Assembly (NCBI GenBank): GCA_020850325.1
Contig: JADZEW010000034.1
Coordinates: 1 to 33,392 of the forward strand
Origin: Methanoregulaceae archaeon
GTDB lineage: Bacteria; Armatimonadota; Fimbriimonadia; Fimbriimonadales; Fimbriimonadaceae
Length of the DNA: 33,392 bases
Direction: 5' to 3'
Shown here: piece by piece, positions 1-33,392 of the stretch
Layout: each line of letters opens with the position of its first letter
Numbering within the stretch: the stretch's first letter is position 1
Notes under the pieces: generated by a model
Told to the model about the DNA's origin: nothing
Seen by the model: the letters and a program-made list of their open reading frames with translations, nothing else
The model's database searches: none
Translations under genes and position numbers: made by a program

Positions 1-93
1 TACTTCAAACTCTACAACTCAAAGCGTCTTCACTCGTCTCTTGGGATGAAGACCCCCGACCAGTTCTCGAAGGAACATGCAATCCTTCAATGA
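1..93 (+). CDS. IS3-family transposase (OrfB), C-terminal fragment
   Basis: Frame 1 reads the last 30 residues of an IS3 OrfB-type DDE transposase and stops with TGA at 91-93. The residues match the C terminus of the transposase at the other end of the window except for one change, Lys for Gln, in the SxRLHSSLG segment. That segment, with the following 'TPDQF', is the typical tail of the integrase core (rve) domain. The gene is incomplete only because the window begins here, so nothing can be said about whether this copy is intact. Confidence 0.85.
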   Translation, partial: YFKLYNSKRLHSSLGMKTPDQFSKEHAILQ

Positions 94-126
94 CCAAGAG
101 GTGTCTACGAAAAAGGGCTCACTCCA
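1..126 (+). mobile_element. IS3-family element, right end only (left window edge)
   Basis: This is the 3' end of an insertion sequence cut by the window edge. It holds the last codons of the transposase and a terminal sequence that ends in CA at 126. The same terminus appears in reverse orientation at 32731. The two copies match over about 126 bases with two differences (positions 21 and 57 here), and the similarity stops exactly at 126/32731, which fixes the IS end. Read inward, the end starts TGGAGTGAGCCC, the TG..CA type usual for IS3-family elements. The left part of the element lies outside the window. Confidence 0.85.
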
Positions 127-146
127 CAGATTCAATAGCGCAGACC

Positions 147-167
147 GCTCCCCTTAGCAAGGGGAGC
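147..167. repeat. GC-rich palindrome (class C)
   Basis: GCTCCCCTT, loop AGC, AAGGGGAGC form a perfect 9-bp stem. It lies 20 bases outside the IS end and downstream of the minus-strand HD gene, with no T-run to make it an intrinsic terminator. Similar C-rich/G-rich palindromes occur at 29406-29435 and 32695-32723. Confidence 0.6.
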
Positions 168-272
168 TGGCGAGCGCAGCGCAGGAGTAAATCGCGGCGC
201 TCTCTCGGAAACAGGATACTTCTGAAAAACCCGCGGCTACAGGGCCCTTCCTTGAACAGAAACCCGTTGTGG

Positions 273-310
273 GCGCAGGTTTCGAGTCACGAAGTGACGA
301 GGCCCTGCGC
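273..310 (+). repeat. Structured short repeat, family B, copy 1
   Basis: An outer perfect 7-bp stem (GCGCAGG 273-279 with CCTGCGC 304-310) encloses TTTCGA, an inner stem GTCAC/GTGAC (286-290/294-298) and GAGGC. A second copy on the opposite strand at 29464-29510 keeps the outer stem, TTTCGA and GAGGC, but has a different, still-paired inner stem. It lies in the gene-poor stretch 94-357, where I see no coding sequence. Confidence 0.6.
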
Positions 311-357
311 ATCAAGCGAATCCGGGCAACCCGAGCCAACCCGAGCAAAGCAAGAAG

Positions 358-891
358 CTATTCCGCCGGAACCAGCGCGCGCACCCGATCCCACAGCTCC
401 GGGCACACATCCCGCGGGATTCGATCCAGCAGCCGCCTTGACTGCGCCTCGTACTGCCGCAGTTTCGCCTCCGGGCGGGTGGCGCGTGCGCCCTCGAGAT
501 TGCTCAGCCGATCGGCGAGCTTCACCCGCATCGCCGGCGGAGACATCCGCGCGATCCCATCGAGCAGCAACTGAGAGCGCAGTTCATACAGCTCATCCGG
601 CGGAAGCAGCGCCGCCACTTCCTCCGACGGCTCTTCGCGCGTCAGCTCCACCACGAGGTCGGCGACGCGATCGCCAAACCGCTCGCGGATTTCCGCCTCG
701 GTCGCCTCGGTTTCTTCCAGGACGTCGTGGAGCATCGCCACCGCCAGCACCTCTTCGTCGGTCTCGCCGCCAAAGTAGCGCAGCTTGTTGACGACGTCGG
801 TGACGTGGGTCAAGTAGGGAAGCGGAGCTTCGCCGTCGCGGTCTTGCTTCTTGTGTTGGCGGTAGGCGTACTTCAGGGCGCGGTGGAGCAT
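358..891 (-). CDS. MESH1-like HD-domain hydrolase (putative small alarmone hydrolase)
   Basis: This 177-residue protein is a stand-alone HD domain of the RelA/SpoT hydrolase type. The metal-binding set is visible: His29, the His55-Asp56 pair in AMLHDVLEET, and Asp127 in MRVKLADRLSNL. The E-E after the HD pair sits where MESH1/SpoT carry E-D. There is no synthetase or TGS domain, and the length matches family small hydrolases (about 180 residues). By family it could remove pyrophosphate from (p)ppGpp or hydrolyse a related nucleotide; the substrate is inferred. It starts 4 bases after the stop of the ABC-type ATPase, with GAGG just upstream, and is the last gene of a five-gene minus-strand operon. 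Confidence 0.8.
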   Translation of the reverse strand: MLHRALKYAYRQHKKQDRDGEAPLPYLTHVTDVVNKLRYFGGETDEEVLAVAMLHDVLEETEATEAEIRERFGDRVADLVVELTREEPSEEVAALLPPDELYELRSQLLLDGIARMSPPAMRVKLADRLSNLEGARATRPEAKLRQYEAQSRRLLDRIPRDVCPELWDRVRALVPAE

Positions 892-895
892 GCCC

Positions 896-1753
896 TCAGT
901 TTACGCCTAAGCTGACGCGGGTGCGGTGTACGATCGCGCGGACCGCGTCGGATAGGGTCGGGGGCCGGAGCGTCACCAGCCGAACGTCGCCGTACCCTTC
1001 CATGAGCAGCTTGGCGGCGATCGCTTGCCCTTCCTGCGCCCGCATGAGCAACCCCTCGGGCGTGCTTTGGATCGAAATCTCGAACGGCGCAACCAAGGCG
1101 CGAACTCCTTCCTGGTTGGTGGTCTCGACGAGAATCTCCGACTGGTCGGCTTCGCGCAGCAGCTCATCGAGCGTGCCCGCGAACGCGACGCGGTTCGCCA
1201 CCATCACCAAGACGGCATCGAACTCGGAAAGTAAATTCAAATCGTTCGTCGCGGCGACCACCGCCGCTCCGCGCTGAAGCTCTCGCTGCAGGCCCTCCAG
1301 AACCCACTCGCGGGTCCATGGGTCGAGTCTTTCCAGATGCCCATCGAGGACGATCACATCGGGCCGCGAGGCGAAGACAGGGATGAGTTCGCAGGCGGCT
1401 AACTGGGTCGGCGACAACTCGGCGACCGAAGTCGCGCGCAGGTCCCACAGGCCGGTGCTGCTGAGGGCGTCGGTGATGCTTTGCGCCTGTCCGCTCGGCG
1501 CGTGACGTTTGGCTAAAGCCTGCGGGGTTGCCCGCCGAGAGTGCCCGGCGTCGCTGGGAACCGCAACCTCGCCGCCGATGGCCGCTCGGCCTTGCCCCGG
1601 CCTCTCTTGACCCAGGAGGCAGCGCAGAAACCGCGTCTTGCCGCTTTGCGCCGGCCCGACCACCGCCAACGACTGCCCTGGGGCCAACGCCATCGAAAGC
1701 GTTGGACCCTGGGCGAGTTGGGAGAAGGCGTCGAGCCGGATGCGGTCCGTCAC
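896..1753 (-). CDS. Orphan, degenerate ABC-type ATPase
   Basis: A single nucleotide-binding domain of 285 residues. The Walker A motif is GPAQSGKT (33-40), the signature is LSPTQ (113-117, in place of LSGGQ) and the Walker B is DVIVLD (132-137). The residue after Walker B, normally the catalytic Glu, is Gly. The switch position reads ATNDLN with no His. The protein may therefore bind ATP while hydrolysing it poorly, or act in regulation. No permease lies beside it. I chose the GTG start at 1753 because it overlaps the TGA of the aminopeptidase gene (GTGA) and because the sequence upstream of it is only a shadow of that gene. The last 100 residues look like the C-terminal region of export-type ABC ATPases. 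Function unknown. Confidence 0.75.
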   Translation of the reverse strand: MTDRIRLDAFSQLAQGPTLSMALAPGQSLAVVGPAQSGKTRFLRCLLGQERPGQGRAAIGGEVAVPSDAGHSRRATPQALAKRHAPSGQAQSITDALSSTGLWDLRATSVAELSPTQLAACELIPVFASRPDVIVLDGHLERLDPWTREWVLEGLQRELQRGAAVVAATNDLNLLSEFDAVLVMVANRVAFAGTLDELLREADQSEILVETTNQEGVRALVAPFEISIQSTPEGLLMRAQEGQAIAAKLLMEGYGDVRLVTLRPPTLSDAVRAIVHRTRVSLGVN

Positions 1754-2820
1754 GGCAGGATCAGCAGATCTTTCGGCGTGTGGTTGAGGATCTCGATGCC
1801 GTCCTGGGTCACTACAACGTCGTCCTCGATCCGCACTCCGCCGAAGCCTTCGATGTAGACCCCCGGTTCGACCGTCCACACTTGGCCCGGTTCGAGCACA
1901 TCGTCGCTCGACGACGCCAGCCGACCGGTGTCGTGGACCAGACGGCCGAGCCCGTGGCCCAGGCCGTGGCCGAAATACTTGGCGAGACCGATCTCATCGA
2001 ACACTTCGCGGGCACGGGCATCGACGTCGCGGGCGCGAACGCCGGGCCTCATCATCTCGAGGGCGGCAAGCTGCGCCTTGAGCACCTGGCCGTACACCTC
2101 GCGATGGCGATCAGTTGCCTCGCCCACGACGATGGTGCGCGTCATGTCGCTGTGGTAGCCCTGATAGCGCGCGCCGAAGTCCATGGTGACGAAGTCACCC
2201 GGCTCCAGCTTCTTATCGCTGGCGCGGCCGTGAGGGCGAGCGCTGCGGTTGCCGCTGACGACGATGGTCTCAAACGCGACTCCCGCGCCCTGCCGTCGCA
2301 TGAAGAAATCGAGCTCGATCGCGATGTCGAGTTCGGTCACGCCCGGCTGAATCAGCCGCTTCACGTGGGCGAACGCGGCGTCGCTAATGCCGCAGGCGTG
2401 CCGGATCTTGGCGACTTCGTCGTCGGTCTTCACCATGCGCAGCGGCGACACAAAGTTCTTGAGCGGGACAAACTCAATGCCCGGCATCGCATCCCGCCAG
2501 GTTTCGAAGCTGGAGTAGGTCAAGTTCTCGGCTTCGAAGCCAAGTCGCTCGATTCCCATCTCGCGGGCATGCTGGGCCACGAAGTCGGTCTGCGACATCG
2601 GCGACGCGAACGAGTAGGACGGCATTACCGAGATCTCCTCACCCGCCTGGATCGTGTACCGGCTGTCGGTCAGGAATCGGGCGGCATCCGGCGTGGCGAG
2701 CACAACGCCTGAGGAACCGCTGAAGCCGGTCATCCAACCGACGTTGACGATATCGCTGACCAAGACGCCGGGGACGCCGGCCTCGGCCATCTTGGCTTGG
2801 AGTTTCTGGAGGGAGTTCAT
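1750..2820 (-). CDS. M24-family Xaa-Pro aminopeptidase/dipeptidase
   Basis: This 356-residue metallopeptidase has an N-terminal creatinase-like domain (about 1-125) and a C-terminal pita-bread M24 domain. The metal ligands are visible in order: Asp in VTMDFGA, Asp in HSDMTRT, His in GHGLGHGLG, Glu in TVEPGVY and Glu in VRIEDD. Proteins of this family remove N-terminal residues next to proline or cleave Xaa-Pro dipeptides, and are usually cytosolic. The ATG at 2820 overlaps the aroQ stop codon (ATGA), so translation is probably coupled. An in-frame extension upstream of this ATG runs antisense-like through aroQ and was rejected. The pairing aroQ-then-M24 peptidase is seen in many bacteria, often followed by efp, which is not present here. 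Confidence 0.93.
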
Positions 2821-3269
2821 ATCTGTTGGCGGTGCATCTCGACGAGTGCGGTGAGTCCGAGCAGGTACCCGTGCGGGCCGAAGCCGACGATTTGGCCGAC
2901 GGTGACCGGAGCGATCATCGAGTGGCGTCGGAACTCCTCGCGGGCGTGGACGTTGCTGAGGTGGACTTCGACGACGGGCAAGCGGACGGAGACAAGCGCG
3001 TCCCGGAGCGATACCGAAGTGTGGGTGAGGCCGCCAGGGTTGATGACGATGCCCTCCGCCCACTGTCGATGCTCCTGGATCGTATCGATCAGCACGCCCT
3101 CGTGGTTGCTTTGCAGGATGCGCACCTCGGCGCCGATCTGCGGGGCGTGCAGTTGGATCATCTCGTTGATCTCATCCAACGACTTCTTACCGTACACGTC
3201 CGGCTCTCGGAATCCGGTGAGGTTCAGGTTCGGCCCGTGCAGTACGAGCACTTTGATTGGGGCGTTCAT
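2817..3269 (-). CDS. aroQ: 3-dehydroquinate dehydratase, type II
   Basis: A 150-residue type II dehydroquinase, the usual length for this dodecameric enzyme. It converts 3-dehydroquinate to 3-dehydroshikimate in the shikimate pathway. Family marks are the N-terminal [17 protein letters not shown], which carries the catalytic Tyr on the flexible loop, [30 protein letters not shown] and [15 protein letters not shown], with the catalytic His in the last. The start overlaps the stop of the Trm112-like gene (ATGA) and the end overlaps the aminopeptidase start (ATGA), placing it inside a coupled operon. Confidence 0.97.
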
Positions 3270-3442
3270 GCCGTCGCGGCCTCCTCGGCGCTCTCAGGAA
3301 GAAGGTGCGGGATGCCGTCCACGATCGGGTAGCGGCGGGCGCACAACGTGCATACGAGGTGATCGTTCTCTCGCTTCAGCGCGGGGCGATCTTCGCACAC
3401 CGGGCACGCGAGCAGGTCGATCAGGTCGTCGAGGTTGCTCAT
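3266..3442 (-). CDS. Trm112-like small zinc-ribbon protein
   Basis: A 58-residue protein with two cysteine pairs, CPVC (13-16) and CTLC (32-35), followed by [14 protein letters not shown]. This is the YcaR/Trm112 family fold. Eukaryotic and archaeal members activate methyltransferases; bacterial ones are mostly uncharacterised and often stand beside lipid-A or cell-envelope genes. Here it is the first gene of the minus-strand operon and overlaps aroQ by ATGA. The start at 3442 follows a TATGCT box nine bases upstream. The longer in-frame extension into the peptidase promoter region on the other strand was rejected. Confidence 0.85.
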
Positions 3443-3493
3443 TGAGTTGGAAGCATACCTACGACGGCCCATGTTCCCATGAGGATCGGTGGG

Positions 3494-3499
3494 TAAGAT
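3494..3499 (+). promoter_or_regulatory. Likely -10 box of a leaderless promoter for the S9 peptidase gene
   Basis: TAAGAT lies 6 bases before the ATG at 3506, so a transcript starting about 7 bases downstream would begin at or next to the start codon. No convincing -35 or Shine-Dalgarno sequence is visible. The arrangement recurs at other genes in the window. Confidence 0.4.
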
Positions 3500-3505
3500 C
3501 GGCGC

Positions 3506-5512
3506 ATGCCGAAGCGATCCGTGACTGCCGACGACTTGCTCAAACTGACCTTTGTCGGCGATCCCCAGATCTCCCCCGATGGCCAACACATCCTCTTCTC
3601 CAAGAAGACGATCAACGACCGTAACGCCTACGTCACCCAGTTGTGGACGACCGACCTGGAGGGCCATGCCCGCGCGTGGACAGGCGGCGACTCCGGAGCC
3701 GGGCATGGCCGATGGTCGCCTTGCGGCAAGAAGATCGCCTTTATCAGCGGGCGAGAAGGTAAGCGGCCCCAGATCTTCTTGATTCCTACCGATGGCGGCG
3801 AGGCGGCCAAGCTGACCGACCTGCCCGAGGGTTCAGTGGGCGGTTTCTCGTGGTCGCCCGACGGCAAGTGGATCGCGTTCACCTTCCGCAAGACCGACCC
3901 CGAATGGACCAGCGAAGCGACGGAAGCCCGCAAAGCGAAGAACCTGAGCACCCCGCCGAGGGTGATCAACACCGAGTCGTACCGGCTGGATGGAGACGGA
4001 TACTTCCTCGACCAGCGCTACGCGGTGTACTTGGTCGACACCGTAACGGGCGAGCACCGCAAACTCTACGCTGGCGATCGGCTCGGCTACTACAGCTTCG
4101 ATTGGTCGCCCGACTCCAAGGAACTCGCCATCGCGCACTCGTTCGCGCCGCGCCCGATGTTCGATGCCGCCAACGACGGGATCGTGCGGGTCGATCTCGA
4201 GGGCCAAGTTTGGAAGCTCGAGGGCATCCCCGGCGGATCGAAGAGCAACCTAAAGTGGTCGCCCGACGGAAAGTGGCTTGCGTTCCTCGGCAACACGGCC
4301 GACGACGGCTGGGGCGTACGCAACGACCGACTCTACGTCGTGCCCGCGGACGGCAATGGGGTGCGCTGCCTCACCGAGAATGACGACTACTGCCTCACCA
4401 CCTCGACGATCAGCGACACCCGCGAAGTCGCCGGCGAAGGAACGGTCGAGTGGTCGCCGGATAGCCAAGCGATCTACGTGTCGGTGGGTCATCATGGCGG
4501 AGTCCAACTCGGCTATGTCCAACTCGCCAACGGCGGTGTCCAGCTGCTCACGAGCGGAAACCACGCCCTCCAGATCGGCAACCTCAGTCGCGACGGCGAG
4601 CGAGTGGGTTGTATCTACGGGACCACGACCAAGCCCAATGAGGTCGCGGTGTACGAACTCTCGGCCCACCCCGAAGAGCCTCGTACGCTGACGACGTTCA
4701 ATCGGGCATGGCTGGAAGAGGTGAAGCTCAGCGAGCCCGAAGAGATGTGGCTGGAAACCCCCGACGGCACCAAGGTTCACGCCTGGGTGATGCTGCCGAT
4801 CGACTACCTGCCGCCGCGCCGCTACCCGGCGGTGCTGGAAATCCACGGTGGCCCGCACACCCAATACGGCTGGACGTTCTTCCATGAGTTTCAAATGCTC
4901 GCCGCCCAAGGCTACGTGGTGGTGTTCAGCAATCCGCGTGGCTCCAAGGGGTACGGCGAAGCCCACACGATGGCGATCAAGGGCGACTGGGGCAACAAGG
5001 ACTGGCAAGACATCGAGACCGTCATGCGCTGGATGCAGCATCAGCCGTACATTCACCCCGGCCAAATGGGCGTGATGGGCGGCAGCTATGGCGGCTACAT
5101 GACCAACTGGGTCATCGGCCACACCAACGACTTTAAAGCCGCGATCACCGACCGGTGCGTGTCGAACATGGTGTCGTTCTCAGGCAGCAGCGACTTCCTG
5201 CAGAGCGAAGACCACTACTGGCCGGGTGTGTTCTTCGACAACAACGAGCAGCTGTGGAAGAGCTCGCCGATCGCCTACTTCCGCAACGCGAAGACCCCGA
5301 CGCTGATCATCCACAGCGAGGGTGACTTGCGGTGCAACATCGAGCAATCGGAACAGGTCCACGCTGCGCTGTGGCATCAGGGCATCGAGTGCCGATTTGT
5401 GCGATATCCGCTGAACACCTCCCACGGCATGAGCCGCAACGGCCCGCCCGATTTGCGACTTCACCGGCTGGGCGAAATCTCCGCGTGGTGGGATCGACAT
5501 CTGAAGCAGTAG
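3506..5512 (+). CDS. S9-family serine peptidase (acylaminoacyl-peptidase/prolyl oligopeptidase type)
   Basis: A 668-residue two-domain enzyme. The first ~400 residues hold repeated WSPDGKW/WSPDSKE blades of a PD40/WD40-like beta-propeller. The rest is an alpha/beta-hydrolase of the prolyl oligopeptidase class. The catalytic Ser is in MGGSYGGYMTNW, the Asp in HSEGDLRCNIEQ and the His in NTSHGMSRNG; NPRGSKGYGE is also a family mark. There is no signal peptide, so it is probably cytosolic. By family it would cleave short peptides, possibly removing acylated or proline-containing N termini; the exact specificity cannot be read. It is divergent from the aroQ operon, and the permease gene follows after 24 bases. 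Confidence 0.95.
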   Translation: MPKRSVTADDLLKLTFVGDPQISPDGQHILFSKKTINDRNAYVTQLWTTDLEGHARAWTGGDSGAGHGRWSPCGKKIAFISGREGKRPQIFLIPTDGGEAAKLTDLPEGSVGGFSWSPDGKWIAFTFRKTDPEWTSEATEARKAKNLSTPPRVINTESYRLDGDGYFLDQRYAVYLVDTVTGEHRKLYAGDRLGYYSFDWSPDSKELAIAHSFAPRPMFDAANDGIVRVDLEGQVWKLEGIPGGSKSNLKWSPDGKWLAFLGNTADDGWGVRNDRLYVVPADGNGVRCLTENDDYCLTTSTISDTREVAGEGTVEWSPDSQAIYVSVGHHGGVQLGYVQLANGGVQLLTSGNHALQIGNLSRDGERVGCIYGTTTKPNEVAVYELSAHPEEPRTLTTFNRAWLEEVKLSEPEEMWLETPDGTKVHAWVMLPIDYLPPRRYPAVLEIHGGPHTQYGWTFFHEFQMLAAQGYVVVFSNPRGSKGYGEAHTMAIKGDWGNKDWQDIETVMRWMQHQPYIHPGQMGVMGGSYGGYMTNWVIGHTNDFKAAITDRCVSNMVSFSGSSDFLQSEDHYWPGVFFDNNEQLWKSSPIAYFRNAKTPTLIIHSEGDLRCNIEQSEQVHAALWHQGIECRFVRYPLNTSHGMSRNGPPDLRLHRLGEISAWWDRHLKQ

Positions 5513-5536
5513 GCAGATCATGGACAAGGCGGAGGG

Positions 5537-6517
5537 GTGAAGGACGCATTCCGGCACGGGGCGGCGGCTCGGGCCCTGGCGGCACTGGTCATCGTCCTGC
5601 TGCTGGGGGCGATCTTCAACGCCGACGGCGCGTTCTTCAAGCTCGGCACCCACCGCGATGCCCTTCGCCAAGCTTCGGTGTACGGCATCTTGGCCTGCGG
5701 AATGACGCTGGTGATCATCAGCGGCGGCATCGACCTTGCGGTCGGCAGCGTACTGGCGCTGGTCGCGGTGTTCGTCTCGAAGATGACGATTTGGTGGGCG
5801 TGGTCTCCCTGGATTTCCATTCCGACGGCTCTGGCGGCGGGGGCGGCATGCGGATTAGCGTCGGGCCTGCTCGTGGTGTATCCCCGCCTGCAGCCATTCA
5901 TCGCGACTTTGGCGATGATGGTGTTCGCGCGCGGCATGGCGAAGACCTTAAGTGGCGGAGTGAAGGTCGCGACGGCGGTGCCGCAACCCGACGGCTCTTT
6001 CGAGTTTGTCGATGTGCCGAGCGTGTTTCGCGGAATCGACTCGCGTGTGCTCGGCGACAACCTATCGGTGGTGACGATCATCCTTGCGGCTTGCGTGGCG
6101 GTCTCGTGGTGGGCGCTCGCCAATACGGTGTGGGGCCGCAATCTGTATGCGGTGGGCGGGAACGAGCAGGCCGCGTATGTTTCGGGCATCTCGGTGGTCC
6201 GCACGAAGCTCATGGCCTATATCGCATCTGGGTTCTTCGCCGCCGTCGCCGGAATCTGTCAGGCGGCTCAAGAGCAGCAAGGCGATCCTGAAGCCGGGGT
6301 CGGCTATGAACTCACCGCCATCGCCATCGTGGTGATCGGCGGCACGAGCCTCATGGGCGGCCAGGGCTCGCTGGCGCTCACCGTCTTCGGCATGTTGACC
6401 ATCGGTTACCTAGAAAAAATGCTCAGCTTAAACGCGGTTCCCGAAGCGATGCGGCTGATGTTGACGGGTGCTATTATCGTGATAGCTGTGATGATGCAGC
6501 GACGGAGGCAGTTATGA
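5537..6517 (+). CDS. Sugar ABC transporter permease (RbsC type)
   Basis: A 326-residue integral membrane protein of the BPD_transp_2 (RbsC/AraH) family. It has multiple hydrophobic segments, the conserved LVIISGGIDLAVGS after the second segment, and VWGRNLYAVGGNEQAAYVSG followed by GGTSLMGGQGS near the end. It would form the membrane channel for uptake of a monosaccharide-like solute. The start is GTG at 5537; the purine-rich GGCGGAGGGG directly before it is closer than a normal Shine-Dalgarno site, and an ATG at 5520 runs into a stop at once. Its end overlaps the binding-protein start (ATGA). No RbsA-type double ATPase is encoded next to it. Confidence 0.93.
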   Translation: MKDAFRHGAAARALAALVIVLLLGAIFNADGAFFKLGTHRDALRQASVYGILACGMTLVIISGGIDLAVGSVLALVAVFVSKMTIWWAWSPWISIPTALAAGAACGLASGLLVVYPRLQPFIATLAMMVFARGMAKTLSGGVKVATAVPQPDGSFEFVDVPSVFRGIDSRVLGDNLSVVTIILAACVAVSWWALANTVWGRNLYAVGGNEQAAYVSGISVVRTKLMAYIASGFFAAVAGICQAAQEQQGDPEAGVGYELTAIAIVVIGGTSLMGGQGSLALTVFGMLTIGYLEKMLSLNAVPEAMRLMLTGAIIVIAVMMQRRRQL

Positions 6518-7482
6518 ACTGGCAAGTCTGGCTTGGTACGGCGGCCGTGGGGGCGATCGCCATGGGATGTTCGGGTGGTTCGAGTAGCCCCGAGGGCGGG
6601 TCGGCGACAAACAACGCGGCGCCCGCCGACAAGATCTACACGATCGGCATGAGCCAGTGCAATCGGGGGGAACCGTGGCGAGTTCAAATGGACGCCGATA
6701 TCAAGGCGGCTGCCGGCGAGCATCTCAACCTCAAGGTGATCTTCAAGGACGCCCAGAACGACACGCTGAAGCAGCGGTCGCAGATCGAGGAGTTCATCAG
6801 TCAAAAGGTCGACGCCATTATCGTCAGCCCTAAGGAGTCGCAGCCGCTGACCGAACCGATCGCCAAAGCGTACGAAGCGGGCATTCCCGTGATCGTGCTC
6901 GATCGCGCGGTCATGGGCGACAAGTTCACCTGCTTCATCGGCGCGGACAATGTCAAGATCGGGCGCGCGGCCGGCGAGTGGCTGAAGACCACGCTTGGGG
7001 GCAAGGGAACCGTCGTCGAACTGAAGGGGTTGCAGACTTCCCAACCCGGCATCGACCGCAACAAGGGCTTCCGTGAAGGCATTGCGGGCAGCGAGATCAA
7101 CGTCGCCTTCGAGGCCGACATGAAGTGGCTGGAGCCGGAGGCCCGCAAAGAAATGGAGTCGGCGCTCACGCGTCTGCCCAAGATCGACGCGGTCTACGCC
7201 CATAACGATCCGGGTGCCCACGGCGCTTACCTCGCCGCCAAGGCGGCCGGGCGAGACAAGGAAATGCTGTTCGTCGGCATCGACGCGCTGCCGCATGAAG
7301 GCGTAATGTACGTCAAGAACGGCCTGCTCGCGTCGACGTTCCAGTATCCAACCGGCGGCAAAGAGGCGATCGAGGTCGTGCTCAAGGTGCTGAAGGGTGA
7401 GACCGTTGAGAAGACGATCACGCTGGGTTCGCGGGTGTTCACGAAGGACAACGTGGATGCAGGCGGCGAGGCGTTGCCGTAG
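6514..7482 (+). CDS. Sugar-binding lipoprotein of an ABC transporter (RbsB type)
   Basis: A 322-residue periplasmic binding protein type 1. The N terminus is a lipoprotein signal peptide ending in the lipobox AMGC, so Cys19 would be acylated and the protein tethered to a membrane. The body contains GMSQCNRGEPWRVQM, DAIIVSPKESQPLTEPI, AGIPVIVLDR and GIDALPHEGVMYVKNG, all typical of the ribose/galactose-type Peripla_BP_4 fold. It overlaps the permease stop by ATGA and is translated with it. The likely ligand is a sugar; which one cannot be told. Lipidation would need the Lgt/Lsp/Lnt pathway, of which an Lnt homologue is present at 26749-28227. Confidence 0.93.
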   Translation: MNWQVWLGTAAVGAIAMGCSGGSSSPEGGSATNNAAPADKIYTIGMSQCNRGEPWRVQMDADIKAAAGEHLNLKVIFKDAQNDTLKQRSQIEEFISQKVDAIIVSPKESQPLTEPIAKAYEAGIPVIVLDRAVMGDKFTCFIGADNVKIGRAAGEWLKTTLGGKGTVVELKGLQTSQPGIDRNKGFREGIAGSEINVAFEADMKWLEPEARKEMESALTRLPKIDAVYAHNDPGAHGAYLAAKAAGRDKEMLFVGIDALPHEGVMYVKNGLLASTFQYPTGGKEAIEVVLKVLKGETVEKTITLGSRVFTKDNVDAGGEALP

Positions 7483-7501
7483 CGGGCTAGAAACGTATAC
7501 T
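7474..7501 (+). promoter_or_regulatory. Promoter for the ldcA-like operon, probably leaderless
   Basis: TTGCCG (7474-7479), a 16-base spacer and TATACT (7496-7501) make a fair sigma70-type promoter. The ATG at 7509 is only seven bases past the -10 box, so the transcript would start at or beside the start codon. The -35 box lies at the end of the binding-protein gene. Confidence 0.5.
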
Positions 7502-7508
7502 CTCCCGT

Positions 7509-8423
7509 ATGCGAATGCCGAACCGGCTCAAGCCGGGAGACCGAATCGAGATCGTCTCGCCCGCGTCGTCGATCACGGTGGACAAAGTGGCCTTGGCCAT
7601 GACCCAGCTCCAAGAGTGGGGGTTCCGGGTGACGTTGTCCGATCATGCGCTCGACCATACGGAGTACCTCGCCGGTCCCGACGAGCATCGCGCCGCCGAT
7701 CTGCAGCATGCGTTCGACGACCCCGATGTCGCCGCCGTGTTCTGCTCGCGGGGCGGTTACGGGTGCGCCCGGCTGTTTCCGTACCTGGATCTCGACCGCA
7801 TCGCCGCCACGGGCAAGCCGTTTCTGGGGTTCAGCGACATCACGACGCTGCACCTTGCGCTGAACCGTCGCGGACTGATCACTTACCACGCCCCCATGCC
7901 CCTCACACTCTCGCGGGAACGGGAGACGTGGGTCCTGGAGTCACTCAGGGCGGCACTCGCGGGTGAGAATCCGTTTCATCCCGCGGCTCCGCGTGGACAG
8001 ACGGTCATCGGCGGCCGCGCGGTTGGCCGACTTACGGGCGGTTGCCTTTGCCTCGTCACCGACAGCGTCGGTACGCCCGATGCAATCCAAACCGAGGGCC
8101 GAATCGTCTTAATCGAGGATGTGGATGAGAATCCGCACCGCGTCGATGCGATGCTGACCCAACTTCTGAACACCGGGCTCGCCCAAGCCGCCGCCGGATT
8201 TGTCATCGGAGAGATGACTGGCACCGACACGCGCGAAGATGCGAGCATCGGCCGTCGTCCGTGGCGAGAGATCGTCACGGAGCGGCTCGCGCCGCTCGGC
8301 AAACCCATGGTCTTCGAGTATCCCTTCGGCCACAACTCCGCGATGCTGACTCTGCCCATGGGTGCGATGGTGGAGTTCGATGCCGATGCGGGCACGCTTC
8401 GGCTGATGGAGGATTCGGCTTGA
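7509..8423 (+). CDS. LD-carboxypeptidase (peptidase S66, LdcA/MccF type)
   Basis: A 304-residue S66 peptidase. Members cut the L,D bond before the terminal D-Ala of murein tetrapeptides during peptidoglycan recycling; some (MccF) detoxify microcin C-like compounds. The nucleophile Ser is in LGFSDITTLHLAL, after the conserved CSRGGYGCARLFPYLD. The catalytic Glu is in IEDVDENPHRVDAML and the His in FGHNSAMLTLPMG. No signal peptide is visible, which fits a cytosolic recycling enzyme. It opens a three-gene plus-strand unit, and its TGA overlaps the TTG start of the next gene. Confidence 0.94.
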   Translation: MRMPNRLKPGDRIEIVSPASSITVDKVALAMTQLQEWGFRVTLSDHALDHTEYLAGPDEHRAADLQHAFDDPDVAAVFCSRGGYGCARLFPYLDLDRIAATGKPFLGFSDITTLHLALNRRGLITYHAPMPLTLSRERETWVLESLRAALAGENPFHPAAPRGQTVIGGRAVGRLTGGCLCLVTDSVGTPDAIQTEGRIVLIEDVDENPHRVDAMLTQLLNTGLAQAAAGFVIGEMTGTDTREDASIGRRPWREIVTERLAPLGKPMVFEYPFGHNSAMLTLPMGAMVEFDADAGTLRLMEDSA

Positions 8424-9805
8424 GAAGGGCGCTCGGCCTTGTCGTGCTGCTCGCTATCGCGGCAGCCGCACCTGCCCAAGTGTGGGAGAAACTGCTCGCC
8501 CCCGGGCTGACTTATCGCAGCGAAGTCGACACAACCCAGCCGCGCATGATCCACGCATTGCGTTGGACTCCTGGCGCACGAGTCGTTCAGGCAGTTCCCG
8601 AACTTGGGCTCGGTGTCATCTACGCCGAAGGCGCCACCCGCGGACGCGAGACGCTCTCCGTGATGACCCAACGCACGGGCGCGATCGCCGCGATTAATGC
8701 CGACTTCTTTCCTTTCACCGGAGACCCGCTCGGGCTCATGGTCAGCGCGAGAGAGCTCAAGAGCCTGCCGTATCCGGGCCGCAGCGTCTTTGGGTGGGGA
8801 ACCGCGGCATCGCAATCCGCCCAGCCGGTCGCCCGACTAACCTTTGCCAGCGATGGCGGCGGGCCGATACCCATTTCTCAGTTCAACGAGGCGTGCAAAG
8901 CGAACTCGATCACGCTTAACTCGGAGCGAGCGGGGATCGCTCAGTCGGCCACTGCCGCGTGTGTCCATGCGGTGCTGAAGGTCGTAGAAGGCAAGTTCCA
9001 CGTTGGCACCAAGGTGACCGCCGAGGTCCAGTATCTGATGTCCGATTCGGCGTCAATCCCGATTGCCCCCGGCAATGCGTTCCTTACCGCGACCGGGACG
9101 ATGATGCCGTTTATCGCCGGACTGCGCCCTGGCCAGCGGGTGACCTTCGATCTCCAAGTCGATGGCATCGACTGGTCGAAGATCGACCACGTGATTGGCG
9201 GCGGCCCGCAGCTGGTACGCAATGGATCCGTCGCGGTCGATGCCACCGAGCAAGGCTTCGACGCGAACTTCACGACTCGGCGCCACCCGCGCACCGCGGT
9301 AGGCCGGACGAGCGAGGGTGACCTTTGGTGGGTGACCATCGACGGTCGGCAGAAGCTCAGCGATGGAGCGACCTTAGAAGAGCTGGCCCGCGTTATGCAG
9401 CGTCTGGGGTGCCAAGACGCAATCAACCTCGACGGTGGCGGATCGACCGCGCTGAACGTCTTCGGCCAGACCGTCAGCCGCCCGTCCGATGGCCGCGAGC
9501 GCGACATCGCCAATGCGGTCGTGTTTCTTGCCCCGGCGCCGCGGGTCGAAGATGTCGTGCTGACGTTGCCCGCTCCGCCGAGCGTGGTGGCGGGCACGAC
9601 CACGTACCTGCGCGTCTTCGACGACAAGGGTAATCCGATTCACAATGCCGAGGTCATTTGGTCGGCGACGGGCAGCGGCTGGATCGACCAGGGCGGATTC
9701 TTGCGCGCTACGGGAGAAGGCACGGTGTTCATCTCGGCATTTTCGCGGGGCAAGGTCGCCGCGGCGGGAATCCAAGTAACGCCCGCCCCTCCTCCCAAGG
9801 GATGA
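8420..9805 (+). CDS. Secreted phosphodiester glycosidase family protein (NAGPA/DUF2233-like)
   Basis: A 461-residue protein with a signal peptide (LRRALGLVVLLAIAAAAPAQ) followed by a phosphodiester-glycosidase (NAGPA) domain. Family marks are AINADFFPF, VIGGGPQLVRNG, TTRRHPRTAVGRT and the diagnostic INLDGGGSTAL. The C-terminal ~90 residues look like an Ig-like domain. The founding enzyme removes GlcNAc from phosphodiesters; bacterial members act on wall or exopolysaccharide phosphodiesters. The TTG at 8420 is chosen because it has GGAGG seven bases upstream (8408-8412), overlaps the preceding stop as TTGA, and puts the signal peptide at the N terminus. A longer reading frame from 8261 is a shadow of the LD-carboxypeptidase gene. 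Confidence 0.9.
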   Translation: MRRALGLVVLLAIAAAAPAQVWEKLLAPGLTYRSEVDTTQPRMIHALRWTPGARVVQAVPELGLGVIYAEGATRGRETLSVMTQRTGAIAAINADFFPFTGDPLGLMVSARELKSLPYPGRSVFGWGTAASQSAQPVARLTFASDGGGPIPISQFNEACKANSITLNSERAGIAQSATAACVHAVLKVVEGKFHVGTKVTAEVQYLMSDSASIPIAPGNAFLTATGTMMPFIAGLRPGQRVTFDLQVDGIDWSKIDHVIGGGPQLVRNGSVAVDATEQGFDANFTTRRHPRTAVGRTSEGDLWWVTIDGRQKLSDGATLEELARVMQRLGCQDAINLDGGGSTALNVFGQTVSRPSDGRERDIANAVVFLAPAPRVEDVVLTLPAPPSVVAGTTTYLRVFDDKGNPIHNAEVIWSATGSGWIDQGGFLRATGEGTVFISAFSRGKVAAAGIQVTPAPPPKG

Positions 9806-9806
9806 C

Positions 9807-10523
9807 ATGACGCTCGAACGTGCGACCGACGTGTTCGTCGAAGCGTTCAGCGCCAGTCGCAGCGTCGTGCATCCCTATCGCTTCGTGCGGCACGGTTCGA
9901 TCTGGGTGATGCGCGACGATCCGCCCCGCCGTCGGCCCCGAAAGTCTGAAGTTGTGGTCGCCGGGGCGACGCCTTCCGAAGTTGTCGCGGTGATCGAAGC
10001 GAGCGATCTCGGCTGGCACTTCATCGCTGACATCCGCCCATCGGAGTCTGATTCGAGAGAGGGTGATCGTGCGTACGGCGAGTTGGGCTATCGCCGCCTC
10101 GCCACCGAGTGGGTCTTCAGCCACGACCTGCGCGAGATCCCGCAATCCGAGTGCGATCCGCCCGTTCGATTGATCTCAACCGCGGAGGAGTTCGCGGCCA
10201 TTCCGCAGCGCGTATCTCAGCCGCGAAAATGGCGACCCGACGCACGCCAGTACGCGGCTTGGGACAACGAACGCGACTACGGTTGGGTCATGAGTCGCCC
10301 GACCGGCACCGATGCATGGGTCGAAGATCTCTTCGTCCACAGCGACGTTCGCCGTCGCGGCTTTGGCCGCGCACTGATGACCCGTCTGCTCCATGATGAC
10401 CGCGATGCCGGGATCGAGAACAGCGTGCTGGTGGCGAGTACGGCGGGATCTCACCTTTATCCCCAACTGGGCTATCGCCAGCTTGGCGTACTTCGGATTT
10501 ACTGCCCGAGAGAACGGGCCTGA
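9807..10523 (+). CDS. GNAT-family N-acetyltransferase
   Basis: A 238-residue protein whose C-terminal half is a GNAT domain: VEDLFVHSDVRRRGFGRALM holds the acetyl-CoA-binding R-x-x-G-x-G loop, and LYPQLGYRQLGVLRIY is the usual last strand. The N-terminal half (about 1-120) resembles a second, degenerate GNAT fold with ELGYRRLATEWVFSHD at its end, so a tandem GNAT is possible. The substrate is unknown. It starts one base after the NAGPA-like stop and is the last gene of the LD-carboxypeptidase unit. Confidence 0.85.
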   Translation: MTLERATDVFVEAFSASRSVVHPYRFVRHGSIWVMRDDPPRRRPRKSEVVVAGATPSEVVAVIEASDLGWHFIADIRPSESDSREGDRAYGELGYRRLATEWVFSHDLREIPQSECDPPVRLISTAEEFAAIPQRVSQPRKWRPDARQYAAWDNERDYGWVMSRPTGTDAWVEDLFVHSDVRRRGFGRALMTRLLHDDRDAGIENSVLVASTAGSHLYPQLGYRQLGVLRIYCPRERA

Positions 10524-10532
10524 CCAAACAAG

Positions 10533-10563
10533 AACTCCCCGCAAGCAGAGCCCGCGGGGAGTT
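10533..10563 (-). terminator. Intrinsic terminator of rplJL
   Basis: AACTCCCCGC and GCGGGGAGTT form a perfect 10-bp stem with an 11-base loop. On the minus strand it is followed by CTTGTTT, a weak U-tract, about 23 bases after the rplL stop. It lies between two convergent genes and could also slow polymerase coming from the acetyltransferase side, where no T-run is seen. Confidence 0.7.
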
Positions 10564-10585
10564 ATGAAGTTCAGATGAACTGAAC

Positions 10586-10974
<389 letters not shown>

Positions 10975-10975
<1 letters not shown>

Positions 10976-11649
10976 TAGGATGCTTCTCCTTCGGGAGTGG
11001 ATTCTTCGGTCGGGGCTTCGGCGGGTGCCTCAGCTTCAGGGGTGACGTCGGCGGCCGGGGCTTCCGGCTCGGCGGCGGCTTCGACAGCGGGAGTTTCGGC
11101 GGCAGGCGCTTCAGCGACCGGAAGGGGCGAACCCTCGGCAACCTTGTCGGCGACGGCTCCGATCACGCGGATCGGGTCGGCGTACAGCGCTTCCACAACA
11201 CCAACGAGGTTCGAGAGCGGCGCGGCAACGGCTCCGATCACCTGAGCGATCAGAACGTCGCGCGGCGGCAGCTTCGAAAGCTGCTCGACCTCTTTGGCCG
11301 ACATCGCCTTACCTCCGAAGAACCCGCCCTTAACGACGAGTCTCTTGCTGGAGACGGCAAAGTCGACCAAGACCTTCGCGCAATCGGGTTCATTTTCGAA
11401 GATGAACGCGACGGCGGTGGGTCCGTTGTGGAACTCGTCCGGAAGGTTGTTCGCGGCGTCGCCGGCGGCGATTCGGAACAACGTGTTCTTCAGAACGTGG
11501 ATTTCTGCGCCTTTCTTCCGCAGGTCGCGCCGCAGCGCTTGGAGTTCCTTCACCTTGAGGCCGCGGTAGTCGGTGAAGACCACCCCGCTCGCCTTGGTGT
11601 ACCACTCCTTCGCCTGCTCGATGGTTTGCGCTTTCTGTGCGGTAGGCAT
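10975..11649 (-). CDS. rplJ: Ribosomal protein L10
   Basis: A 224-residue L10, longer than the ~165 residues of E. coli L10. The core reads [30 protein letters not shown] and [19 protein letters not shown], and ends with the helix that binds L7/L12 dimers ([17 protein letters not shown]). The last ~50 residues are a low-complexity Ala/Pro/Glu tail. The ATG at 11649 was chosen over an upstream in-frame ATG at 11712, because the latter lies in the attenuator stem. The gene is preceded by a leader and followed by rplL. Neither rplK/rplA nor rpoB is in this cluster. Confidence 0.97.
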
Positions 11650-11816
11650 AGTTTGCTCGCTTCCGCACACCCCAAAAAGCGAAAAACCCCTGCCGAAGTG
11701 CGGCAGAGGCATGCACGAGCCAAAGCTCGATCATCCCAATCTGTACGCCCCTCGGCTGGCGGTCCGAATCGGACCCTTAAGGCTTAACGCCACCGGCGGT
11801 CTGCGGAGACTCATCA
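11650..11816 (-). ncRNA. rplJ leader RNA (L10-leader-like) with attenuator
   Basis: About 160 bases lie between the -10 box and rplJ. On the minus strand they contain CCGCAGACCGCCGGTGGCG, close to the conserved core of L10 leaders as I remember them. Next come a perfect hairpin GGTCCG-ATT-CGGACC, another (GAGC..GCTC), and last a terminator hairpin just before the gene. In L10 leaders the protein, usually with L7/L12, binds its own leader to lower expression. The leader assignment rests on position and recalled motif, not on a covariance-model search. Confidence 0.6.
11674..11709 (-). terminator. Attenuator-type intrinsic terminator upstream of rplJ
   Basis: On the minus strand CCTCTGCCG, loop CACTT and CGGCAGGGG form a 9-bp stem followed by TTTTTCGCTTTTT. 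It ends about 25 bases before the rplJ ATG and inside the transcript from the promoter at 11817-11846, so readthrough must be controlled for the ribosomal genes to be made. Confidence 0.75.
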
Positions 11817-11846
11817 ATTATAGCTCAGACGGGGTCGATCCGTCAA
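11817..11846 (-). promoter_or_regulatory. Sigma70-type promoter of rplJL
   Basis: On the minus strand TTGACG (11846-11841), an 18-base spacer and the perfect -10 box TATAAT (11822-11817). This is the strongest promoter in the window. It sits just after the stop of the pilin-like gene. Confidence 0.85.
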
Positions 11847-11853
11847 GGGCCGG

Positions 11854-12513
<660 letters not shown>

Positions 12514-12670
12514 AGGTGGGAATGTTAGCCTGTTGGCCTGTTCGCTTGTTGGGATGGAGTCTGGTTTGGAGGTTGAATGGCTCGGCGAAGATGCTCCTCC
12601 AGGGTCATGCAACCCCACAAGGTCGTCGGTGGGTTCTTACCGACGCGAGCCGCCCACGCGCCCAGCCCGC

Positions 12671-14572
12671 CTACATCCCTTGAGCCAAGAACGCCAGGAA
12701 TCGCTCTTCGCTTTGTTCTAGGCCCTGGTGAATCTTCACCACGGTGCCGTCGGGCTTCATCAGCACGTACGTTGGGTTCAGCGTAACGCCAGTGATCTCC
12801 TTTTGCAGCTTCTGCCGCTCCTTGTCGATCGGCCGGTCGGTGTACAGCTCCACCATCACGAACTTGTCGAACTCCTTCAGCACCGGTTCGCGGGTGAACA
12901 TATTGCGCTCCATCCAGCGGCAGTTCGAGCAGTTGACGCCGGTGAAGTTGATGAACAGCGGCTTGCCCGTTGCTGCGGCTTCCTTGCGCCCCGCTTCGTA
13001 GTCATCGATCCACTTGATGCCCCCATGGGCGGCGGTGGCTCCGGTCGAGCGGCCCGGATAGGGATCGGGCGGTGCGAAGGACTCGAACAATCCGAGCGAC
13101 CGGCCCTGGATGCCGGCCAAGCAAAGCACCGCCGCGGCGACGGTGGCCAACCCAAATCCGCGTCGAACCCAGCCGATCTTCGCCTCGCCCTGGTGTGGGA
13201 ACAGCAGCCAACCCAACATATAAAGGCCGCCGATGAAGAGGATGGTCGCCCAGAGCGAGAGGAACACGCCACGGGTGATAAGGCCGAGGTTGAACGCCAG
13301 ATCCGCACTCGAAAGAAATTTGACCGCAGCGACCAACTCGAGGAAGCCCATGAACGCCTTGACCACCGACAGCCAGCCGCCCGACTTGGGCATCTTCGCC
13401 AGATACTGCGGGAACAGCGCCAGCAGGAAGAAGGGAATGGCGAACGCGCTGGAGAACGCCATCATGCCGAATGTCGGATAGAGCAAGTCTCCGCCCGCCG
13501 CAGCGGCGAGGAGCGTGCCTACGAACGGCACCGTGCAGGTAAACGTTGTGAGCGAGAACGTCAGCCCCATCAGCAACGGTCCCCAGATGCCGCCCTTCAT
13601 TGCGCCCTGGTTCGCCTTGTTGACGAGCCCGGAGGGTAGGGTCAGCTCAAACAATCCGAAGAGGTTGAGCGCCAGAAACACGAAGAGGGCGAAGACAAAG
13701 AGGTTCACCCAGCCGTTGGTTGCCAGATCTTGAACACCGGTGCTGCCGAAGGCGAGCGTGACGATCAGACCGAGCATCGTGAAGGTCGCGATGATGCCGA
13801 AGCAGTAAAGCAACGCGTCGCGGTAGTTGACCTTCTTGCCTTCTTGAGTGCTCTTCGAGAAGAAGCTCACCGTGACCGGGATCATCGGGAACACGCACGG
13901 AGTGATGAGCGCGGCGAGTCCGGCAAGGAACGCGAGCAGCACGTAACTCCAGAGTCCACCCTCGCGCGCGGTCTGAATCGCGGCTTGAGTTTCATCCACG
14001 GGTTCGCCTGAAGGGGGGGCGGTCTCCGTGTCGGTCGGCGCGATGTACCCCGCCGGTTGTTCGGGAACGGAAGTGATCGGAGAAGCGAACTCGGGACGAG
14101 CTTGCCCTTCCGCTACGTCGAACTCGACAACGATTTCGGGATAGGCCGGGGCGAGACAGGTGGTTGCGTCGCAGGCCTGGTTCGAGGCGATGACCGTGAC
14201 CCTCTGCTTTCCGGTGGTGCTCTCGACGATTCTTACCGGGATTGCGAATGCGACTTCGCCCGCGTGGGTGCCGCGGACCACGCCGACCAAGTCGGGCTTC
14301 ATCGCCGGCTTGGGTTCGATGGGGTCGCCGACGACCTCGAGCGGGCCGCCGCTGACCTCGAAGCTGGTGGGCAATCCGCCTTCGGGTTGCTTGAGCGAGT
14401 AGATGTAGTAGGTCTCTTCGATCTTTGCCGTGAGAACCAACTGGGCGTGCTCGCCGGGCCTTGCATCCGCGGGTCGCAACTCGCCTTTCCAAGTGACGAC
14501 ATCCTGCGCAGCCACGAACACGGACAGCAGCATAAAGATGCCGAGCAACCACAAACGGAAACGACTTGCCAT
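12671..14572 (-). CDS. dsbD: DsbD-type thiol:disulfide interchange protein
   Basis: A 633-residue protein with all three DsbD parts. A signal peptide leads to a periplasmic alpha domain (to about 185) that carries two Cys in ACDATTCLAP. A membrane domain of about eight segments has one Cys in TPCVFPMIPVTVSFFSK and the other in TFTCTVPFVGTL. A C-terminal thioredoxin-like domain has NCSNCRW near residue 548. The protein moves electrons from cytoplasmic thioredoxin to periplasmic thiol proteins. It is transcribed away from the GH20 gene across a 102-base gap. Homologues with this layout are also annotated as cytochrome c biogenesis proteins. Confidence 0.93.
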   Translation of the reverse strand: MASRFRLWLLGIFMLLSVFVAAQDVVTWKGELRPADARPGEHAQLVLTAKIEETYYIYSLKQPEGGLPTSFEVSGGPLEVVGDPIEPKPAMKPDLVGVVRGTHAGEVAFAIPVRIVESTTGKQRVTVIASNQACDATTCLAPAYPEIVVEFDVAEGQARPEFASPITSVPEQPAGYIAPTDTETAPPSGEPVDETQAAIQTAREGGLWSYVLLAFLAGLAALITPCVFPMIPVTVSFFSKSTQEGKKVNYRDALLYCFGIIATFTMLGLIVTLAFGSTGVQDLATNGWVNLFVFALFVFLALNLFGLFELTLPSGLVNKANQGAMKGGIWGPLLMGLTFSLTTFTCTVPFVGTLLAAAAGGDLLYPTFGMMAFSSAFAIPFFLLALFPQYLAKMPKSGGWLSVVKAFMGFLELVAAVKFLSSADLAFNLGLITRGVFLSLWATILFIGGLYMLGWLLFPHQGEAKIGWVRRGFGLATVAAAVLCLAGIQGRSLGLFESFAPPDPYPGRSTGATAAHGGIKWIDDYEAGRKEAAATGKPLFINFTGVNCSNCRWMERNMFTREPVLKEFDKFVMVELYTDRPIDKERQKLQKEITGVTLNPTYVLMKPDGTVVKIHQGLEQSEERFLAFLAQGM

Positions 14573-14674
14573 AAACCCTACAATCCTACGCCCAAACGGC
14601 CCCAGAATGTCGCGGGGGCCCAGCTACGGCTCAGTCTCGCTTTAGCCCCAACCTGCTTTCGACATCCCACATCC

Positions 14675-16273
14675 ATGGCCCCACAGGTAGCATCATTTGC
14701 GATGCTCGCCGCCACGATCGCTCTCACTTTGCAGGCTCCGGCCCTTATTCCTGCTCCCGTCCATATCCGGCCGGGAGACGGCGCGTTCACCCTCACCGCG
14801 AGCACGAAGCTCCTGCTCTCCGGAGACGCGGGCGGTGCCGCCAAGCTGCTGCGCGCGTATCTGACGCCTTCTACCGGGCTCAGACTGCCGACCACGCGAC
14901 AGACCGGCAACGACACGATTGAACTTCGAACCGATTCCGCACTGGGCAGAAAGCTCGGCCGAGAGGGCTACCGATTAAAGATCGATGGTAACCGCGTAGT
15001 GATCACCGGAGGCTCTTCGGCCGGCCTGTTCTACGGGGTGCAGACGTTCCGCCAGTTGCTGCCCGCCGAGACGCTGAGCACCAGCCGCTCTGGCGCATCG
15101 TCGTGGTCGATTCCCGCGGTCGAGATCGAGGACTACCCGCGATTCCAATGGCGAGGCGCACATCTGGATGTGGCCCGCCACTTCATGCCCAAGGCGTTTG
15201 TGCTCAAGTTCATCGACCTGCTCGCCTTCCACAAGCTGAACACGTTCCATTGGCACCTCACCGACGACCAGGGCTGGCGGATCGAGATCAAAAAGTATCC
15301 CAAGCTGACCGAAGTCGGCGCCTGGCGCAAGGACACGATGCTCGTTTACGGCAACCCCGGCAAGTACAGTGGCGAGCCTCACGGCGGCTTCTACACCCAA
15401 GAGGATGTCCGTGAGATCGTGAGATACGCTCAGGAGCGCCACATCACCGTGGTGCCCGAGATCGAAATGCCGGGCCATGCACAGGCCGCCATCGCCGCTT
15501 ATCCAGAACTCGGCAATGTCTCGACGCCGCTCGAAGTTGCGACGAAGTGGGGCGTCATCGAGAATGTTTTTAACGTGAAGGATTCCACGATCGACTTCCT
15601 CAAGGACGTGATCGACGAGGTGATCGACCTCTTCCCCAGTCAGTTCATTCACATCGGCGGCGACGAGTGCCCGAAGACGCAATGGAAGCAGAGCGCCTAC
15701 GCTCAGGAGAAGATGCGCCGACTCGGCCTGAAGGACGAGCACGAGCTTCAGAGCTGGTTTATCAAGCAGATGGATGCCCATATCGCGGGCAAAGGACGTC
15801 GCATGATCGGCTGGTCCGAGATTCTCGAAGGCGGCCTTGCGCCGGGAGCCGCGCTGATGGTGTGGCTCGGCAACGACGGCGCGGAAACCGCGGTGAAGAG
15901 CGGCCACGACGTCGTGATGGCTCAGACTTCGCACACCTACTTCGACTACTACCAGAGTCAGGATCGCACGAAGGAGCCCCATGCAATCGGCGGATTCCTG
16001 CCGCTCTCGAAGGTGTACGAGTACGAGCCCATCCTGCCTTCGTTCACCCCCGAGCAGACCAAGCACGTGCTTGGCGCGCAGTTCCAACTGTGGACGGAGT
16101 ACATTCGCGATCCGCGGCATCTGGAGTACATGGCTTTCCCCCGCGGATGCGCCCTCAGCGAAGTGGCATGGTCGCCGAAGGAAGCTCGGAACTTCAATGC
16201 CTTCCGCCAGCGGTTGGAGACTCACACCGCCCGGCTGACCGCTCTGGATGTGAACTTCCGAAAGTTGGACTGA
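14675..16273 (+). CDS. Beta-N-acetylhexosaminidase (GH20), secreted
   Basis: A 532-residue glycoside hydrolase family 20 enzyme. A signal peptide (about 1-25) precedes the small GH20b alpha/beta domain (LIPAPVHIRPGDGAFTL to FYGVQTFRQLLP) and the TIM barrel starting at YPRFQWRGAHLDVARHF. The catalytic Asp-Glu pair is D330-E331 in HIGGDECPKTQWK; HWHLTDDQGWRIEIKKYPKL and EIEMPGHAQAAIAAYP are also diagnostic. It removes terminal GlcNAc/GalNAc from chitin fragments, glycans or murein pieces outside the cytoplasm. The ATG at 14675 is chosen; the ATG at 14702 is an alternative with a TAGCAT box eight bases upstream. The long frame upstream of both is a shadow of dsbD. Confidence 0.93.
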   Translation: MAPQVASFAMLAATIALTLQAPALIPAPVHIRPGDGAFTLTASTKLLLSGDAGGAAKLLRAYLTPSTGLRLPTTRQTGNDTIELRTDSALGRKLGREGYRLKIDGNRVVITGGSSAGLFYGVQTFRQLLPAETLSTSRSGASSWSIPAVEIEDYPRFQWRGAHLDVARHFMPKAFVLKFIDLLAFHKLNTFHWHLTDDQGWRIEIKKYPKLTEVGAWRKDTMLVYGNPGKYSGEPHGGFYTQEDVREIVRYAQERHITVVPEIEMPGHAQAAIAAYPELGNVSTPLEVATKWGVIENVFNVKDSTIDFLKDVIDEVIDLFPSQFIHIGGDECPKTQWKQSAYAQEKMRRLGLKDEHELQSWFIKQMDAHIAGKGRRMIGWSEILEGGLAPGAALMVWLGNDGAETAVKSGHDVVMAQTSHTYFDYYQSQDRTKEPHAIGGFLPLSKVYEYEPILPSFTPEQTKHVLGAQFQLWTEYIRDPRHLEYMAFPRGCALSEVAWSPKEARNFNAFRQRLETHTARLTALDVNFRKLD

Positions 16274-16383
16274 AGGCGTCGCTCGGCAGGCCCACCACGA
16301 GGGGCGTGGATGCCATCGTGCCGCGCGAACGGACTGGCACGGCGCGAGCAACCCGATCTCAGATCTGCAACTCACTCCCCGTC

Positions 16384-16395
16384 AATGACGTCATT
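16384..16395. promoter_or_regulatory. Perfect 12-bp palindrome, possible operator
   Basis: AATGACGTCATT is a perfect palindrome 67 bases before the desaturase ATG, in the 188-base gap after the GH20 gene. Shorter TCAA/TTGA repeats surround it. A related split site, TGACG-N6-CGTCA, lies at 18829-18844 ahead of the DUF454 gene. A regulator-binding role is only a guess. Confidence 0.3.
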
Positions 16396-16461
16396 TACGT
16401 TGATGGCAAACCACCGCAATGTTGCGGGCGAAGCCGTCAAATGTCAAAATAGAGACCGTCC

Positions 16462-17526
16462 ATGGCCGCAACCCTACCCGCGCCTCCACAAGTGCCTGAG
16501 CGCAACTTTCCGGATTACCGACGCGAACTTCGCAAGGCCCTCCCTAAAGAGGTTTTTGAACCCGATTTGAGGAGCCTTTGGTGGTTTGCACCCCACGCGC
16601 TGATCATCTCGGCGAGTCTGTACATCCTCACGGCGCACTTCCATTACGGCTATGCCTGGTTGCTTAGCCTCGTCATCGGCCACTCGTTTGGCTGTCTCGG
16701 CTTCCTCGCCCACGACATCTGTCACGGCGGCTCCGTGAAGAACCGTCCGCTACGCCACCTGTTGGCTGGCATCGGCTTCTCGGCGTTCTGGATTGGGCCG
16801 TATCTGTGGAGCCGCTGGCACAACTCGGATCACCACAACAACACTCAGATTGAGGGCATCGACCCCGATCACTTGTTCACGATCGAGGACTACAAGCACA
16901 ACCCAGTGCTCAGGGGTCTATACCGATTGTCGCCCCTCGCACGGAACCTCATCATCTTCAGCTCGTTTAGCTATCGGATGTCTCAGCAGACGATCCGCAT
17001 GGTCATCGTCTACCTGCGGAGTCCCAAGAGCACGGCTCGCGACAAGGCGGTCATCCTCTTCCAACTTATTGCGCCCGCCGCGTTTTGGATTGGGCTTACC
17101 CTCACGCTCGGCAGTCAGGTGTTCTGGTGGGGCTACTTCTTCCCGCTGCTCGTAGCCAATGCCGTCGCGATCAGCTACATCGCCACCAACCACTTCCTGA
17201 ATCCGCTCGCCGACGAACGCGATGTCCTCGCGACGTCGCTTTCCGTGACGCTTCCCCGCGGGTGGAAGTGGCTCGATCCTTGGCACCAGTTTTTCGGCGC
17301 GCACGTCGCGCACCACCTGTTCCCTGGGATGTCCCCGCGCCATGCGCGCCAGGTCGAGCAGAAGGCCGAGGAGCTATGGCCCGATCGGTACCACAGCATG
17401 ACCATCACGATGGCGCTCAAGAAGCTGTGGCAGACGCCTTGGATTTACGAGGATCACACCACGCTGCTGGACCCGGTTCGAGACGAGCGCCATAAGACCC
17501 TCGGCCACGGCATGCCAAAGGACTAG
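16462..17526 (+). CDS. Membrane fatty acid desaturase family protein
   Basis: A 354-residue membrane desaturase/hydroxylase. The three iron-binding His boxes are HDICHGG (from residue 84), HNSDHHNN (from 120) and HVAHH (from 281), set between hydrophobic segments at about 40-75 and 175-225. The family inserts a double bond or hydroxyl into acyl chains or related lipids with O2 and electrons from a ferredoxin or cytochrome. The third box in HVAHHLFPGMSPRHARQV resembles the acyl-lipid and front-end groups. Its stop shares the bases CTAG with the stop of the convergent anti-sigma gene. Confidence 0.92.
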   Translation: MAATLPAPPQVPERNFPDYRRELRKALPKEVFEPDLRSLWWFAPHALIISASLYILTAHFHYGYAWLLSLVIGHSFGCLGFLAHDICHGGSVKNRPLRHLLAGIGFSAFWIGPYLWSRWHNSDHHNNTQIEGIDPDHLFTIEDYKHNPVLRGLYRLSPLARNLIIFSSFSYRMSQQTIRMVIVYLRSPKSTARDKAVILFQLIAPAAFWIGLTLTLGSQVFWWGYFFPLLVANAVAISYIATNHFLNPLADERDVLATSLSVTLPRGWKWLDPWHQFFGAHVAHHLFPGMSPRHARQVEQKAEELWPDRYHSMTITMALKKLWQTPWIYEDHTTLLDPVRDERHKTLGHGMPKD

Positions 17527-18242
17527 TGGGCATTCTGTGCGCCCTTGACCGTGGCCGGTAGCGTACGGGATAGTTGTCGGTGGATCACCGCGGCGTACTG
17601 CCTGAGCGGAACCCCCGTGTCTCCCGACACGTGGAACGAAATGCCGCCTTGTCGCCAGCCGAGTCCGTCGCTGTCATAGAAGCTCAGGCCCTGCTCGGTG
17701 ATCACCCCGCAACGTGAGAACTGATCCCTCAACGCAAACCGGAGGAGGATCCTGCCTTCCTTGCAGACGAACGCATAGCCTCCCCAATCCGATCCGTGGG
17801 CGGCGGCGACCAGCATGGCGTGGTCCATTAGGGTTAGAACCGGTGCATTGAGATGGGTTCTTGAGCCCACCCAGTCCGCGGCTTCTTGGGCGTCATGGGT
17901 CGCGATTCTCGCCAACTCGGGGGCGATCGTGAAGGGCGGGCCGCTGGCGCTCTGAATGGGCTCTGGCCGTTGGGTGTAGAAGAAGATCGATGCTGCGGCG
18001 AAGGCGGCTGCTCCGGCGAGCACAAATGGCCGCCGGACCGCGGGTCGTGCCGCAGGTCGCAGTTCGAAGACAGGAACCGGCTCAGCCATCACGCCCGCCC
18101 GCAAGACCCGAACGTACTCCTGATAGGCCTGGTAATCGCGCCGCAGGTGCTCGTCGGTCCGCAGAGCTTCCGTGATGGCCTCCCGCTGATCGAAGGGCAG
18201 AGTGCCGTCCTCGTACGCTTTCCAGTCAGGTCGATGGTTCAT
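17523..18242 (-). CDS. Putative anti-sigma factor with one membrane segment
   Basis: A 239-residue protein encoded directly after the ECF sigma gene, with its ATG overlapping the sigma stop (ATGA). The N-terminal ~50 residues are a charged helical region (AYEDGTLPFDQREAITEAL, then LRRDYQAYQEYVRVLRAG). They resemble the sigma-binding part of ECF anti-sigma factors but lack the zinc motif HxxxCxxC. One membrane helix follows at about 72-90. The remaining ~150 residues would be outside and carry two Cys (CKEG, RCGV) that could sense redox or ligands. The assignment rests on gene order and topology; the sequence family is not recognised. Confidence 0.7.
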   Translation of the reverse strand: MNHRPDWKAYEDGTLPFDQREAITEALRTDEHLRRDYQAYQEYVRVLRAGVMAEPVPVFELRPAARPAVRRPFVLAGAAAFAAASIFFYTQRPEPIQSASGPPFTIAPELARIATHDAQEAADWVGSRTHLNAPVLTLMDHAMLVAAAHGSDWGGYAFVCKEGRILLRFALRDQFSRCGVITEQGLSFYDSDGLGWRQGGISFHVSGDTGVPLRQYAAVIHRQLSRTLPATVKGAQNAH

Positions 18243-18739
18243 CGTCGCTCCTTCAAAACGATCGCCCGGATCATTGCGCGGCCACGAGACAGTCGCGATC
18301 TCACCGTGCCGATGGGAATTTCGAGAATCCTGGCGGCATCTTCGTAACTCAGCTGTTCGACATCGCACAGCATCACGGTCATTCGGAACTCCATCGGGAT
18401 CGAGTCCAAGGCGTCGAGGACGCGGTCGGCGTGGTCGCGCCACACGACCTCATCCCAAAAGCCCTCATCCACCGCCGAATCTTCCTGGAGCTCGGCCATC
18501 TCCATGCGCTGGCTGGAACGCACGCGCATCAGGTTCTCGTTTCGGAGAATCCGAATCAGCCAGCTTCGCAAATGTTGGCCGTCGAACCTGGCCCACGCGC
18601 CAAACGCGCGCATCAGGGTCGTTTGCACCAGGTCCTCGGCTTCTTCGGGGCTACGGACCATGCGGCGGGCAACCCGATAAAGCACGGCGACTTCGCCGCG
18701 GATCGCTAGCTCAAAGTCCGTCCGACGATTAGCCCGCAT
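18239..18739 (-). CDS. ECF-family RNA polymerase sigma factor
   Basis: A 166-residue sigma70-family protein with only regions 2 and 4. Region 2 is seen in LYRVARRMVRSPEEAEDLVQ and the following TTLMRAFGAWARFDG, and region 4 in LDSIPMEFRMTVMLCDVEQL and the helix-turn-helix SYEDAARILEIPIGTVRSRL. It would direct polymerase to a stress or envelope regulon and be held inactive by the membrane protein encoded next to it. The start at 18739 gives the normal N terminus; a longer in-frame version to 18796 would cover the likely promoter box TATACT, 12 bases before the ATG. Confidence 0.95.
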   Translation of the reverse strand: MRANRRTDFELAIRGEVAVLYRVARRMVRSPEEAEDLVQTTLMRAFGAWARFDGQHLRSWLIRILRNENLMRVRSSQRMEMAELQEDSAVDEGFWDEVVWRDHADRVLDALDSIPMEFRMTVMLCDVEQLSYEDAARILEIPIGTVRSRLSRGRAMIRAIVLKERR

Positions 18740-18886
18740 GATAACGGGTGCAGTATAGGCCGCGCTGTTCAGGGTCTTCACGCCTACTGCCCTCACAATG
18801 CTGCGTTTGAGGCAGAGTTCCCACGATATGACGGTATTACGTCAGGACAGACAAGCCTTCGCCAGTTCTGAGGATCATCATGAAGT

Positions 18887-19273
18887 GTGGCCTTGGTGTC
18901 CTCGCGCCCGATTCGGTACGCCTACGCAGGCTTCGGCTTGGCGTGCGTTGGTGCGGGAACGATCGGGATCGTCGTCCCAGGATGGCCCACCACGGTCTTC
19001 TTCATCCTTGCGCTGTGGGCCTTCAAACGCAGCAGCCCTCGCCTGGAAACCTGGCTCCTGAACCACCGCGTGATCGGCTCCACCTTGCGGGAGTGGGACG
19101 AGCACCGAGTCGTACGACCGCGGACCAAGGTGATCGCGATCACGACGCTGTGGCTGATGATTGCCGTGTCCCTGCTTCTCCTCACCTCGAGTTGGGTCAA
19201 GGCCTTGCTGGTCGCGATTGCGGTATGCGTGACCGTGTATCTTGCGACTAGAAAATCAAACCTTGAGTCCTGA
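18887..19273 (+). CDS. DUF454 (YbaN-like) small membrane protein
   Basis: A 128-residue protein with three or four hydrophobic segments. The family signature is clear: GFGLACVGAGTIGIVVPGWP, then TTVFFILALWAFKRSSPRLE and LLNHRVIGSTLREWDEHR. YbaN/DUF454 proteins are inner-membrane proteins without an assigned biochemical role. The start is GTG at 18887; an ATG at 18880 opens a different frame whose product has no membrane character. It is followed after 24 bases by the GGDEF/HD-GYP gene on the same strand, so the two may be co-transcribed. Confidence 0.85.
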   Translation: MALVSSRPIRYAYAGFGLACVGAGTIGIVVPGWPTTVFFILALWAFKRSSPRLETWLLNHRVIGSTLREWDEHRVVRPRTKVIAITTLWLMIAVSLLLLTSSWVKALLVAIAVCVTVYLATRKSNLES

Positions 19274-19297
19274 GTTCCCCTGTGGAATAAGGGGTAC

Positions 19298-21928
19298 GTG
19301 GGTTCCGGGCGTAACGGCATAACGTGTCGCGAGTGCATTCTGATGGCGCTTGGCGCAGGCGCAGTCGCGTTTGTGATAGCTGACACCTATTCCATCCCGA
19401 TCGACCCTTCGCTTTCCAACATGCTTCGCCTCATGGCGGGGGTGCTCGTCGCGGCAATCGCAGGATATCAGGCGATCGCGGTCTCCGAGGCTCGGCGATG
19501 GGATGACCGGGCGGCGGCGCCTGCATGGCGGCTCATCGGGATTTCGTCCCTCGTCTTCATGGTCGGCTGGGGAGCCTTCGGGGCACTCCAATACGGGCTC
19601 GGACGCGCCGCCGACGCCCGGTGGGTCGAGGTGATCGAGATCGCCAGCACCCTCTTCTTGGCGGGCGGCTACGGCATGCTCCTGCTCTCCTGGCCGGTCG
19701 GAGCCCGAGCTCGGCTGATTCTGGACAGTACGATTGCGACCAGCAGCGTCATCGTGCTGAGTTGGTACTTCGTCATCTTTGGCGTCTGGAGCAACACTGA
19801 GGGAGGCACTCTGGCGAGAGTGCTCGCCATCGCCCAGCCCGCGGCAAGCACGGTCCTCATCTTCATGGCACTTGTTGGTTTGGTGTGCGCGAGCGGACTT
19901 AAGCGTCTCACCGCGTCGCTGGCCGTGCTGACCCTTTCCGGCATCATTCTCGGTCTAGGCTCCTTGACTCCTCACTTGCACCCCTCCTTCCCGGTGTTGC
20001 GCGACCTGCAGCTTGAGCGCTATCTCGTGCCCGTCGCGTGGCTCCTGATCGCAATAGGCGGGACGCTGAACCTGCGATTCCGCAAAATCGCCGACTCGCC
20101 GCTGTCGGGTCGCCGCCGCGCCGAGCATGAGACGCCGCTTACTGCGGCTGGGCCCTACGCCGTCGCCTTGTTCGCATTTGGCATGGTGGCCGCCCAAGAG
20201 CTCATTGCTCACCGCTATGTTAGTGCGCCGGTCTTCCTGTTGTGCGGAATGCTGATGACGCTCATCATCGTCCGGCAGGTGCTGACGCTCTACGAGAACC
20301 AGGCCCTTGTCCGACAAATCGGCGAGTTCAACCGCAACCTTGAACAGATGGTTGATCGCCGCACAACTCAGCTCCAGTCGCTTCACGCCTTCAGCAAGGC
20401 GATCAGCACCTCGCTGGACTTTGAGTCGGTCATCCGCGCCGCGGTCTGCCAAATCACCGAAGCGATGCGCGCCGAGTCGATCATCGTGAACCTCACGCCT
20501 CTCTCGCTCATGACCCACGCTTCTTTTGGCCCGCACGTGCGGTCCCACAGCTTGGAGGGTAGGGACTGGGTATACGACCAACTCGACATCTTGGATGTCA
20601 GCTCTACCGCCCGGTGTGGGGTGCTGCATAGTCCCGACTTCACCGACCACCGCAAGTTCGCATTCGCTCCAGTAGTCTCAAAGGGTCGAGTTTTCGGCTG
20701 GGTCACCGTACTCCGTGAAAGCGAATCTTACGATCATGAAGACCGGGTGATTCTCGAGGGGCTGACCCTTGAACTGGGCGCTGCGCTTGAAAACACGCGG
20801 CTCTATGAACTCGCCCGAAAGATGGCTGACCTCGACTCGGTGACCGGACTGCCGAACCACCGGGCCGCCCAAGAGCGGTTCGAGTTTCTACTCAATCAGG
20901 CGCAGCAGCGCGGTGAGTCGCTGGGGGTGTTGATGATCGACGTCGACAACTTCAAGCACTTCAACGACGCCTATGGGCACGTTGTGGGCGACCAGGTCCT
21001 CAAGACCATTGCCCGCGTCCTGCGCGACTTGGTAGGCCCCTACGACGTCCCGGCGCGATACGGCGGCGACGAGTTCATCGTGCTGGTGCCGCAAGCGACC
21101 GATCTCAGCCTTTCCAAGCTGGTGAATGAACTCGACTCACGGCTGACCGCGGAGGGGTACCGGGACGCTGCTTCGGGTCGCACCATTCCCCTTGCGGTCA
21201 GCGTCGGCCGGGCTTGTTTCCCCGATGACGCAACCTCGCGCATCGACTTGGTGGATGCCGCCGACCGCAACATGTATCACGTGAAGCGGTCCGCCAAGAG
21301 CGGCACCCCCGTGCCCAGCACCCGCGGTCTTCGCCACGAAACGATGGTGGAGGGTTTCGACTTGCTCGACTCGATGATCACCGCCATCGACAACAAGGAC
21401 TACTACACCCGCGCCCACTCGGAAGAGGTGACCGAGTATGCGCTTTGGATTGCCCAAGAGCTGAACTTCCCTGAAGAAGCCCAGCGTCTCGTCCGGCTTG
21501 CCGGACTCTTGCACGACGTTGGCAAGATCGGTATCCCTGATGAAATCCTCCGCAAGCCGGGCAAGCTCACCGACGAGGAGTTTGGAGTGATGCGCCAGCA
21601 TCCCGAAGTTGGGGCGTTTATGGTGAGCAACATGCCGGGCCTCAGCGACATCGTTCCTGGAGTCCGCCACCATCACGAGCAATGGGATGGCTCGGGCTAT
21701 CCTGAAGGACTCAAAGGGGAGGAGATTCCCGTCCTCGGCCGGCTGCTGGCGGTCCCCGACGTCTTCAGCGCATTGACCACCGAGCGTCCTTACCGGAAGG
21801 GAATGGACTGGGACAAGGCGCTCGAAATCATCGTCGCCGGGAGCGGCACCTCGTTCGACCCGCGCATTGTCCAAGCTTTCGAGCGCGCGTTGCGTGCGCG
21901 GCGGCAAGGACTCGCCGCCGCCGCCTAG
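19298..21928 (+). CDS. Membrane GAF-GGDEF-HD-GYP cyclic-di-GMP signalling protein
   Basis: An 876-residue sensor. The first ~330 residues are a multi-pass membrane domain of about eight or nine helices. A short coiled coil (FNRNLEQMVDRRTTQLQSL) follows, then a GAF domain (about 360-505). Next comes a diguanylate cyclase domain (from DLDSVTGLPNHR, active site YGGDEFIVL), then an HD-GYP phosphodiesterase domain (LLHDVGKIGIPDEIL, HHEQWDGSGYPEGL). Both catalytic motifs look intact, so it may make and break c-di-GMP. The RxxD inhibitory site before GGDEF reads GPYD, so product feedback is probably absent. The GTG start at 19298 has AAGGGG seven bases upstream. Its stop shares CTAG with the stop of convergent glcF. 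Confidence 0.95.
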   Translation: MGSGRNGITCRECILMALGAGAVAFVIADTYSIPIDPSLSNMLRLMAGVLVAAIAGYQAIAVSEARRWDDRAAAPAWRLIGISSLVFMVGWGAFGALQYGLGRAADARWVEVIEIASTLFLAGGYGMLLLSWPVGARARLILDSTIATSSVIVLSWYFVIFGVWSNTEGGTLARVLAIAQPAASTVLIFMALVGLVCASGLKRLTASLAVLTLSGIILGLGSLTPHLHPSFPVLRDLQLERYLVPVAWLLIAIGGTLNLRFRKIADSPLSGRRRAEHETPLTAAGPYAVALFAFGMVAAQELIAHRYVSAPVFLLCGMLMTLIIVRQVLTLYENQALVRQIGEFNRNLEQMVDRRTTQLQSLHAFSKAISTSLDFESVIRAAVCQITEAMRAESIIVNLTPLSLMTHASFGPHVRSHSLEGRDWVYDQLDILDVSSTARCGVLHSPDFTDHRKFAFAPVVSKGRVFGWVTVLRESESYDHEDRVILEGLTLELGAALENTRLYELARKMADLDSVTGLPNHRAAQERFEFLLNQAQQRGESLGVLMIDVDNFKHFNDAYGHVVGDQVLKTIARVLRDLVGPYDVPARYGGDEFIVLVPQATDLSLSKLVNELDSRLTAEGYRDAASGRTIPLAVSVGRACFPDDATSRIDLVDAADRNMYHVKRSAKSGTPVPSTRGLRHETMVEGFDLLDSMITAIDNKDYYTRAHSEEVTEYALWIAQELNFPEEAQRLVRLAGLLHDVGKIGIPDEILRKPGKLTDEEFGVMRQHPEVGAFMVSNMPGLSDIVPGVRHHHEQWDGSGYPEGLKGEEIPVLGRLLAVPDVFSALTTERPYRKGMDWDKALEIIVAGSGTSFDPRIVQAFERALRARRQGLAAAA

Positions 21929-23061
21929 AGCCCGCTGAGCGCAGATTCGATCACTTCGGCGGTGTGCATGACCCGAATCGACGACTTTGCCGCTCGCGCG
22001 GCTTGTGCGAGCCAGGCGTGGCACCCCGGATTTCCCATTGCGACGATCTCGGCCCCGGTGGCTTCGACCATCGCCCATTTCGCGTCCCGCAGCGTCCGCG
22101 CCATGGCGGGCTGGGTGAAGCTGTAGATGCCGGCGCTACCGCAGCAACGATCGGAGTCGCCGAGTGGAACGAGATCGATGCCGGGGATGGCTTCCAGCAG
22201 ATCGCGAGGCTGGCTCCGGATGCGCTGGCCGTGGGCAAGGTGGCAAGCGTCGTGGTAGGTCACCCGCTTGCGGTAAGGCGGAGCCGCTTCGAGGAGCGGA
22301 ATCAGACCGTACTCAACGTACACCTCGCTGACGTCGAACACGTTCGGCACTCGGCACTCCTTCAGCCAGCTGCCGCAGCCCGCCGAGTTCACGACGATCA
22401 GCCGTCCCTCTGCCTTCTTGGCGACCTGATCCGCTGAGGCGTGGCCCTCGTCGAGCCAGCCCTGATGGGCGTGAAGCGAGCCGCAGCAGCCCAAATCGGT
22501 GAATTCGTCTACCTCGATGCCCAACCGCCGCAGGGTTCGCCGAGTTGCGTCGTGGACGTTGGGGAACAAGGTGCGCATCGCGCAGCCCGTGAGCAAGGTG
22601 GCCCGAACCCGAACGGGAGGCAGGTCACCGAGCGGCGGCCAATCGTATCGCGGCTCGATGCTCGGGAGTTCGACCGATTCGGGCGACCCTGCCAAGCCCC
22701 CGGGTACGCGTGCCATCCCGAGCGATCTTAGGCCGGATGCGAGCTTCAAGAGGGTGGGACGGGTTGCCAAGGTCAGAGCGCGGGGACGGGACGGCTGCTG
22801 AGCGCGGGCGTTTTCGAGGATCTTCCCGTACTTGACGCCGCTGGGGCAGGCGGTTTCGCAAGCCCGGCATCCCACACACGTGTCGAGATGCGATTGAATC
22901 TCGGCCCGATCCAGCAGCCCTTCCTCGACCCGGCGAACCAGACTGATACGGCCGCGGGGGGATTCGGCCTCGTCGCCGGTCTCCTGAAAGGTCGGACAAC
23001 TCTCCAAGCAGAAGCCGCAACGGATGCACGACCGGGTGAGATCGAGCAAGGAGTCGGCCAT
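21925..23061 (-). CDS. glcF: Glycolate oxidase iron-sulfur subunit (GlcF-like)
   Basis: A 378-residue protein with two 4Fe-4S motifs at the N terminus (CIRCGFCLESCP and CVGCRACETACPSG) and two CCG domains (TGCAMRTLFPNVH with DLGCCGSLHAHQG, then DACHLAHGQRIRSQP with RCCGSAGIY). This is the electron-transfer subunit of the GlcDEF glycolate dehydrogenase, which oxidises glycolate to glyoxylate at the membrane. A TAAACT box six bases before the ATG suggests a leaderless start. GlcE follows on the same strand only beyond a PEP-CTERM gene, and GlcD is not in the window. Confidence 0.93.
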   Translation of the reverse strand: MADSLLDLTRSCIRCGFCLESCPTFQETGDEAESPRGRISLVRRVEEGLLDRAEIQSHLDTCVGCRACETACPSGVKYGKILENARAQQPSRPRALTLATRPTLLKLASGLRSLGMARVPGGLAGSPESVELPSIEPRYDWPPLGDLPPVRVRATLLTGCAMRTLFPNVHDATRRTLRRLGIEVDEFTDLGCCGSLHAHQGWLDEGHASADQVAKKAEGRLIVVNSAGCGSWLKECRVPNVFDVSEVYVEYGLIPLLEAAPPYRKRVTYHDACHLAHGQRIRSQPRDLLEAIPGIDLVPLGDSDRCCGSAGIYSFTQPAMARTLRDAKWAMVEATGAEIVAMGNPGCHAWLAQAARAAKSSIRVMHTAEVIESALSGL

Positions 23062-23067
23062 GGAGCC

Positions 23068-23073
23068 AGTTTA
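23068..23073 (-). promoter_or_regulatory. Likely leaderless -10 box for glcF
   Basis: On the minus strand TAAACT, six bases, then ATG. The same six bases and spacing occur before the histidine phosphatase gene (26145-26150). No good -35 box is visible. Confidence 0.4.
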
Positions 23074-23239
23074 GCTCGGTCAGATCGAAGCGGTTGCCTG
23101 CCATCCGCGCTCTGCAGAGCGGCTCCATTCGGTGCCCGCAAGACAACCAAGAAGATCTCTTACCACCGTCTCGCCGGTTCCTAACTGTAACAATTACTTG
23201 TTTCTCATCCATCATCCGGCCAAGCACGGGAATTGCGGT

Positions 23240-23245
23240 TACAAT
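23240..23245 (+). promoter_or_regulatory. Possible -10 box for the PEP-CTERM gene
   Basis: TACAAT lies 45 bases before the TTG start, leaving a normal short leader with a Shine-Dalgarno site. No clear -35 box is seen 16-18 bases upstream, so this is tentative. Confidence 0.35.
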
Positions 23246-23289
23246 GAACGATGTCCTCTCTTCGAGGGCAAACGTTTGGAGGATTAACT

Positions 23290-23979
23290 TTGAAGAAACT
23301 TCTTATGCTTTCTAGCCTCGCCATCGTGGCGGTTGGCGCCAATGCCCAGAGCTTCACTGAGAGCTTTGATGTCAACACCGGCTACGGCGCGGGCGCTTCG
23401 GGCGTCGGCACGTCGGACATGACGTGGGTTTGGCAGAACAATGCGGTCGGCGGCCCCGGATTGACCACGTGGTTCCAAGGCAACACCACGGTGTTCAACT
23501 CGTTCGCCGGTCCTGCCGATGGCTATATTGCTGCTAACTTCAACAGCTCGACCGGTGCGAACAACATCAGCACTTGGCTGATGTCGGAAGTCCGCACGTT
23601 CAGTGCTGGCGACACGATCAGCTTCTACACCCGTACTGCGACCGGTTCGATCTGGCCGGATCGCCTTCGCCTCGCCCTGAGCCTCAACGGTGCCAGCACG
23701 AACGCGGTCGATTTCTCGAACGTTCTCGTGTCGGTTAATGAGAACCTGACCCAGTTCGGCTACCCCGAGACTTGGACGCAGTACTCGACGACCCTGACGG
23801 CCGGCGGAACGGGCCGATTCGCGTTCAACTACAACGTGACTGGCGGCGGTCCTTCGGGCAACAACAGCAACTTCATCGGAATCGATGAAGTCGCCTACAC
23901 CGCGGTTCCGGAGCCCGCCACCATGGCTGCTCTCGGCCTCGGCGTGGCTGCGATGATTCGCCGCCGCAACCGCAAGTAA
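23290..23979 (+). CDS. PEP-CTERM sorting-domain secreted protein
   Basis: A 229-residue exported protein. The N terminus LKKLLMLSSLAIVAVGANAQ is a signal peptide. The middle is Ser/Thr/Asn/Gly-rich and resembles a beta-sandwich (DTISFYTRTATGS, STTLTAGGTGRFAFNYN, FIGIDEVAYTAV). The C terminus VPEPATMAALGLGVAAMIRR is a PEP-CTERM anchor: VPEP, hydrophobic helix, Arg-rich tail. Such proteins are sorted by an exosortase, often into biofilm or the cell surface; no exosortase is in the window. TTG at 23290 is chosen over ATG at 23251 because GGAGG (23278-23282) lies exactly seven bases upstream and the signal peptide then starts correctly. Confidence 0.92.
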   Translation: MKKLLMLSSLAIVAVGANAQSFTESFDVNTGYGAGASGVGTSDMTWVWQNNAVGGPGLTTWFQGNTTVFNSFAGPADGYIAANFNSSTGANNISTWLMSEVRTFSAGDTISFYTRTATGSIWPDRLRLALSLNGASTNAVDFSNVLVSVNENLTQFGYPETWTQYSTTLTAGGTGRFAFNYNVTGGGPSGNNSNFIGIDEVAYTAVPEPATMAALGLGVAAMIRRRNRK

Positions 23980-24006
23980 GTTCAGTTCTACTGAGCTTGT
24001 TTGCGA

Positions 24007-24036
24007 AGCCCTCGATCTTCGGATCGGGGGCTTTTT
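24007..24036 (+). terminator. Intrinsic terminator after the PEP-CTERM gene
   Basis: AGCCCTCGATC, tetraloop TTCG and GATCGGGGGCT pair over 11 bp (one G-T pair), followed by a run of T. A weaker hairpin (AAGTTCAG/CTGAGCTT) lies between it and the stop codon. Confidence 0.88.
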
Positions 24037-24085
24037 CTGCTTGTTGGACCTTCTTTGTGGGGCATCGCACCAGCAACACGAAGTT

Positions 24086-24182
24086 CTCGTAGGAGCGGGA
24101 TGTATTCGTGCCCGCTCTGATCTGAGATGTTCCGGCACATTGCATCCGGAACCCGCAAATAGGGCAGGATGCCCGCCCCACC
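24086..24182 (+). repeat. Palindromic repeat element, family A, copy 1
   Basis: A ~97-base element. Hairpin 1 is GAGCGGG-ATGTATTCGTG-CCCGCTC (24093-24117, 7-bp stem). The centre is TTCCGG..CCGGAA (24130-24135/24146-24151). The far arm holds GGGC-AGGAT-GCCC (24162-24174) and ends in GCCCCACC. The two arms are imperfect inverted repeats of each other. Related copies are at 24471-24537 and 25082-25172. It lies between the PEP-CTERM terminator and the end of glcE. Confidence 0.7.
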
Positions 24183-24197
24183 GTGCCGAGCTTCCGT

Positions 24198-25067
24198 CTA
24201 AAGTCTCAAGTAGCCAGGGTTAAGCACGCCGCGTGGGTCGAGTTGTTCTTTGGCCCGCCGCCACAGCGGCAGCAGCGCCGGAGAGTCGGGCACCAGAGCG
24301 CCGGGGCGCATGACCCAATCTCCCTCAAATCTCGGCAGCGGCTCGCGGGTGCGTGCCCACAGCGTCGCGGTCGGCGGGTGGAACGCATGGGGAACCCCGT
24401 CTGCCGCCGCTTGCAGAAGAGGGCCATCGGTGAGCGAAACGCGCTGGATGTGCCAAGGATCTCCTTCCATCTCGTAGCCGCGGGATGATTCGTGCCCGCG
24501 CTGAATCTGGCCCAAAAGGGAAGAGCGGGTGCCCCACGGAACCGCCTCGTTCGTACCGGCATGACCCGCTGGTCCCACCAAAAGGGTTGCCTCCAACACC
24601 ACGGCCAGCGTCCCCCGGCTCCCCACGATGAGCTTCTGCACGTCGTATCCCGCTACGTTCTTCACCGCCCGCGAGCCGATCTTGATGATCCGGCCGTCGC
24701 CCATCAGCAGCTTGGCCCCGAGCAACCAATCTCGCCAGCCGCCCCGCTCGAACTCGTCAGTGTGCGGCGGGTTGATCGAAAGCAACTCCGCCAACGTCCA
24801 ATCCCCGAGCGGCATCGGAGACTCTCCCACCGGCAAGCGGCGCTGATCGGCGACCAACAACTCCTGCAGCGCGTCGAGCGTCATCCCCGCTTGAACCGTA
24901 ATAACCAGGTCCTCCGGCGAGAACTCGACAACGTCCGCGTATCTCGCATGGCTGAGTTCGGGCAGATCGTCGTCCATCCGCCACTCCGGCGGGATCGAAT
25001 GGCGCACGGCCTGGGCGGCCAAGATCGCTTCACTCCACTCGGCAAGGGTGGTGGGGGAGTGCTGCAT
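24198..25067 (-). CDS. glcE: Glycolate oxidase FAD-binding subunit (GlcE-like), with an in-frame repeat insertion
   Basis: A 289-residue protein, shorter than the ~350 of E. coli GlcE. The FAD_binding_4 (PCMH) domain is clear: VVEFSPEDLVITVQAGMTLD, RRLPVGESPMPLG, LLGAKLLMGDGRIIKIG and VKNVAGYDVQKLIVGSRGTL. The C terminus ends in the usual QLDPRGVLNPGYL. After ATLLVGPAGHAGTNEA, about 22 residues (WGTRSSLLGQIQRGHESSRG onwards) are encoded by a family A palindromic repeat at 24471-24537. This keeps the frame open but falls where GlcE should continue into its central beta-rich part. The ATG at 25067 is chosen; the frame further upstream runs through a repeat. GlcE works with GlcD and GlcF. Whether this protein is active is uncertain. 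Confidence 0.87.
   Translation of the reverse strand: MQHSPTTLAEWSEAILAAQAVRHSIPPEWRMDDDLPELSHARYADVVEFSPEDLVITVQAGMTLDALQELLVADQRRLPVGESPMPLGDWTLAELLSINPPHTDEFERGGWRDWLLGAKLLMGDGRIIKIGSRAVKNVAGYDVQKLIVGSRGTLAVVLEATLLVGPAGHAGTNEAVPWGTRSSLLGQIQRGHESSRGYEMEGDPWHIQRVSLTDGPLLQAAADGVPHAFHPPTATLWARTREPLPRFEGDWVMRPGALVPDSPALLPLWRRAKEQLDPRGVLNPGYLRL
24471..24537 (+). repeat. Palindromic repeat element, family A, copy 2, inside glcE
   Basis: A 67-base relative of copy 1: hairpin CGCGGG-ATGATTCGTG-CCCGCG (24479-24500, 6-bp perfect stem), then a far arm ending GGTGCCCCAC. The central TTCCGG hairpin of copies 1 and 3 is absent. It lies entirely within the glcE reading frame, in the opposite orientation to the gene. 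Confidence 0.7.
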
Positions 25068-25081
25068 AGTGGTCAAGACCT

Positions 25082-25172
25082 TTGTAGGCGAGGGGTGAAT
25101 CGTACCCTCGCATTCCGAGATCCCGGAAGTCTCTGATTCAGAGCGGGCACGAATGCATCCTCGCTCCCACAA
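25082..25172 (-). repeat. Palindromic repeat element, family A, copy 3
   Basis: A 91-base element just upstream of glcE. Imperfect ~30-base inverted repeats bound it, starting TTGTAGGCGAGG on one side and TTGTGGGAGCGAGG on the other. The centre is TTCCG..CGGAA (25113-25117/25124-25128). One arm folds as CGAGGG-GTGAATCGTA-CCCTCG (25089-25110). The other, on the minus strand, has loop ATGCATTCGTG closed by GG/CC and GAGCG/CGCTC with one bulged A. Confidence 0.7.
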
Positions 25173-25216
25173 TGGCAACGACAGTAGCGGGCGCTCACGA
25201 ACCGACGTTACCTGTT

Positions 25217-25222
25217 CATACT
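25217..25222 (+). promoter_or_regulatory. Possible leaderless -10 box for the unknown gene at 25230
   Basis: CATACT lies seven bases before the ATG, close to the TATACT-N7-ATG arrangement at 7496. No good -35 box or Shine-Dalgarno site is visible. Confidence 0.3.
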
Positions 25223-25229
25223 GGGACGC

Positions 25230-26147
25230 ATGGGGAAGCTGCTGCTGGTGGGCGGGGGCTCGGCGGCGTGGGCGGATTGGCTGAAGGACAACCGCGCCGG
25301 CCGCGACTTGGTAGTGCTCGACCCGGCTGACGCCCACTACGGAGCCGCCGGGCGGTTGTGGGTGCTCCGCGGCACGCGCCCCATCTACTCCGCTTTCTAC
25401 GGCAGCCTCGATCCCCAGCGATCCCCGCACCTGCTGATGGCGGCCCTCCACGAGTTTCTTGGCGTCGTCGATGACAACGCGATCATTCAGATGTATCCCA
25501 TGCGCGCCTCGCCCCTGATGCGGCAGATGACCCAAACCCTGACCGGCATGGTGCGTCCCGCGCGCATCTTGATGCCGAACGACGAACCCGATGACGCCAT
25601 CTGCTGGCCGGTGGGTCCGGAGTCGGTCGATCTGATCAAGCCGCTGCCCAACCTGGTGCTGCAAGCACAACGCAAAGCCCAGTGGCTGAAGCTGATCGAG
25701 CGGTCCAGCCGCCACGAGATCCCGCTGGACCGCCTCACGATTCAGGGAGCGCGGCTGGGCTCAGGGCGGCTGCTCGATTCCGTCATGCGCCAGCGAGCCG
25801 GGCTCGAGGATGCCCTACGCGTCGAGGTGTGCGGCTCGGCGCTGCTGGTCATCACCAAGGGCGAGCTCGCGGAAGAGCAGGTGACCCGTGCCCTCGACAT
25901 CACCCACACCCAGCGGGCGCACATCGTCCACTCCGAGGACTATGAGAACTTGCTTTGCGCATTTGTACGGCTGAGCGGCGAGGAGTTCGGCTATGGGCGG
26001 GTCGAATCTCTCGACTTTGAGGCCGGGCTAGCGGTCGTGATGGCCGATGCCGTGCCCCCGGTGCCAATCCCGATTCTGCGGCTGGGCAGCCTGCGCGTGG
26101 ACGCCGACGGGCACGAGCTGGGCGAAGTCCGCCCCTGGCAGGTATAA
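25230..26147 (+). CDS. Protein of unknown function (305 residues)
   Basis: I do not recognise this protein. It starts MGKLLLVGGGSAAWADWL, a hydrophobic strand followed by GGG, like the first strand of a nucleotide-binding fold, and ends in a beta-rich stretch (IPILRLGSLRVDADGHELGE). In between is LVVLDPADAHYGAAGRLWVL and a mostly helical middle with PARILMPNDEPDD. It has no signal peptide, membrane helix or Cys-rich motif, so it is probably cytosolic. Codon use looks like that of its neighbours. It is divergent from glcE and lies 9 bases upstream of the histidine phosphatase gene, so the two may form a unit with lnt. The long open frame with strong coding character supports a real gene. Confidence 0.8.
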   Translation: MGKLLLVGGGSAAWADWLKDNRAGRDLVVLDPADAHYGAAGRLWVLRGTRPIYSAFYGSLDPQRSPHLLMAALHEFLGVVDDNAIIQMYPMRASPLMRQMTQTLTGMVRPARILMPNDEPDDAICWPVGPESVDLIKPLPNLVLQAQRKAQWLKLIERSSRHEIPLDRLTIQGARLGSGRLLDSVMRQRAGLEDALRVEVCGSALLVITKGELAEEQVTRALDITHTQRAHIVHSEDYENLLCAFVRLSGEEFGYGRVESLDFEAGLAVVMADAVPPVPIPILRLGSLRVDADGHELGEVRPWQV

Positions 26148-26150
26148 ACT
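26145..26150 (+). promoter_or_regulatory. Likely leaderless -10 box for the histidine phosphatase gene
   Basis: TAAACT, six bases, then ATG at 26157; its first three bases are the stop codon of the preceding gene. It is identical in sequence and spacing to the box before glcF. Confidence 0.4.
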
Positions 26151-26156
26151 GCGCCG

Positions 26157-26762
26157 ATGCGCCTGTACCTCGTGCGTCACGGTCAGACCCTTTGGAATGT
26201 GGAAGGGCGGGCGCAGGGGCATGCGGATATCGAGCTCGATTCGGTGGGCGTCGAGCAAGCCCGCCGCCTGAAGTCGAATCTGCCGGAGGGCGTCCATGCC
26301 TTCAGCAGCGACATGCGGCGAGCCCTCGCAACCGCCCAAGCGGTCACCCTTCGAGTGACGACCGACATTCGGTTGCGCGAGCGCAACCTCGGCATGTTCG
26401 AGGGTCGCTCGTTCACCGAGTTTCACGAGCACTTCCGTGCCTCGGGCAAGTCGTTCAGCGAGTTCGCGCCCCCGGGCGGAGAGTCCTTCCTCGACGTGTG
26501 GCATCGGCTCCACTCCTTTACCGAGGAGGTTGGCGAGATGGACGACGATCAAATTATCGTCACGCACGGCGGCACCGGCGCGCTGCTTCTCGCGCAACTG
26601 ATGCAGGGCCGCCCCGAGACTGCGCGGGCCTTCCGGTTTGGCAACACGGCAGTGACCGAACTCGAACGTCGCCCCGACGGAAGCTTTGTGATGCTTCGCT
26701 ACAACGACACCTCGCACCTGGATGAGCCTGCACGCGAAGGGGACACCGATGGTTCCCGATAA
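26157..26762 (+). CDS. Histidine phosphatase family protein (phosphoglycerate mutase-like)
   Basis: A 201-residue branch-1 histidine phosphatase. The catalytic RHG is at the start (LYLVRHGQTLWNVEGRAQGH, His8 phosphorylated). Supporting residues are Arg54 in SDMRRALATAQ, Glu75 in RERNLGMFEGRSF and His137 in IVTHGGT. Members include cofactor-dependent phosphoglycerate mutases and many small-molecule phosphatases such as alpha-ribazole phosphatase; the substrate cannot be told from sequence. The end overlaps the lnt start by 14 bases, so the two are probably co-translated. Confidence 0.93.
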   Translation: MRLYLVRHGQTLWNVEGRAQGHADIELDSVGVEQARRLKSNLPEGVHAFSSDMRRALATAQAVTLRVTTDIRLRERNLGMFEGRSFTEFHEHFRASGKSFSEFAPPGGESFLDVWHRLHSFTEEVGEMDDDQIIVTHGGTGALLLAQLMQGRPETARAFRFGNTAVTELERRPDGSFVMLRYNDTSHLDEPAREGDTDGSR

Positions 26763-28227
26763 GCTCCGTCGGGCAGGGCCGATTTTCGCGAGCGCGGTGT
26801 TGTACTCGCTTGCGTTCCCGCCGCTGAATCTGGGGCTGCTGGTGCTGGTGGCGCTGGCCCCTTGGTTCGTGAGCTTGATTCCGACCGAAACCCACCAACC
26901 GCGGGCGTTTCGCAGCGGGTTCTTGTTCGGCTTTCTCATCACGCTGTATCAGTTGCTGTGGGTGGTGCCGCTGGTCAAGCAGTGGACCGGCTCGCCCAGC
27001 TTGGGGTTTGCACCGTATCTGATTTGCGCCCTGCTGGGCGGGGTGTTCTTCGGGGGGCTGGGCTGGTTGATCGCCGAAGCGATTCGCCGCAAGATGTGGT
27101 GGGCGGTGCCGCTGCTGTTCGCGGGGCATGAAGTCGCGCGGTCGTATGTGCCGATCTTCGCGTTTCCGTTCTTCTTGGTCTCGACGCCGCTTTGGCCGTT
27201 CCCTTACTTGATTCAAACCGCCTACCTGGGCACGCAGTATCTGACCTCGGCTTGGGTGGTGCTGATCAATGTTCTCGTGGTGTTCTTCCTGATCAAGGCT
27301 CCCTTCTTTCCTTTACGCAAGTATGCGATCGTCGCGATTTTGGGGTGCGTGGCTTCGATGCTGAGGTACGTCCAGCCGATTCCGGGCGAGCAGCGGACGT
27401 TCGCCGCGATTCAGCCGGGCGTCAACATGGCGTTCGGCGACGAGCAAACCCGCCGCGATCAACTCTTCGACAATGTCGCTCAACTTTACGTGGGGTTGGA
27501 CCGCTTCCGGATCGACTTCGTGCTGTTCCCGGAAGGGATGGCGGCAGGCAGCAACGGTAGCGAGCCGATCCTCCCCTTCGAGATTCAGCCGAAGTATCCG
27601 ACGATCGTCGGCGGACAGCGGGTGGCGGGCCCTCGCCGCTACCAATCGGCATTCGGATTCGACGGCACGTGGCAGCATGCAGATAAGGCGCGCCTGGTGG
27701 CGTTCGGCGAGTACGTTCCCGGCCGCGACTGGATTCCGTTTCTCGAGAAGTTCAAGCTGCCGGGCGGCGACATGAGCGCGGCCGAGGAGACTCGCGCGCT
27801 GACCGTCGGTGGCATCAAAGTCGGGCCGATGATCTGCTTTGAGGGGCTGTTCTGGGATATTGCCCAGCGCCAAGTGGACAACGGGGCGCAACTGCTGGCC
27901 GTGATGGCGGTGGATGACTGGTACATGGGCACCGGAACCCCCGATCAGCTGCGGGCGGCGAGTATCTGGCGGGCGGTGGAGACCGACTTGCCGGTGCTTC
28001 GCGCCGCCGCGACGGGATATAGCATGGCGATCGACCAGCGTGGCCGCGTCATCAGCGAAGTGCCGATCGGGGGGCCGCAAGCCGTGGTTGCCAATCTGCG
28101 GATTCCGGAGAAGCCGACCGCGATGCCCTCGCGCCGCTTCGTACCGTGGTTCTTTGCGATCTTCTTCTTCGGTTACGCCGGGTGGTGCGCGTTCAGCCGG
28201 TTCAAGCCGGCTTCCGCCAAACCATGA
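26749..28227 (+). CDS. lnt: Apolipoprotein N-acyltransferase
   Basis: A 492-residue Lnt: several N-terminal membrane helices (about 10-220), then a nitrilase-like periplasmic domain and a final helix (WFFAIFFFGYAGWCAF). The catalytic triad is present: Glu in LFPEGMAAGS (about 262), Lys in ADKARLVAFGEYVPG (about 313) and Cys in MICFEGLFWD (about 363). It adds the third acyl chain to the N-terminal Cys of lipoproteins, supporting a diderm envelope. The ATG at 26749 is chosen because AAGGGG lies seven bases upstream. An in-frame ATG at 26722 has no such site and would lie wholly inside the phosphatase gene. It ends 26 bases inside the convergent methyltransferase gene. Confidence 0.93.
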   Translation: MVPDKLRRAGPIFASAVLYSLAFPPLNLGLLVLVALAPWFVSLIPTETHQPRAFRSGFLFGFLITLYQLLWVVPLVKQWTGSPSLGFAPYLICALLGGVFFGGLGWLIAEAIRRKMWWAVPLLFAGHEVARSYVPIFAFPFFLVSTPLWPFPYLIQTAYLGTQYLTSAWVVLINVLVVFFLIKAPFFPLRKYAIVAILGCVASMLRYVQPIPGEQRTFAAIQPGVNMAFGDEQTRRDQLFDNVAQLYVGLDRFRIDFVLFPEGMAAGSNGSEPILPFEIQPKYPTIVGGQRVAGPRRYQSAFGFDGTWQHADKARLVAFGEYVPGRDWIPFLEKFKLPGGDMSAAEETRALTVGGIKVGPMICFEGLFWDIAQRQVDNGAQLLAVMAVDDWYMGTGTPDQLRAASIWRAVETDLPVLRAAATGYSMAIDQRGRVISEVPIGGPQAVVANLRIPEKPTAMPSRRFVPWFFAIFFFGYAGWCAFSRFKPASAKP

Positions 28228-28915
28228 CCAGCCCCCACGGCGCGCGGTTGTAGTCCTCGCCGCCGGGCACCGCGGGGTCGGCGGACGGTTCGTCGAAGGA
28301 CTCCAAGGCCAAACCCGCGGTGAGGAACGCTTGCATATAGGCGGCCAGCGGGCGGTGCCAGTTGCGCACGCGGATGTCCGCCCATTCCACCCACTCGGCG
28401 CGCTCTTCCAGATAACGGTCGACTGCCATGAACAGGAAGTTGCCCTCCTCATCCCGCCGCCGAGGGTGGGGGATCGTGGTTGCGAAGCTGGTGAGATTGG
28501 CGACGACGAACTTGCCTCCCGGCTTGAGTACGCGCGCCGCTTCGAGGATCGCGGTGCGGAAGTCGGGGATGTCGATGAGCGACAGGTAGGAGACGACTCC
28601 GTCGAAGGCCGCATCGCGGAAGGGAAGCTGGGAGCCTTCGCCAAGGACATACGTTGCCCCGCCCAGCGTCGTCGCGTGTTGAAGGAGTTCGCCCACCGGG
28701 TCTAGACCGGTCACGATCGCCCCTCGGTCAGCCAGCCATCGGCAGAATCGGCCCTCGCCGCAGCCGACATCGAGCCACAGCTCACCGGGCAAAGGCGAGC
28801 AGGCGGCTTGCGTCGGGTGATCGACAACGTGGCGACGGGTCCAATCGCCTTGCTCAGCCATGCTGCGGATCCACGCCCCTGCCGAGGTAGACCATCCGTC
28901 CCAATCGTTCGCCAT
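28202..28915 (-). CDS. Class I SAM-dependent methyltransferase
   Basis: A 237-residue Rossmann-fold methyltransferase of the Methyltransf_11 type. Motif I is LWLDVGCGEGRFCRWLADRG; it is followed by VTGLDPVGELLQHA, GEGSQLPFRDAAFDGVVSYL and ARVLKPGGKFVVANL. The substrate is unknown; small-molecule, quinone or lipid methylation is typical for this group. The ATG at 28915 is chosen, with TATCTT seven bases upstream as a probable leaderless -10 box. The in-frame ATGs at 28966 and 28957 would place the N terminus across the DinB-like gene start. The gene is divergent from the DinB-like gene with 40 bases between the start codons. Confidence 0.9.
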   Translation of the reverse strand: MANDWDGWSTSAGAWIRSMAEQGDWTRRHVVDHPTQAACSPLPGELWLDVGCGEGRFCRWLADRGAIVTGLDPVGELLQHATTLGGATYVLGEGSQLPFRDAAFDGVVSYLSLIDIPDFRTAILEAARVLKPGGKFVVANLTSFATTIPHPRRRDEEGNFLFMAVDRYLEERAEWVEWADIRVRNWHRPLAAYMQAFLTAGLALESFDEPSADPAVPGGEDYNRAPWGLVMVWRKPA

Positions 28916-28921
28916 GGCCAC

Positions 28922-28949
28922 CAAGATACCGGGGTCCGCGTGCCAAACT
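28922..28949. promoter_or_regulatory. Divergent promoter region between methyltransferase and DinB-like genes
   Basis: On the minus strand TATCTT is seven bases before the methyltransferase ATG. On the plus strand CAAACT is six bases before the DinB-like ATG. With only 40 bases between the two starts, both transcripts would be almost leaderless. Confidence 0.35.
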
Positions 28950-28955
28950 TGGAGC

Positions 28956-29375
28956 ATGACTGCCAAGGAACTCCTTCAATCCCTCGTCGACAACGCCGGC
29001 TCCCAACTCGAACAGTGCTTCAATGGGGTCACCGAAGATCAAGCCGATCTGAAGCTGCACGAAGACTCGATGTCGTTTCGCGTGACCGCGGCTCACCTTG
29101 CCGAGTGCTGCGTTGCCGTGCTCGAGCACGTCGAGGGCCGTGAGCACCAGTGGGGAACGTTCAAGCCCAAGAGTGCGGCGCTGGCGCCGCTGATCGAGGA
29201 GTGGCGCGAACTCCGAGCCAAGGCCGTGGCAGCGACGGTCAGTGACGACGACAAGCTGATCAAACTGGCGACCGACTACATCGTCGGCCATGACTACTAC
29301 CACGTCGGGCAGTTGGTGACGCTGCGCCTATCGTTCGACAAGGCCTGGAACTCGTACTCGATCTACGGAAGCTAA
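28956..29375 (+). CDS. DinB-like four-helix metalloprotein
   Basis: A 139-residue protein of the DinB/YfiT superfamily. The three metal-binding His are His47 in TAAHLAECC and His112 and His116 in GHDYYHVGQL, placed as in DinB-fold proteins. These are cytosolic four-helix bundles; characterised members include thiol S-transferases and maleylpyruvate isomerases, while many others are unassigned. The ATG at 28956 directly follows GGAG with only two bases between, too close for a good ribosome site. A longer frame from 28860 overlaps the methyltransferase and was rejected. Confidence 0.83.
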   Translation: MTAKELLQSLVDNAGSQLEQCFNGVTEDQADLKLHEDSMSFRVTAAHLAECCVAVLEHVEGREHQWGTFKPKSAALAPLIEEWRELRAKAVAATVSDDDKLIKLATDYIVGHDYYHVGQLVTLRLSFDKAWNSYSIYGS

Positions 29376-29405
29376 GGGGATTAGCTCGGGTGCTCGCCTT
29401 GAACT

Positions 29406-29435
29406 CCCCCTCTCCTCGCTTGCGGGGAGAGGGGG
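29406..29435. repeat. GC-rich palindrome (class C)
   Basis: CCCCCTCTCC and GGAGAGGGGG form a perfect 10-bp stem with loop TCGCTTGCGG. It lies 31 bases after the DinB-like stop, between convergent genes, without a T-run. A family B repeat follows 28 bases later. Confidence 0.6.
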
Positions 29436-29463
29436 CAGGGGGGTGAGGGGTACGCCAGCAAAG

Positions 29464-29510
29464 GCGCAGGGCCTCATGCTTTTGCTTCGCTCAGCACTCG
29501 AAACCTGCAC
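29464..29510 (-). repeat. Structured short repeat, family B, copy 2
   Basis: Read on the minus strand: GTGCAGG, TTTCGA, inner stem GTGCT/AGCAT, GAGGC, CCTGCGC. The outer stem pairs over 7 bp with one G-T pair. Outer stem, TTTCGA and GAGGC match copy 1 at 273-310; the inner stem and loop differ in sequence and length but can still pair. Confidence 0.55.
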
Positions 29511-29528
29511 CTACCGTCGGTGGGTCGT

Positions 29529-30248
29529 CTACCCGTCGCCGATGCGGTCAAAGCCGCCCGGATAGTAGGTGAAGATCAGCACCGAGTTCTCGGCCGGGGT
29601 GAACCCTATGGCTCGCCGAAACGCGCCGGTTTGTCCAATCTGCCAGCCCTGCTCAGGCAGAGCCGCGTACACCCCGAGCACGATGTCCGACGTGTACTTG
29701 ATCGCGTAGTTGAACTGTCCGACGGGGCCGCTCCAGTTGTCGCCACCCGCGGTGTCATAGACGACCATTCGTTGCACGCCGTCCAGCCCGGCCCGACCAA
29801 TCGGCGCACTGAACTTCACCCGTAGCGACTTGGTCTCTCCGGCCTTAAAGGAAACCGCCGTGCGATCGAGTCGCTCATAGGTCTTTGCCCACACGCCCTT
29901 GGCCTTCTCCGCTTCGGAGGGTTCGGTCCGCGCGATCGGTCCATGCCGCAGGGCGACAGCGCCCCCGTTGACCGTGGCCGATTGTCGCATCGCCTGGCTC
30001 TGAGCCCAGTTCACCTGCCGTCCGCGAATGGGCAAGGCAAGGTCGAGGGTGACCGCGCGATTCGAGGTGTTCTTCAAGCCGGTGGTCGATTCCAGGGTCA
30101 CCATGTCCTTCGACAGGGTGTAGGTCACCGAGTGAGTAACCATCGCGACAGGGGTGGTCGCCGGAGACTCGGGAATGCCGGGATAGACGACCTGCGCCGA
30201 GGCGGGGATCGTCTGCGCTACTAGCAATGTTGCGAGGGTCGCGATCAT
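29529..30248 (-). CDS. Secreted protein of unknown function
   Basis: A 239-residue protein with a signal peptide (MIATLATLLVAQTIPASAQ). The mature part is a single beta-rich domain. It includes TYTLSKDMVTLESTTGLKNT, then NRAVTLDLALPIRGRQVNW, a central SLRVKFSAPIGRAGLDGVQR, and a C-terminal stretch about fitting and energy-like repeats that I cannot assign. The pattern of alternating strands around 'KNTSNRAV' looks like an immunoglobulin-like or DUF4424-type fold, but I do not recognise the family. The ATG at 30248 is chosen over one at 30266 because it starts the signal peptide. It is convergent with the DinB-like gene and divergent from sufC; no functional link is visible. Confidence 0.75.
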   Translation of the reverse strand: MIATLATLLVAQTIPASAQVVYPGIPESPATTPVAMVTHSVTYTLSKDMVTLESTTGLKNTSNRAVTLDLALPIRGRQVNWAQSQAMRQSATVNGGAVALRHGPIARTEPSEAEKAKGVWAKTYERLDRTAVSFKAGETKSLRVKFSAPIGRAGLDGVQRMVVYDTAGGDNWSGPVGQFNYAIKYTSDIVLGVYAALPEQGWQIGQTGAFRRAIGFTPAENSVLIFTYYPGGFDRIGDG

Positions 30249-30310
30249 ATCTCTAGCATACGCCACTCGTCGCGATTCTTGGCACTTTGGTCGCTAAGAG
30301 AGGCCGTGAA

Positions 30311-30370
30311 GGATGTGGGATGCCGTATGTGGGATGTAGCTTGAGGAGTCCGAGCCACATCCGACATTCG
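30311..30370. repeat. Short GGATGTGGGATG-type repeat cluster
   Basis: ATGTGGGATG occurs twice (from 30313 and 30327), followed by the inverted relative CACATCCGACATTC near 30357. It fills part of the 205-base gap between the secreted unknown and sufC, and translates on the minus strand as repeats like SHIRHPTS, a pattern of low-complexity intergenic DNA rather than protein. Confidence 0.45.
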
Positions 30371-30410
30371 ACAACCCGCAGACGCTACCGAATCAATCCT
30401 GACAAAAAGG

Positions 30411-30416
30411 TAAACT
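30411..30416 (+). promoter_or_regulatory. Possible -10 box for sufCD
   Basis: TAAACT lies 37 bases before the sufC ATG, giving a short normal leader that includes AAAAGG. The -35 region is not convincing. Confidence 0.3.
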
Positions 30417-30453
30417 CTGGTCTCAACTCCCGCGTAGTAAAAGGCGCACCACC

Positions 30454-31212
<759 letters not shown>

Positions 31213-31213
31213 G

Positions 31214-32545
31214 GTGCTGATCACCGAGAAGCCGCATTCACTGATCTCGAACTTCGAAGCCGTTCGAGAGTTGCTGGGTCTGACCGGCCCCGAGTCGCTG
31301 CGTGCGGTTCGCGAAGCCGCACTCGCCAAGTTCGCCGAGGCGGGCATCCCGACCACGCGTGACGAAGAGTTCAAATATCTGCCGCTGAATCGCCTCCGCG
31401 AGACCGAGTATGTGCCGTCGTATGGCGCAACGCTGAGCGAAGACGACCTTCGCGGCATGCCCCTGAAAACCCTCGATGGCCCGTGCCTCACCATCGTCAA
31501 TGGCGAGTTCGCTCCGGAGCTCTCGAACGTCAGCGGCCTGCCCAACGGCGTCCGCGTGAGGGCCCTCTCCGAGGCGCTGGAGCAGCACGAAGGCTTGGTG
31601 ATGCGCCACCTCGGCAAGATCGCCACCCACGAAGGCAAGCTCGGTACTACGAACGATGAGCGATTCACCCATCTGAACACTGCCTACATGGCCGAAGGGG
31701 TCTACGTGTTCGTCGCCAAGGGCGTGATGGTCGAGCCGACGATCCACCTGCGCTTAATCACGCAAGCCGACCACGGTACGATCGCGGTCCATCCTCGGGT
31801 TGTTATCGAGCTCGAAGAAGGCGCGGCAGCGAAGATCGTCGAGAGCTACCACGGCCTCGGCGGCGAGAGCTTTACGAACGTCGTCCACGAGATCGCGCTC
31901 GGCGCGAACGCGAACCTCGAGTATGTGAAGTCGCAGACCGAGGGCGGCTCGACGATCCATATCGCGAATCAATACGTCGACCAGAAGGACGGCTCGGTGT
32001 TTACGTCGAACCAAGTTGCGTTTGGCGCGGCGATCTCGCGCACCGACCTCAACGTGTTCGTCGATGGCGAACACACCGAGACGTCGCTGAACGGCGCCTA
32101 CCTGGGCCAGGGCGAGCAGATCATCGACAACCACACGAGGATCGACCACGCGAAGCCGAACTGCCACTCGTTCGAGGTGTACAAAGGCATCCTCGACGAC
32201 CGGTCGGTCGGTGTGTTCAACGGCAAGATCTTCGTGTACGAGGACGCCCAGAAGACCGACGCGAAGCAGACCAACCAGGCGCTGCTGCTCTCGGCGAACG
32301 CGACGATCAACACGAAGCCGCAGCTTGAGATCTTCGCCGACGACGTGAAGTGTACGCACGGCGCGACGGTCGGCCAGATCCGCGACGAAGCGTTGTTCTA
32401 TCTCCGCTCCCGCGGCATTCCCGAGATGGACGCCCGCGGATTGCTGGTCTACGCCTTCGCGGCCGAAGTCCTCGAGAAGATCTCGATCGATGTCGTCCGC
32501 GAAGCGCTTGAAGCCGAGTTGTATCGACGCCTTAATCGGGACTGA
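31214..32545 (+). CDS. sufD: Fe-S cluster assembly protein SufD
   Basis: A 443-residue SufB/SufD-family scaffold protein. The N-terminal helical region (to about 110) leads to the beta-helix core with VFNGKIFVYEDAQKTDAKQT, the following NQALLLSANATINTKPQLEI, and FADDVKCTHGATVGQIRDEA, which contains the conserved His used in SufB-SufD contact and cluster building. The N terminus with TRDEEFKYLPLNRL is SufD-like, and the length is closer to SufD than to SufB (about 470-490). The start is GTG at 31214, two bases after the sufC stop; the frame upstream overlaps sufC. Confidence 0.9.
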   Translation: MLITEKPHSLISNFEAVRELLGLTGPESLRAVREAALAKFAEAGIPTTRDEEFKYLPLNRLRETEYVPSYGATLSEDDLRGMPLKTLDGPCLTIVNGEFAPELSNVSGLPNGVRVRALSEALEQHEGLVMRHLGKIATHEGKLGTTNDERFTHLNTAYMAEGVYVFVAKGVMVEPTIHLRLITQADHGTIAVHPRVVIELEEGAAAKIVESYHGLGGESFTNVVHEIALGANANLEYVKSQTEGGSTIHIANQYVDQKDGSVFTSNQVAFGAAISRTDLNVFVDGEHTETSLNGAYLGQGEQIIDNHTRIDHAKPNCHSFEVYKGILDDRSVGVFNGKIFVYEDAQKTDAKQTNQALLLSANATINTKPQLEIFADDVKCTHGATVGQIRDEALFYLRSRGIPEMDARGLLVYAFAAEVLEKISIDVVREALEAELYRRLNRD

Positions 32546-32555
32546 TCTCCTAGTT

Positions 32556-32585
32556 CCCTCCCATTCGCTCCGGCGAGAGGGAGGG
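32556..32585. repeat. Hairpin after sufD
   Basis: CCCTCCC (32556-32562) and GGGAGGG (32579-32585) form a 7-bp stem. It could help end the sufCD transcript, but no T-run follows. Confidence 0.45.
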
Positions 32586-32641
32586 TTAGGAAGGGAGAAT
32601 CCTCTTGGATGGGCGAACGACTACACGGTATCCCACGTGGG

Positions 32642-32663
32642 GCAGGGATGCCTTGTGCCCTGC
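32642..32663 (+). repeat. Half copy of palindromic family A
   Basis: GCAGGG-ATGCCTTGTG-CCCTGC is a perfect 6-bp hairpin. Its loop matches the family A loop (ATG..TT.GTG), and the bases before it, GTGG, match the element edge. The second arm of the element is not seen. Confidence 0.5.
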
Positions 32664-32694
32664 GAGCGAAGCGGCCCAACCTCTCCACCCCCAA

Positions 32695-32723
32695 CCCCCT
32701 CCTCTCCGCTGGAAAGGAGGGGG
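32695..32723. repeat. GC-rich palindrome (class C) next to the IS end
   Basis: CCCCCTCC and GGAGGGGG form an 8-bp stem with a 13-base loop, seven bases outside the IS terminus at 32731. Confidence 0.55.
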
Positions 32724-32730
32724 CTCATTT

Positions 32731-33392
32731 TGGAGTGAGCCCTTTTTCGTAGACACCTCTTGGTCATTGAAGGATTGCATGTTCCTTCGAGAACTGGTCT
32801 GGGGTCTTCATCCCAAGAGACGAGTGAAGACGCTGTGAGTTGTAGAGTTTGAAGTAGTCCGCGAAGGCTTCGCGGGCTTCTTCAAGATCGGCGTAAAGGT
32901 CGCATCCCGCTTCTTCGAGTTTGAAGGTCTTGAAGAAGGATTCGACGCGTGCGTTCTGGGTGGGACGCGCGGGGTCCGAGTAGCTCGGCGTTCCGCCATG
33001 TCGGATCACCAGATCCCGGTAGTCGTGGCTGACATAGTTCGAGCCGCGGTCCGAGTGGTGGATCCAGTCTGGACGCACGCAGGTCTGGCCAAGTGCCATG
33101 AGCAGGCCGTCGCGGGTGAGCTTGGTGTCGTTCCTGGCCGAGATGGCCCATCCCACCACCTGCCTGGTGAACGAATCGAGCACCACCGCCAGATAGCCCC
33201 AGCGGCCACCCACCAGCGGGATCGCGGTCACGTCGGCGGCGAGGACTTCGCCGGCCCGGCCCGGCACCCTTCCTTTGAGCAGGTTGGCACCGCCTTTCCA
33301 GACTCCTGGAATCGTCGAGGAGCGCCTGCGTCTGGGACGGTTGCTCGACAGCCGGTGCCTGCGCATCAGCGTGCGTGCCCGCTTTGCCGTCA
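32731..33392 (-). mobile_element. IS3-family element, right end (cut by the window edge)
   Basis: The element runs leftward on the minus strand and ends at 32731. Its terminal bases, read inward, are TGGAGTGAGCCCTTTTTCG, the mirror of the copy that ends at 126. The 5' part with orfA is outside the window. The flank holds a palindrome, and the target duplication cannot be checked because only one end is present. Confidence 0.85.
32764..33392 (-). CDS. IS3-family transposase (OrfB, DDE type), partial at window end
   Basis: The visible 209 residues are open to the window edge, so the true start is outside. The visible N-terminal side, TAKRARTLMRRHRLSSNRPR, is the helical DNA-binding lead typical of IS3 OrfB. 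The integrase core carries the DDE residues: Asp in LAADVTAIPL, Asp in HHSDRGSNY and Glu in QNARVESFFKT. It is probably made by frameshifting from orfA. It is intact as far as visible. The ATG at 33366 is internal, not the likely start. Confidence 0.95.
   Translation of the reverse strand, partial: TAKRARTLMRRHRLSSNRPRRRRSSTIPGVWKGGANLLKGRVPGRAGEVLAADVTAIPLVGGRWGYLAVVLDSFTRQVVGWAISARNDTKLTRDGLLMALGQTCVRPDWIHHSDRGSNYVSHDYRDLVIRHGGTPSYSDPARPTQNARVESFFKTFKLEEAGCDLYADLEEAREAFADYFKLYNSQRLHSSLGMKTPDQFSKEHAILQ

Follow-up and report, generated by a model that had tools for sequence, protein, structure and literature searches.

The recurrent hairpins in the DNA analysed here (a stretch of 33,392 nucleotides, hereafter the window) are very likely REPs, non-autonomous single-strand-DNA mobile elements, most probably copied or moved by RAYTs as REPINs. 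The system is thus a REP/REPIN-RAYT system rather than a new structured RNA. The host, a member of the Fimbriimonadaceae (Armatimonadota), is a poorly studied environmental bacterium, and its genome carries well over 150 REP copies in total. This source genome (G000) was compared with that of one congener (G001), and statements about the genus refer to these two species only.

Six clear REP units and a weak one were located in the window (Table 1). They follow one plan, with a foot (GTAG, GTGG or ACGTGG/ACGAGG), a 6–8 bp stem and a 10–11-nt loop of the form ATG...YGTG. A preliminary description of the same DNA had listed four hairpins, at 24093, 24479, 25089 and 32642, and all four are present with the stems it gave; the two inverted partner units and the weak copy were absent from it. 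Its loop consensus, ATG..TTCGTG, is kept at the 5' end (ATG) and the 3' end (YGTG) and varies at the centre. In both REPINs the two units face each other with their feet outside, and the imperfect inverted ends that had been remarked on do exist but are actually the two REPs of one such inverted pair. The central TTCCG..CGGAA hairpin that two copies had been thought to share was a misreading of two unlike things, the stem of the second, inverted REP (24128–24153) and a spacer hairpin between REPs (about 25113–25128). The class F unit sits inside a minus-strand FAD-binding gene, the reading frame of which is unbroken. A plus-strand ORF called at 24561–25136 was rejected as spurious, the real gene being this minus-strand one.

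Table 1. REP units, REPINs and other features located in the window and, where a contig is named, elsewhere in the two genomes.
Feature	Position	Strand	Sequence features
Weak REP, class D-like, intergenic	16297–16330	+	foot ACGAGG; stem GCGTGG/CCGCGC; loop ATGCCATCGTG
REPIN 1	24087–24158		
REP unit, class A, left half of REPIN 1	24087–24120	+	foot GTAG; stem GAGCGGG/CCCGCTC; loop ATGTATTCGTG
REP unit, class A partner, right half of REPIN 1	24125–24158	-	foot GCGG; stem GTTCCGG/CCGGAAC; loop ATGCAATGTG
FAD-binding domain protein (PF01565, glcE-like), host gene of the REP at 24472	24198–25067	-	
Single REP, class F	24472–24504	+	GTAGC; stem CGCGGG/CCCGCG; loop ATGATTCGTG
REPIN 2	25082–25172		
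REP unit, class E, left half of REPIN 2	25082–25114	+	GTAGG; stem CGAGGG/CCCTCG; loop GTGAATCGTA
REP unit, class A, right half of REPIN 2	25138–25172	-	extra stem base, n=1 (TGTGGGAGCGAGGATGCATTCGTGCCCGCTC)
Single REP, class C	32635–32667	+	foot ACGTGG; stem GCAGGG/CCCTGC; loop ATGCCTTGTG
rve integrase core domain gene (IS3-like transposase fragment), near contig end	32764–33267	-	
REPIN L007, G000 contig C21	209218–209302		
RAYT paralogue L070, G000 contig C30	124502–124900	-	
RAYT paralogue L083, G001 contig C60	16673–17071	+	
RAYT-like protein L071, G000 contig C24	136136–136507	+	
RAYT-like protein L084, G001 contig C35	1632–2003	-	

The family is far beyond chance. The covariance-model search that had been proposed gave at least 143 matches at E ≤ 1 in the source genome among 150 scored candidates; the cmsearch E-values of the window copies are not independent, those copies being in the training alignment. 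The pattern GGATG N4-5 GTGCC specifies both ends of the loop and the innermost two base pairs and leaves the rest of the stem free. It matched the genome at 31 + 72 places and its reversed control did so at 3 + 0; with N4 it had 79 matches in the congener against 1. Among the 103 copies selected in this way by their loop, at least three of the next four stem positions are paired in 89. The four pairs outside GG/CC are kept at a mean of 3.53 of 4, compared with 1.82 (s.d. 0.11, maximum 2.28) over 2000 shuffles of the 3' arms among copies; the fully paired copies include 20 different four-base left arms. The earlier statement that the stems differ yet stay paired is thereby borne out as compensated stem change of the kind known from REPs. 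A previous pair count on copies chosen for their pairing was circular; it agrees, but was replaced by the loop-selected test. Since one pair within one class occurs as C-G, as T-A and as a T-G intermediate (GTGGGCGAGGG..CCCTCGC, GTGGGTGAGGG..CCCTCAC and GTGGGTGAGGG..CCCTCGC, respectively), the change is not merely a mix of unrelated founders. No clear strand preference in wobble pairs was apparent by eye in the pair counts of the 103 copies. A GTRG-type foot, G[TA][AG]G, is present in 83 of the 89 well-paired copies. Two more classes with other loops were found at 28 + 33 places, partly overlapping the first set.

The arrangement of the copies is that of REPs and REPINs. For the 137 located units, neighbours within 150 nt comprise 26 foot-out inverted pairs, eight foot-in pairs and five tandem pairs; the foot-out pairs are mostly 2–23 nt apart, and two of them lie in the window. 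The two arms are often different stem sub-types of one class, such as CGCGGG with CGCCGG or AGCGGG with TTCCGG, and some inverted pairs mix classes, as REPIN 2 does. Besides their high number, the located copies are mainly intergenic, with 132 of the 137 outside called ORFs and five inside, the same caller assigning 83% of the sequence to coding; the intragenic count is approximate because the caller missed the FAD-binding gene that holds the class F unit of the window. The neighbouring genes are convergent for 51 copies, codirectional for 68 and divergent for 10.

A RAYT-like transposase linked to the elements had been named as a further expectation, and RAYT genes with these hairpins on their flanks, in inverted orientation, were indeed found. 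There are 10 matches to NF047646 in the source genome and 13 in the congener, and the genus has about ten HuH/tyrosine RAYT lineages, most of them with inverted REPs of a class of their own on the flanks. L017, L018, L019 and L020 encode proteins of about 160 aa with the motifs DHxH, WQ (LQ in L020) and Y[IL]AxNP. Three of the four pass the NCBIfam cut-off of NF047646, L020 scoring below it, and their profile matches the solved TnpAREP 4ER8 (E 3.8e-11) with the HuH, WQ and Y...NP motifs aligned. L017 is flanked by class A (GAGCGGG with GTTCCGG), L018 by class B (CTGGCGG, loop TTGCATYGTC), L019 by class C (GCAGGG) and L020 by class D (GCGAGG); class A also flanks L076 and class C also L082. To judge from these flanks, the class A of the window (24087) belongs to L017 and its class C (32635) to L019. 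The other lineages go with classes F (L074), G (L078), H (L081), I (L069/L073, with an A.A mismatch in the stem), J (L072) and K (L068/L080).

Own-class hairpins are present on both sides of L018, L019, L020, L074, L079, L082, L068 and L080, as in REPtrons, while L017 and L076 have clear ones upstream only and a degenerate or weaker hairpin downstream. Wherever a RAYT is present in both species, its orthologues have one and the same class beside them (A, B, C, I and K). Neighbours in the RAYT tree have a common foot type in the case of B and G (CCTGAGG), C and D (ACG[TA]GG) and H and I (CGGAG), and the loops of most classes end in TYGTG or TYGTC. REP abundance and RAYT presence agree when the genus is set against the rest of the phylum; for the two most abundant classes, E (GTRGGYGAGGG) and F (GTAGCCGCGGG), no intact cognate RAYT was found in the source genome.

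Two side observations concern the RAYTs themselves. L018, L069, L073, L078, L079 and L081 have divergent N-terminal halves and nearly identical C-terminal 40 residues, which suggests gene conversion or domain exchange among these six proteins. The long RAYTs L016, L075 and L067 (subclass 2.1-like) have 23-bp palindromes in inverted orientation on their flanks, with a loop of 3 nt and 8–11 copies per genome; the palindrome at L016 and L075 is an inverted CCGCCACAGTCGCACTGTGGCGG, and the arrangement of these two resembles that of the TIRYTs (Di Nocera, 2013, PMC3733652).

The window region aligns with a single contig of the congener (C179). REPIN 1 is common to both species at the orthologous site, between convergent genes in each; one stem base has been lost in the congener, and the foot of the right half reads GCGG in the source genome and GTGG in the congener. 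Within the FAD-binding gene, the class F unit of the source genome is matched in position by a class E unit of opposite orientation in the congener (L117, about 1590–1625), and the frame is open in both despite the unlike REPs. There is precedent for two species that carry unlike REPs at nearly the same site of a gene (Nunvar, 2010, PMC2817692; PMC3733652). REPIN 2 lies within a 137-bp stretch without counterpart in the congener, a gap larger than the REPIN that fits insertion or deletion; a clean empty site was considered for 25082–25172 and rejected, about 45 bp of flank being missing as well. Of 24 comparable orthologous sites assessed by eye, both species have a REP at 15, the congener lacks one at seven, and two are unassigned. 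This sample favours shared sites because part of the congener sequence had been selected for its REPs. The class differs wholly or partly at three of the 15. Where the congener copy is missing, the gaps are not of exact REPIN size and fit insertion or deletion alike. At one orthologous site (L007; L184 in the congener) the REPINs of the two species are alike in the right arm and differ in the class of the left arm (CGCGGG vs CGAGGG).

The preliminary description had offered a REP/MITE element or a small structured RNA. Its REP reading stands on the intergenic copies, covariation, inverted pairs and RAYT flanks; there is no specific sign of a trans-acting structured RNA, and the window has no Rfam match. 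As for a MITE of a DDE transposon, its transposase would be of the DDE type, whereas the one matching these REPs is of the HuH type. A role as cis-acting RNA elements (3'-end stabilisers or terminator-like structures), in which the hairpins would be retained because they act on transcripts and transposition would belong to the past, is rather unlikely. The preference for places behind genes and the retention of REPIN 1 between convergent genes in both species would fit such a role, but the same placement bias is reported for REPs generally (PMC3733652) and would follow from promoter avoidance. Moreover, copies occur in both orientations and without a T-run, some lie within an ORF, and the REP classes are tied to RAYT genes.

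The RAYT association, together with the inverted-pair geometry, the copies within genes and the Rfam result, also makes a family of trans-acting small structured RNAs very improbable, even though such a family would explain strong stem covariation and a conserved loop. Least probable of all are chance hairpins of a GC-rich genome. The folding z-scores of single hairpins are modest (-1.6 to -2.3), and the weak copy at 16297, which folds poorly alone (-0.18), is the sole one that could be chance; for the family as a whole, the 0–3 control matches against 31–79 pattern matches and the shuffle test refute this explanation.

Under the preferred reading as REPs of a REP/REPIN-RAYT system, a unit comprises a purine-rich foot (GTRG, or the variants GAGG/GGAG), a 6–8 bp stem and a 10–11-nt loop. 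A RAYT/TnpAREP of the HuH family would bind the single-stranded hairpin via foot and loop, its tyrosine would cleave beside the hairpin, and units in inverted pairs (REPINs) would then be copied or moved into tolerated intergenic places. With each RAYT lineage keeping its own REP class, the stems would change between classes and stay paired. We infer binding, cleavage, mobilisation and the reading of the loop by the protein from characterised TnpAREPs. Binding and cleavage of single-stranded REPs are established in three systems, and loop positions are crucial in two (PMC8266576). By the same analogy the protein may contact the conserved loop end, and specificity would come from the foot and stem of each class. 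Work on REPs and REPINs has proposed that RAYTs mobilise inverted pairs (Bertels & Rainey, 2011, PMC3116915; PMC6006769), a model that fits the arrangement and turnover seen here.

The REP load of the congener is similar (121 matches at E ≤ 1e-4). Outside the genus the family is nearly absent from the genomes searched. Among 39 other relatives, matches were found in two (9 and 1), and in a sample of 291 genomes of the phylum, at E ≤ 1e-5, with stricter filters and a smaller number of scored candidates, five genomes outside the genus had at least 1–3; these counts miss REPs with other stems because the covariance model is tuned to this genus. TGG.TCGT-like loops also occur at the Armatimonadota RAYTs L094, L108 and L110 and in REPs of two further genomes (G014 and G016). 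Not every REP of the phylum has a long loop, since that of L106 (Armatimonadota) is of 5 nt. Most related RAYTs of Nitrospirota, Planctomycetota and a deltaproteobacterium have GTAGC CGCAGGC hairpins with 4-nt TTTA/TTCA loops on their flanks. Our literature search found no published description of Armatimonadota REPs, and the phylum is not named in the main text of PMC3733652 or PMC6006769.

The elements resemble the GTAG REP super-family and its REPtrons (PMC2817692; PMC3733652) in their GTRG-type foot, short palindrome and 100+ copies. They share with them the intergenic location, rarity between divergent genes, inverted dimers, occasional in-frame copies in genes, RAYTs flanked by their own inverted REPs, and several REP classes per genome, each with its own RAYT. 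The hosts of GTAG REPs in PMC3733652 are Proteobacteria, Cyanobacteria, Chloroflexi and the PVC group, whereas the host here belongs to the Armatimonadota. Some feet here are GAGG or GGAG, unlike those of GTAG REPs, and the loops have 10–11 nt (ATG...TYGTG) compared with 2–4 nt for most loops described; GTAG-15 loops, of 9–15 nt, are said to resemble GTAG-3/14 loop ends. The inverted pairs with a short spacer are as in REPINs (PMC3116915), but here the arms are often two sub-types of one class and some pairs mix classes. The RAYTs have the HuH, WQ and Y...NP motifs of the E. coli TnpAREP (PDB 4ER8) and of those of S. maltophilia and Marinomonas (PMC8266576), although the sequence similarity is distant. 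Their REPs, with perfect stems and an informative loop, resemble the second group in PMC8266576, in which loop positions are crucial for cleavage.

Every structural feature (a REP class for each RAYT, inverted REPs on the flanks, preference for intergenic places, in-frame copies within genes) has REP/RAYT precedent. As far as the literature search shows, three things are new: the phylum, a long loop ending in TYGT that most classes have in common, and the number of pairs in one genus. The combination of a 10–11-nt ATG...TYGTG loop (TYGTS in most classes) with class-changing stems is unusual, as are the number of RAYT-REP pairs in the genus and the presence of two conserved RAYT paralogues without catalytic residues.

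The first of these paralogues (L070 and, in the congener, L083) has an intact ORF without HuH (PSQF instead) and without the Y...NP motif, with 89% identity between the species and a dN/dS of 0.18. The second, more distant RAYT-like protein (L071 and L084) is likewise intact and conserved in both species, lacks HuH and the tyrosine motif, and has a dN/dS of 0.11; weak matches of similar length in two other genomes (G010 and G007) may be its orthologues. One class E REP lies directly downstream of L070 in outward orientation. A tie of L070 to class E is suggested only tentatively, because the contig ends on the other side of the gene and L083 has no class E REP nearby. More speculatively, the REPs of Armatimonadota may form a lineage apart: the TYGTS loop end would be a recognition module common to about ten RAYT-REP pairs, foot and stem would give the pair specificity, and L070/L083 and L071/L084 would persist as proteins that do not cut, of which at least one may regulate by binding REPs; we regard this as doubtful.

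The findings extend REP/REPIN-RAYT systems to the Armatimonadota, with about ten RAYT-REP pairs in one genus. Related RAYTs with related feet and a common loop end form a natural series for asking whether a RAYT reads foot, stem or loop, a question that has been studied in three systems (PMC8266576). The conserved, catalytically empty paralogues are relevant to the question of how transposases of this kind turn into host proteins.
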